Shown one piece after another: positions 1-53,559 of a DNA stretch of 53,559 nt (positions are counted from its first letter, which is position 1; every line of letters starts with the position of its first letter). Source of the stretch: Clostridia bacterium (GTDB taxonomy: Bacteria; Bacillota; Sulfobacillia; SLMV01); the NCBI GenBank assembly GCA_003551365.1, contig PUMM01000072.1, positions 1-53,559 of the forward strand, in the 5' to 3' direction. Position numbers and translations under genes: made by a program. The notes under the pieces are model-generated. The model was not told where the DNA came from, did not search any database, and was given only the letters and a program-made list of their open reading frames with translations.

Positions 1-456
1 GAAGAAGAAACCCCTCCGGCGACACCCGGCGACGGATACTACTATTCGTCCCACTATCCCTCCTCCGCGGTGCGGGTGAGCGATGAGGCCGAACTGCTGC
101 GCCTGGTAAATGAGGAGAGAGTGGAGCGCGGATTCACTCCCCTGCGCATCGATCCGGAACTCACCGATGTCGCCCGGGCCAAGGCCTGGGACATCATCGA
201 CAACAATTACTTTTCGCACACCTCACCCACCTACGGTTCGCCCTGGGACATGCTGCGCGAGGCCGGCATACCCTATGTGTACGCGGGTGAAAATCTGGCC
301 CGGGCCGGCAATGTGTGGGTGGTGCACTATCGTCTTATGAACAGCGATGGTCATCGCCGCAACATACTGCGCGAGCACTACACGCACGTGGGCATCGCAG
401 TACTGGATGCTCGGCCGTCCGGAGTAGTCGCAGTACAGCTGTTTGTGGGGCGCTAA
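1..456 (+). CDS. CAP/SCP (YkwD-like) domain protein, 5'-truncated by window edge
   Basis: Frame is open from base 1; motifs LVNEERVERGFTPLRID, YFSHTSP, AGENLA and HRRNIL are typical of the CAP domain. Confidence 0.88.
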   Translation, partial: EEETPPATPGDGYYYSSHYPSSAVRVSDEAELLRLVNEERVERGFTPLRIDPELTDVARAKAWDIIDNNYFSHTSPTYGSPWDMLREAGIPYVYAGENLARAGNVWVVHYRLMNSDGHRRNILREHYTHVGIAVLDARPSGVVAVQLFVGR

Positions 457-480
457 GGACGCCACCGGATGTTCCCCCCT

Positions 481-509
481 GCGGCCCGCGGGTTTTCCCG
501 TCGGGCCGC
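481..509. terminator. Strong hairpin between the tandem CAP genes
   Basis: GCGGCCCGCGGGTTTTCCCGTCGGGCCGC: GCGGCCC/GGGCCGC outer arms plus CGGG-TTTT-CCCG inner arms; no clear U-tract. Confidence 0.5.
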
Positions 510-625
510 GACACCCTAACCTCCATGCAGCATCGCGGCGTGGCTGACGGTCGTCCCCCGAGCGGTACGGAAAACTCCTCCGCAACATAAGCTGCATCGG
601 AACGGGAGGAGGTGAACCGCATCGG

Positions 626-1087
626 ATGAAACGTCCGGATGATGAAAGCCGGTGCCTCGCCCTGGCGAATGAGGCCCGCACTGCCCACAGGCTGCCCGCG
701 CTCCGACGCGATGCGCGGGTGCGCCGGTTGGCTCGAGAGCGAGCCGGCGACAACAGAGCCGGCCGACTCAGTCACCAGTCCCCGGCGGGCGGATCGCTGT
801 GGGATATGCTGCGTCAGGCCGGCATTCCGTTCGCCTACGCCGGAGAGAATCTGGCCCGGGCCGGCAATGTGTGGTGCGCGCACTGGATGCTGATGAACAG
901 CGATGGTCATCGCCGCAACATCCTGCGGGATCAATTCACCCGCGTGGGCATTGGGGTGGTGGACGCTGCGGGTTCCGGCCTGGTTGTGGCGCAGATTTTT
1001 CTGCGCCCGCACGGGTACAGAAGACCGGCCCGGCGCACCGGCAGGACCTGGATCATGCCGGCCGCCCGATATGGGAGAGGAAGGTGA
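626..1087 (+). CDS. CAP/SCP (YkwD-like) domain protein, tandem paralogue
   Basis: LALANEARTAHRLPALRRD, LSHQSP, AGENLARAGNVW and SDGHRRNIL; RBS gggaggaggtg upstream. Confidence 0.85.
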   Translation: MKRPDDESRCLALANEARTAHRLPALRRDARVRRLARERAGDNRAGRLSHQSPAGGSLWDMLRQAGIPFAYAGENLARAGNVWCAHWMLMNSDGHRRNILRDQFTRVGIGVVDAAGSGLVVAQIFLRPHGYRRPARRTGRTWIMPAARYGRGR

Positions 1088-1090
1088 GGC

Positions 1091-1660
1091 ATGGGTTACC
1101 GCGTGACGATAGACGACAGGGACATCGATGAGCTGGGGTGTAACCTGAGTGCGGAGGCGGCCGGGGCGGTGTGGGTGGTGGCGCAGCGTCTCGGGGCCGA
1201 GGTGTCGTGGTGCGCTGCGGGGATGCAGCTTATTGTGCAGTCGCCCGCGCCGACATTCGGTCGGGTGATGCGGGAGAAGCTGGCCCGCAGCCTGTCGGGC
1301 GCCGTCCCGGAATTGCGCAGTCCCGTGCCTCCTCCCCGGGAGATGCTCTCCGGGATCGACTCTGCCCCATCTCCCGTTTCGGCGGAGGGAGGGGAGGTGA
1401 ACGCTATGTCCGAGAGAAATCGGTCCGAGGATAAAGGAGCGGAACCGGAGCGCGACGAGGTCGAAGCGGAGAGGGAGGCCAGTGCGCATCGTAGGCGGTC
1501 GGAGAGGGAGAGCAGTGATGGGCATAAGAGCACTGCCTATCATCGGCCGTATCGATACGAGCGCGGCGAGGATCAGCGCCCCCGGAAAAAACGGGGCTGC
1601 TGCTCGGCCGGTGGGGGCCGATGCGACGGGTCGGTTCTTCCCAGATATGAGCCCGAATGA
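1091..1660 (+). CDS. Hypothetical protein
   Basis: ORF directly downstream of the CAP gene with RBS-like gagaggaaggtgagg; C-terminal half is low complexity. Confidence 0.45.
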   Translation: MGYRVTIDDRDIDELGCNLSAEAAGAVWVVAQRLGAEVSWCAAGMQLIVQSPAPTFGRVMREKLARSLSGAVPELRSPVPPPREMLSGIDSAPSPVSAEGGEVNAMSERNRSEDKGAEPERDEVEAEREASAHRRRSERESSDGHKSTAYHRPYRYERGEDQRPRKKRGCCSAGGGRCDGSVLPRYEPE

Positions 1661-1706
1661 GGCGGTATACTCCCCGGACGGATCCCTTCCTTTCCGCGCA
1701 TTAGGG

Positions 1707-1737
1707 TGGACAGGGAGGGCAGGGCTATCGATATAAT
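1707..1737 (+). promoter_or_regulatory. Candidate sigma-A promoter of the Moco-riboswitch operon
   Basis: TGGACA (1707-1712), 19-bp spacer, TATAAT (1732-1737), just upstream of the RNA element. Confidence 0.5.
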
Positions 1738-1783
1738 GAAGACTGATAGATACAGATCTTTATAGTGATCATTCTCCGAGTCA

Positions 1784-1895
1784 CCATTCCTACGGCCCGC
1801 GCAGAGGGCGGGCTACGGAATCTTGACCGGCTACGGGTTCTCGGAGGAAACTCGAGGGCCTCCCGTGCTCGGAAAGGAGGATTAATGGTTTTGCT
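1784..1895 (+). ncRNA. Moco (molybdenum/tungsten cofactor) riboswitch aptamer, candidate
   Basis: Core GGCCTCCCGTGCTCGGAAAGGAGGATTAATGG resembles the Moco RNA core as I recall it from E. coli moaA (GCCUCCCGUAUCUGGAAAGGUGUACAUGGC); 5' ATTCC..GCCCGC/GCGGGC..GGAAT helix; terminator follows and Moco-themed genes lie downstream. Confidence 0.78.
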
Positions 1896-1928
1896 AACGC
1901 CATCTCCTTTTGGGGTGGCGTTTTTCTT
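1896..1928 (+). terminator. Intrinsic terminator / expression platform of the Moco riboswitch
   Basis: AACGCCA-tctccttttgggg-TGGCGTT followed by TTTTTCTTT. Confidence 0.82.
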
Positions 1929-2014
1929 TGGGTGAACGCCTGCGCGCAGGGGGAGTGGTCCATCTGATGAACGCAAAAATTCGTTATGGCAGATGATTGC
2001 TTGGAGGGCAGTGT

Positions 2015-3094
2015 ATGCACAGGTATCCGGGATTGTCCCTGGCTGCAGTGATGATTGCGCCCCCGCTTATCGTAGGATGTGCGGAGCATGGAGTGTGTGA
2101 CGCCGCCGGTGTCGAGTGGAGAGACCGGGTAGTGACGGTGAGCGGAGAGGGAGTTGAGGAACAGGGTATCACGGTCGGTGAGCTGACCGGCATGCATGGC
2201 GTTGAACGCGAGACCTCGCGTGAGGAGGATGACCGCACGGAGACGTTCGTGGTGCAGGCCGTGACCCTGGAGGGGCTGCTGACGGAGCTGGATATCGGGG
2301 TAGAGGTGCGGAGCGTGCGGCTCCGGACGGCAGATGGTTACTCCGTGCAGGTGCTGCCGGATGTCCTGCAGCGGTCCGAGCTCATTTTTGCCTGGGAGCG
2401 GGATGGGGAGCCGCTGCCCGGGGAGTCAGGGCCGCTGCGGGCATTCATTCCCGGCGAGGAGAGCCGGTACTGGATCAGTGACCTGGCGGAAATCGAGATA
2501 TCGGCGGTGGACGAGCAGTCCACATCTGTGTCCAGTCTGCATTTTCTGGAAACTCTGGTGGCAGAGACGGCTCGCCGGCAGACTGAAAGCGGTGAGGAGG
2601 CCGTACGGACCGGCGATCTTCTCGCGGGTCTGCCTATGGGGAACGAGGTCTCTCTGGCGGCAGCGGATGGCTTTGCAAAGAATGAGGAGTATGATGTGTT
2701 CATTGGCGAATGTATCGAGCTGACTGGCGAGAGCGCCCCGGCCTTTTTGGGAGCGGATCTGCCGCGGGGCATGCACGTGCGCGACCTGGTGTGGTTCACC
2801 ACCGGTGAGGCGGCCGTTTTGTGCGTGGGACGGGCACGTGAGGTGCTCGGAGATCTGCAGGTGGAGGGAAAGACCGGGACGCCCCTGGAGGAAGCTGCGG
2901 ACGCTCTGGATATGCTAGGTGCCGCCGAGTACATTCTGGAGATGGCCGACGGCCGCACTGCAAAGATCCCCGCCGATGACCTGGGGCGGGGGATTGTCTA
3001 CATGGATGAAGAGGGAACCGCGGGTACTGTGTTCGATGGCCTGCCACACGGAACGGCAATGCAGGGAGCCCTGTCCCTGCGGGTAGCCGAATGA
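2015..3094 (+). CDS. Lipoprotein with two oxidoreductase-molybdopterin-binding-like domains
   Basis: Signal with lipobox IVGC; two repeats of the degenerate fold (TLEGLLTELDIGVEVRSVRLRTADGYSVQV..GPLRAFIPGEESRYWISDLAEIEI); RBS TTGGAGGG. Confidence 0.65.
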   Translation: MHRYPGLSLAAVMIAPPLIVGCAEHGVCDAAGVEWRDRVVTVSGEGVEEQGITVGELTGMHGVERETSREEDDRTETFVVQAVTLEGLLTELDIGVEVRSVRLRTADGYSVQVLPDVLQRSELIFAWERDGEPLPGESGPLRAFIPGEESRYWISDLAEIEISAVDEQSTSVSSLHFLETLVAETARRQTESGEEAVRTGDLLAGLPMGNEVSLAAADGFAKNEEYDVFIGECIELTGESAPAFLGADLPRGMHVRDLVWFTTGEAAVLCVGRAREVLGDLQVEGKTGTPLEEAADALDMLGAAEYILEMADGRTAKIPADDLGRGIVYMDEEGTAGTVFDGLPHGTAMQGALSLRVAE

Positions 3095-3109
3095 AGGGAG
3101 TTTTCTGCG

Positions 3110-3670
3110 GTGTCTAAACTATGGAATGCTTTCCTGCGTCGTTTCTCTGCCTTTGATCTGATAGTAGTCGCCCTGATGGCCTGCCTGGGCATAGCCACCA
3201 AGCCGCTGGTGGTTCCCCTGGCCCACATCATAACTGGTCCGCTGTTTGTGCCGGGAGGGGTTCTGGCCGGCGGCTTTTACATGATGTGGATGGTGCTGGG
3301 GGCGGCCCTGCTGCGCAGGGCGGGAACCGCGACTCTCATAGCCGCAGTGCAGGCCATTGTGGTCATGGCCGTGGGCATGTATGGTACGCATGGAATCATG
3401 AGCATTTTCACCTACCTGCTGCCGGGACTGGCCGTGGATTTGGTACTGCTGGTCTCCGGACACCGGGGCTGCTGCTCGGGGTGTTGCTTCGCCGCCGGGG
3501 TGGCCGCCAATATCAGCGGCACCTTCCTGGTCAATCTGGTCTTCTTTCGCCTGCCGCTGATTCCGCTGGTGCTCAGTCTCTCGGTGGCGTCTCTGTCCGG
3601 GGGAGTCGGCGGTCTCATTGCCCACTGGGTGGCGACGAGATTTCAGGGCAGGATGGCGTGGTTGATATGA
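3110..3670 (+). CDS. ECF transporter S-component-like membrane protein
   Basis: About six hydrophobic helices; FDLIVVALMACLGIATKPLVVPLAHIITGPLFVPGG resembles YkoE/ECF S components; followed by the EcfA/EcfA'/EcfT genes. Confidence 0.7.
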   Translation: MSKLWNAFLRRFSAFDLIVVALMACLGIATKPLVVPLAHIITGPLFVPGGVLAGGFYMMWMVLGAALLRRAGTATLIAAVQAIVVMAVGMYGTHGIMSIFTYLLPGLAVDLVLLVSGHRGCCSGCCFAAGVAANISGTFLVNLVFFRLPLIPLVLSLSVASLSGGVGGLIAHWVATRFQGRMAWLI

Positions 3671-3974
3671 GCCGACGGGTTATGCGGGGAAGTGATTGCC
3701 GTGACTGAGTGATGGAGGCGCGTGCCCGTGCTGACGACCCCAGCTGCAGTTCTGCTCGTCGGGGACTGGTGCGTTCATCTGGCGGTCGGAGTGGGTGCTC
3801 CTCCGGTGTCGCGACCCTGGAGATTGGCGGAGACGGGGTGGGACCGTTGGCCATCTATGATCCGGCGGGCTGCGATCACGGCATGCACGAGACGGGCGAG
3901 GGCCGCGAGCACGGAGTCTTTTTGGGCCGAGGAACTGTTTAACCCCAACTGGAAGTTTGACGGGAGTGATCTCT

Positions 3975-4487
3975 ATGAGTAGACCGGTGGCAATTGCGAT
4001 AGGTGCGCTGGTGCTTATTGTGGGAGTGTTTGCCTACCTGAATGCTGGTGATGTAGAGGACCGCCATGCCAGCCAGCGCGAGGCGGAGATCTACATAGAG
4101 GTGGACGGCGAGCGGATCGCCACAGTTGATTTTTCTGCCATGCAAAAGTTGGAGGAGCACGAGTTCACGGAGACGCTGCGCAGCAGTGAGGCTGCACCGC
4201 GCGATCACATCTACGTTGGAGTGAAAATGCGGGATCTTCTGCAGCATTACGATTTGTCCGTACAGGAGCACGAACAGATCATAGCCCGTGCCGCGGACGG
4301 CTACACCGTGGCCCTGACGATAGAGGAAGTGCTGGAAGAGGACAATGTGTATGTGGTTTACGAGGAGGATGGTGAGCCCCTGGCACCCAAGGAGGCCGGG
4401 GGATCGGGCCCCTACATGGTTCTGATTCGACAGGATGAGTTTGGCCAGCGCTGGACCAAGTTTCTGATGGAGATTCAGCTGAGATGA
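3975..4487 (+). CDS. Membrane-anchored single molybdopterin-binding-like domain protein
   Basis: N-terminal TM helix (VAIAIGALVLIVGVFAYL) then DGYTVALTIEEVLEEDNVYVVYEEDGEPLAP..GPYMVLI, same fold pattern as 2015..3094. Confidence 0.6.
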   Translation: MSRPVAIAIGALVLIVGVFAYLNAGDVEDRHASQREAEIYIEVDGERIATVDFSAMQKLEEHEFTETLRSSEAAPRDHIYVGVKMRDLLQHYDLSVQEHEQIIARAADGYTVALTIEEVLEEDNVYVVYEEDGEPLAPKEAGGSGPYMVLIRQDEFGQRWTKFLMEIQLR

Positions 4488-5188
4488 GCGCACCTCTGCG
4501 GATTCGGGATTTGGCATACTTCTTCTGCGGGCAGGATCGCCCGCTGTTTTCCGGGGTGAATCTGGCGGTCAGGGCAGGTGAGGTCGTGGGTATTGTCGGT
4601 CTCAGCGGTTCCGGCAAGACAACCCTGTGTCACTGCATGAGCGGCATCATTCCGCTCATCCGCGGGGGGGACATGCACGGTGAGGTGCTGCTGGGCGAAA
4701 CCTCCACTCGTGATCTCACTCCTCCGCGGGTGGCCACCCGCCTGGGCATTGTATTCCAGAATCCCGACACACAGCTGTTCTTCCCGCGCGTGGAAGACGA
4801 GGTTGCCTTCGGTCCGGAGAACCTCTGTGTGCCGGTGGAAGAGATAGATCGCCGGGTCAGTCGAGCCCTGCATACCGTGGGTCTGCAGGAATTCCGCGAG
4901 CGAAATCCCCACCGACTCTCCGGAGGTGAGAAGCAGCTGGTGGCGCTGGCGAGCGTGTTGAGCCTGCAGCCGGAGATTCTCATCTTTGACGAGGCGCTTT
5001 CCCAGCTGGATGCAGAGGGGCGAAAGCGCATCCTCGCGTTGATTGAACAGATGCGGGACCAGGGGAAGGCCGTGGTCATGGTGGAGCACAACCCGGACAA
5101 TCTCGGGGTGGCGGACCGCACGATGCTGCTGCACGACGGCGAACTGACGAGGTTTGACGGTGAGTGGCACCGTTTTGCGGCCCTGTGA
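4484..5188 (+). CDS. ECF transporter ATP-binding protein
   Basis: Walker A GLSGSGKTT, signature LSGGEKQ, Walker B ILIFDEAL. Confidence 0.92.
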   Translation: MSAPLRIRDLAYFFCGQDRPLFSGVNLAVRAGEVVGIVGLSGSGKTTLCHCMSGIIPLIRGGDMHGEVLLGETSTRDLTPPRVATRLGIVFQNPDTQLFFPRVEDEVAFGPENLCVPVEEIDRRVSRALHTVGLQEFRERNPHRLSGGEKQLVALASVLSLQPEILIFDEALSQLDAEGRKRILALIEQMRDQGKAVVMVEHNPDNLGVADRTMLLHDGELTRFDGEWHRFAAL

Positions 5189-5191
5189 TGG

Positions 5192-5863
5192 GTGATCAGT
5201 GTGATTGAGCTGAGGGATGTAACCTACCGATATGATGGCGAGCAGCACGCGGCCCTGGAGGGGGTGAGCCTGTCCCTGCCGTCCGGGGAAAAAACTGCGC
5301 TGGTGGGCCCGAATGGGAGCGGCAAGACCACCCTGGGCAAGCTCATGGCGGGGATCCTGCCGCCGGATTCTGGTTCGGTGCTGGTGGACGGCCGCGACAC
5401 GGATCATCTGTCCCTGGGAGAGATCGGTCAGAGAGTGGGATATCTCTTTCAGGAGCCGGATCGACAGATCTTCGCGCCTACGGTGGAGGATGAACTGGCC
5501 TTTGTGTCGCGGGTGCGCGGCGCACCGGAGCAGGAAGTGACGGAAGGGGTGCAGCGCATGCTGGACCGGTTTCACCTGCGTCATCTGCGGGAGCGGTTCC
5601 CCTTCTCGTTGAGCCGGGGCGAGAAGCAGCGTTTGGTCCTCGCGGCCATTCTGGTGCAGCGGCCCCGCTTTCTGATTCTGGACGAGCCCACCACGGCCCT
5701 TGATGTGCGGCGCAAGGCCGAGCTGGCCAGCATGCTGTCCGAACTGCATGCGCGGGGGGTGGGGATGCTGATCATCAGCCACGATCATGAGTTCGCGACG
5801 CGGGAGGCATCCCGGGTGATCGAGCTGCGGGGAGGTGCTGTGCATGCCGATGTCCGGCGGTAA
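5192..5863 (+). CDS. ECF transporter ATP-binding protein (second ATPase)
   Basis: Walker A GPNGSGKTT, signature LSRGEKQ, Walker B LILDEPT. Confidence 0.92.
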   Translation: MISVIELRDVTYRYDGEQHAALEGVSLSLPSGEKTALVGPNGSGKTTLGKLMAGILPPDSGSVLVDGRDTDHLSLGEIGQRVGYLFQEPDRQIFAPTVEDELAFVSRVRGAPEQEVTEGVQRMLDRFHLRHLRERFPFSLSRGEKQRLVLAAILVQRPRFLILDEPTTALDVRRKAELASMLSELHARGVGMLIISHDHEFATREASRVIELRGGAVHADVRR

Positions 5864-6599
5864 GGAAGCGGTGTACTTTGACCCGCGCGCCAAACTGGTG
5901 ACAGTGATGTGTCTGTCTTCTCTGGCGGTGATAATGCAGCGGATTCTTCCGCTCGCATCCGTTCTTCTGCTGGCCGGGTTGACCTCGCTGTATTTCCGCA
6001 GTGATGCCATACGTGCGATTTCCCGGCTGCGGGCCTTTCTGTGGATCTTTGTGGCCATGGCTTTTGTGCAGAGCATATTTACCGCCGGGGGTGAACCGCT
6101 TCTGACCGCTGGAGGAGTCACCCTTCTGAGTACGTTCGGCCTGGAACGCGCCGGCTCCATTGTTCTGCGCTTTGTGGTCATCATAGCTTCGGCCAGTATC
6201 ATGGCTACATCCAGCCCCCGCGACATCATCCAGGGGCTGCATCAGTGGCGGGTGCCGTATGAGCTGGCCTTTATGGTTGCCGTGGCCATCCGCTTCCTTC
6301 CTCTGCTGCGCGAGGAGGCCCGCGACGTGCTGACGGCCATCCAGCTGCGGGGCCTGGAGCTGGATAAGATTCCGCTGCGGAGGCGCCTGCAGATATATTC
6401 GTACCTGCTCACGCCCATGATAGCGAGCGTCCTGGGCAAGGCGCGGGAACTGGCAGTCGCAGTGGAGATGCGGGGGTTCCGGGCATACGACCGCCGCACC
6501 AGCTACCGCACCCTGCGCATGACCGGAAGGGACTGGCTGGTGACAGCTGGGGCGGTGGTGATGAGCGTTGCACTGTTCTGTGCGTTCACCTATCTGTGA
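5835..6599 (+). CDS. Energy-coupling factor transmembrane protein EcfT
   Basis: CbiQ/EcfT features: FDPRAKL N-terminus, multiple TM helices, AVAVEMRGF motif. Confidence 0.88.
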   Translation: MLCMPMSGGKEAVYFDPRAKLVTVMCLSSLAVIMQRILPLASVLLLAGLTSLYFRSDAIRAISRLRAFLWIFVAMAFVQSIFTAGGEPLLTAGGVTLLSTFGLERAGSIVLRFVVIIASASIMATSSPRDIIQGLHQWRVPYELAFMVAVAIRFLPLLREEARDVLTAIQLRGLELDKIPLRRRLQIYSYLLTPMIASVLGKARELAVAVEMRGFRAYDRRTSYRTLRMTGRDWLVTAGAVVMSVALFCAFTYL

Positions 6600-6608
6600 T
6601 CTGGAGGG

Positions 6609-7379
6609 ATGCGGATGAAGGTATTCACAGTGGTTGGCATTACCCGCTCGGGCAAGACGACCACTATCGAGCGGATTATTGCGGAACTGAAGCGTCGGCG
6701 GTATTCCGTGGGGTCGGTGAAGGATATCCACTTTGAAGAATTCGCCCTTGACACCGAGGGGACCAACACTGACCGACACTACCGGGCCGGCGCAGAACCG
6801 GTGACGGCTCGGGGCCTGTATGAGACCGATTTTTTGTGCAAGGAGCGCCTGGATGTGCCGGAGATTCTCAGCTTCTACGATCGGGACTGGGTGGGTCTGG
6901 AGGGAGTGGAGGACTATCCCGTGCCGCGCATCGTCACGGCGCACGACGAAGAGGAGATCGAGCAGAAGCTGACCGACACCACCTTCGCCATCTCGGGGCG
7001 GGTGGCCGGATGGATTGACAGCTACCGCGGCTTGCCGGTGCTGGACGCCACCCGCGATGTGCAGGACCTGGTGGATCTCATTGAGGATAAGGTATTTCCG
7101 CCCCTGCCTCATCTGGCCGAGGAGTGCTGTGGCGCCTGCGGTGCCTCCTGTGCGGAAATGACCGCCCTGATACTGCGGGCGGAGCGCTCCCTCTCCGACT
7201 GCGCAGTACGCGCCGACGATGAGGTGCAGCTGTATGTGGATGGCCGGCGGATTGACATGGTTCCCTTCGTGCAGAGGATTCTGAGCAATGCGGTGCTGGG
7301 AGTGGTCGGCGAGCTGGATGGATATCGTCCGGGCGCGGATCTCGAGGTCAAAATTGGAGGCGAAGATGATAGCAGCTGA
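6609..7379 (+). CDS. MobB-like GTPase with C-terminal Cys-rich (putative Fe-S) motif
   Basis: VVGITRSGKTTTIERIIAELKRRRYSVGSVKDIHFEEF matches the MobB P-loop region; tail has CCGACGASCAEMTALILRAERSLSDC. Confidence 0.75.
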   Translation: MRMKVFTVVGITRSGKTTTIERIIAELKRRRYSVGSVKDIHFEEFALDTEGTNTDRHYRAGAEPVTARGLYETDFLCKERLDVPEILSFYDRDWVGLEGVEDYPVPRIVTAHDEEEIEQKLTDTTFAISGRVAGWIDSYRGLPVLDATRDVQDLVDLIEDKVFPPLPHLAEECCGACGASCAEMTALILRAERSLSDCAVRADDEVQLYVDGRRIDMVPFVQRILSNAVLGVVGELDGYRPGADLEVKIGGEDDSS

Positions 7380-8064
7380 ACTGCCCGGGGAGTGGGATGT
7401 GTGCTGCCATCGCGTGGTGGAGCGCTTTCGCAGCAAGAAGAATGACGTGTACCGGCTGGAGGTGACCGGTAGTGCTGGGCACGTATTCTCCGTCGTCGGC
7501 AAGGATTTCCGGACGGCCGAGGCCTGTCGGCGGGAGGGGCGACTTCTGGGCGCCCTGCGCGACCGGGGAGCGCGGGTGCCGGAGCTGTTTCATTGCGGCG
7601 ATAGCAGCATGATCATGGAGTACATTCGCGGTCCGCTCCTGCTGGACGTCATGTTTGGCGACCGGGCCCTGCAGCACATTGCGGGGCTCGCTACCGCCCT
7701 CGGTGACATATACGGGGCGCTGGATGACATGGAAGCGGGGATGATTCTCGGTGACATGAACCTCCGCAACTTCATCGTGCGCGAGGGAGTGGGGGACATC
7801 TTTCGCGTGGATCTGGAGTCTGTGACTCGTGGACGGGTGGAGGATGATGTGGGACGTCTCTGCGCCTTCTGTTTGAGCTATGATCCCCCCTTCACCGCGC
7901 ACAAGCGGCGCCTCACTGCGTCTCTCTTCCGCTCGGTTATCTGTTGGCTGGGTCTGGATGCAGACGTGACGAAACTGGCGACGCAGGCGGAGCTTTCGGC
8001 CATAGAGCGACGCAGGGGCGTCGAGGTTCCCGGCACTATCCGCCGGGCCGTCGATCGGTGGTGA
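7366..8064 (+). CDS. Small Bud32/LPS-kinase-like protein kinase-fold protein
   Basis: GDMNLRNFIV catalytic-loop-like motif and FRVDLES metal-binding-like motif; start at ATG 7366 after GGAGG. Confidence 0.6.
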   Translation: MIAAELPGEWDVCCHRVVERFRSKKNDVYRLEVTGSAGHVFSVVGKDFRTAEACRREGRLLGALRDRGARVPELFHCGDSSMIMEYIRGPLLLDVMFGDRALQHIAGLATALGDIYGALDDMEAGMILGDMNLRNFIVREGVGDIFRVDLESVTRGRVEDDVGRLCAFCLSYDPPFTAHKRRLTASLFRSVICWLGLDADVTKLATQAELSAIERRRGVEVPGTIRRAVDRW

Positions 8065-8123
8065 TCGCCCGTCCCGACGGATGGGACCCGGGCAGGATTC
8101 GGCTGCCGGTGCTGCCGCCATCT

Positions 8124-8954
8124 CTATCCTCCGGAGCTCTCCTCCGGGATCTGCTGCCCCTGGTGATCTATCCGGTAGGGTGCGGGATGCAGCAGCTCTC
8201 CCAGAGGCAGCACCTCGTATTCCTCCTCTTCCAGGTATTGCAGGATATCGGGGAGTGCCTCGGCGGTGGGGCGGGCGTTATTGTGAAACAGTACGATGGC
8301 TCCCGGATGCATCAGGGTGGTAACGCGGTTGAATACGTAATCGCCGGTGACCTCCCGCCAGTCCAGACTGTCGATACTCCACTGGATGGGAACGAACCCC
8401 ATCTCATCGCGCGCCACCCGCATGACCGTGTCATCGTAGGAACCGAACGGAGGGCGAAACAGGCGGGGCTCGGCGTCGGGGCACAGTGACTGCACCATAC
8501 CCCGGTTGTCCTCCAGCTCGTTGCGGATCTCCTCTTCCGAAAGGTCAGCCATGTCCGGGTGATTGGCGCTGTGCAGACCGATTTCATGTCCCCCATCCCA
8601 GATATCCTCTGCGTACTCGGGATAATCCTCCATCCATATATTAGTGAGGAAAAATGTGGCAGAAACATCGTGATCATGCAGGACCGCGAGCAGCTGCCCG
8701 GTATACTCTGCCCCCCAGGTGGCGTCGAAGGTGAGTGCCACCTGTCGGTCTTCGGTCTGCACCGAGTATATGGGGATCTGCCGGCTGTCGCCCGCGGGGG
8801 CCGCCACCTGCAGGATTCGCAGCGAATCTGCCCCCAGCAGAAGAAACACCAGGCCAACCACTGCGGCCAGCAGGAGAGCGACGACCAGGATCAGGGTTCG
8901 CCGGTACACTATCAAGAACCGCACGGTCTCACTCCTCGTCCCTAGAGGTCTCAT
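8124..8954 (-). CDS. Polysaccharide deacetylase family protein
   Basis: N-terminal TM; VALTFDATWG, ATFFLTNIWME, GHEIGLHSANHPDM, FRPPFGSYDD, PGAIVLFHN NodB motifs. Confidence 0.9.
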   Translation of the reverse strand: MRPLGTRSETVRFLIVYRRTLILVVALLLAAVVGLVFLLLGADSLRILQVAAPAGDSRQIPIYSVQTEDRQVALTFDATWGAEYTGQLLAVLHDHDVSATFFLTNIWMEDYPEYAEDIWDGGHEIGLHSANHPDMADLSEEEIRNELEDNRGMVQSLCPDAEPRLFRPPFGSYDDTVMRVARDEMGFVPIQWSIDSLDWREVTGDYVFNRVTTLMHPGAIVLFHNNARPTAEALPDILQYLEEEEYEVLPLGELLHPAPYRIDHQGQQIPEESSGG

Positions 8955-9111
8955 TCACAGGTATATGCGAGGGGTGCCCACCCCATTCTCGCGGAGATTC
9001 GCGCCGGCGGGGAGGAACCAGGCCGCCCGAGATGGAACGTTCTATTAGTCGAGCTGTGCGGATGACGGCGAACACTGTGGCTGTTTACGCATGCGAGAGG
9101 GGGAACTGGGA

Positions 9112-9648
9112 ATGACAACTTTTGACGATCTGGTATTGCAGCGCAAGAGCATCAGGGCCTATTCATCGAGACCCGTGCCCTTTGAGGATGTACAGGATGT
9201 GATCAATACGGCTCTGGAATCACCGTCGGCCAAGAACCTGCAGCCGTGGGAAATTATCGTGGTGGAGGATGAGGAAAGGCGGCGTCGGCTGGCCGAGATT
9301 GCCAACGGGCAGCAGTTTGTGGGCGATGCCCCGATCATCCTCGCGCCGGTGGCCACCGAGCCGCAACGCATCATGACCTGTGACATTCCGGCCTATGCGG
9401 TAGATCTGTCCATTCTGGTCACGCATATGATGCTGCGGGCGGCCGAAAAGGGACTGGGTACCTGTTGGATCGGCGCTTTTGATGCCGATGCTGCCGCGGA
9501 GGAACTGGGAGTTCCGGAGGACAGAAAGGTGTTCACGCTGCTCCCCCTCGGGTATCCGGCCGAGGACCCCAAGCGACGGCCGCGCAAGGGTTTTGCGGAC
9601 GTGGTCCACTGGGAGCAGTACGGGCAGCAGAGGCGGGGCACGGAATGA
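9112..9648 (+). CDS. Nitroreductase family protein
   Basis: QRKSIRAYSSRPV, ESPSAKNLQPWEIIVV, GLGTCWIGAFD, PLGYPAEDPKRRPRK. Confidence 0.9.
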   Translation: MTTFDDLVLQRKSIRAYSSRPVPFEDVQDVINTALESPSAKNLQPWEIIVVEDEERRRRLAEIANGQQFVGDAPIILAPVATEPQRIMTCDIPAYAVDLSILVTHMMLRAAEKGLGTCWIGAFDADAAAEELGVPEDRKVFTLLPLGYPAEDPKRRPRKGFADVVHWEQYGQQRRGTE

Positions 9649-10634
9649 CCGACGCCGGGGGCGGTCCGTACATCGAGGATATGACTCCCGGCGGGGAGGT
9701 TGCCGGCACCTACGGGGTGGCGGGGAAGCGCCTGCGCTCCTTTCGCGATCCATCCAGAGGCAGGTTTCTGCAGTTGCGGCTGCGGGACGTTACCGGCAGC
9801 ATAGCCGGTCTGTTGTGGGAGGGGGCGGAGGAAGTCGCCGAAAGCTTCTCGGTGGGAGATGTCCTGCGGGTGCGGGGGCAGGTGGAGGAGTATCGGGGAC
9901 AGAAGCAGCTGGTACTGCAGTCGCTGGATCCGTCCCCGGCGGAGAGCGTGCGCCCGGAGCGCTTTATCCCGCCCTCTCCCCGCTCCCTCGATGAGATGGA
10001 GCGCGAATTGTGGCGTCGGGTCGAGATGGTGGAGGATCCTCATCTGTCACAGCTTCTCCTGATCCTCTTTCAGGAGGAGGAAACCTACTCGTCTTTCATC
10101 ACTGCACCCGCCGGCAAGACGGTGCATCACAACTACCTACACGGGCTGCTGGAGCATTCGCTGGAAGTGGTCTCCATCCTGACGCGCGAGGACTGCACGG
10201 ATGAGATGGATACGGATCTGTTGATCACGGGAGGGCTGCTGCACGATGTGGGCAAGATTGAGGAATACTTCTGCCGCGCAGCCATTGGTTACACCGACGA
10301 GGGGAGGCTGCTGGGACACATCGTCATGGGTGATGCGATGCTGCGGAAGGCACTGCGCCGGGTGCCGGATATTAGCCGGCGTCGGGCGCTGCACCTGCGT
10401 CACCTGCTGCTGAGCCACCACGGTAAGCAGGAGTACGGCTCGCCGGTGCTGCCGCAGACTCCCGAGGCAGTGGCTCTGCATCACGCCGATCTGTACAGCG
10501 GAAGGGTCGGGCAGGTGCGCATCGTTGCCGATGGGGCAGCTGAGTCGGGTGGGGATTGGTCAGAGTTCGACCCCATGCTCGGAAGATACGTTTGGGTCGC
10601 CAGCGAGAAGGAGGCGGGACAGGCCGATGAATGA
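9645..10634 (+). CDS. yhaM: YhaM-like 3'-5' exoribonuclease (OB-fold + HD domain)
   Basis: OB-fold N-terminus (FLQLRLRDVTGSIAGLLWEGA) and HD motif GGLLHDVGKIEEY with HHNYLHGLLEHSLEV. Confidence 0.82.
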   Translation: MTDAGGGPYIEDMTPGGEVAGTYGVAGKRLRSFRDPSRGRFLQLRLRDVTGSIAGLLWEGAEEVAESFSVGDVLRVRGQVEEYRGQKQLVLQSLDPSPAESVRPERFIPPSPRSLDEMERELWRRVEMVEDPHLSQLLLILFQEEETYSSFITAPAGKTVHHNYLHGLLEHSLEVVSILTREDCTDEMDTDLLITGGLLHDVGKIEEYFCRAAIGYTDEGRLLGHIVMGDAMLRKALRRVPDISRRRALHLRHLLLSHHGKQEYGSPVLPQTPEAVALHHADLYSGRVGQVRIVADGAAESGGDWSEFDPMLGRYVWVASEKEAGQADE

Positions 10635-11478
10635 GGGTGGCGCCAGCGGACTCACCACGGTGCAGGCCCGCCTGGCAGAGGTGGTGACGGTGGTATACAT
10701 GGCGGTGCACACCGGGATCTATGGGCGCATGATCCTGGGGCACATGCCCGGACCCGGGCACGGCACCCTCCTCTATTCTGCGGGTACCGCCTTTTACATC
10801 GCCCTGCTGTACTACGCATCGGGGCGCCTGCGGGCAGGAAACAACGTCTGGGGGTTCACGGTGGCCGGTGCGCTGGTGGTGAACCTGGTGTCAAGCAGCG
10901 TGCATCTGATGATGACCCTGGACCTGTTCGCCCGTCCGGCCGTGTACAGTACGGCGTCGGTGGTGGCCGGCCCGATCGCTGAGCTGTATCTGTGGTCATT
11001 GTTCATCCATTCGTTTCTCATCGAGGGGTCACGCCGCTGGAGGAGGGGGGAGGACGGCAATGGTGCCGCGCCGCGCATCCTGGGATCGGGTCGCTTCCGG
11101 GATCGATGGTGGAGCACGCTGCTCACCGCCATCGTTGTGGCTGTACTGCCGGTTCTCGTCCTTCTATCCGAGGGCGGCACGATCGCGTTGGATGTATCCG
11201 ATGTGATAGTTTCCTTTGTCCGGTTCTGGGACCCGCTCATATACATCTTCCTGTTCGGGGCCTATCTCCTATTATTTCGCATAAGCAACCTGCCCGTGCT
11301 CAAACACCTGGCGGTGCTGTTTGCAGTGGCTGCTACAGTCGGCATTACCCAGCTGTTTGGCGCCTCCCCGGAACTGGTGGAGCGCACGGGTGTACTCGGT
11401 AGAGGCGTGTGGTACGGGGCTTTGTTGCTGCCGGTGCTCAAATACTACCTCTGGCTCTGCGCGACCCGGGAGTTCTAG
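10627..11478 (+). CDS. Hypothetical multi-pass membrane protein
   Basis: Several predicted TM segments; overlaps the end of the yhaM-like gene. Confidence 0.65.
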   Translation: MNEGGASGLTTVQARLAEVVTVVYMAVHTGIYGRMILGHMPGPGHGTLLYSAGTAFYIALLYYASGRLRAGNNVWGFTVAGALVVNLVSSSVHLMMTLDLFARPAVYSTASVVAGPIAELYLWSLFIHSFLIEGSRRWRRGEDGNGAAPRILGSGRFRDRWWSTLLTAIVVAVLPVLVLLSEGGTIALDVSDVIVSFVRFWDPLIYIFLFGAYLLLFRISNLPVLKHLAVLFAVAATVGITQLFGASPELVERTGVLGRGVWYGALLLPVLKYYLWLCATREF

Positions 11479-11942
11479 CCCTCCCCCAGCACCAGCCAGG
11501 TGCCGGCCGCCAGCAGCAGGAGGCCGAGAGATCTCTGTGGGGAGACCGGGACAGTTTCGAGACCGAGCAGACCGAAATGATCGAGGAATGCCGCCGTGGC
11601 CACCTGAGCGGCCACTATGGCGGTGGTGGCGGGAGCAGCCCCGACCCGCCCTATTCCTGCCGCCACCCCCCAGATTATGGCGACACCCAGCGGACCCCCC
11701 AGATAGGCGTGCGGCGGCGCCCGCAGCAGGTCCTCCCACCCGGCGGCGAAGCGCCCCGCGATGAGCAGGCCCACCACTACCGCAGCCGCGAGAACTGTCC
11801 CCGTGGTGTGAACTATCAGCGTAGCACCCGCGAGCGTGGCCCGCCGGGCCAAAAACGAATTCAGCGTGCCCTGCCAGGCCATCAAACTGCCGGCCCCGGC
11901 CGCTATGAGCACTGCAACTATTCGGCTCATGATTCCCTCCAC
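11475..11942 (-). CDS. DMT-superfamily (DUF606/YdcZ-like) membrane protein
   Basis: AAGAGSLMAWQGTLNSFLARR N-terminus and about five TM helices. Confidence 0.75.
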   Translation of the reverse strand: MEGIMSRIVAVLIAAGAGSLMAWQGTLNSFLARRATLAGATLIVHTTGTVLAAAVVVGLLIAGRFAAGWEDLLRAPPHAYLGGPLGVAIIWGVAAGIGRVGAAPATTAIVAAQVATAAFLDHFGLLGLETVPVSPQRSLGLLLLAAGTWLVLGEG

Positions 11943-12112
11943 TTCCCGCCGCCAGTCGCTGAACGGGGAGGTGATATGCAGGTTGTGCTGGCATCTCCGC
12001 CCCCCGTGGACCGAATTGCCTCCTCTTACGACCCCCGGCCCCGCTTTCTGGCCGGCCGGGTGATATGATATAGGGTAACCAGCACTGTGATGATTATCGG
12101 AGGTGAGGCAGT

Positions 12113-13018
12113 TTGGCGCGAGTGGGTACCTGTTCGTGGGCAGACCGCTCCATGGTGGAGGCGTGGTATCCGGAGGACTGCCGGTCGCCGGAGGATCTCC
12201 TCCGCCACTACAGCCGCCACTTTGATGTGGTGGAGGTGAATTCCACCTTCTACGCCCTCCCGCAGGCTGGGATGGCGGAGGGCTGGGCGGAGCGGACGCC
12301 GGAGAACTTCACCTTTCACGTGAAGGCCTTCGGGGTGATGACCGGGCATTCGGTGCCGCCGGATCGCCTGCCGGATGAACTGCGCGAGGAATACGACTAT
12401 GAGCTCACCCGCTATGGCAATGTGAAGAACCCCCCGCCCCAGATGATTCGGCGCTGCTTTGCCCTGTTCTGCCGGGCCCTGCGTCCCCTGCAGCGCGCCC
12501 GGAAGCTCGGTTTGATTCTGTTTCAGTTCCCGCCGTACTTCACCGCCAGGCACAGGGGCGAGCTGCGGCGGAATCTGCGTTGGATCGATCGTTCGGCTGA
12601 GGTCATGCAAGGATATGACCTGGCCGTGGAGTTTCGTCACCGCTCCTGGTACAGGGATGACGTCATGCGCGCCGTCCTCCCCTTTCTGCGGGAGCGCCAG
12701 CTGTCCCTGGTAGCCGCGGATGAGCCGCAGGTGGGAGACAGGTCCATCCCCCCGGTCGTGCTGCGTAGCGGTCCGTACGGGTATTTCCGCTTGAACGGGC
12801 GCAACGAGACCAACTGGAACCGCCGAACGAGCTCGGCGGCAGAGCGCTTCCGGTACCTGTACAGTGAGGAAGAACTGCGCGAATGGGTCGAACCCATCCG
12901 GGAGCTGGAGCGGGAGACGGAAGAGACCTTCGTCATGTTCAACAACTGCTACGCCGACTATGCACCCAGGAATGCGCTGGATATGATGGGCCTGCTCGGG
13001 CAGGATGGGAGGGATTAA
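12113..13018 (+). CDS. DUF72 domain protein (YecE-like)
   Basis: VGTCSWAD..WYP, HFDVVEVNSTFYALP, FTFHVKAF, YFRLNGRN, FVMFNNCYADYAPRNA. Confidence 0.88.
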   Translation: MARVGTCSWADRSMVEAWYPEDCRSPEDLLRHYSRHFDVVEVNSTFYALPQAGMAEGWAERTPENFTFHVKAFGVMTGHSVPPDRLPDELREEYDYELTRYGNVKNPPPQMIRRCFALFCRALRPLQRARKLGLILFQFPPYFTARHRGELRRNLRWIDRSAEVMQGYDLAVEFRHRSWYRDDVMRAVLPFLRERQLSLVAADEPQVGDRSIPPVVLRSGPYGYFRLNGRNETNWNRRTSSAAERFRYLYSEEELREWVEPIRELERETEETFVMFNNCYADYAPRNALDMMGLLGQDGRD

Positions 13019-13065
13019 GCCGCCCAATGCGGCGTATACATCAGAGAGGATGAAAGCCGCGGGAG

Positions 13066-13872
13066 GTGAGGATGTTGCAGCGGGCGACCACCGCGCAGGC
13101 GACACTCATGGTCACTTTGATTATGTGTGTGGGTGCATTTGCCGCTCCGGTGACCGGGTCTGGGGGTGCGGCCGAGCGGGAGGGGTTGGCCGGCGACGCG
13201 GTGTGGAATGTGCCGGCCGACGGACGTCGCTGGGGAGGATACGGTCCGACGGGCATGCACGTGGCGATCGATGTTGATGTGCGGAGACTGACGCTCTACT
13301 GGGGCGCGGTTGAGGTCGAGTCGTATCCGGTGGCGGTGGGAAAGCCGGATACACCCACTCCCCTGGGCGCGTGGTTGGTGCGGGATCGCGGTGCCTGGGG
13401 TGGGGGGTTCGGAGCCAGGTGGATGGGTCTGAGCGTGCCCTGGGGACGGTACGGGATGCACGGCACCAACCGGCCCGGGTCCATCGGTGGGACACTGTCG
13501 GCTGGCTGCGTGCGGATGTTTGACCGCGATGTGATTGATCTCTATCGCTACGCTCCGGTGGGGACGGTCGCAGTGGTTACCGGCACACCGGGTACCAAAT
13601 ACGGCGAAGCGGCCCGTTCGATAGGCTTTGCGACCCGGGGGTCCGATGTGATGGGGCTGCAGGCGCTGCTCTGGGTCGAGGGGCAGTACAGTGCGGGGAT
13701 CGATGGAATTTTTGGCTACGGCACGGCGGAGGCGCTGCGCTCTTATGCCGATGAGCGCGATGCCCGTGCGGGGGATTCGCTCGACGCGGAGCGCGCGGCC
13801 GAGTGGCAGCTTTCCGACTGGTGGTTCCCCGATCCGCGCTGCTGGGGGGATGCGCGCGATGATGATTCCTGA
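13066..13872 (+). CDS. Secreted L,D-transpeptidase (YkuD) with peptidoglycan-binding domain
   Basis: YGMHGTNRPGSIGGTLSAGCVRMFDRD catalytic motif; C-terminal GSDVMGLQALLWVEGQYSAGIDGIFGYGT PG-binding repeat; signal peptide. Confidence 0.92.
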   Translation: MRMLQRATTAQATLMVTLIMCVGAFAAPVTGSGGAAEREGLAGDAVWNVPADGRRWGGYGPTGMHVAIDVDVRRLTLYWGAVEVESYPVAVGKPDTPTPLGAWLVRDRGAWGGGFGARWMGLSVPWGRYGMHGTNRPGSIGGTLSAGCVRMFDRDVIDLYRYAPVGTVAVVTGTPGTKYGEAARSIGFATRGSDVMGLQALLWVEGQYSAGIDGIFGYGTAEALRSYADERDARAGDSLDAERAAEWQLSDWWFPDPRCWGDARDDDS

Positions 13873-13955
13873 GATGAGAGAAGGATATGTCCGAAGCGGG
13901 GGAGAAGAGAGAAGTGAGGTATATCAAGTGCAAGTACGCAATTGGAGGATGAACT

Positions 13956-14252
13956 ATGTTCTCTGAACACGACGACGATCGGAGAACCCGCATCATCGAC
14001 GAAGAGGAGCTGTATGCTGGAGAGGATGACCACGTCCGGGCCCTGCGTACCATATACCTGGCCCTCGAGGAGAAGGGGTATGATCCGGTGCAGCAGCTGG
14101 CCCATTACCTTCTCACAGATGAGCCCGCGTATATCACTGCCCACCGCAATGCCCGGGTGCTGGCCACGCGGCTCGAGCGGGACGAGATAATTGAATCGTT
14201 TGTCAGATTCTACGTTCAGAACCACCCCTCCATGCTCCAGACTGAGGACTGA
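13956..14252 (+). CDS. ireB: IreB-family regulatory phosphoprotein (DUF965-like)
   Basis: VRALRTIYLALEEKGYDPVQQLAHYLLTDEPAYITAHRNARVLATRLERDEIIESFVRFY. Confidence 0.82.
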   Translation: MFSEHDDDRRTRIIDEEELYAGEDDHVRALRTIYLALEEKGYDPVQQLAHYLLTDEPAYITAHRNARVLATRLERDEIIESFVRFYVQNHPSMLQTED

Positions 14253-14286
14253 TTCCACCTTCTGCCCGCCTCCCGGATGACACCTC

Positions 14287-14313
14287 TTCTGCCGCCGGAT
14301 TCCCGCGGCAGAA
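14287..14313 (+). terminator. Hairpin after the ireB-like gene
   Basis: TTCTGCCGC-cggattccc-GCGGCAGAA perfect 9-bp arms, followed by TAATCTTCTT. Confidence 0.6.
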
Positions 14314-14377
14314 TAATCTTCTTGTGCTGCGGGATAATAGCTTCGCGACGAACAATCCGGGGCAAGAGGTGAAGTCT

Positions 14378-14932
14378 GTGAAAGCAACAGGCGTTGTCAG
14401 AAGGATCGATGATCTGGGGCGAATTGTAATACCGATCGAGATTCGCCGGACCATGAGGATCCGCGACGGAGACCCCCTGGAGATCTTTGTGGACAAAGAT
14501 GGCGAGGTCATTCTCAAGAAATACTCCGCCATCATTGATCTGGGTTCATTCGCCGAGGAGATGACCGATTCGGTGCATGAAGCCAGTGGGCATGTGGCTC
14601 TCATCACCGACAGGGACTCAGTTGTGGCGGTCACCGGCGCCCGTCGCAAGGACTTTGTCGACAAGCGCATAGGCGACTCCGTCCTTCGCGCGATGAATGA
14701 TCGACAGACCATCGCTGAGGATGGAACGATGGGCGCTGTCGCTGCGGTCCTCGATGAGAACTGGGGCGAGCCGGAGTTCACCAGCACCGTCATTACCCCC
14801 ATCGTGGTGCATGGAGACCCGTACGGCGCGGTGGTGGTCGGGTCGGTCGACGAAAACGAGCCGATTGGCGACACCGAAACCAAGATGGCGCGCTCGGCAG
14901 CGGGTTTTCTCTCTCGCTTTCTGGCGGAATGA
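14378..14932 (+). CDS. spoVT: Stage V sporulation protein T (AbrB-type regulator)
   Basis: VKATGVVRRIDDLGRIVIPIEIRRTMRIRDGDPLEIFVDKDGEVILKKYS plus GAF-like C-terminus. Confidence 0.95.
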   Translation: MKATGVVRRIDDLGRIVIPIEIRRTMRIRDGDPLEIFVDKDGEVILKKYSAIIDLGSFAEEMTDSVHEASGHVALITDRDSVVAVTGARRKDFVDKRIGDSVLRAMNDRQTIAEDGTMGAVAAVLDENWGEPEFTSTVITPIVVHGDPYGAVVVGSVDENEPIGDTETKMARSAAGFLSRFLAE

Positions 14933-15011
14933 TCCCCGCGGTCTGTGACGAACATGGGCCACCAGATCGGACGATCTGAACGGGAATGTGCGACAGAGAA
15001 CCTCGATTCTC

Positions 15012-15051
15012 CCGGACCGGACGCACCGGCAGCGAGGGTGCGCCGGTCCGG
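15012..15051 (+). terminator. Long hairpin downstream of spoVT
   Basis: CCGGACCGG-a-CGCACC..GGTGCG-CCGGTCCGG. Confidence 0.65.
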
Positions 15052-15202
15052 TCTGTTGGTGTCTCCGGCCGTGGGGGGTGGGCTGATGCGGGGTTATCGT
15101 CCCCCGTTGCCAGCCCGCCTGTAGCGGCTGGGGGTTTGGGGTGCGAATGCATTTGACGCACGCGATTTACTCCCGGGGCAATGCGGCGAAGGCAATATTG
15201 CC

Positions 15203-15898
15203 TCAACTCTCCCGCCGCTGCCACCAGAGGGAACCGCTGCGATCCACTGCCGCCACAAAGATCTCGCTGAGTTGAGGAGCACCTGCCTGCTGCAGCTGCC
15301 CCATCAGCCATTCCCGGTCTCTTCCCAGAGTGTGCAGGCCGTCGTAGTTGATGGTGGCATCGACTACCAGGGCGGCGGGCAGGCCCTCGGCCGGAAGGTC
15401 CATGTTGAGATCCTGCACCTGTACCGGCCGTGATTTCGTTTTGGGAATCACGCTCAAACTGCCGGACATCTCCAGAATAGCGTACTGTACATCGGGCAGG
15501 GAGGGACTCTGCTGTTGGCGCAGCTGCTCCATGAGTTCGTGCACCGTGTAGCGGGACCGACGCATGTTTCCTTCATTGATCTGTCCGTCATCGATAATCA
15601 CGGTGGGACGGCCGTTGATCAATGACATCAGTCGGGGGAACTTGATGCAGAGACAGGAGAGCACGATCTGCAGTGCTGCCAGGGTGGTCATGGGGATCAG
15701 ACCTGTCCAGACGGAAGTACGGGGATCATCGATCACGAAGACCGCCGCCTCGGCTATCATTATTGCTACGACCAGATCGAAAGGAGACAGCTGCCCGACC
15801 TCCCGCTTGCCCATGAGGCGGATCAGGATTAGGGCGACGAAGTAGAAGAGAATGGTGCGGAGAAACACGGTCAACAGGTCTTGCACGCCGGGCTTCAC
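15203..15898 (-). CDS. DUF421 (YetF-like) membrane protein
   Basis: LIRLMGKREVGQLSPFDLVVAIMIAEAAV..INGRPTVIIDDGQINEGNMRRSRYTVHELMEQLR; GTG start proposed at 15898. Confidence 0.88.
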   Translation of the reverse strand: MKPGVQDLLTVFLRTILFYFVALILIRLMGKREVGQLSPFDLVVAIMIAEAAVFVIDDPRTSVWTGLIPMTTLAALQIVLSCLCIKFPRLMSLINGRPTVIIDDGQINEGNMRRSRYTVHELMEQLRQQQSPSLPDVQYAILEMSGSLSVIPKTKSRPVQVQDLNMDLPAEGLPAALVVDATINYDGLHTLGRDREWLMGQLQQAGAPQLSEIFVAAVDRSGSLWWQRRES

Positions 15899-16043
15899 CT
15901 CGCCTATGTACTGTGCGACGGATCCGCTCCCATTATGCAGCGAGATGGGAGACCGTCGGCACATTTGTGGTGTGACACTGGCGCATCTGCATATACTACA
16001 GGTGTCGTCCGATTCCCGGCGAGTTCCGAAGGGAAGGTGGACC

Positions 16044-16226
16044 ATGGCGAGACTCATGAGCGACAGACTCAAGTACGAGTTGGCCAGAGAGCTCGGCATA
16101 GATGACCTTCTGAGACAGAATGGCGGCGACTGGGGTGCCATGCCGGCCAGATCCTGTGGATCGCTGGTGCGGGCGGCCATCGCCCGTGCCGAGCGGGCCA
16201 TGGCAGAGGAGCAAGAGGGGCATTGA
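16044..16226 (+). CDS. Small, acid-soluble spore protein, alpha/beta-type-like
   Basis: MSDRLKYELARELGIDDLLRQNGGDWGAMPARSCGSLVRAAIARAERAMAE fits the SASP pattern; RBS GGGAAGGTGG. Confidence 0.82.
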   Translation: MARLMSDRLKYELARELGIDDLLRQNGGDWGAMPARSCGSLVRAAIARAERAMAEEQEGH

Positions 16227-16234
16227 GGGCGACG

Positions 16235-16262
16235 GGGTGGGGCGTCGAAAGACGCCCCACCC
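16235..16262 (+). terminator. Hairpin after the SASP gene
   Basis: GGGTGGGGCGTC-GAAA-GACGCCCCACCC, 12 bp perfect with GAAA loop. Confidence 0.7.
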
Positions 16263-16672
16263 GCTGCTGAGCGTATTCTCCTGTACCCGGGGCAACCCAC
16301 GGTTCCTCGCCGGTGCTCGTCATTATGAAAGGAGTACCGGTGCCCTCCCGATTGTCAGTGGCCCGGCGCTCTGGGCTCTGGTGCCAGGTTCTTGCTTCTG
16401 CATAACTTCGGTGATCTTCTCGGAGACACGTGTCCTCCCACTGGTCGAACTCCTTCAGATCTCTGAACTCCGGGTATGTCATACAGCTGTCATGCCCTCC
16501 CGGTATACATGAGGTGGGTGGAGCGGGGCGGATGCGGGCAGGACCCGTGCACTGCTTCGCGAAGTCCTCATCAACTGGTGAGTGACGCACACGCGGCTAT
16601 CGGCCGCACAGGGTACTACGGTTGTGACGGATGAAAACTGCTCCTATCTGCCGGGAGGGGGAGGTGTCATCG

Positions 16673-16819
16673 GTGTCCAAACTCGTCAGCTTCCTGTATC
16701 GTCTGGCCAGAACGGCGAACGATGTTGAGACCGTGAGCAGCGGCAAACCAAAGCGCATAGCCCGGCGGGCGAAGAACAAGTTCATTGGACGCAAGCTCAT
16801 GCGAAAGATCATGCGGTGA
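16673..16819 (+). CDS. Small basic hypothetical protein
   Basis: SKLVSFLYRLARTANDVETVSSGKPKRIARRAKNKFIGRKLMRKIMR; GTG start after GGGAGGGGGAGG. Confidence 0.65.
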   Translation: MSKLVSFLYRLARTANDVETVSSGKPKRIARRAKNKFIGRKLMRKIMR

Positions 16820-16832
16820 GGGGAGGATAACG

Positions 16833-17024
16833 GTGCGGGTCATTATTGATGAGAGACAGATTGGCGACAAGCTGACGGTGGGCGTGCAGGCCGAGGAAGA
16901 AGAGGTCGGTCTGTTTGTGGCTTCCGAGGATGTTTCGGCCAGCTGTGCCTTTCTCGCCGATGAATGGGAAAAGTTTGTGCAAGCTGTGAATGAGGCGGAC
17001 CGGGAAATCCGTGGCGAGGACTGA
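16833..17024 (+). CDS. Small hypothetical protein
   Basis: GTG start preceded by GGGGAGGA; acidic ORF directly after 16673..16819. Confidence 0.5.
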   Translation: MRVIIDERQIGDKLTVGVQAEEEEVGLFVASEDVSASCAFLADEWEKFVQAVNEADREIRGED

Positions 17025-17099
17025 TTGCCGGGGAGATTTCCATGGCCTGGGCAGTATGGGTGTGCGAGGGATCTCTTTGTGAGTGATCTTGTGGCTGGA

Positions 17100-17152
17100 T
17101 TGTGGGGTGCTGATCTACGTCATCGACTGATGACCGGGGTCGCACCCCACAA
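17100..17152. repeat. Two-tier inverted repeat in noncoding DNA
   Basis: TTGTGGGGTGC(17100-17110)..GTCATC-gact-GATGAC(17119-17134)..GCACCCCACAA(17142-17152). Confidence 0.75.
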
Positions 17153-17517
17153 CATGTGTCTGTCGTTTCCGTCCGCGCACCCGCCCCCACGGCGTCTGCA
17201 CAGGCCCCATTGCTCCCGCCCTCTCACCTGTTGGCGGATTTGATCAGCGCGCGGGATACAGTGGCAGTGCGGACGGCGCCTGAGAGATCGATCACCTGGC
17301 CTCTCGTCGGACAGGTGGTTTCATCACATCCGGGAAATACTCACCGTTTTTGGCGACAGGGCCGCGCCCGTGCAGCGGGCGGTGACGAATCGCTGTTTCC
17401 AGCGCACGTTTGTCACATGCAGGGGAGAGGGATGGAAGGGCTGCCTCTATGTTCCATCACGCGCATCGTCGCCTGATCGGTGGTTCGGTGGGTCAGCCAG
17501 AATCAGCCAGTCCGTCC

Positions 17518-17545
17518 TTGACATGATGTAAGATATTGTTATAAT
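17518..17545 (+). promoter_or_regulatory. Consensus sigma-A promoter
   Basis: TTGACA (17518-17523), 16-bp spacer, TATAAT (17540-17545). Confidence 0.85.
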
Positions 17546-17555
17546 GACAATATCT
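17531..17555. promoter_or_regulatory. Candidate operator palindrome overlapping the -10
   Basis: AGATATTGT-tataatg-ACAATATCT perfect 9-bp inverted repeat. Confidence 0.65.
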
Positions 17556-17579
17556 GACCCCAACGAAGTGATTCCATTG

Positions 17580-18170
17580 ATGAACTGGAAGTGGTGGTGC
17601 GTCGGCGCAATTGGTGTTCTGACGGCGGTTGGCCTGTGGTTTGGCCTGCAGACCGCAGGCAACCCGGGCCAGTTTCTGCATCTGGAGGTGGAGTGCCGCA
17701 CTGCTTTTGACCGGGCATCCCGACCGGACGAGAGATCGAGTGTCGAACCGTCCGGAGACATGAAAGGCTCCGGTCCCGTGGGAGTGGTCTATCGCGTGAC
17801 GGCTTCTGAGGAGACCGCTGCGGAGGAGCGGTCAGTTCCCCGCGAATTGCCCGTACGCCTGGCCTTTCCCGTCGAGGACTCGTCCTTTGCCTCCGTGCCG
17901 GTCTGGCTGGAGGACGTGGAGGAGGGACGGGTCATGCTGCGCGTGGCCGATGCCGGCATTGAAGTGTCCCCTGGCGAAGAAGCCCGGGTAGGAGCGGTAT
18001 CGTCTCGCGATGATGGAGGAGTAAAGGTGCACGCCTGTCCCGACCGATGGGAGCAGATAATCGATGAGGCCCTGATATCCGGTGCTCCGGCAGCGGTGTG
18101 GGTGGTCCGGAACCTGGGGTGGAACGAGCCCGGGGATATGGGGGATGGAGAAGCGGGGGTCGGCCCATGA
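17580..18170 (+). CDS. Hypothetical secreted/membrane-anchored protein
   Basis: N-terminal hydrophobic segment (WWCVGAIGVLTAVGLWFGL); start moved downstream of ORF-track 17544 because that ATG lies in the -10. Confidence 0.55.
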   Translation: MNWKWWCVGAIGVLTAVGLWFGLQTAGNPGQFLHLEVECRTAFDRASRPDERSSVEPSGDMKGSGPVGVVYRVTASEETAAEERSVPRELPVRLAFPVEDSSFASVPVWLEDVEEGRVMLRVADAGIEVSPGEEARVGAVSSRDDGGVKVHACPDRWEQIIDEALISGAPAAVWVVRNLGWNEPGDMGDGEAGVGP

Positions 18171-20332
18171 ATGCTGCAGATCGCAGGCTCAGCTGGATGT
18201 CGGTCCCCCTCGTTGTTCTGCTCCTCCTTGCAATCATCGTACTTCCAGTCGGGGCAGCGGCAGCGGATCGCAAGGTGGTCATATTCACCGCGCCGCCCTA
18301 TAGCGATGTATCCCTTCTGGCCGAGGAACTCCGTTCAACGGGGGCATCGGTGCGCGTTCATCGGCTGACGGGATGCTTTTCCGCGGGGGTGAGTGAAGTG
18401 CAGGGGGTGGTGACCCGCAGCGGGAGCGATCGACTCGACGTGGTTGCCGTGGGCGGTTCGGCCCTTCCCCTGCGCTGGGCACTGGAGCAGGATCATGTGG
18501 TGCGCGAACGAGTGGAACATCTGGTATTGCTGGCTTCTCCCAACCGGGGTGCAATCGGCGCGGAGGCGATCTACTCGCAGCGGCTCACCGCAGAGGTCGA
18601 GCAGTATCGGCTGGAGCGGGCCATGTACAGGCGAGAGGAGATGCCTGCATGGAAGCGTCCCGAGTACTACTGCCTGGTCAGTTATCTGGCAGACCGCAGC
18701 CGGGAGTTGTTCGAACCGTTGTATCACAACTACCTGGTCTCTGACCGCATGTCGCTGGCACCGGCGCAGGTGGAAACCGCATCCGGGTACATGAGCTGGC
18801 TGACCCAGAACTACTCCGGAAGGCTGGAGCCATATCTCACCGATGCGAGCACTCCGGTGCAGTGGAGAGGTACGCTGCAGGAGCTGGAGGGTTCAGACCC
18901 CGGACGGATTCTCAGCTGGGGTTACGTCGATCTGGTGGCTGCAGATCTCACCCGCTTCACGTATTTCAGTACTCTTCCGGCCGGCCGCGCCCTGAGTGAG
19001 GATGTCCTGGAGGACGTCACCATTACCGGAGATTGGCGGAGCATGGCGGTGGAGTTTCTCACCCGACGGGCGCTCAGATTCGTACAGGATTACATTGCTC
19101 CCCAGGCCTACAGGACCGGTCGGTGGGCGGGGGTGCAGTGGTTTCAACGCCAGACCGATCTGGCTGACGCAGTCCTGCTTTATCAGCTGCCGGAGCAGAT
19201 CTCGATACCCTGCCGCGGGGATCGGCTGTGGGTTCCGGTCAATGATCTTCTGCAGCGCATGAACGCTGCCGGATCGCCTTCACCCGATGGAGTTGTGATT
19301 CTGGAAGCTCCGAACTGGTGGCAGCTGGTCGACGCCGGAGTGGGGCCCAATGACTGGTGGACGGAGACTGTCGCCGCGGCTGCACCGGGGGGAGCGTCGG
19401 TCAGCGAAGAGGTGTTCGTGCCGACAGGCGGCAGGCCTGCGAATGATGAGGAGGCGGTCGCTGCCGTCCTCCGTCTGCTCGAGATGCCGGGGGGCGCAGC
19501 CGGCGGGGGACATCCGGTCTGGCACTGGGCCGCCCGTGGGGCCGATGTGCTGATGGGGCTGTGGACGCGCGTGCGCGGCTCGGGAGCGCCTCCCGATTCA
19601 TATGACCAGGAGGTTCAGCGACAGGAGGAAGACGGCGGCATCCTCAGTCGTCATGCCGATCCCGGAGATCTCGCAGGTGAGGATGATGGGGGTGATGTGG
19701 ATGAGGGAGCGGTCATTGCAGCGGGCGAAACGGAACAGGAGGAGATTCCATCCATTTCTGCCACATACCGCAACAAGAGCACTACCTTGAAGAGTGACCG
19801 CCGCCTGCCGCACGACGCGTGGCTGTGGGACTTTGGCGACGGTGACTCCGTGCTGGTTGAAGACCCCAACAATGTCAGTGGATCCATGGAACACCGCTTC
19901 TCCGGGCCGGGTGAGTACGAGGTGACAGCTCATTCCACTGCTGCTGACGGAACGGTGCTGCGCGAGATCGAATGGGATGTGCAGGTGGAGGAGGCGAACA
20001 AACTGGAGGAGTTCTCTTATGCTACCGCCGCGGAAATCGTTCCGCTCATCGATCTGCACGGCCCCCGCAAGTGGGTGGTGGGGAGATACGCAGAATACTC
20101 GGTGGATGCCCGGCTCGATGATCTGCCGGAGGAAGTGGAGAACCTGCAGATCGTGATCTATCCGGGTGAGAAGTTTCGGGTGACCTGGGAGCGGCCGGGA
20201 ACGTTTCAAGTGAAGGCGGCGGTCAATCTCCGCTACAGCTGGAGATTTGCCGACGGCACCTCCCGCTACTTTTCGGTGATTTACACGGACAGCCATCCAG
20301 TTGAGGTGCTCGCCACCGGGCTGGGGCGGTGA
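18167..20332 (+). CDS. Large secreted protein: lipase-like N-terminal region plus PKD domain
   Basis: Signal peptide; VEHLVLLASPNRGAIG resembles alpha/beta-hydrolase text; WLWDFGDGDSVLVEDPNNVSGSMEHRFSGPGEYEVTAHS is a PKD domain. Confidence 0.7.
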   Translation: MNAADRRLSWMSVPLVVLLLLAIIVLPVGAAAADRKVVIFTAPPYSDVSLLAEELRSTGASVRVHRLTGCFSAGVSEVQGVVTRSGSDRLDVVAVGGSALPLRWALEQDHVVRERVEHLVLLASPNRGAIGAEAIYSQRLTAEVEQYRLERAMYRREEMPAWKRPEYYCLVSYLADRSRELFEPLYHNYLVSDRMSLAPAQVETASGYMSWLTQNYSGRLEPYLTDASTPVQWRGTLQELEGSDPGRILSWGYVDLVAADLTRFTYFSTLPAGRALSEDVLEDVTITGDWRSMAVEFLTRRALRFVQDYIAPQAYRTGRWAGVQWFQRQTDLADAVLLYQLPEQISIPCRGDRLWVPVNDLLQRMNAAGSPSPDGVVILEAPNWWQLVDAGVGPNDWWTETVAAAAPGGASVSEEVFVPTGGRPANDEEAVAAVLRLLEMPGGAAGGGHPVWHWAARGADVLMGLWTRVRGSGAPPDSYDQEVQRQEEDGGILSRHADPGDLAGEDDGGDVDEGAVIAAGETEQEEIPSISATYRNKSTTLKSDRRLPHDAWLWDFGDGDSVLVEDPNNVSGSMEHRFSGPGEYEVTAHSTAADGTVLREIEWDVQVEEANKLEEFSYATAAEIVPLIDLHGPRKWVVGRYAEYSVDARLDDLPEEVENLQIVIYPGEKFRVTWERPGTFQVKAAVNLRYSWRFADGTSRYFSVIYTDSHPVEVLATGLGR

Positions 20333-20411
20333 GAGAATCCGTGGCCTTGGAATAATTACCCGATGCCGGTGAGGCGAAACTGGGACACAACAGCTGAGCC
20401 GGTGCTGCATA

Positions 20412-20451
20412 TCCGGCGGAGGGAATCCCGGGAGATCATCCCTCCGCCGGA
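20412..20451. terminator. Bidirectional terminator between convergent genes
   Basis: TCCGGCGGAGGGA..TCCCTCCGCCGGA, 13-bp perfect arms. Confidence 0.75.
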
Positions 20452-20479
20452 GCATATATGCGTGATTGGGCGCTGCGGA

Positions 20480-21838
20480 TTACTCGCCGTGCACCTTGCG
20501 GTGCTCGAAGTACTGCATGGCCTGCTCGGGGAAGAGTGCGTACGAGAGCGCATCTTCTGGCTTTTGCATGTAGTCCTTGATGGCCTCGCGCGCCTTCTCC
20601 ATGCCGGGTTCGAGCAGTTCCGCGGGACGATCCGTCAGCACTTCCTCGTCGCCGATGATCTTCTTGCGCACATCCTCGGAGATCTCGGCGGGAGGCCGAC
20701 CGTACAGGCCGCGCACGTAATCGCGAACCTCCTTGGCCTTCACTGCGTACCTCTCACCGGTGGCCACATTGAGCACTGACTGGGTGCCCACTATCTGACT
20801 CATCGGTGTGACCAGGGGTGGGTAACCGAGCTCCTTCCGCACGCGGGGGACTTCCTCCATGACCTCGTCCCACTGGTCGCCCATGCCCTGGGCTCGCAGC
20901 TGTGAGCGGAGGTTGGAGAGCATCCCGCCCGGAACCTGATAGATCAGGCCGCGCACGTCGATATCGGCGGGAGTGAAGAACTCATCATACTGGCCGCGGA
21001 CCTCGGTGAAATGCCGGTTGATCTCCGTCAGATTGTCGAGTACGACATCGGTATCGTAGTCGCCATCTTCCAAAATGGAAACGGCGGTTTCCGTCGCCGG
21101 CTGTGAGGTGCCGCCCGAGAAGGCGCTGATGCAGGTGTCGATGATGTCTGCGCCAGCTTCAATGCACTTGATGTATGTGGTCAGGGCCATACCCGTGGTC
21201 ATGTGACTGTGAATGTGAATGGGGATGTCGATGGCCTTCTTCATTTCCTTGACCAGGTTGTAGCCCATATAGGGAGTCATGATCCCGGCCATGTCCTTGA
21301 TGCACATGGTGTCGGCGCCCATTCCGGCCAGTGTCTTGGCAGTTTCCACATAGTGTTCCACGTCGTGCACCGGGCTTATGGTGTAGACGACGGAGGCCTG
21401 AGCGTGTCCGCCGGCTTCTTTTGTGGCGCGGATGGCCGGCTCCATATTCCGGGGGTCATTGAGGGCATCGAAGATTCGTAGTATGTTCACTCCGTTATTC
21501 ACTGTCGCATGGACGAAGGCTTCCAGCACATCATCCGGATAGTGCTGGTATCCGAGGATGTTCTGTCCGCGCAGCAGCATCATGAATCCGGGCTCTGGAA
21601 TCTTCTCGCGCAGCTTGCGAACCCGCATCCATGGGCACTCCTTCAGGAAGCGGAGAGCGCTATCGAAGGTGGCCCCGCCCCACATCTCCAGTGCCCAGAA
21701 ACCGGACTCATTCATAAGCTCGGCCACGGGCAGCATGTCATCAGTGGACATCCGCGTCGCCATGCGAGACTGGTGCGCATCCCGGTACGTTGTGTCGGTG
21801 ATCTTGATCTTGCGGTTACCGCTCATTGAATCCTCCAA
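20480..21838 (-). CDS. oadA: Oxaloacetate decarboxylase alpha / pyruvate carboxylase subunit B carboxyltransferase
   Basis: ITDTTYRDAHQSRMATRM, ALEMWGGATFDSALRFL, CIKDMAGIMTPY, HSHMTTGMA. Confidence 0.92.
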   Translation of the reverse strand: MEDSMSGNRKIKITDTTYRDAHQSRMATRMSTDDMLPVAELMNESGFWALEMWGGATFDSALRFLKECPWMRVRKLREKIPEPGFMMLLRGQNILGYQHYPDDVLEAFVHATVNNGVNILRIFDALNDPRNMEPAIRATKEAGGHAQASVVYTISPVHDVEHYVETAKTLAGMGADTMCIKDMAGIMTPYMGYNLVKEMKKAIDIPIHIHSHMTTGMALTTYIKCIEAGADIIDTCISAFSGGTSQPATETAVSILEDGDYDTDVVLDNLTEINRHFTEVRGQYDEFFTPADIDVRGLIYQVPGGMLSNLRSQLRAQGMGDQWDEVMEEVPRVRKELGYPPLVTPMSQIVGTQSVLNVATGERYAVKAKEVRDYVRGLYGRPPAEISEDVRKKIIGDEEVLTDRPAELLEPGMEKAREAIKDYMQKPEDALSYALFPEQAMQYFEHRKVHGE

Positions 21839-21851
21839 TCCGCAGGCCCGG

Positions 21852-22316
21852 TCAGGCCGGGTTCAGGGTCATGAGCACCTGGTCGCCGTCGACATTGTCG
21901 CCGGTCGATACTTCTATGGTGGCGACGGTGCCGTCGGCAGGAGAGACAATCTCGTTCTCCAGTTTCAGTGCCTCCAGCGTCAGGACTGTTTCACCTTCGG
22001 TTACCTCATCGCCCACGCTCACATTGATGGACTTGATGGACCCGGCGAGCGGAGCGTTGACCTCGATCTCGCCGCGGTCGGCGACGGGCGCTTCTTCTTT
22101 CGGTGGCTCTTCCTTCGCGGGGGGAGTCTCTTCCGCTGCCGGCTCAGGCTCCTTCGTCTTTTCCTCGGGTATTGCCTGCGGTTCGGGTTCGCGGACCGGC
22201 CGGGGCTGGGGGCGCGAGACCGGCGGGGCGGTGCGGGCGGATTCGCCGTCCTCCATCTCCTCGACCGTGACTTCAAACTCCTCGCCATTGACCGTCACTC
22301 TGAGGCGCTTTTGCAT
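21852..22316 (-). CDS. Biotin/lipoyl-attachment domain protein (biotin carrier)
   Basis: MQKRLRVTVNGEEFEVTVEEM, Pro/Glu-rich linker, APLAGSIKSINVSVGDEVTEGETVLTLEALKLENEIVSPADGTV. Confidence 0.88.
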   Translation of the reverse strand: MQKRLRVTVNGEEFEVTVEEMEDGESARTAPPVSRPQPRPVREPEPQAIPEEKTKEPEPAAEETPPAKEEPPKEEAPVADRGEIEVNAPLAGSIKSINVSVGDEVTEGETVLTLEALKLENEIVSPADGTVATIEVSTGDNVDGDQVLMTLNPA

Positions 22317-22323
22317 GGTGTGC

Positions 22324-22911
22324 CTATCTCCTCTCAACTTTGTCGATCCTTGGTGATCCCGAGCTGCTGTCATCGTCAACGTAGGCTGCGGCGGCAGTGA
22401 TGGCTGCTACCTTCTTCCGGTCAGTTCGCATCCGACTGCGGATGTTCATGCTCCGTGGCATGCCGTCCATAGTCGCGGCCACGGCGGCCACGACGGCTGC
22501 TATCTTGTGCGGAGCGTGTCTGCCGGTAGTCCGGATAGACATTGTCTCCGGGACGTATCCTATGGTGTCGATCACCGCGGCGGTGATTGCCGCTGTGGCC
22601 TGGGGACTGACGCGGCCGGGCACCTCCAAAGCCGGTTCGGGCATCGGTTGCGGCCCGCCCGGTCGCTCCCCGACGGTCTCCGGTTGTGGCTCGGCAGTTG
22701 CGAGTGATGGTTCGGGTTCCTCGCGTTCCCTCACGTCCACTCTCTCCCGGGACGGTGCTGCCCGGTCCGGACCCTCCGGTTCTGGCTCCCGAAATATGCG
22801 GTTCATGATCTCCAGTACCGCCCACAGCAACACCAGCACGGTGAAGACCACCGTCAGCCCGGTTACTGTGATCAGAAGTTCGTTGGTTGCGTTTGCCATG
22901 AGGGTTGTCAT
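22324..22911 (-). CDS. OadG-family sodium-pump decarboxylase subunit
   Basis: Single TM segment (LLITVTGLTVVFTVLVLLWAVLEIMNRIF) and repeated IAAITAAVA-type C-terminal motifs; in operon with OadA and biotin carrier. Confidence 0.7.
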   Translation of the reverse strand: MTTLMANATNELLITVTGLTVVFTVLVLLWAVLEIMNRIFREPEPEGPDRAAPSRERVDVREREEPEPSLATAEPQPETVGERPGGPQPMPEPALEVPGRVSPQATAAITAAVIDTIGYVPETMSIRTTGRHAPHKIAAVVAAVAATMDGMPRSMNIRSRMRTDRKKVAAITAAAAYVDDDSSSGSPRIDKVERR

Positions 22912-22958
22912 GGTGTTCTGTCCTGGGACAATCCCACCCCCTTCACAGGGCAAAATAT

Positions 22959-22971
22959 CTACAGTATGTAG
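22959..22971. promoter_or_regulatory. Short palindrome upstream of the oad operon
   Basis: CTACA-gta-TGTAG in the divergent intergenic region. Confidence 0.3.
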
Positions 22972-23167
22972 TCCTCTCTCACTCCAACCCCTATACTAAT
23001 TAATCACCCGTCACCCGCCAAGCCCCTCAGGGGCGATTTGCGGCCAAATTGAGGCGAGTGCTCCTATGTTGCAAAATGAGGAGGACTTGTCCTCAATGCA
23101 AGGAAAACATAAATGTGGATGTCTGTCCACAGCAGTTCGACGAGGTTCTGTCTGGAGGGGATGCCGA

Positions 23168-24808
23168 ATGCATACACTGGGCGATGGCTGTTCCGATCTG
23201 GTATTCGTAAATGGTCCCGTATACGTGGGTTCCGGTGATGATAAGAGTCACACGGGCATGGCGGTGCGGGGCGGGCAAATCACTGCACTGGGAAGCAGCG
23301 ACGAGGTCAGGTCCCTGGCTGGCGACCGGACGACAGTGGTGGATCTGCAGGGTCGGTCGGCCATTCCGGGGATCGTCGACTCGCACAACCACATGCCCAC
23401 AGCCGGGGCTATGATGCACGATGGGGTGCTGTTGTTTGATGCCGAGAGTATATCGGACCTGCAGGACATCCTGCGTGAGAAGGTAGAGGACGTCGGGGCG
23501 GGAGAATGGATCATGGGAGCCGGATGGATAGAGAACCAGTTCACCGAGTGGAGGATGCCCACGCGCTGGGACCTGGATGAGGTGGCTCCGGACAATCCAG
23601 TGATCCTGAATCGGCTGTTCGGCATGTGCGCCGTGAACTCCCGCGCCCTGCAGCTTGCCGGCATTACCCGGGAGGGCGGCGACCCGGAGCGCGGGATAGT
23701 GGACCGGGATGAAAAAGGCCATCCCACCGGTATTCTGCGCGCCGGGGCCGAGGAGGCGGTCCGCGCGGTCATGCCGGATCCCGGTGCTGGCGAACGGGTT
23801 AGGCAGTATGAGCGATATATACAGACTGCCGCGGAGGAATACGTGCGATACGGGATAACCAGTCTGCTGGATCCCGGTGTCCCGCCGCTGGTGATGCGTG
23901 CCTATCAGAATGTGTACGAGCGGGGGCAGCTGCCCCTGCGGGTCAATATGATGCCGGTATGGTACGGACTCCGTCCGAGCGAGGATCCCAATCTTCCCGG
24001 CAGGCTGGATCATATGGGTATACGCACTAACTTTGGTGATGAAAGGCTCCGGATCGGTGCGCTCAAGATGGCCATTGACGGCGGATTGGGCAGCAAGACC
24101 GCCCTGATGAACGAGCCGTTTCGCGATGGAAGCTGGAGCGAGATTCCCCTGCGCCTCGATTCCGAAATGCTGCGCGACTGGTTTACCGAGGGACACTCCA
24201 TCGGCTGGTCCATCGGCATTCACTGCTGTGGGGACCGGGCACAGGATATGGCCTGTCGGGCATTTGATGCGGTGGTTGGCAGTATGCCGAGGGATGATGT
24301 GCGTCACAATATCATTCACGGCTACTTCCCGACCGAGGAGTCCCTCGAGCTCATGAAGAGGCATGAGCTGGCCGTCTCCGCTCAGCCGGGTTTCATCTGG
24401 GTGGAAGGCGACCTCTATTTTGCGGCGGTGACCCGGGAGAAACTGAACGGATTTACGCCCCTGAAGACCTACGATTCGGAGGGCATAGTCGTGGCCTGCA
24501 ACTCCGACATGACTTCTGCCCACTACAATCCCTTCTGGGGACTGCATAGTGCGGTCACCCGGCGAACCTCTCGCGGGGAGGTGCTGGGGGACGAGGAGAG
24601 GGTTGATCGCTTCTCCGCACTGAGGATGATGACCGGAAACGGCGCCTATCTCATGTTCTGGGAGGATCTCACCGGCTGCATAGACGTGGGCAGGGCCGCG
24701 GACATAGCTGTTCTGGATCGCGACTTTGCCGCGGTTCCCGACGATGATCTGCGCGATCTCGAAGTGGACATGACGGTCATCGGCGGCGAAGTGGTGTACG
24801 AGAAGTGA
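23168..24808 (+). CDS. Amidohydrolase family protein (YtcJ-like)
   Basis: VVDLQGRSAIPGIVDSHNHMPTAGAMM, MAIDGGLGSKTALM, IGIHCCGDRAQDMA, GRAADIAVLDRDF. Confidence 0.88.
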   Translation: MHTLGDGCSDLVFVNGPVYVGSGDDKSHTGMAVRGGQITALGSSDEVRSLAGDRTTVVDLQGRSAIPGIVDSHNHMPTAGAMMHDGVLLFDAESISDLQDILREKVEDVGAGEWIMGAGWIENQFTEWRMPTRWDLDEVAPDNPVILNRLFGMCAVNSRALQLAGITREGGDPERGIVDRDEKGHPTGILRAGAEEAVRAVMPDPGAGERVRQYERYIQTAAEEYVRYGITSLLDPGVPPLVMRAYQNVYERGQLPLRVNMMPVWYGLRPSEDPNLPGRLDHMGIRTNFGDERLRIGALKMAIDGGLGSKTALMNEPFRDGSWSEIPLRLDSEMLRDWFTEGHSIGWSIGIHCCGDRAQDMACRAFDAVVGSMPRDDVRHNIIHGYFPTEESLELMKRHELAVSAQPGFIWVEGDLYFAAVTREKLNGFTPLKTYDSEGIVVACNSDMTSAHYNPFWGLHSAVTRRTSRGEVLGDEERVDRFSALRMMTGNGAYLMFWEDLTGCIDVGRAADIAVLDRDFAAVPDDDLRDLEVDMTVIGGEVVYEK

Positions 24809-24973
24809 TGAGTGCAGGAGCTGAGCGCGTCTGATCCGATGGATGGAGGAGGAATTCCGCTTCCCGATGGGGAAGTATGCGGGCGCAGACGGCGGAGTGC
24901 ACGGGACACGACCGCACCGCATCCGTCGTACGACAATTGCGCGATTCACCCGGCAAGGGGCTGCCGGTTTGCG

Positions 24974-24998
24974 GAGGTGGCGCGTCCTGCGCCACCTC
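24974..24998 (+). terminator. Hairpin downstream of amidohydrolase
   Basis: GAGGTGGCGC-gtcct-GCGCCACCTC, 10 bp perfect. Confidence 0.6.
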
Positions 24999-25239
24999 TG
25001 TTACTGGGTCAGGGCGGCGGGGGTCCGGCCCAGATGTTATAGCCCGTTTGCCAAACATAGCGTTTTCGTAGGGTAACATCAATGATATGCTGTTGGCGTG
25101 GACTCAGGATTCGAATGGGCTCTGCGGTTGCAGATGGGTTGGTGAGGTGCTGGCAGTAAGAATGCACGGATGTAGACTCAACGGTCACTTTGAGGAGGGG
25201 AGGGGGTAAGGTCCGGATATTTTCCGGATCTCCCGAGAT

Positions 25240-26364
25240 ATGAAACTCTTTGAGTACACGGCCAAGGAAGTATTTCAGGAGTATGAGATCCCGACCCCGC
25301 GTGGGCGGGTCGCGACGTCCCCCAAAGAAGCGGAGGATATTGCGCGGGAGCTGGACTGCCCTGCAGTTCTGAAGGTGCAGGTGCTCGCCGGCGGCCGGGG
25401 GAAGGCGGGCGGCGTGCAGTTTGCTGACGACCCACAGGAGGCGCGCGCTGTCGCGGCGGAGCTTTTGAGCATGCAGATACACGGCCACGAGGTTGAGAGG
25501 GTGCTGGTCGAGGAGAAGCTGGACATAGATCAGGAGATCTACCTGGGTATGACCATCGACCCCGGCGATCGATGTCCCATACTGATTGCCTCTTCCCGCG
25601 GAGGAGTCAGCATCGAGGAGGTTCCCGACAGGTACATAGTGCGGGAACGGATTCCCATGCAGTGGGGGCTGTATCCGTATCAGATGAGGGCGGTCGCTGA
25701 ACGGATGGAACTTGCGGGAAAACTGGCGCGGGATTTCGGCAACATAGCCATTGCCCTGTACCGGCTGTTCCGGGACAGGGACGCCGAACTGACCGAGATC
25801 AACCCGCTGGTCGTCTCCGGTGACCGCATGCTGGCTGCCGATGCCCGGCTGAATGTGGACGAGGATAGCGAATTCCGACACGAACTGCCGGTCACGGAGA
25901 GGCTGTCGGAAGTCGAGGAGCGCGTCGCGGAGATAGGACTTTCCTACGTGCAGCTGGACGGCGATGTTGCCGTCCTCGCCAACGGTGCGGGAGCCACCAT
26001 GGCCACCATGGACATCCTGCAGCAGTACGATAGTGACGCCATGAACTTCCTGGATGTGGGCGGCGGTGCTGATGTCGATTCCATGACTGAGGCGCTGAGG
26101 GTACTGGCGGACACCGAACCACGCGTGCTGCTGGTGAACATTTTCGGCGGGATTACCCGCTGCGATGATGTGGCTGAGGCGGTCCTGCGGGTCAAGCGCG
26201 AGGGCACCTTCCGCAGTCCGCTGGTGGTGCGGCTCATCGGCACCAACGAGGAACAGGGCATACAACTCCTGGAGGAAGAGGGCATAACTGCCCTCCGCAA
26301 TCTCGAGGATGCAGCGCGGGCGGCGGCCCAGACGGCGGCGTCCGACGGCGCGGAGGAGGAGTAA
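25240..26364 (+). CDS. sucC: Succinyl-CoA synthetase (ADP-forming) beta subunit
   Basis: MKLFEYTAKEVFQEYEIPTPRG, LKVQVLAGGRGKAGGVQ, TEINPLVVSGD, NFLDVGGGAD, LVNIFGGITRCDDVA. Confidence 0.95.
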   Translation: MKLFEYTAKEVFQEYEIPTPRGRVATSPKEAEDIARELDCPAVLKVQVLAGGRGKAGGVQFADDPQEARAVAAELLSMQIHGHEVERVLVEEKLDIDQEIYLGMTIDPGDRCPILIASSRGGVSIEEVPDRYIVRERIPMQWGLYPYQMRAVAERMELAGKLARDFGNIAIALYRLFRDRDAELTEINPLVVSGDRMLAADARLNVDEDSEFRHELPVTERLSEVEERVAEIGLSYVQLDGDVAVLANGAGATMATMDILQQYDSDAMNFLDVGGGADVDSMTEALRVLADTEPRVLLVNIFGGITRCDDVAEAVLRVKREGTFRSPLVVRLIGTNEEQGIQLLEEEGITALRNLEDAARAAAQTAASDGAEEE

Positions 26365-26366
26365 CC

Positions 26367-27230
26367 ATGGCAATTTTGATCGACGACAAAACCAAACTGC
26401 TGGTGCAGGGAGCCACCGGGCATCAGGGCTCATTTCACACCGAGCTGATGAGCGAATACGGCACCAGGATTGCCGCTGGAGTCACACCCGGCAAAAAGGG
26501 TCAGGAGGTCAGCGGCGTGCCCGTCTACAATACCGTCGAGGAGGCCATCCAGTGTCACGGACCCAACGCGGGGGTGCTGTTCATTCCCGCGCCCTTCGTC
26601 AAGGATGCCGCGTTTGAGGGCATCTCCGCCGGGCTGAAGCTTCTGGTCATCATTACCGAGCACGTGCCCCTGCACGATGCCATGGAGATCATGGCATTTG
26701 CCGCGGAGAAGAAGGCGCGGGTCGTGGGTCCCAACACTTTCGGCATCATCACCCCCGGGCAGTGCAAGATTGGAATCATGCCCGGTCACGTATACGATCC
26801 CGGTCCGGTGGGTCTGGTGTCGCGAAGCGGGACGCTCAGCTACGAGATCGCGCACGCCCTGTGCGAGGAGGGTCACGGTATCAGCACCTCCCTGGGCATA
26901 GGCGGTGATCGCGTGGTGGGCATGAGCTTCGTCGATGCCCTGAAGGAATTCGAGCACGATGATGACACCGAGGCCGTAGTTCTGGTGGGAGAGATAGGTG
27001 GAACGGCAGAGGAAGAAGCTGCCGAGTTCATCAAGACCATGGATACGCCCGTGGTGGCTTATCTGGCGGGCAAGAGCGCGCCTCCGGGTAAGCGTATGGG
27101 GCATGCCGGGGCCATCGTGGAAGGTGGCCGCGGGGATTATGCCAGCAAGAAGGAGGCGCTGGAAGAGGGCGGCGCTGCCGTGGCAGCCTTCCCCTGGGAG
27201 GTGCCCCTGCTGGTCGGACAGCATTTGTGA
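26367..27230 (+). CDS. sucD: Succinyl-CoA synthetase alpha subunit
   Basis: VQGATGHQGSFHTELM, GVTPGKKGQ, VGPNTFGIITPGQCKIGIMPG, VSRSGTLSYE, GHAGAIV. Confidence 0.96.
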   Translation: MAILIDDKTKLLVQGATGHQGSFHTELMSEYGTRIAAGVTPGKKGQEVSGVPVYNTVEEAIQCHGPNAGVLFIPAPFVKDAAFEGISAGLKLLVIITEHVPLHDAMEIMAFAAEKKARVVGPNTFGIITPGQCKIGIMPGHVYDPGPVGLVSRSGTLSYEIAHALCEEGHGISTSLGIGGDRVVGMSFVDALKEFEHDDDTEAVVLVGEIGGTAEEEAAEFIKTMDTPVVAYLAGKSAPPGKRMGHAGAIVEGGRGDYASKKEALEEGGAAVAAFPWEVPLLVGQHL

Positions 27231-27255
27231 AACAGGCTTTTCTGCATGAGCGGCT

Positions 27256-27284
27256 GCGGGCCCGGGGGTGGATCCCGGGCCCGC
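27256..27284 (+). terminator. GC-rich hairpin after sucD
   Basis: GCGGGCCCGGG-ggtggat-CCCGGGCCCGC, 11 bp perfect, no U-tract. Confidence 0.5.
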
Positions 27285-27339
27285 GGTACGAATGGGCGAA
27301 AGATGATAGGAGACGTTTTGCTGGGAGGGTGATGAACAC

Positions 27340-28533
27340 TTGCAGGGCCCCCTTACTGGAGTGCGTGTACTGGATCTGTCCAGGGTTCTGGCCGGCCCCT
27401 ACTGCAGCATGATGTTGGCCGATCTCGGGGCGGAAGTCATAAAGGTGGAACGCCCGGATACGGGAGACGATACCCGGAGCTGGGGTCCGCCGTGGGTGGG
27501 CGATCAGGCTCACTATTTTCTGAGCATCAATCGCAACAAAAAGAGCCTGGCTCTTAATCTCAAGGATGATGCGGGCCAGCGTATTGGGCAGGAGCTGGCC
27601 GCCGGCAGTGATGTGGTGCTGGAGAATTTCCGCCCGGGTACGGTGGAGCGACTCGGGATGAGCTACGACGATTTGAAGAAGGACAATCCGGGGCTGGTGT
27701 ACTGTTCGATATCCGGCTTCGGACAGGACGGACCCTATCGGGATCGACCCGCCTACGATGCCATTTTGCAGGGCATGGGAGGATTAATGGGCATTACCGG
27801 CCCCGAGGGCGGTGAACCCATCCGGGTCGGCGTGGCTGTGGCCGACATAGGTGCGGGGATGCAGGCAGCCTTTTCCATCGCTGCCGCTCTTGTGGAACGC
27901 CACCGGTCCGGACAGGGGCAGTACATAGATGTGAGCATGATGGATGTGCAGGTCTCGTGGATGACGTACATGGCACACTACTACTTCGCCAGCGGCGACC
28001 TGCCGCCGAGAACTGCCTCCGCTCATCCCAGCATCGTCCCGTATCAGGCCTTTCCCGTGGCGGACGGCTGGCTCAATGTGACCGTGGGCAATGATGCGCT
28101 GTGGAGACGCTTCGCTCCCCTGGTGGACGTGGATCCCGATGACCCGCGCTACGCGACCAACTCGGACAGGATCGAGAACCGGGAGGAGCTGGTCGAGCGG
28201 ATCTCGCAGATCATGCAGACACGCTCGCGCGAACAGTGGATGGACACTCTGCGCGAAAACGGCATTCCCTGCGGTCCCATATTCAATCTGGCGGAGATTT
28301 TCCAGGACGAACAGGTGCACCACCGGCGCATGATTCAGCAGGTCACGCACAGCGCCGAGGGTGACGTCGATGTTCTGGGAGTACCGGTACAGCTGTCCCG
28401 TACACCGGGTGGAATTAGAGCTGCCCCGCCGCTTCTGGGCGAACACACGCGGGACGTGCTGGATGATCTGGGATATGCTGATGATGACATTGCCGATCTA
28501 CTGGAGCGGGGCGTTGTCGCCGCTTCTGATTAG
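27340..28533 (+). CDS. CaiB/BaiF CoA-transferase family protein (class III)
   Basis: GVRVLDLSRVLAGPYCSMMLADLGAEVIKVERPDTGDDTRSWGPP, NRNKKSLALNLKD, PAYDAILQGMGGLMGITG. Confidence 0.95.
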   Translation: MQGPLTGVRVLDLSRVLAGPYCSMMLADLGAEVIKVERPDTGDDTRSWGPPWVGDQAHYFLSINRNKKSLALNLKDDAGQRIGQELAAGSDVVLENFRPGTVERLGMSYDDLKKDNPGLVYCSISGFGQDGPYRDRPAYDAILQGMGGLMGITGPEGGEPIRVGVAVADIGAGMQAAFSIAAALVERHRSGQGQYIDVSMMDVQVSWMTYMAHYYFASGDLPPRTASAHPSIVPYQAFPVADGWLNVTVGNDALWRRFAPLVDVDPDDPRYATNSDRIENREELVERISQIMQTRSREQWMDTLRENGIPCGPIFNLAEIFQDEQVHHRRMIQQVTHSAEGDVDVLGVPVQLSRTPGGIRAAPPLLGEHTRDVLDDLGYADDDIADLLERGVVAASD

Positions 28534-28565
28534 ACGAATCCTGACTGTGGAAGGGACTGGTCTGA

Positions 28566-29780
28566 TTGTATCTCGAGCAACTGCAATGCCCCAGGTGCGA
28601 GGAAACCTACGCTGCCGATGAACTGCGCAACCTGTGCGACTGTGGGTCCCCGCTTCTGGTCCGCTATGATCTGGGGCGGCTGCGGGACGAAGTGCCCCGC
28701 AGCGACGTTGAACGTGGACGCGACGACATGTGGCGTTTCTCGGCCTTTCTGCCCGTGCCGGAGGGGGAAATAGTGAGTCTGGGAGAGGGCATGACGCCTC
28801 TGTACTCGCTGGACGGCTACGCGGGCCAGATCGACATGGATAACATACTGATCAAAGACGAGGGCTACAACCCCACCGGCACCTTCAAGGCGCGCGGGGC
28901 GGCGTGCGGTATCTCCATGGCCGCCCATCTGGGTGCCGAGACGGTCGCCATGCCCACGGCCGGCAATGCCGGCGGGGCGTGGAGCGCCTACGCTGCGCGC
29001 GCCGGGCTGGGCTGTGTAATAGCCATGCCGGAGGACGCCCCGGAGATCACCATGAAGGAATGTTCCCTGTACGATGCCCGCACCTATCTCGTGCGCGGCC
29101 TGATCTCTGATGCTGGACGGATAATCGGCGAGGCCTGCGGCAAGTACGGCTGGTTTGACGTCTCCACACTCAAGGAACCCTATCGCATAGAGGGCAAGAA
29201 GACCATGGGTCTGGAGCTGGCCATGCAGCTCGGTTGGCGGGTTCCCGATGTCATAGTCTATCCCGCCGGCGGAGGCGTGGGTCTGATTGGCATATGGAAG
29301 GCACTGGATGAGCTGGAGCGCGTCGGTTGGATCGGCTCCGAACGGCCGCGGATGGTGGCCGTACAGTCGGAGGGTTGTGCGCCGCTGGTGCGGGCCTTTG
29401 AGAGCGGCAGAACCGATTCGGACTTCTGGGAGGAGGCCACCACCATTGCCGGTGGCATACGCGTTCCGAAAGCGCTCGGTGATTTCCTCGTTCTCGAGGC
29501 GATTTATGCCTCGGATGGGCGGGCAGTCGCCGTATCCGACGAGGAAATAGTGGAAGCTCTGCACGCAGTTGCTCGCGCCGATGGCAGCTTCATCTGCCCC
29601 GAGGCAGCGGCCGCCGTGGCTGGCGTAAGGCAGATGCGGGAGGACGGGGATCTCGCATTGGATGATGAGGTCATGGTGATCAACACCGGCTCCGGTCTCA
29701 AGTACGCGGATCTGGTCGAAGCTGACATTCCCGTACTGGATGTGGACGATGAGATAATCATCTCCCCCGAGGAGGGGTGA
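28566..29780 (+). CDS. thrC: Threonine synthase-like PLP enzyme
   Basis: Zn-ribbon N-terminus CPRCEETYAADELRNLCDCGSP; NPTGTFKARGAA PLP-Lys motif; PAGGGVGLIGIWKA. Confidence 0.88.
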   Translation: MYLEQLQCPRCEETYAADELRNLCDCGSPLLVRYDLGRLRDEVPRSDVERGRDDMWRFSAFLPVPEGEIVSLGEGMTPLYSLDGYAGQIDMDNILIKDEGYNPTGTFKARGAACGISMAAHLGAETVAMPTAGNAGGAWSAYAARAGLGCVIAMPEDAPEITMKECSLYDARTYLVRGLISDAGRIIGEACGKYGWFDVSTLKEPYRIEGKKTMGLELAMQLGWRVPDVIVYPAGGGVGLIGIWKALDELERVGWIGSERPRMVAVQSEGCAPLVRAFESGRTDSDFWEEATTIAGGIRVPKALGDFLVLEAIYASDGRAVAVSDEEIVEALHAVARADGSFICPEAAAAVAGVRQMREDGDLALDDEVMVINTGSGLKYADLVEADIPVLDVDDEIIISPEEG

Positions 29781-30607
29781 TGCGATTGGATTGGCAGGAT
29801 ATGAGGGATCTGAGTGACTGTCCCGCGGCACTGGATAATATGATGCAGCGGGCCAGCATTCGTCAATTTAGCGATCGGCCGGTACAGAGGGATAAGATCG
29901 AGGCTACCGTTCGGGCCGGCCAGCAGGCGCCATTTACCGGTCAGATGTATTCAGTCATCGTGAGCACCGATGAGTCGCGCGGGGAGGAACTGGCCGAGAT
30001 ATTTGGTCCGCTGGTGCAGCGGGCCCCGGTTTTCGCCCTGCTCTGTGTCGATCTTCGCCGGCTGGAGAAGTTCATCGCCGCGCGCGGGAGGAGCAATCGG
30101 ACCGATGATCTGAGCATGCTATTTTTGGGCATTCAGGACGTCGCCTACATGGGGCAGAACATGGTGCTGGCGGCAGAAGCCATGGGATTGGGTAGCTGTT
30201 TTCTCGGTGCGGCTCCCTTTGTGGCCGGACAGCTGCGCGAGCTGTTCTCCATCCCGCCCCGCGTCTATCCGCTGGTGGGCCTGGTCATGGGATATCCTGC
30301 GGAGAATCCTGACCCCCGTCCGCGCATACCCCTGAATAGTGTTCTGCACTGGGAAGAGTATCGCGACCTGGACGAAGACGCAGTGGAGGATGCCCTGTCG
30401 GTCATGGATGCCGGATTAATACGTGAGGGCTATTATCGTCGCCTCAATGCCAGGATAAGAATGGATGAAGAGGATGACGATGACCTGCCCTCCGATGACG
30501 AATACGGGTGGGGCGAGCACGTGTCCCGCAAGTACAGCCTGCGGCGCCTCAGTGGGATTCGAGAAGAGATGGCCAGGGCAGAAATCCACGTCCTGCCGGA
30601 CGAATGA
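29777..30607 (+). CDS. Nitroreductase family protein
   Basis: MQRASIRQFSDRPVQRDKIEATVRAGQQAPFTGQMYSVIV; GLGSCFLGAAPF; VMGYPAENPDPRPR. Confidence 0.88.
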   Translation: MMRLDWQDMRDLSDCPAALDNMMQRASIRQFSDRPVQRDKIEATVRAGQQAPFTGQMYSVIVSTDESRGEELAEIFGPLVQRAPVFALLCVDLRRLEKFIAARGRSNRTDDLSMLFLGIQDVAYMGQNMVLAAEAMGLGSCFLGAAPFVAGQLRELFSIPPRVYPLVGLVMGYPAENPDPRPRIPLNSVLHWEEYRDLDEDAVEDALSVMDAGLIREGYYRRLNARIRMDEEDDDDLPSDDEYGWGEHVSRKYSLRRLSGIREEMARAEIHVLPDE

Positions 30608-30683
30608 AAGCAGGGAGCGGCCGACGGATGACGAATTGAGTTAGGGGCAGGTGATTCCTTCACGAAAGAGGTGAGTGCTGCAC

Positions 30684-31319
30684 ATGTTCGTCAGAAATGC
30701 CATGAACCGGCAGGTGGAGACGGTGTCCCCCGAGACGGACCTCAGGTCCTGCTGGGAGACCATGCAGGCTCGTGGGTATGAGGTAATGCCGGTGCGCGAG
30801 GTCCGGACGGGATCACTGGTGGGCATCGTCACTGCAGTCGATCTTCTCACGCACATGATGGAGGATGTGCAGGCCGGGCGCACTGCTGAGCGCAAAATTA
30901 GCGAAGTAATGACGGGAGACACAACCACCATAGAGGAGGACGAAATACTGGAAGAGGCCGCCCGGATCATGTACAACCATGATTACACTGCCCTGCCGGT
31001 CACCGGAGAACGCGGCAAACTGGTGGGCATCGTTACGCTGGCTGATCTGGGCCGAATGATCATACAGATGATGGGATTCACCCAGCCCGGCACCCGCATA
31101 TCACTGTCGGTACCGGACCGGGTGGGCAAGCTCGCCGACCTTGCGCAGATCGTCAAATCCTGCGGCGAAAGCATAGCGAGCATTGCCACGTATACTCCGG
31201 AGCAGGCCAGCATCGGCAATGTCGTCCTGCGCGTGAAGACGCAGCGTCCCAAGCGGGTCGTCGAGTGCCTGCGGGATGCGGGATACCGGGTGCTGCACGT
31301 GTCGCAGGAATGGGAGTGA
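30684..31319 (+). CDS. CBS-pair domain protein with ACT-like C-terminus (AcuB-like)
   Basis: MFVRNAMNRQVETVSPETDLRSCWETMQARGYEVMPV; ISEVMTGDTTTIEEDEILEEAARIMYNHDYTALPV. Confidence 0.88.
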   Translation: MFVRNAMNRQVETVSPETDLRSCWETMQARGYEVMPVREVRTGSLVGIVTAVDLLTHMMEDVQAGRTAERKISEVMTGDTTTIEEDEILEEAARIMYNHDYTALPVTGERGKLVGIVTLADLGRMIIQMMGFTQPGTRISLSVPDRVGKLADLAQIVKSCGESIASIATYTPEQASIGNVVLRVKTQRPKRVVECLRDAGYRVLHVSQEWE

Positions 31320-31329
31320 ACGGTGAAGC

Positions 31330-31779
31330 ATGCACCGACTGGATGGGGACGATGCCCAGATGAGTGAGTGCCGGCGCGAGCGGGCAGCCGGGGCCGCGGT
31401 GCGCGGCCCCGAGGGCTGGCTGGTGATCCGCGATCGATGGGGGTGCTGGACTCTGCCCAAGGGGAAAATTGACCCCGGTGAGACGCCCAGGGAGGCAGCC
31501 CTGCGCGAGATCGAGGAAGAGACCGGGATCAGTGCCCACATTGAGCAACGGCTCGACGAGGTGACCTACAGTTTCTGGCGGCGGGGCCGCCTGCAGCGCA
31601 AGCTGGTGGTGTACTATCTGGCCACCACGCGGGAGCGCCGGCTGACTCCCAATATGGGGGAGGTGGAGGCTGCCAGGTGGGTGTCGGCGAATGAGTTTCT
31701 GCTGTACTGTGATTACGACAACAATGAGGCGATCTTCCGCCTCGCCCTGCGCATGGCGCACGAGCAGGGCGACGCCTGA
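31330..31779 (+). CDS. NUDIX hydrolase
   Basis: Nudix box GKIDPGETPREAALREIEEETGI. Confidence 0.93.
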   Translation: MHRLDGDDAQMSECRRERAAGAAVRGPEGWLVIRDRWGCWTLPKGKIDPGETPREAALREIEEETGISAHIEQRLDEVTYSFWRRGRLQRKLVVYYLATTRERRLTPNMGEVEAARWVSANEFLLYCDYDNNEAIFRLALRMAHEQGDA

Positions 31780-31788
31780 TGCCCTATG

Positions 31789-31818
31789 TTGACGGTGTAT
31801 GGGGATAAGGGATAAAAT
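31789..31818 (+). promoter_or_regulatory. Promoter for tRNA-Pro
   Basis: TTGACG (31789-31794), 18-bp spacer, TAAAAT (31813-31818), about 38 bp upstream of the tRNA. Confidence 0.7.
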
Positions 31819-31855
31819 TATGCTCAGAAACACGCAAGAGGCGATGATGTGCAGT

Positions 31856-31930
31856 CGGGATGTGGCCCAGTTTGGCTAGGGCGCCGCGTTCGGGACGCGG
31901 AGGTCGCGAGTTCAAATCTCGCCATCCCGA
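31856..31930 (+). tRNA. tRNA-Pro (anticodon CGG), CCA not encoded
   Basis: CGGGATG/CATCCCG acceptor; CCGCG-TTCGGGA-CGCGG anticodon arm; GCGAG-TTCAAAT-CTCGC T arm. Confidence 0.95.
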
Positions 31931-31986
31931 CATTTTTCTGCCCGCAACCGGACGGAGCGGGAGAGTGGCGGGAAGGGAGCGGTCTC

Positions 31987-32196
31987 ATGGCCGGCAGCCT
32001 CATAGGAGTGCTCAGTGTCCTCACGGGTGCCGCCTGTCTGGGAGTCACCAGATCACAGTGGTTCCGGCGCAGGCTGGAGCAGAAATACGGAGATCATGAG
32101 GATGCTGATGCCCGTGTCAACAAGAGCCTGCGTGATTGGACCTGGATTTCGTTGTTCTGGTTCATCTTCGGGGTGAGCCAGATCCTCATGACCTGA
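31987..32196 (+). CDS. Small hypothetical membrane protein
   Basis: Two hydrophobic segments flanking a charged loop; RBS GGGAAGGGAG. Confidence 0.6.
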   Translation: MAGSLIGVLSVLTGAACLGVTRSQWFRRRLEQKYGDHEDADARVNKSLRDWTWISLFWFIFGVSQILMT

Positions 32197-32212
32197 GAAC
32201 GGAGGACGGCGC

Positions 32213-33634
32213 TTGAATCTGCGGCTGACGGCTGCAGTTGCAGTCGGGAAACTGCTGATATGGTTACTGCGGGCCCTCGGACGTGCCGGAACCACCCTGC
32301 CCGGACGGGTCGCACTGCTGGTGGCACCCGACCTCATATCGCTCACCTGCGCTACCGTCGGGGAGCGCATTATAGTTACCGGTACCAATGGGAAGACCAC
32401 CACCTCTGCCATGCTCGAAGCTGTACTGCGCCGCGCCGGGCGCCGGGTTGTCCGCAACGTCAGCGGCGCCAACCTGGCATCGGGGGCGGCCTCCAGCCTG
32501 ATCGCATTCGCCACGCTGGGCGGTCGCCTGCGCGGTGACACTCTCATACTCGAGGTCGATGAGGCAGCTGCTCCGGCGCTGGCCCCGCACATCCGCCCAC
32601 ACTGCGCCATAGTGACCAACCTGTTTCGTGATCAGCTGGATAGATTTGGCGAGCTGGACAGGATCACAGCCCTGGTGCGCAGTTCCCTCGGGGCGGTGCG
32701 GGATGTGGTCTGTTTGAATGCCGATGATCCGGGGGTTGCCCATCTGGCCGAAGGCCTGCCAGCGGGATGCCGCCCCGTCATGTACGGCATGGAACTTTCG
32801 GCCTGGCAGCAGCGAGAGCGGCCGGAGGAGCGGGTGGGCGTCGATGTCAAGCATTGTCCGCAGTGCAGCAGCCGCTTTGCGTACAGTTTCACCACGTATG
32901 GCCATCTGGGCCAGTATCGGTGTCCGCAGTGCAATCTAGCCCGTCCACCTCTGCACGTCATGGGGTTGGTCACGACCGATGACGAGGCTGTGGGGGGGAG
33001 TATGAACCTGCGTTTTGCCGACGAGTTTGCCGCGCAGACCGGCAGCGCCGATCTGGACCTTCGCCTGCGCCTTCCGGGCATATACAACGCCTACAATGCG
33101 ACCGCCGTGGCGGCGGGGGCGGCTGCCATGGGGGTGGCCGCTGAACACATCCGGACGGGACTGGAGAACTTTTCCGGTGCATTCGGGCGAATGGAGAGGA
33201 TTCTGCTCGAGGATGGCGAGTTTTCGCTCGCACTGGTGAAAAACCCCGCCGGTTTCAATGAGGTCCTGCGGACTGTGCGCAGCGACGGGGAGGATGCGAT
33301 CGTAGTGCTGGCGGTGAATGATCGCGCCGCAGATGGACGCGACATCTCCTGGCTCTGGGACGTGCGATTTACCCCATTTGCCGGGCGGCCGGGGATTCGC
33401 TTCGTAGCCAGCGGTCTGCGCGCCCATGATATGGCGGTGCGGTTGAAGTATTCGGAGGTTTCTGAGGAGAGAATCGGCGTGCAGTCTGACCCCTCCAGCG
33501 CGGTGCGGGAGGCATTGCGGGTGGCCGGGGAGTCGACCCGGGTCTATGTGCTGTGTACATACACCGCCATGCTGGCGCTGCGAACCGAGTTGAGTTCGCG
33601 CGGGGTTGTGTCCGAGGTGTGGGAGACCCCATGA
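32213..33634 (+). CDS. murT: Lipid II isoglutaminyl synthase subunit MurT
   Basis: TGTNGKTTTSAMLEAVLRRAG Mur ligase motif; Zn-ribbon CPQCSSRFAYSFTTYGHLGQYRCPQC; DUF1727-like C-terminus; gatD follows. Confidence 0.94.
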   Translation: MNLRLTAAVAVGKLLIWLLRALGRAGTTLPGRVALLVAPDLISLTCATVGERIIVTGTNGKTTTSAMLEAVLRRAGRRVVRNVSGANLASGAASSLIAFATLGGRLRGDTLILEVDEAAAPALAPHIRPHCAIVTNLFRDQLDRFGELDRITALVRSSLGAVRDVVCLNADDPGVAHLAEGLPAGCRPVMYGMELSAWQQRERPEERVGVDVKHCPQCSSRFAYSFTTYGHLGQYRCPQCNLARPPLHVMGLVTTDDEAVGGSMNLRFADEFAAQTGSADLDLRLRLPGIYNAYNATAVAAGAAAMGVAAEHIRTGLENFSGAFGRMERILLEDGEFSLALVKNPAGFNEVLRTVRSDGEDAIVVLAVNDRAADGRDISWLWDVRFTPFAGRPGIRFVASGLRAHDMAVRLKYSEVSEERIGVQSDPSSAVREALRVAGESTRVYVLCTYTAMLALRTELSSRGVVSEVWETP

Positions 33635-34392
33635 TGATCCGACTGAGGATTGGCCATCTCTATCCCGATCTCATGAATCTTTACGGCGACCGTGGAAACA
33701 TAGTCGCTCTGCGTCGGAGATGCGAGTGGCGCGGCATCCCCGTGCAGGTGGAGTCCATCGATCCGGGAGATCCTCTCGAACCGGACGATTGGGACATACT
33801 GTTCATGGGCGGCGGACAGGATAGCCAACAGGAAATGGTGTGGCGCGACCTGCAGGATAAACGGGGTCCCCTGCTGGAGGCCGCGGAAGACGGCGCGGTC
33901 ATGCTGGCAGTTTGCGGCGGATACCAGCTCTTCGGCCACAGCTACCGCACTGCGTCGGGGCAGCAGATACCGGGCGTGGGAATATTTGATATGGAGACAG
34001 TTGCTGCCGAGCAACGAATTGTGGGCGATGCGGTGATTCAGTCCTCCCTGCTTCCGGGCCGCGGGACGATAGTGGGATTCGAGAACCACGCGGGGCGTAC
34101 CCGTCTGTCCGATGACGCAGAACCACTGGGCTCAGTGCTGATCGGGCGCGGCAATGACGGCAGGGGTGGCATGGAGGGCTGTGTGCGCGGAAACGCTTTT
34201 GGTACCTACCTACACGGTCCCCTCCTGCCGAAAAACCCGCACCTGACGGATCTTCTCCTGGCACTGGCCATGGACCGCGCGGGCGGCGATCCGGCACTGG
34301 AGGTGCTGGATGATGAACTGGAATGGGCGGCACATGAGGCGGCCCGGCGTCGTGCGCGCCGCGGCGCACGCAGACTCATGCGGCGTCGCTGA
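33631..34392 (+). CDS. gatD: Lipid II isoglutaminyl synthase glutaminase subunit GatD
   Basis: IGHLYPDLMNLYGDRGNIVALRRRCEWRGI; glutaminase motif AVCGGYQLFG; NHAGRT. Confidence 0.94.
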   Translation: MMIRLRIGHLYPDLMNLYGDRGNIVALRRRCEWRGIPVQVESIDPGDPLEPDDWDILFMGGGQDSQQEMVWRDLQDKRGPLLEAAEDGAVMLAVCGGYQLFGHSYRTASGQQIPGVGIFDMETVAAEQRIVGDAVIQSSLLPGRGTIVGFENHAGRTRLSDDAEPLGSVLIGRGNDGRGGMEGCVRGNAFGTYLHGPLLPKNPHLTDLLLALAMDRAGGDPALEVLDDELEWAAHEAARRRARRGARRLMRRR

Positions 34393-34416
34393 TGAGTTCG
34401 CTCAGGCGCCCCTCAC

Positions 34417-35799
34417 CTACAGGCGTCCGATCAGGACCCACCAGCTGATCTGGATCAGCACGGTGATCAGCGTTATGGCCGCCTGAGCCGGGAAGAATCG
34501 CAGGGTCTCCCGTTCGCTGAAGGCCCCGGTCTCACCCACACCAACCAGGATCATGAGATTGTGAAAGGGAAGGGCGATGCCCATGTTCGCCGTGCTGTAT
34601 ATGAGCAGTGCCGGTGCGAAGGACGGGACATCGAACTGTGCAGCCATGGCCATGAGCGGCGGCACCAGCATGGACAGGGTGGCCAGGACGCTCCCCACGA
34701 ACAGGTGCAGTACGAAGCCGGCCGCGGCCACGTAACCCAGAATGAACAGGTAGTGCTCGGATATCTGTGCCGGAAGGAGAAACTGCAGCAGCCATTCGGT
34801 GAGGCCGGTGGCCTCACTTATGGCTCCGATGGCCAGCGCGGCGGTGGCAAACAGCAGCGCGGACCAGTCCACGCCCTCCGATAGGTCCGACTCCCCCAGG
34901 ATCCCGCCTATACCGGGCAGAGCCATTCCGACCCCCACCCCCAGGGCCACCCATCCGGGATGAATGCCGTGCAGGGAGTCCGTAATCCACAAAAGAAGGG
35001 CCAGTGCAATCCAGGCCAGCACCCGCATCTCGTCGGCCGACAGACGCCCCATATCCCGCGCTTTCTTCCGCCAGGCGGCTGGATCTATGTTCAGGGGGAC
35101 CGGCTGGAAGACCAGGAGGTGGGCGCCCAGCATCAGGCCTGCTGCAGCCAGGGCGGGCACGCTCATGAGCGTTGCCCATTCCAGCCAGGAGATACCCCCG
35201 GCCAGCGATGCGGTCACCGGATTCAGGATGGCCTCGGAAGTGAGAAAGAGCATGGAGGCCGGGACCGACCCCATAAATACGCAGAACCCCAGACTGGCCC
35301 GCCCCTCCGCATCCACCCCGGATTCGCGGAGTATCTCCCACACCAGAGCCATGATGAGGAATGCGCGGGGAAAGGGGAGGGGGACCAGGGGGGCGAGGAT
35401 GAGGTTCAGACCGTATATCATTATCACCAGCTGGGTGTACGAGCGGACGTACCTGCTCACCAGACGCACGGCGATTCTGCGGGCCAGTCCAACCCGGGTC
35501 ACGCCCCGGGCGATGAGATAGGCTCCAATCATGAGCCAGGCCATGGGGGTGATCCAGAACCCGAAGAGGTCTTCCGGTGCGCCTATGCCGGTCACTGCGA
35601 AAAACAAGAGCATCGACATGGAGGTATAGGCAGGCGGTATGAGGGCCACAGCCCACCATATGACCGTCAGGAGGATGCCCACCAGGGCCACCCTGGTCTG
35701 CAGTGGCAGGCCACTGGAAGCCGTCATCCACCAGGCAATGAGCACTGCTACGGCGGACAGCAGGCCGGCCAGATGTCGCCGATCCATGTTATGTCGCAT
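34417..35799 (-). CDS. SLC13/DASS-family anion transporter
   Basis: About 12 TM segments; PPAYTSMSMLLFFAVTGIG, FVGSVLATLSMLVPPLMAMA; start set at MRHNMDRRHLAG. Confidence 0.85.
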   Translation of the reverse strand: MRHNMDRRHLAGLLSAVAVLIAWWMTASSGLPLQTRVALVGILLTVIWWAVALIPPAYTSMSMLLFFAVTGIGAPEDLFGFWITPMAWLMIGAYLIARGVTRVGLARRIAVRLVSRYVRSYTQLVIMIYGLNLILAPLVPLPFPRAFLIMALVWEILRESGVDAEGRASLGFCVFMGSVPASMLFLTSEAILNPVTASLAGGISWLEWATLMSVPALAAAGLMLGAHLLVFQPVPLNIDPAAWRKKARDMGRLSADEMRVLAWIALALLLWITDSLHGIHPGWVALGVGVGMALPGIGGILGESDLSEGVDWSALLFATAALAIGAISEATGLTEWLLQFLLPAQISEHYLFILGYVAAAGFVLHLFVGSVLATLSMLVPPLMAMAAQFDVPSFAPALLIYSTANMGIALPFHNLMILVGVGETGAFSERETLRFFPAQAAITLITVLIQISWWVLIGRL

Positions 35800-36587
35800 T
35801 TCTGACCCGCCCTCTCTCGGTATCGGGATCCGTCCGGGGCGGCCGTCGCTCCTTCGCCGCGGGCAGTCATCCAGCTGAGCGACAGTCGGCCCCACCCTGT
35901 TTGAGTTCTGCGATTTGCTGCAGGTACCTGCCGAGAAGATGTGATTAGTCGTCGGGAACTGTTCCCTCCCGCTCAGCTGAGAGAGGTGGCAGGCCCGGAC
36001 ACCGGAGGGGTGTGCAGAGGTTAGAGTTTTCCGGCAGTGCGCGCCCTGCGCCCCACGGATGGGGCGAGAGGGGAAGGCGCGGCGACAGCGGAAACTGCAT
36101 TCTTGCGGCAGCTCGACGCCTCCGGTTCTGGCCGCAGAACTGGGAGCGACGCGCCGGTCGGATAGTTCCAATCCCGCGGTGCGTCGCTGGAGGGGTGAGC
36201 CGGCAGTAGAACACAGAAAATCTCGTCTCCAGTGTCCGGGTGAGGGGGTAAAGATTCTGAGATGTGACGCAGCGCATTCGTTTCCGGGAGATCCGGCAGT
36301 CCATCGCCGGGCCGCCGCACGAACGGTTCTCGGCAGCGCCGGGTTCCGCTTGTGAGGACGGAGTAACGACGGTATGACGGTCGGCCGTCAGCAGCGAGGC
36401 GGAGCTGGGGCACGACCGGTGCGGGGCCGTCATCGGCGCGAAGCTGCGCCTGGCGGCGCTCCGACCCGTATGACCACCTGCGGCATTTTGTCTTGCGATG
36501 GACTCAGGTAGCACAGCCGGTTCCTCCCGTAGGAACCGAGGCCGGCCTTTTCCGCGTGGTTGCGCAGCCTGTAACGAGTAAAAGCGA

Positions 36588-36604
36588 GCCGATTCTAGTT
36601 CGGC
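36588..36604 (-). terminator. Candidate short terminator overlapping the riboswitch 3' edge
   Basis: Minus strand GCCGA-actagaa-TCGGC then TCGCTTTT; weak 5-bp stem. Confidence 0.3.
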
Positions 36605-36688
36605 AGCCCGGCCATCCCTGCCCTCTGGGCTCAGGATCCGCAGCTTTGCGTCCGCACCTTGCGATGCGTTTGCCTTTATCGCTGGAAG
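36597..36688 (-). ncRNA. Cyclic di-GMP-I (GEMM-I) riboswitch
   Basis: Minus strand AAAGGCAAACGCATCGCAAGGTGCGGACGCAAAGCTGCGGATCCTGAGCCCAGAGGGCAGGGATGGCCGGGCTGCCGAA matches the GEMM-I architecture: GGCAAAC, GNRA-capped hairpin, GGACGCAAAGC, receptor helix, GCCGGG..CUGCCGAA. Confidence 0.9.
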
Positions 36689-36727
36689 CGACCCGCCTCG
36701 GGTCCCCAATTGCTCTGTACGTCTAAC

Positions 36728-36756
36728 ATGATATCTGAGATTTACTGCCCGGGCAA
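36728..36756 (-). promoter_or_regulatory. Candidate promoter upstream of the c-di-GMP riboswitch
   Basis: Minus strand TTGCCC, 17-bp spacer, TATCAT. Confidence 0.45.
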
Positions 36757-36977
36757 GGCGGAGGCGGCATTATATGCGAAATACGTTGCCCGGCGTCCGC
36801 GCGGTGGCGCAAATCGTCGGGATGCCCGTCGTCGGGGCGGTGCGGTCTCCGTCGATGCGCGTCATTTGCTGCCCAAAGCCCGGAAACTCCGCTGCATCTT
36901 GTGTATTGGCCTTTTTTGAAATATGGTCATGATAGGTAATGATCCCACGTCTGGATGCGAGAAAGGGGCTGAGTGTC

Positions 36978-37898
36978 ATGTATGATGTGATTATCGTCGG
37001 TGGTGGGCCGGGAGGGCTCACGGCCGCTATATACACCAGCAGGGCCGGGTGGAATACCGCAGTCCTGGAGAAGGAGATGCCCGGCGGGCTAATGGCCAGC
37101 ACAGACGTTATCGAGAACTGGCCGGGGCGCCCGGCGGTCAGCGGGGCAGAACTGGCGGAGGATTTCCGGGAGCACGCGGAGCGTTTTGGGGCCGAACTGG
37201 TCATGGATGAGGCCCAGTCGCTCGACATCTCGTCTGAGGTGAAAACCGTTCGTGGGGCGGCTGGAGAGTATTCTGGCCGAGCACTGGTTCTGGCCACTGG
37301 TTCTGCCCCCCGCACCCTGGGAGTTCCCGGGGAGGCGAGGTTGACCGGCCGCGGCGTTTCGTACTGTGCTACATGCGACGGTGCCTTCTTCGGTGGGAAG
37401 GAAGTGGCCTGTGTGGGCGGGGGCGACGCGGCCGTGCAGGAGGCGTTATTCCTCACTCGTTTCGCCAGTAAGGTCTATCTCATTCACCGGCGGGATGAGC
37501 TCCGCGCTGTACAGGCTCTGCAGGAGCGTCTCTTCGCCAGTGAGCAGATCGAGGTCGTCTGGAATTCCGTGGTCGAGGAGATCATGGGAGACGAGAGCGT
37601 GACCGGTCTGCAGGTTCACAATGTGACGGTGGGACAGAGCAGGGAACTGCCGGTATCCGGAGTGTTCATATATGTGGGACACCGCCCCGCCACCGGGTTC
37701 GTGTCGGGCGAACTGGAGCTGGACGCCGATGGATACATAAAGGCAGATGAGGATCTGGGGACCTCCGTGCCCGGCGTATTTGCCGTTGGCGATGTCAGAC
37801 ACCGGCTGCAGAGGCAGATTGCCACGGCGGTGGGAGACGGGGCTACCGCAGCCATGGCCATTGAGGAGTACTTCAACCAGACGACTGCAGGGCGGTAG
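36978..37898 (+). CDS. trxB: Thioredoxin reductase-like FAD/NAD(P)-disulfide oxidoreductase
   Basis: MYDVIIVGGGPGGLTAAIYTSRAG; redox CATC in GVSYCATCDGAFF; VGGGDAAVQEALFLTRFASKVYLIHRRDELRA. Confidence 0.94.
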   Translation: MYDVIIVGGGPGGLTAAIYTSRAGWNTAVLEKEMPGGLMASTDVIENWPGRPAVSGAELAEDFREHAERFGAELVMDEAQSLDISSEVKTVRGAAGEYSGRALVLATGSAPRTLGVPGEARLTGRGVSYCATCDGAFFGGKEVACVGGGDAAVQEALFLTRFASKVYLIHRRDELRAVQALQERLFASEQIEVVWNSVVEEIMGDESVTGLQVHNVTVGQSRELPVSGVFIYVGHRPATGFVSGELELDADGYIKADEDLGTSVPGVFAVGDVRHRLQRQIATAVGDGATAAMAIEEYFNQTTAGR

Positions 37899-37997
37899 GC
37901 GGGCCGCAATTGCACTCCTTTGCTGTGACCTGCGGCAGGGCTGGGCGCAGCTGGTCGAGAATACCTCCTGCACAGATTAGGGGATGGGGGCGGTTCC

Positions 37998-38477
37998 GTG
38001 CAGCTGATTGATCTGGCCTACACCGCACAGATTACAGCGTTCATAGGTCTGTTCGGCTACCTGTATGCTGCTTTCATGCAGGTCAGGCTGGAGCGTACAC
38101 TGGATCGGTTGATGAACACCGAGGTCCAGCCCGATGACCTGCCGGAGGAGGAGCGCAGAACGCGGTACGCGCATCGCCGCGGGCAGCTGGGAGGCGCCAC
38201 GGAGTGGGAGATGCTGTCGTGGGATGAGAAGATGCACTACATGCAGCGGGAGAGAAATTTGAACTGGGCGGCCGCCGCGGCCGGCCTGTTGACGGTGCTG
38301 GGGGGAATTATCTGGGGCTGGGCAGAGGTCGGGCACGGCTGGGAGGAGGGTCTCGGAACCTTCTGGCTGGCGGTTCTGACGGCCCTGTTTTTGCTCGGGG
38401 CCGGCTATCTGAGTTATGCCCATTACCAGAGGTGGAAGCGGGGGCGGGCCGACTACCTGCGGACGAGGGGTGAGTGA
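37998..38477 (+). CDS. Hypothetical membrane protein
   Basis: TM segments at N-terminus and C-terminal half; GTG start. Confidence 0.6.
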   Translation: MQLIDLAYTAQITAFIGLFGYLYAAFMQVRLERTLDRLMNTEVQPDDLPEEERRTRYAHRRGQLGGATEWEMLSWDEKMHYMQRERNLNWAAAAAGLLTVLGGIIWGWAEVGHGWEEGLGTFWLAVLTALFLLGAGYLSYAHYQRWKRGRADYLRTRGE

Positions 38478-38481
38478 TGCC

Positions 38482-38877
38482 TCAACGGGTATCGGCAATC
38501 TGCCCTCCCAGCTCGCGCAGCACCGTCCGCACCCGGCGCATGCCGGAGCTGTCGACGGTGAGCAGCAGAGCCGGAGTGGGCCCGGTCTGCAGGTCGGCGT
38601 GTGCGACATCCGCAAGGGCTGAACGGGCCTTTCGGGCGGTGTGTACGGAGGCAAAGGTTATTCGCAGAGTTCTGCGCGTCACCGCCGGTTTGACTTCGGC
38701 GTCGTCGATCTGGCGGGCCGGAGGACCGACCGGATGCGGTCTGTGCCCGGAGCTGCCTTCGGTGTGTCTGATCGCGGAGCACCTCCCTGTCCCCATATGA
38801 TGCACAGCGACGGGGGGCACGTATTCCGGTTTACTTACGTTCGCCCACGCAGCGGGCATGTTATAATGATGTGTCAA
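38482..38877 (-). CDS. Possible small alpha/beta protein (start uncertain)
   Basis: RRTLRITFASVHTARKARSALADVAHADLQTGPTPALLLTVDSSGMRRVRTVLRELGGQIADT has a beta-alpha-beta-alpha pattern. Confidence 0.4.
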   Translation of the reverse strand: MTHHYNMPAAWANVSKPEYVPPVAVHHMGTGRCSAIRHTEGSSGHRPHPVGPPARQIDDAEVKPAVTRRTLRITFASVHTARKARSALADVAHADLQTGPTPALLLTVDSSGMRRVRTVLRELGGQIADTR

Positions 38878-38921
38878 TGCCAGTGTGAATGCAGCAGCAG
38901 GAACTCAATCGGAGGGATACA

Positions 38922-40667
38922 GTGAGCAAGATCAAGGATGCCAGTCACCTGGCGAGTGAATTGAAACGGATTGACAGCAAGGGTTACAAGGCATACAAGG
39001 ACATTGCTGGCACCTACGGGGTGGACGAGTTCACGCTATTTGTGGATCACGTACAGGGAGATCCCTTTGCCTCGCCATCCAAGGTTCGGCTGCGCCTCGA
39101 TGCCGGGCGCGCACAGTTTCCCAGCGATCTGTCCGACAATCCGGATCGGAGAATTGCCCTGGAGGATTACATCCTGCGCGCCTTTGATTCGGTGTTGAAT
39201 CGCGTGGCCAAGGGCAACCGCGGTTCCGGCAAGAGTGGAATGCTGGCGGTAGACCGACCGGGACAGCAGGTACTGGAGAGAACTGCCGTGGTCGTCACCT
39301 CCGAATACGTGGAGGTGCGCTTGGTCGCCGGACTGCCGGCGCGCGGGCGCAAAGTGCTGGGAATGCAGGCTCAGAAGATGCTGCTGGAAGAACTGCCGGC
39401 CGCCGGAAGAAGGGCCATGTATCACTCGGCGCTGGACGGGCGTGAAGTGCGGAAGTTCGTGCTGTCAGTGGAAGATGCGGCCAAGCTCAGACGGCAGCTA
39501 TCCTCCATGGGAGCAGTGGCCTTTGTGGCGGACGGGTCGATTCTTCCCCGCGAGTCGGGGGTATCGGAGAAACCGATGTTGCGCGACGAAGCAGTGCCGT
39601 TTCGCGCGCCCTCCTCGCTGAAAAGAGAGGCGACGCTGGCCAACGGTGGTCGCGTCTCCGGAATGGCGATTCCCGAGGGCGTGAATCTGATCGTGGGCGG
39701 TGGATATCACGGCAAGTCTACCCTGCTGGAGGCGCTGGATCGCGGGATATACAATCACATTCCTGGTGACGGACGGGAACTCGTGGTGACCCGCCCGTCC
39801 GCCATCAAGATCCGGGCGGAGGATGGCCGACAGGTGACCGGTGTGGACATACGTCCCTTTATCCGCGACCTGCCCAACAGGACTGACACCGGAAACTTCA
39901 CCACCCCCTCGGCCAGCGGTAGCACCTCCCAGGCCGCCAACATCATGGAGGCGCTGGAGATGGGTGCCGACACCCTGTTGGTAGATGAGGATACCAGTGC
40001 AACCAATTTTATGATGCGCGACATGCGTATGCAGCTGCTGGTGGCGGCGGATAAGGAGCCCATCACCCCGTTCATTGACCGGGTGCGCCAGCTGCATCGC
40101 CAGCTGGGCGTCTCCACCGTACTGGTGGTGGGCGGATCGGGCGATTATTTCGACGTGGCCGACACGGTGATCATGATGGATCATTATCGCCCCAAAAATG
40201 TGACCGCCGAAGCTGCCGAGATTGCGGAACGATTCCCCACGGGACGGGCGGAAGAATCGCCGGGCGGAATGCCGCGGCGCAACCGGCGTTTTCCCGACCC
40301 GGACAGCATAGATGCCCGGCACAGGGGACGCGTGAAGGTGAAGACGCGGGGAATGTCCACCATACAATTCGGCACGGAGACGATTGACCTGTCCAGCGTG
40401 GAGCAGCTGGTCGATTTCAGTCAGACGCGGGCCATAGCGGACGCCCTGGTTTCGGTGCGCAGCCGATTTCCGGACATGTGCATTTACGATGCCCTGGAGC
40501 ACCTGGAGCGAGAGTTGGATCAGAAGGGTCTGGATGTGCTTTCGCCCTTCAGCGGGCATCCCGGGGACTATGCCCGCCCGCGCTGCATGGAGATCGCCGC
40601 GGCTCTGAACCGTCTGCGGTCGCTGCGCCTGCTGAAGACTGAGTACATGCGGACGGGAGGGGGATGA
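38922..40667 (+). CDS. Predicted ATPase of the ABC class (PF09818/COG3044-like)
   Basis: NLIVGGGYHGKSTLLEALDRGIYNHIPGDGRE, DTLLVDEDTSATNFMMRD; GTG start after GGAGGG. Confidence 0.85.
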   Translation: MSKIKDASHLASELKRIDSKGYKAYKDIAGTYGVDEFTLFVDHVQGDPFASPSKVRLRLDAGRAQFPSDLSDNPDRRIALEDYILRAFDSVLNRVAKGNRGSGKSGMLAVDRPGQQVLERTAVVVTSEYVEVRLVAGLPARGRKVLGMQAQKMLLEELPAAGRRAMYHSALDGREVRKFVLSVEDAAKLRRQLSSMGAVAFVADGSILPRESGVSEKPMLRDEAVPFRAPSSLKREATLANGGRVSGMAIPEGVNLIVGGGYHGKSTLLEALDRGIYNHIPGDGRELVVTRPSAIKIRAEDGRQVTGVDIRPFIRDLPNRTDTGNFTTPSASGSTSQAANIMEALEMGADTLLVDEDTSATNFMMRDMRMQLLVAADKEPITPFIDRVRQLHRQLGVSTVLVVGGSGDYFDVADTVIMMDHYRPKNVTAEAAEIAERFPTGRAEESPGGMPRRNRRFPDPDSIDARHRGRVKVKTRGMSTIQFGTETIDLSSVEQLVDFSQTRAIADALVSVRSRFPDMCIYDALEHLERELDQKGLDVLSPFSGHPGDYARPRCMEIAAALNRLRSLRLLKTEYMRTGGG

Positions 40668-40671
40668 GCAC

Positions 40672-41394
40672 ATGCCCGAACGCCACCTGGTTGATGTGGC
40701 CGTGCGCAAGACCCCGAAATCCGGCCTTTCCACCAGCGGTGACAGTGTGGATGTGGTGGAGAGACCCCGCGGGGGGCTCTCCGTCGTCGCCGCGGACGGC
40801 CAGGGCAGCGGTGAACCGGCCAAGCGAGTCAGCAACCTGGTGGTGGCGCGGGCAACCTCATTGTTGGCCGAGGGCGCGCGCGACGGAGCCGTGGCGCGGG
40901 CGGTGCACGACAACCTCTATGCTCTGCGGGGCGGCAAGATAGTCTGTACGCTGGTTATCCTGTCCGTGGATCTGTACACTGGAACATTTGTCATATCACG
41001 TAACGGTAACGCCGGAGCGCTGTTCTTTGATGGGGAGAACATCACCACGCTGGATGAGCGAGTGCCGCCCATAGGGGTGCATCATTTCACCAAGCCAGCC
41101 ATACTGGAGTGCCCCATACGACCCGGAACCCGTGCCGCCATCTTCACCGACGGAGTGATACACGCGGGGAGAAAGCGGGGCCAGCAGCTGGGCGTTGCTC
41201 CCCTGGCCGATCATCTGCGGGAGGAGGATAGCCGCGCCTCGGTGCTGGCTGATGCGATGTTCTCGTCTGCTCTGGCTGCCGCGGGAGGGACTTCGATTGA
41301 TGATATGTCCCTGGCCGTGGTGACCCTACAACCCAGAGAGGTGGCCATGGGAGAGGCTGCGGTGCGCTCAATTGACATTGCGTTTCCGTATTGA
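40672..41394 (+). CDS. SpoIIE/PP2C-like serine phosphatase
   Basis: VAADGQGSG, DLYTGTFVISRNGNAG, AAIFTDGVIHAG, GGTSIDDMSLAVVTL. Confidence 0.75.
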   Translation: MPERHLVDVAVRKTPKSGLSTSGDSVDVVERPRGGLSVVAADGQGSGEPAKRVSNLVVARATSLLAEGARDGAVARAVHDNLYALRGGKIVCTLVILSVDLYTGTFVISRNGNAGALFFDGENITTLDERVPPIGVHHFTKPAILECPIRPGTRAAIFTDGVIHAGRKRGQQLGVAPLADHLREEDSRASVLADAMFSSALAAAGGTSIDDMSLAVVTLQPREVAMGEAAVRSIDIAFPY

Positions 41395-41779
41395 CTGTGC
41401 ACGCCTGCGACGACGCATACCGCGCCCGGCCGGACCGCCGCGGGTGGCGGTGGTAGGACCGTGTGCTGCCGGAAAGAGCACTCTGGTGGGCAAGCTGCGC
41501 CGTTTTGGGATCGATGCTCACTCGATCGCGCAGGAACACTCGAGCTTATCGCAGATGTATCTGCACCGCGATCCCGATTACGTGGTCTACCTGGAGGTCA
41601 GTCATCCGGAGATTGTCCGCCGTCGGGGCGTAAGGTGGGGCCCCGGCCGGCTGGGGCAGCAGAGAGAGCGACTGCGCACGGCCCGGGAGGACGCAGACCT
41701 GATAATTGCGACAGACGGAGTGAAGCCGGACGATATATGTCGCCGGGTCCTGGATTTCGTCAGGAAAGGGGCAAGTTGA
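41372..41779 (+). CDS. Small P-loop NTPase/kinase-like protein
   Basis: VAVVGPCAAGKSTLVGKL Walker A; overlaps end of phosphatase ORF. Confidence 0.75.
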   Translation: MTLRFRIDCARLRRRIPRPAGPPRVAVVGPCAAGKSTLVGKLRRFGIDAHSIAQEHSSLSQMYLHRDPDYVVYLEVSHPEIVRRRGVRWGPGRLGQQRERLRTAREDADLIIATDGVKPDDICRRVLDFVRKGAS

Positions 41780-41782
41780 GAC

Positions 41783-42454
41783 GTGGGTGAGCTGGGAGTA
41801 TCGGTGGAGCAGTTGAGGAAGGACGATGAGGTCATCGCCTACCTCAAACAGGGCGACAGACAGCTGGGGAATCTGGGATTGACGGAGCACGGGATCCGGC
41901 ATGCCGGACTGGTGTCAGACATTGCGTCCAACATCATGCTGCGACTGGGATATGATGATGAGGTGGCGGAGTTGGCGGCCATAGCCGGCTTTTTGCACGA
42001 CATCGGCAACGTGTTTCACCGGCATGATCACGCTCACGTGGGAGCAGTGTTGAGTCACCGCCTGCTGCGGGAGCGCCACCTTTCGCCAGCATGTACGGCC
42101 ATCGTGGTGGGCGCCATAGGCAACCACGAGGAGCGGGACGGGCAGATAGTCAGTGAGGTGAGTGCCGCCCTGGTGCTGGCCGACAAGTCGGACGTTCACC
42201 GATCCCGCGTTCGGCTGGAGGATCCGGCCCAGTTCGACATCCACGACCGGGTCAACTATGCAGCGGAACGCTCTTTTCTGGATGTGGATCGGGAGGACGA
42301 GAACGTGACCCTGCGGCTGGAGATTGATACCGAGCTGTCGCCGTTGATGGACTACTTTGAGATCTTCATGACCCGCATGATGATGTGTAGGCGGGCGGCG
42401 ACCTTTCTCGGACAGAGATTCTCCCTGGAGATGAACGGCATGCGGATGCTGTGA
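41783..42454 (+). CDS. HD-domain phosphohydrolase
   Basis: HGIRHAGLVSDIA, AGFLHDIGNVFHRHDHAHVGA, AIGNHEERDG, LADKSDVHRSRVR. Confidence 0.88.
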   Translation: MGELGVSVEQLRKDDEVIAYLKQGDRQLGNLGLTEHGIRHAGLVSDIASNIMLRLGYDDEVAELAAIAGFLHDIGNVFHRHDHAHVGAVLSHRLLRERHLSPACTAIVVGAIGNHEERDGQIVSEVSAALVLADKSDVHRSRVRLEDPAQFDIHDRVNYAAERSFLDVDREDENVTLRLEIDTELSPLMDYFEIFMTRMMMCRRAATFLGQRFSLEMNGMRML

Positions 42455-42467
42455 GCGGAGCGCTGAA

Positions 42468-42497
42468 TTGACACTATTTCTGAGGCGGGGATATAAT
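42468..42497 (+). promoter_or_regulatory. Consensus sigma-A promoter upstream of secD
   Basis: TTGACA (42468-42473), 18-bp spacer, TATAAT (42492-42497). Confidence 0.8.
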
Positions 42498-42536
42498 TTG
42501 GGACGCGTATCGGGCGTCCTGGAAGGGAGCGAGTGA

Positions 42537-43787
42537 ATGCGGAGTCAACGGCGAAAGACTCACCTGGCATACATTATCCTGCTGGTTCTGGTGATCGCCG
42601 GAGTTGGCTATTATTACGGGATTCATCAGCCGGTGTGGGATGAAATAACCAAGGGGTTGGATCTGGTGGGCGGTATCCACATTGTCCTCGAGGCCGAGGA
42701 TCCCGACGTGTCGGATCGGGCCATGGAATCGGCTCTGGAGGTAATCCGCCGGCGGGTTGACGGCCTCGGTGTGGCTGAGCCGGAGATAATGCGTGAGGGG
42801 GCCAGACGCATTGTGGTCAATCTTCCGGGAGTGCGTGACCCGGAGGAGGCCATGGAACTGGTCGGCAGGACGGCCCGCCTGGAGTTTACCGACGAGGATG
42901 GCAACGTTCTCCTCACGGGCGAACATCTGCACGAGGCCGGAGCCATGTTCCAGACCGACCAGATGGGAGCACAACAGCCCATTGTCAATCTGAAGTTCGA
43001 TGCCGAGGGCACCCGGCTTCTGGCTGAGGCGACCGAAAAGCATCTCGGTGAAAGGATCATAATCAAGCTGGACGATGAAGAGGTGCAGGCGCCGGTGGTG
43101 CGTAGTACCATCACCGACGGAAATCCCATCATTGAGGGATACGAGAGCCTGCAGGAGGCGCAGGAGATTGCCATCATTCTCAACTCGGGCGCTCTGCCGG
43201 TGGATCTTGAGCCGCTCCGCCCGCAGTTTGTCAGTGCCACGTTGGGAGAGGCAGCGGTGCAGCAGAGCTGGCAGGCGGCGCTCATCGGCGTGGCGGCGGT
43301 TATTGCCCTGATGATTGCCTTTTATCGCGTGCCGGGGGGTTGGGCCGTGTTGGCCCTCGGACTGTACATTGTCCTGCTTCTGGTCGCACTCAACACCATA
43401 GGAGCTACGCTGACTCTCCCGGGAATAGCCGGAATCATTCTATCCATAGGCATGGCTGTCGATGCCAACGTCATCATATTTGAAAGAATCAAGGAGGAGG
43501 TCCGGGGTGGAGCCACTCCCCGGGCGGGGATTGACAGCGGTTTCCGCACGGCATTTCGCACCATCGTCGATGCCAACGTCACTACACTGATCGCCGCGGG
43601 AGTTCTGTACTGGCTGGCCAGCGGCCCCATTCGGGGGTTTGCCGTGACCCTGTCGCTGGGCATTGTGGTGAGCATGTTCACTGCTATGGTGATAACCCGC
43701 TTCGCACTCATTCAGCTGGCCGCTGCGGGGCTAATCCGCGAGGGACCGGCCTTTTTCGGTACCAGAGGAGGACGAGCAAATGGCTAG
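42537..43787 (+). CDS. secD: Protein translocase subunit SecD
   Basis: KGLDLVGGIHIVLEAED, GLGVAEPEI, GIAGIILSIGMAVDANVIIFERIKEE. Confidence 0.95.
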   Translation: MRSQRRKTHLAYIILLVLVIAGVGYYYGIHQPVWDEITKGLDLVGGIHIVLEAEDPDVSDRAMESALEVIRRRVDGLGVAEPEIMREGARRIVVNLPGVRDPEEAMELVGRTARLEFTDEDGNVLLTGEHLHEAGAMFQTDQMGAQQPIVNLKFDAEGTRLLAEATEKHLGERIIIKLDDEEVQAPVVRSTITDGNPIIEGYESLQEAQEIAIILNSGALPVDLEPLRPQFVSATLGEAAVQQSWQAALIGVAAVIALMIAFYRVPGGWAVLALGLYIVLLLVALNTIGATLTLPGIAGIILSIGMAVDANVIIFERIKEEVRGGATPRAGIDSGFRTAFRTIVDANVTTLIAAGVLYWLASGPIRGFAVTLSLGIVVSMFTAMVITRFALIQLAAAGLIREGPAFFGTRGGRANG

Positions 43788-44700
43788 GGAAGACAGGCCG
43801 ACCGACGAGAGGCTGCCACTGCCGAACTTCCGTTTCGCCGAGCGCGGTCGGCTGTGGTTCACAATATCTGCCGCAATAATCCTCATCGGCCTCATCAGTC
43901 TGGCAGTGCAGGGACTGAACCTCGGAGTGGACTTCACCGGGGGATCGGTGCTGGAGCTGGATTTCGTGCAGCCGGTCACTGCGGAGGAGATGGAGGAAGT
44001 TATAGCGGAGTATCCGGTCATGCGCGGAGCCATGGTGCAGCGGATAGGGGAGGAAACCATCCGCATCCGCTCGCCGCAGCTTCCCGAGGGAGATGAGCGC
44101 GAAGAGATGTACGCCAACCTGGAAGAGCTCGGGGAGTACGAAATCGCCATGCTCGATGAGGTTTCGCCGGTGATCGGCCGGGAGTTGACGCGGGACGGCA
44201 TGCTGGCGGTGGCCATTGCCATAGTCGGTATGGTCGCCTACATCACCATACGGTTCGAGTACAGGTTCGCGGTCTGCGCCATAGCTGCCCTGATTCACGA
44301 CAGCGTTCTCACGCTGGGTCTGTTTTCCATAATGCAGGTGGAGATAGACAGCGCGTTTATCGCCGCCGTACTGACCATCGTGGGGTACTCAGTCAACGAT
44401 ACTATTGTGATTTTCGACCGGGTGCGCGAGAATATCCGCTACCGCAAAACCGGCGAGTATCTGGACCAGATGGTGAATCGCAGCATACGTCAGTCGCTGA
44501 TGCGCAGCCTGGCCACGTCGCTGACGACCTTTGTGGCCATAGGAGCACTGGCTGTCTTCGGGGGCGCGGCACTGCGGAATTTCACCATCGCTCTTCTTAT
44601 AGGTGTGGTGGTGGGCACTTACTCATCACTGTTCATAGCCAGCCCCCTGTGGGTGTTGTGGCAGAAGGTTCGACCCAGCAAGCTTATTTCCCAGGTGTGA
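43780..44700 (+). CDS. secF: Protein translocase subunit SecF
   Basis: LNLGVDFTGGSVLELDF, TIVGYSVNDTIVIFDRVREN, RSIRQSLMRSLATSLTTF. Confidence 0.95.
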   Translation: MAREDRPTDERLPLPNFRFAERGRLWFTISAAIILIGLISLAVQGLNLGVDFTGGSVLELDFVQPVTAEEMEEVIAEYPVMRGAMVQRIGEETIRIRSPQLPEGDEREEMYANLEELGEYEIAMLDEVSPVIGRELTRDGMLAVAIAIVGMVAYITIRFEYRFAVCAIAALIHDSVLTLGLFSIMQVEIDSAFIAAVLTIVGYSVNDTIVIFDRVRENIRYRKTGEYLDQMVNRSIRQSLMRSLATSLTTFVAIGALAVFGGAALRNFTIALLIGVVVGTYSSLFIASPLWVLWQKVRPSKLISQV

Positions 44701-44791
44701 GGCTCCCCTGATGCATGCGAGCGGGAAGAGCTATTTCCGGGCCCGGGTAATGGGCAAACTCCGGTCATGATGAAGGTGGAAGGGATCCGCT

Positions 44792-45175
44792 ATGAGATTT
44801 ACGCTGATTCTCACATTGACACTGGCTGTGGCTCTCATCATCGCCATATTTGCCGCGCAGAATCCGGTTCTGGTAACCATTCAGTTCTTCCACTGGCGGG
44901 CAGAGACCTCTCTGGCAGTGGTTGTGGTGGCCTCTGTGGCGGTGGGGGCTCTGCTGCACGGGGTGGTCAGTGCCCTCCGTCACCTGCTGCGGGGCATCAG
45001 GCATCGCGAGGCTCTGCGTCAGATCGAGGAGTTGGAGCACGAGCGAGATCAGCTGCAGCAGAGCAATGAGCAGCTGCGGGGACAGCTGGAGGGCCTGAAG
45101 CGGCGGGAAACGGAAGAGGCCCCGCCGGAGGATGACACCTCACCGGACGCCCGGAAGGAGGAGGATTCCTCATAG
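44792..45175 (+). CDS. LapA-like (DUF1049) membrane protein
   Basis: AAQNPVLVTIQFFHWRAETSLAVVVVASVAVGALL; coiled-coil tail. Confidence 0.75.
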   Translation: MRFTLILTLTLAVALIIAIFAAQNPVLVTIQFFHWRAETSLAVVVVASVAVGALLHGVVSALRHLLRGIRHREALRQIEELEHERDQLQQSNEQLRGQLEGLKRRETEEAPPEDDTSPDARKEEDSS

Positions 45176-47334
45176 TTTTCTGGCGCGTCAATTCCCCCGA
45201 TGCGGAGGCGGTTCGCTCGCTGCGGGATGAGCTCGAGGTGTCTCCCCTCACCGCCGCCGTGCTGGCAGCGCGGGGAATACAGGACACTGAAGAGGCGCGG
45301 GAGTTTCTGCGGGACGATTTTTCCCGCCTGACCGACCCCCTATGCCTGCCCGATGCGGCGAGTGCGGTCGAGCGTATCCGCGCTGCGGCGCAGGGTGGGG
45401 AGAACATACGCATTTTTGGCGACTACGACTGCGATGGCATCACCGCTACGGCCGTGATGCTTGCAGCTTTACGCGATCTTGGAGCTACCGTCGACTATCG
45501 TCTGCCGGTGCGGCTCCGGGACGGTTATGATCTCAACACCGATGCTGTACAGGAAGCTGCAGCTGACCAGGTCAGTCTGCTCATAACCGTCGATTGCGGA
45601 ATAACCGCGGGCGATGAGGTGGGGTTGGCCCGGGAGCGCGGGATCGATGTGGTCATAATCGATCACCATCAGCCGCACGGGGCCCTTCCCGCGGCCGAAG
45701 CCGTGGTCAATCCGCGACGGGAGGATTCGGAATACCCATTCACCGAACTCTCTGGAGTGGGAGTGTGCTACCAGTTGGCCCGCGCTGTGACGGGCGACGA
45801 ACTGAAGGAAGAACTCGACCTGGTGGCCATCGGCACCATAGCGGATGTCGTGCCCCTGGTGGGAGAGAATCGCATTCTGGCCCGGTTTGGATTGCACAGA
45901 CTGCGCCGCTCCCAGCGCCCGTTTCTGCACGCTCTGGCCAAGTTGGCGGGGGTGGAGTTGCCCCGAGCCTGCGGGGATGATATTGCTTACCGCCTGGCAC
46001 CGAGAATGAACGCGCCGGGGCGCCTGGACGATGCTTCCTGCGTGGTGAAAGCGCTGTCCACGGACTCGCACCGCGAGGCGGGTTGCGTGGCCAGGTGGTG
46101 TGACGAAATCAATGGCAGGCGTCGCGCCCTCACGGAGTACGCCCTGGCCGAAGCCCGGCTGCAGGTGGAAACCGGTTCCGGTGCCGGAGGTGCGGGGATT
46201 GTGGTGTGTGCCGACGACTGGCACGCCGGGGTGGTCGGTCTGGTTGCCACCCGCCTTATCGAGGAGTACCGGCGGCCGGCCGTGGTGCTGACCACAGAAG
46301 CTGATGCCCCCCATCTGTTGAAGGGTTCGGGGCGCGGGATCGAGGGTTTTTCGCTGCTGGATGTGCTGCATAGCTGTGAGGAGCATCTGCACGGGTACGG
46401 GGGACATGCCGCTGCCGCGGGGGTCACGGTGCGGAAGGAGCAGCTGGAGGACTTCCGTACTGCTTTTGATCGGGCCACCCGGGAATCCCTGGAACTCCAG
46501 CAGATCATACCGGTGGTGCAGGCGGATGCCGAGATGCCGCTGCGCATGATAGAGCCCGAATCCGTGTTGGAAATGCAGGAGAAAGTTGGACCGTTCGGGG
46601 CTGCCAACCCACCACCGCGTTTTTTGTCCCGGGGCGTGCGGTTGAGACGGGCGCGACCGCTGGGAGACAGAAGAGAACACCTCGCGTTGGAGCTGCGCCA
46701 GCGCTCACTGCGGGTGATTGGTTTTCACCTGGCCGACGAGTGGCTGTATGCGGATCGACCCGGGGAGATTGACATGATCTACTCCCCGGAGGTGAACTGG
46801 TGGAAGGGGCGCCCCCGGGCAGAACTGGTGCTGGAGGCGCTGCGGCCGGCCGGTACGGGGGATGATGCCCTGCTGCTGCAGCGATTTCGCCGAAGGTACC
46901 GGACCCTGCGCGACCTGTATCCCGATCGTGACACCCTGCGGCAGGTGTATCGCTTCCTCCGTCGGGTCAACAGCCCGGATGCGGATGAGAACGGGGAGCT
47001 GGCAGCAACCACCGACGGCGATGCTCCGGCGCCCGGGCTCTTTGATCCGGAGGGCGAGGAGGCGCAGTGGATCCGGGACAAGCTGGGTCTCAACCGGGGA
47101 GGGCTGCAGTGTGCCCTGGACATGCTGGCCGAGATGAACCTCATAGCTCCCATAGACAGGGGGCAGACCCGGCTCTGGGTGCTGCTTCCCGATCCTCCAT
47201 CCGGCATAGATATGACGGATTCCCCCACCTACGTCAGAAGGGAAGAGGAGCTGCGGCGTGTAAGAGAGGCTGCGCAGATGAAGGAGCCGGACACTGCTAC
47301 GATCGCCCGGACTCTGTACCGGTTTGATGGATAG
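45172..47334 (+). CDS. recJ: Single-stranded-DNA-specific exonuclease RecJ (start uncertain; ORF track starts at 45238)
   Basis: IFGDYDCDGITATAVM, VDCGITAGDE, DHHQPHGALPAAEAVVNPRR, LAPRMNAPGRLDDA, GYGGHAAAAG. Confidence 0.92.
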   Translation: MVFWRVNSPDAEAVRSLRDELEVSPLTAAVLAARGIQDTEEAREFLRDDFSRLTDPLCLPDAASAVERIRAAAQGGENIRIFGDYDCDGITATAVMLAALRDLGATVDYRLPVRLRDGYDLNTDAVQEAAADQVSLLITVDCGITAGDEVGLARERGIDVVIIDHHQPHGALPAAEAVVNPRREDSEYPFTELSGVGVCYQLARAVTGDELKEELDLVAIGTIADVVPLVGENRILARFGLHRLRRSQRPFLHALAKLAGVELPRACGDDIAYRLAPRMNAPGRLDDASCVVKALSTDSHREAGCVARWCDEINGRRRALTEYALAEARLQVETGSGAGGAGIVVCADDWHAGVVGLVATRLIEEYRRPAVVLTTEADAPHLLKGSGRGIEGFSLLDVLHSCEEHLHGYGGHAAAAGVTVRKEQLEDFRTAFDRATRESLELQQIIPVVQADAEMPLRMIEPESVLEMQEKVGPFGAANPPPRFLSRGVRLRRARPLGDRREHLALELRQRSLRVIGFHLADEWLYADRPGEIDMIYSPEVNWWKGRPRAELVLEALRPAGTGDDALLLQRFRRRYRTLRDLYPDRDTLRQVYRFLRRVNSPDADENGELAATTDGDAPAPGLFDPEGEEAQWIRDKLGLNRGGLQCALDMLAEMNLIAPIDRGQTRLWVLLPDPPSGIDMTDSPTYVRREEELRRVREAAQMKEPDTATIARTLYRFDG

Positions 47335-47369
47335 ATGTACACTGGAGAGTGGGGAGGCGGAATATCGCA

Positions 47370-49529
47370 TTGAGTATTGACAAGCTCATAACCTCCACAT
47401 CCCAGTATCTCTCCGAGGACGCGCAGGAGCGGCTTCGTGCCGCGTACAGCTTCGCAGCCGAGGCGCATGCGGAGCAGCGCCGGGTTTCGGGAGAGCCCTT
47501 CGTTCACCACCCGCTTTCCGTGGCCGAAATTCTCGCCGATCTGGAAATGGATTCCGATACTCTGGTCGCCGCGCTGCTGCACGATGTGGTGGAGGACAGT
47601 TCGGTGTCTCTGGAGGATCTGCGGAAGAATTTTGGCGATCATGTTGCTGAGATGGTGGACGGAGTGACCAAACTCACCCAGCTGGAGGCCCGCACCCGGG
47701 CGGAAGAACAGGCTGAGAACCTGCGGAAGATGTTCGTGGCCATGGCCCGCGATATCCAGGTCATCCTGATCAAGCTGGCCGACCGCCTGCACAACATGCG
47801 TACGCTGGATTACCTGGCTCCTGAGCGTCGCCGGGCCATTGCCGAGGAGACGCTGGACATATTTGCGCCGCTCGCCCATCGCTTGGGGATATCGCGCATT
47901 CAGGTCGAACTGGAGGATCTGGCCCTGAAACACCTGCACCCGGATGATTACTATCGACTGGCGCGCGAGGTGCCGGAGCGCAAGCAGAAGCGCGAGGATT
48001 TCGTCAACGAAATCATCGGGGACCTGGAGGAGGCCCTGGATGAACTGGAGATAGAGGGCGAGATCCAGGGTAGGACCAAACACTTTTACAGCATATTCAA
48101 GAAGCTGAACAGTCAGAGCAAAGCACTGGATGAAATATACGACCTGGTGGCCATACGGGTCATAGTGCATAACATCAAGGATTGCTATGCTGTTCTGGGC
48201 ATGGCGCACAATCTCTGGCACCCGATTCCCGGACGCTTCAAGGACTATATTGCCATGCCCAAGAGCAACATGTATCAGTCCCTGCACACCACGGTAATTG
48301 GCCCGCGCGGTGAGCCCTTCGAGATCCAGATCCGGACCTGGTCCATGCATCGGGTGGCCGAATATGGGATTGCGGCGCACTGGCGCTACAAGGAGGGTGA
48401 GTCGGACGAGGAGTTTGACAAGAAACTGGCCTGGCTGCGGGAGGTGCTGGAATGGCAGAGTGAGGCGCCCGATCCGCACGAGTTCATGGAGTCACTGCGG
48501 ATCGACGTGTTTTCCGATGAGGTCTTCGTCTTCACTCCGGATGGAGACGTCATAGAATTGCCGGCCGACTCCACGCCAATCGACTTTGCCTACCGGATCC
48601 ACACTGAGGTGGGTCACAAGTGCGTCGGTGCGAAGATCAATGGGAGAATAGCCCCGCTGGATACGGAGCTGCAGAATGGGGACATCGTGGAGATTCTCAC
48701 CAGCAAGCAGAGCCGCGGGCCGAGCTCGGACTGGCTGAAGATAGTCAAGACTTCCAGCGCCCGTTCGCGCATAAGACGCTGGTTCAAACGGGAGCGGCGG
48801 GAGGAGAATCTGGAGCGGGGCAAGGAACTACTCAAGACTGAGATTCACTCGCTCGGGGTGGGTGTGAGTGATCTCTGGAGGGAAGAGTACTTCGCCCGGA
48901 TTCGGGAGCGCTTCAACTTCGACACCGACGAGGATCTGCTGGTGGCCATTGGCTACGGAGGTCTTACCGCCGGTCAGGTGGCCACGCGGCTGCACGATAT
49001 GTATCGGGAGGAGCACGTGGGTGAAAAGATCACCATCGATGAATCCGCGTTGCGCGAGAAGCTGCCCCGCACCACCGACCGGGAGCACGGGGTTAAGGTG
49101 CGGGGAATCGACAACGTTCTGGTTCGTCTGGCGCGCTGCTGCAACCCGGTCCCCGGCGACGCAATAGTCGGGTACATTACTCGCGGCCGGGGGGTCTCCA
49201 TTCACCGGTCGGACTGTCCCAATATCACCCGCTATATGGATGAGGAGACTCGGATCATAGACGTGTCCTGGGAGTCCGTGGAGGCCCGATATTATCCGGT
49301 ACAGATCCGGATTACTGCCATCGATCGGCCCGGTCTCCTGTCTGATGTGGCGCAGACGGTGGCGTCTTTCAGCACCAACATTCTGGATGCCAAGGCGCGC
49401 ACCCGCACGGACGAAATGGCCGTGGTCTCCATGGTGCTGGAGATTCAGGATTTGGAGCAGCTGGGCTACATAAAGCAGAAGGTAGAGCGCATCCGCGACG
49501 TGCTGCACGTGGAGCGAGTTTCACATTGA
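47370..49529 (+). CDS. relA: RelA/SpoT family (p)ppGpp synthetase/hydrolase
   Basis: HD (LVAALLHDVVEDSSV), synthetase (IYDLVAIRVIVHNIKDCYAVLG), TGS (TPDGDVIELPADSTPIDFAY) and ACT domains. Confidence 0.95.
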   Translation: MSIDKLITSTSQYLSEDAQERLRAAYSFAAEAHAEQRRVSGEPFVHHPLSVAEILADLEMDSDTLVAALLHDVVEDSSVSLEDLRKNFGDHVAEMVDGVTKLTQLEARTRAEEQAENLRKMFVAMARDIQVILIKLADRLHNMRTLDYLAPERRRAIAEETLDIFAPLAHRLGISRIQVELEDLALKHLHPDDYYRLAREVPERKQKREDFVNEIIGDLEEALDELEIEGEIQGRTKHFYSIFKKLNSQSKALDEIYDLVAIRVIVHNIKDCYAVLGMAHNLWHPIPGRFKDYIAMPKSNMYQSLHTTVIGPRGEPFEIQIRTWSMHRVAEYGIAAHWRYKEGESDEEFDKKLAWLREVLEWQSEAPDPHEFMESLRIDVFSDEVFVFTPDGDVIELPADSTPIDFAYRIHTEVGHKCVGAKINGRIAPLDTELQNGDIVEILTSKQSRGPSSDWLKIVKTSSARSRIRRWFKRERREENLERGKELLKTEIHSLGVGVSDLWREEYFARIRERFNFDTDEDLLVAIGYGGLTAGQVATRLHDMYREEHVGEKITIDESALREKLPRTTDREHGVKVRGIDNVLVRLARCCNPVPGDAIVGYITRGRGVSIHRSDCPNITRYMDEETRIIDVSWESVEARYYPVQIRITAIDRPGLLSDVAQTVASFSTNILDAKARTRTDEMAVVSMVLEIQDLEQLGYIKQKVERIRDVLHVERVSH

Positions 49530-49544
49530 GGGAGGGATGACAGA

Positions 49545-49994
49545 TTGCGCGCAGTGGTACAACGTGTCACCCGAGCCGGGGTCACCATTGATGATGAGGA
49601 GGTGGCCGGAATCGGCCGGGGGTTGGCCGTTTTTCTCGGCATAGGATCGGATGACGATGAAGAGGATATTGCATATCTGGTCGATCGCATCGCCAATCTG
49701 CGCATATTCCCGGACGACGACGGAAAGATGAACGTGTCCACGCGGGATGCCGGGGGCGATATTCTGGTAGTCTCGCAGTTCACCCTGTACGGGGACTGCC
49801 GGGGCGGCAGGCGCCCCTCCTTCATTGATGCGGCCCCGCCCGACCGCGCGAAGGCCCTGTATCGGGATTTCGTTCGGCAGATGGAGCAGTACGAACTGCC
49901 GGTGGCCACCGGTGAGTTCGGGGCATTCATGCTGGTGGACCTGGAGAACTGGGGCCCGGTCACCCTGCTACTGGACAGCGAAAAGACATTCTGA
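49545..49994 (+). CDS. dtd: D-aminoacyl-tRNA deacylase
   Basis: MRAVVQRVTRAGVTIDDEEV, VVSQFTLYGDCRGGRRPSF, GEFGAFMLVDLENWGPVTLLLDS. Confidence 0.95.
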   Translation: MRAVVQRVTRAGVTIDDEEVAGIGRGLAVFLGIGSDDDEEDIAYLVDRIANLRIFPDDDGKMNVSTRDAGGDILVVSQFTLYGDCRGGRRPSFIDAAPPDRAKALYRDFVRQMEQYELPVATGEFGAFMLVDLENWGPVTLLLDSEKTF

Positions 49995-50067
49995 GCCGGA
50001 GTCTCACCCGGCTATCCGGATCGAGTATCCGGTCTGATTGCAACGGAAGGATTTGGAGGTAGAAAGG

Positions 50068-51336
50068 ATGAGCATGAAGCGCCCGCGGGGAACTGCCGAC
50101 GTGACGCCGGAGGAGACTCCCAAGTGGCGGTACATAGAAGACATTGCCCGTGAAGTATCCCGCCTCTACGGTTACGGAGAGATTGCCACTCCCACCATGG
50201 AAGCGACCGAACTCTTCCGCCGCACGGTGGGCGAGACCACAGACATTGTGGAGAAGGAGATGTATACTTTTGAGGATCGGGGTGGCCGCAGCCTGACTCT
50301 GCGGGCCGAGGGCACCGCTCCCGCCGCGCGCCTCTACCTGCAGGAGAACCTGTATTCTGAGACGCAGCCGGTGAAACTGTCCTACGTGCGCTGGCCGGTG
50401 TTCCGCTACGAACGGCCACAGGCTGGCCGTCTGCGGGAGCACCACCAGTTCGGGGTGGAGTGCTTCGGAAGCGGCGATGCCGCTGTGGATGCCGAGGTGA
50501 TCACTCTCGCCTGCGATTTTCTGCATCGGGTCGGACTGGATCGGCTACAGCTGGGCATCAACAGCATAGGCTGTCCCGGGTGCCGGCAAGACTACCGCAC
50601 GGCACTGCGGGCCCACTTCGCACCCCATCTGGAGGATATGTGCAGCGACTGCGGGCAGCGCTATGAGGCCAACCCACTGCGCCTGCTGGACTGCAAGCGG
50701 GAGCAGTGTTCCGTATTTGCCCCCGATGCTCCCTCCGTCTTCGATTATCTCTGCGCGGGCTGCACCGACCATTTTGCCGAGCTGCGTCGGCATCTGGAGA
50801 GAGAGGGTCTGACGTACGAGGTTGACCACACTCTGGTCCGGGGACTGGATTACTACACCCGCACGGTCTTCGAGATTACGCATCCCGCCCTCGGGGCGCA
50901 GGATGTGGTGTGTGGAGGGGGACGATACGATGGACTGGTGGAGGTTCTCGGGGGTGACCCCACACCCGCAGTGGGTTTCGGGCTGGGGATGGAACGCCTG
51001 TTGTTCACTCTGGAGGAGGAGGGCGTGCAGCTGCCCGGAAAACCGGGAATGGATGCCTTCATAATCTCCATCGGAGATGCAGCCCGCGAGGCGGGGCTGA
51101 AGCTGGTGGCAGAGCTGCGTTCATCTGGCATCAGTGCAGATACCGACTACCTCGGGCGCAGCGTGCGGGCGCAGATGCGGTATGCAGATCGCTATCCATC
51201 GCGCTTTGTGCTTCTTCTGGGAGACGATGAACTGGCGGAGGGAGTCGTCACGCTGCGAGATATGAGTGATGGCTCTCAGCGGACTGTCTCCCGTGACCGG
51301 GTTTTTGCCGAGATCACTGGAGACGAACATGATTGA
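50068..51336 (+). CDS. hisS: Histidyl-tRNA synthetase
   Basis: MKRPRGTADVTPEE, LRAEGTAPAARLYLQ, VRGLDYYTRTVFEI, GGGRYDGLVEVLGG. Confidence 0.96.
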   Translation: MSMKRPRGTADVTPEETPKWRYIEDIAREVSRLYGYGEIATPTMEATELFRRTVGETTDIVEKEMYTFEDRGGRSLTLRAEGTAPAARLYLQENLYSETQPVKLSYVRWPVFRYERPQAGRLREHHQFGVECFGSGDAAVDAEVITLACDFLHRVGLDRLQLGINSIGCPGCRQDYRTALRAHFAPHLEDMCSDCGQRYEANPLRLLDCKREQCSVFAPDAPSVFDYLCAGCTDHFAELRRHLEREGLTYEVDHTLVRGLDYYTRTVFEITHPALGAQDVVCGGGRYDGLVEVLGGDPTPAVGFGLGMERLLFTLEEEGVQLPGKPGMDAFIISIGDAAREAGLKLVAELRSSGISADTDYLGRSVRAQMRYADRYPSRFVLLLGDDELAEGVVTLRDMSDGSQRTVSRDRVFAEITGDEHD

Positions 51337-51374
51337 GTTGCGAGCCGAACACCGTGACTGCGGAGGTGAGGGGC

Positions 51375-53219
51375 GTGGATGAAGAGAGAACGGAAGCAGA
51401 GGAAGAGCACGTGCAGTTGGATTCTCTGGGCGACTGGCGCCGCACCGATTACTGTGGGCGGCTGAATGCCCGCGATGCCGGGCGCGACATGGTGCTGGCT
51501 GGCTGGGTGAGCAATCGCCGCGATTTGGGCAGCCTGCTGTTTATCATGATGCGAGATCGTACGGGTGAGATTCAGCTGGTCTTCGATCGGGAGCTGGACC
51601 CCGATCTGTGGGAACGGGCCCGACGGTGGCGGAACGAGTTCGTGGTCGCCGTTCGGGGTCGGGTGCGGGAGCGTTCGCCAGAGACCGTGAATCCGGACAG
51701 CCCGACGGGAGCGGTGGAGGTGGAGCCGGAGGAGGTTCGTCTTCTCAATACCTCCCTCAACCCGCCCTTTTACATCCAGGATGACCTGGATGTGGAGGAG
51801 AAGCTGCGCCTCAAGCATCGTTACCTGGACCTCCGGCGTCCGCGGATGCAGCGCAATCTCATGCTTCGTTCCGAGGTCAGTCAGAGCATCCGCCGCTTTC
51901 TCACCGATCGTGAGTTTTGTGAGGTGGAGACACCCTATCTTACCCGCAGCACGCCGGAGGGAGCTCGCGATTATGTGGTGCCCAGCCGCACCTCTCCGGG
52001 CGATTTCTTTGCCCTTCCCCAGTCACCGCAGTTGTTCAAGCAGCTGCTGATGCTTTCCGGGCTGGATCGCTACTATCAGCTGGTGCGCTGCTTCCGTGAT
52101 GAGGATCTCCGCGCCGACCGTCAGCCGGAATTTACCCAGTTGGACCTGGAGATGTCCTTTGTGGGCATTGAGGAAGTGTTGGCTCTGGTTGAGGAGCTGA
52201 TGGTTGAACTGTTCTGCAGCACCTGGGGTGAGCGGGTGGAGACGCCGTTTGCCCGCCTCACCTATCGCGAGGCCCTGGACCGGTATGGGAGCGACAAGCC
52301 GGATCTGCGCTATGGTCTCGAGATCACCGATCTGTCCTCTGCTGTCAGCTCTTCCGATTTCCGTATTTTTTCCGGCACGGTGGAGGAGGGGGGAGTGGTC
52401 CGGGGGCTGGTCATACCGGGCGGTTCCGATACCTCGCGGGGACAGCTGGACTCGTGGGAGGAGGCGGCCAAAGACCTGGGTGCAGCGGGCCTGATCTGGA
52501 TGGCCTGGGATGGCAACCCGCTGGACGGAATCGACGTCGTTCGGTCGCCGATCGGGAAGTTCCTTTCCGACGGGGATGCGCGTGCGGTGGCTCGGGCTGC
52601 CGATGCTCGCGAGGGAGATCTCCTGCTGGCCGTGGCAGGCGAGCGGGACGAGGTGTGCGGCATTCTGGGCAGACTGCGCGTGTCACTGGCGCGCGAGCTG
52701 GACATGATTCCCGATGACGACAGTCTGGAGTTTTTGTGGGTGACAGAGCCGCCGCTATTTGAAACGGACGATGACGGACACCTCACCAGTGTTCATCACC
52801 CCTTCACTGCGCCGCTGCCCGGGGATGAGGATCTGGTTGACAGTGATCCGTTGGCGGTGCGATCGTCCGGCTTCGATGTGGTCCTCAACGGAGTGGAATT
52901 GGCTTCGGGGAGCATGCGCATACATCGCCAGGGTCTGCAGCAGAAGGTCTTCTCGGCGCTGGGGTTGGATGAGGATAGCCAACGGGACAAGTTCGGTTTC
53001 TTCCTGGATGCGTTGGAATATGGACTGCCGCCCCATGGTGGCATTGCGTTCGGACTGGATCGACTGGTAATGCTGATTGCCGGCGAGTCCAGCATCCGCG
53101 ATGTGATAGCCTTTCCGAAGACTACCGCGGCGCGTGACCTGATGACCGACGCTCCGTCTCCCGTGGATGAGGAGCATCTGCGCGAACTCTACCTGAAGAT
53201 TCGCCGGGATGACTCGTGA
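51375..53219 (+). CDS. aspS: Aspartyl-tRNA synthetase (bacterial type)
   Basis: RTDYCGRLNARDAGRDMVLAGWV, TPEGARDYVVPSR, SPQLFKQLLMLSGLDRYYQLVRCFRDED, GIAFGLDRLVML; GTG start proposed at 51375. Confidence 0.95.
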   Translation: MDEERTEAEEEHVQLDSLGDWRRTDYCGRLNARDAGRDMVLAGWVSNRRDLGSLLFIMMRDRTGEIQLVFDRELDPDLWERARRWRNEFVVAVRGRVRERSPETVNPDSPTGAVEVEPEEVRLLNTSLNPPFYIQDDLDVEEKLRLKHRYLDLRRPRMQRNLMLRSEVSQSIRRFLTDREFCEVETPYLTRSTPEGARDYVVPSRTSPGDFFALPQSPQLFKQLLMLSGLDRYYQLVRCFRDEDLRADRQPEFTQLDLEMSFVGIEEVLALVEELMVELFCSTWGERVETPFARLTYREALDRYGSDKPDLRYGLEITDLSSAVSSSDFRIFSGTVEEGGVVRGLVIPGGSDTSRGQLDSWEEAAKDLGAAGLIWMAWDGNPLDGIDVVRSPIGKFLSDGDARAVARAADAREGDLLLAVAGERDEVCGILGRLRVSLARELDMIPDDDSLEFLWVTEPPLFETDDDGHLTSVHHPFTAPLPGDEDLVDSDPLAVRSSGFDVVLNGVELASGSMRIHRQGLQQKVFSALGLDEDSQRDKFGFFLDALEYGLPPHGGIAFGLDRLVMLIAGESSIRDVIAFPKTTAARDLMTDAPSPVDEEHLRELYLKIRRDDS

Positions 53220-53261
53220 GGAGAGAATCGGCGGGCTGGTCCGAGCGTGACGGGGGCTGTC

Positions 53262-53559
53262 TCATCTGACGTCCACTTGCGACCCGGTATTCTTTACGGA
53301 TGGGTATTCGAATATCGAGCGGACCTGTCCCTCGCCTTCCTGTTCGCGATGGCGGGCACGTGTTTGCTGATATCCGGCATGAAGTGCTTGCGGCACTATT
53401 CGGCCAGGCAGTGCCCGTCAGGATTTTCTTGCAGCTTCCTTTCCGGTCCCTGTGGGCGTCACTGATCACCAACTGCACCCGGACAGCCCCCGGTCCATCA
53501 GATCCCGCAGAGATTCTCGCCGGTCGGCCTCACTTTCGGAAGAACCGATGGATATGCCC
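53262..53559 (-). pseudogene. Decayed IS256-family (mutator-type) transposase, extends past right edge
   Basis: Minus-strand peptides in shifting frames: GISIGSSESEADRRESLRDLMDRGLSG / VQLVISDAHRDRKGSCKKILTGTAW / CRKHFMPDISKHVPAI / GQVRSIFEYPSVKN, in the order seen in IS256 transposases. Confidence 0.75.

Follow-up and report, generated by a model that had tools for sequence, protein, structure and literature searches.

The minus strand of the window, i.e., the whole 53,559-nucleotide stretch of DNA analysed here, carries a c-di-GMP-I riboswitch with its own candidate promoter and intrinsic terminator, followed by a long non-coding stretch and then by a gene for a sodium-coupled anion transporter. 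The switch probably governs this transporter via a very long structured leader, or else drives a non-coding RNA. The reading preferred here, held tentatively and with a probability of about 0.45, is that of a functional transcription-type c-di-GMP switch, at which read-through gives rise to a long, structured, and non-coding leader that runs into the transporter gene; the response to the ligand, the ON direction of the switch, and the transporter as the controlled gene are what we infer. A single unit composed of promoter, aptamer, terminator, leader, and transporter is the simplest arrangement, because the scan of the minus strand revealed neither a further promoter nor a further terminator ahead of the transporter. 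The features of the locus are listed below, where G001 denotes a genome of the same genus.

36978..37898, plus strand: thioredoxin reductase gene trxB, divergent (TIGR01292 above cut-off; synteny anchor)
36728..36756, minus strand: candidate sigma-70-type promoter, TTGCCC-N17-TATCAT (consensus scan)
36684..36698, minus strand: 5' strand AGGCGGGUCGCUUCC, able to form P0 with the 3' arm of the terminator or, alternatively, a small 5' hairpin (pairing table, duplex energies)
36598..36683, minus strand: aptamer (RF03167 and RF01051, covariation of helix P2)
36580..36604, minus strand: intrinsic terminator GCCGA-ACTAGAA-TCGGC TCGCTTTT (terminator scan; counterpart in G001)
36512..36537, minus strand: hairpin GGUUCCUACGGGAGGAACC, which contains GGAGG and is followed by a GTG (sequence; equivalent in G001)
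36298..36504, minus strand: predicted domain closed by helix A, AGUCCAUCGC (36504-36495) with GCGAUGGACU (36307-36298) (separate folding of both species)
35994..36240, minus strand: predicted domain closed by helix B, CCCGGACACYGGAG (36240-36227) with CTCCGGTGTCCGGG (36007-35994) (separate folding; arms within exact runs)
34417..35799, minus strand: DASS/SLC13-type sodium-coupled anion transporter gene (Pfam PF00939, E 6e-25, and PF03600)

Aptamer and promoter

The Rfam scan of the window identified the stretch 36598-36683 of the minus strand as a c-di-GMP-I-GGC riboswitch (RF03167; 67 bits against a cut-off of 59, E 9.7e-14), the match being full-length (model positions 1-80 of 80). The original prediction had assigned this element to GEMM-I, and the covariance-model check bore this out, since RF01051 (c-di-GMP-I/GEMM-I) matched at 36599-36684 of the minus strand with 71.4 bits against a cut-off of 35 and over model positions 1-87 of 87; nevertheless, the GGC variant of c-di-GMP-I is the better family name for the aptamer. 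When 14 related aptamers were aligned, helix P2 was 100% paired, with four of its six pairs doubly compensated. In the Vc2 numbering, the residue at the specificity position looks like G, i.e., like the c-di-GMP type, whereas the pilM riboswitch of Geobacter discussed below senses cGAMP.

The candidate promoter TTGCCC-N17-TATCAT (36756-36728), also proposed earlier, was recovered by the scan as the sole minus-strand promoter-like site in 35.7-37.0 kb, the scan being limited to sigma-70-type sites, and transcription on the minus strand would be expected to start near 36721. At the aligned position G001 has TTGTCG-N17-TAGGGT, a site that was not called by the consensus scan.

Terminator and expression platform

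Immediately after the aptamer lies an intrinsic terminator, the element that was missing from the original prediction. Its stem (36604-36588), followed by a U-tract, overlaps the aptamer end at 36598, and its 5' arm is the aptamer 3' strand. In G001 the terminator is found in the same place (GCCGAACTGAAATCGGC TCGCTTTT), while in the window the riboswitch's own terminator is the sole minus-strand terminator-like site between trxB and the DASS gene. The aptamer and terminator are 80-86% identical to those of G001 (in 50-nt steps), compared with 39-44% identity at the fourfold-degenerate sites of trxB and DASS, which argues that the switch is under selection and is not decaying.

According to the preferred mechanism RNA polymerase would start near 36721 on the minus strand and make the aptamer. 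Without ligand the aptamer 3' strand, GGGCUGCCGA, would pair with the downstream UCGGC.GC to give the terminator, and the transcript would end near 36580. With c-di-GMP bound the aptamer would retain its 3' strand and read-through would follow, the flanking P0 being able in this state to hold the other arm of the terminator. The read-through transcript would thus comprise an untranslated structured leader of about 780 nt and continue into the DASS/SLC13 gene. The ON direction is favoured by the analysis of this layout, because the aptamer 3' strand is sequestered in the terminator. The pilM ON riboswitch of Geobacter (PMC9262584) likewise builds its terminator from the aptamer's own 3' strand and the strand immediately downstream.

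The pairing P0 joins the strand 5' of the aptamer to the 3' arm of the terminator (AGGCGGGUCG against CGGCUCGC plus the initial U's of the U-tract), and 87% of the cells pair across 14 loci. P0 could be either an antiterminator, in the case of an ON switch, or the terminator itself, in the case of an OFF switch, the latter because it abuts the U-tract. An OFF switch, in which the ligand would stabilise P0 before the U-tract, would be in line with the duplex energies, P0 being the stronger pairing (-17.4 kcal/mol versus -8.7 kcal/mol for the terminator hairpin), and c-di-GMP-I OFF switches such as Cd1 exist (PMC9262584). However, the loop spanned by P0 measures about 100 nt, the local hairpin agrees with the ON layout of pilM, and P0 covaries weakly: a single pair (G-C to A-U) is doubly compensated, and of 2000 partner shuffles 79 did equally well. 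We regard the OFF direction as unlikely.

Coding content of the stretch between aptamer and transporter

From the aptamer to the DASS start (ATG at 35799), which belongs to the first same-strand gene, there are 798 nt, and no further promoter or terminator was found between them. This agrees with the earlier description of some 800 nt lacking a convincing reading frame before the SLC13 gene: every long frame in the gap has a negative coding score (-0.14 to -0.26 per dicodon, compared with about +0.2 to +1.0 for the genes of the window). No conserved ORF after the aptamer was found by dicodon scores or by comparison with G001, and no other RNA worth keeping was found in the leader by the Rfam scan up to E 5. 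The hairpin at 36512-36537 looks like a module for starting translation, yet no conserved protein begins with it. An insertion element or repeat was also considered and rejected, the 13-nt motif of the leader having only four perfect copies in the genome (two in the leader, one in a coding region, and one outside called ORFs); a 21-mer of the leader is perfect in two species only.

Conservation and long-range structure of the leader

Past the terminator the leader is 59-60% identical to that of G001, compared with 44% for shuffled sequence. Conservation of the whole leader above the neutral level of the fourfold-degenerate sites was considered and had to be tempered: other intergenic stretches of the same species pair are nearly as similar (mostly 56-57% for longer ones, up to 70% or more for shorter ones), so that the overall identity of the leader is not special. 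It is the islands and helices alone that stand out. The longest exact runs shared with G001 measure 22 nt (CTTTACCCCCTCACCCGGACAC) and 21 nt (GGTGTCCGGGCCTGCCACCTC), while in a DASS coding stretch of equal length the longest exact run is at most 19 nt. These two runs hold the arms of a 14-nt inverted repeat, which lie about 220 nt apart and are mutually complementary. When the window and G001 leaders were folded separately, the pair probability was 0.95-1.0 for the 7-bp core of helix A (CCAUCGC with GCGAUGG) and 0.85-1.0 for the core of helix B in both species.

The leaders of both species fold below their shuffles (z of -2.8 and -4.2, 20 shuffles each), and the consensus fold of the whole leader on the riboswitch strand reached z of -3.4 to -4.7 against column shuffles. 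The opposite strand gave a weaker signal and a coding stretch one close to zero, while a hairpin-rich intergenic control gave a consensus-fold signal equal to or above that of the leader. It is possible that the islands of the leader are paired DNA motifs rather than RNA helices, because the two sequences show no compensatory change. Among 154 genomes of the class, G001 alone gave a homologue of the leader exceeding short fragments; at the sensitivity used the element is absent from the other class genomes, and it is known from two species of one genus.

Neighbouring genes and other aptamer copies

The order DASS, leader, terminator, aptamer, and divergent trxB is identical in G001, where the DASS protein is syntenic and 77% identical; the transporter of the window falls below the family cut-off of TIGR00785. 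The trxB gene is a synteny anchor and not the riboswitch target. In another relative, the same-family genome G003, the DASS gene has no upstream aptamer and follows gatD in the same direction, which counts against the transporter as target. In G006, a genome of the same family, an aptamer divergent from trxB has a gene for a secreted transglutaminase-like protein no more than about 80 nt downstream. The gene content of the window's genome (MurT/GatD, SpoVT/AbrB-like) points tentatively to Bacillota, and the single scan of named genomes gave a remote archaeal transporter as its sole match.

The genome carries eight c-di-GMP-I aptamers, the window copy included, and 59 of 61 relatives have at least one copy. 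Consequently, the earlier designation of the riboswitch as an orphan holds for its distance to a gene and fails for isolation, this being one of eight copies. To our knowledge, orphan c-di-GMP riboswitches are rare. The resolved targets of the other copies are ordinary c-di-GMP targets lying close downstream, namely, genes for a transglutaminase-like protein, a type IV pilin, a TasA/camelysin-like protein, flagellar rod proteins, and a beta-helix surface protein, while the ORF behind one further copy (C48) has no Pfam match. Compared with the copies of the genome whose targets were resolved, it is only the window copy that is followed by about 800 nt devoid of a coding frame. In the class a candidate gene begins no farther than about 340 nt away for 25 of the 27 well-scoring copies, the remaining two being at a contig end, and this far shorter usual distance makes the 798-nt gap weigh against the leader reading.

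Thus the locus resembles the RF03167/RF01051 families in its full-length matches above cut-off, in the presence of all helices, of its own promoter, and of its own terminator, and in belonging to a regulon of surface, pilus, and flagellar genes across the genome; it differs in the distance to the gene and in the structured non-coding stretch lying between. Tandem c-di-GMP-I switches before COG1305 transglutaminase-like genes have been reported in Bacillota (PMC12452182), and other copies of the genus and family precede such genes, although at this locus there is none.

Alternative interpretations

Alternatively, the gap, devoid of a coding frame, may be part of an independent structured non-coding RNA several hundred nucleotides long (about 35930-36720) that works in trans or stores c-di-GMP, the transporter being a mere neighbour; we consider this possible, but clearly less probable than a leader of the transporter. 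The near-perfect islands of 21-22 nt forming a long-range helix in both species and the consensus fold on the riboswitch strand are consistent with it, and there is a precedent in merRNA of Bdellovibrio bacteriovorus, a 445-nt c-di-GMP riboswitch RNA with no conserved ORF downstream (PMC3627812). This is the only studied orphan c-di-GMP riboswitch that we found, and it is believed to store the messenger. Both loci have a riboswitch followed by several hundred nucleotides without a conserved ORF; however, merRNA was measured as an abundant stand-alone RNA, whereas here the transporter gene follows on the same strand without an intervening terminator. The lack of a minus-strand terminator between leader and DASS in the scan and the restriction of the element to two species of one genus speak against a stand-alone RNA. 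On a par with it we place a genus-specific RNA of about 600 nt gated by the 5' c-di-GMP riboswitch, which might act in trans, store c-di-GMP, or form with its two closed long-range domains a second regulatory layer on the anion transporter.

The arrangement in G006, where the aptamer beside trxB drives a transglutaminase-like gene, together with the hairpin bearing a Shine-Dalgarno sequence and GTG that the leader retains at similar spacing, would fit a relic, i.e., a switch that once served a surface-protein gene, for example, a transglutaminase-like one, which was lost in the genus. A decayed gene of this kind in the gap was sought by tblastn with seven proteins (the transglutaminase and others of the regulon) and rejected, the scores against the leader being no better than those against shuffled leaders. 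In addition, both species keep the aptamer, terminator, and promoter; the aptamer of G006 shares only 65% identity with the window copy and is more similar to others (as much as 83%); and at another place in the genome (copy C79) there is still a transglutaminase gene that has an aptamer of its own. With no relic found and the switch well conserved, the decayed target that the original prediction had offered is less likely than a live switch, and we hold it to be doubtful. The small gene which it had also offered could be a protein read from the GTG at 36514, with GGAGG about 8 nt before it in both species and long open frames after it. Nevertheless, the frames of the two species are not homologous, the alignment gaps are not multiples of three, the identity by codon phase is 0.64/0.55/0.60 in the gap versus 0.84/0.92/0.46 in trxB, and the coding scores are negative, which makes such a protein very improbable. 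Of the three options proposed earlier, it is therefore the long leader or non-coding RNA that gained support, from the layout kept in G001, the long-range helices, and the lack of a second minus-strand promoter or terminator.

Besides merRNA, a second orphan case that is kept across species and bears conserved long-range helices would demonstrate either that an anion transporter can be under c-di-GMP control by way of a very long leader, or that non-coding RNAs can be gated by riboswitches. How widely the lineage uses the GGC variant is also apparent from the genome's regulon of pilin, flagellar rod, transglutaminase-like, and TasA-like genes.

Other observations in the window and related genomes

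In G003 (L085, C158) the DASS gene lies after murT-gatD in the same direction, while in the window DASS is convergent with murT-gatD; a second SLC13-like permease lies divergent from trxB. In L087 (G004:C9) and L088 (G007:C11) the contigs end no more than about 11 nt from the matched 5' end of the DASS gene.

A weakly scoring frame at 38482-38877 on the minus strand resembles a frame of G005 in the same neighbourhood (L086:2-280) and, because of this similarity, probably represents a genuine small gene that runs against the direction of its neighbours. The intergenic region 24812-25239 contains two well-conserved hairpins common to G001, one of which is GGAGGTGGCGCG..CGCCACCTC. In G001:C318 (L098) an aptamer copy stands before a secreted protein resembling a CAP/SCP-domain protein, and the frames at the start of the window (1-1087) look similar to this CAP/SCP-domain-like protein. 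Finally, the plus strand carries at 1762-1895 a molybdenum/tungsten cofactor riboswitch (RF01055; 65.6 bits, cut-off 36), which is missing one internal stem of the model and lies some 100 nt ahead of the gene at 1997-3094.
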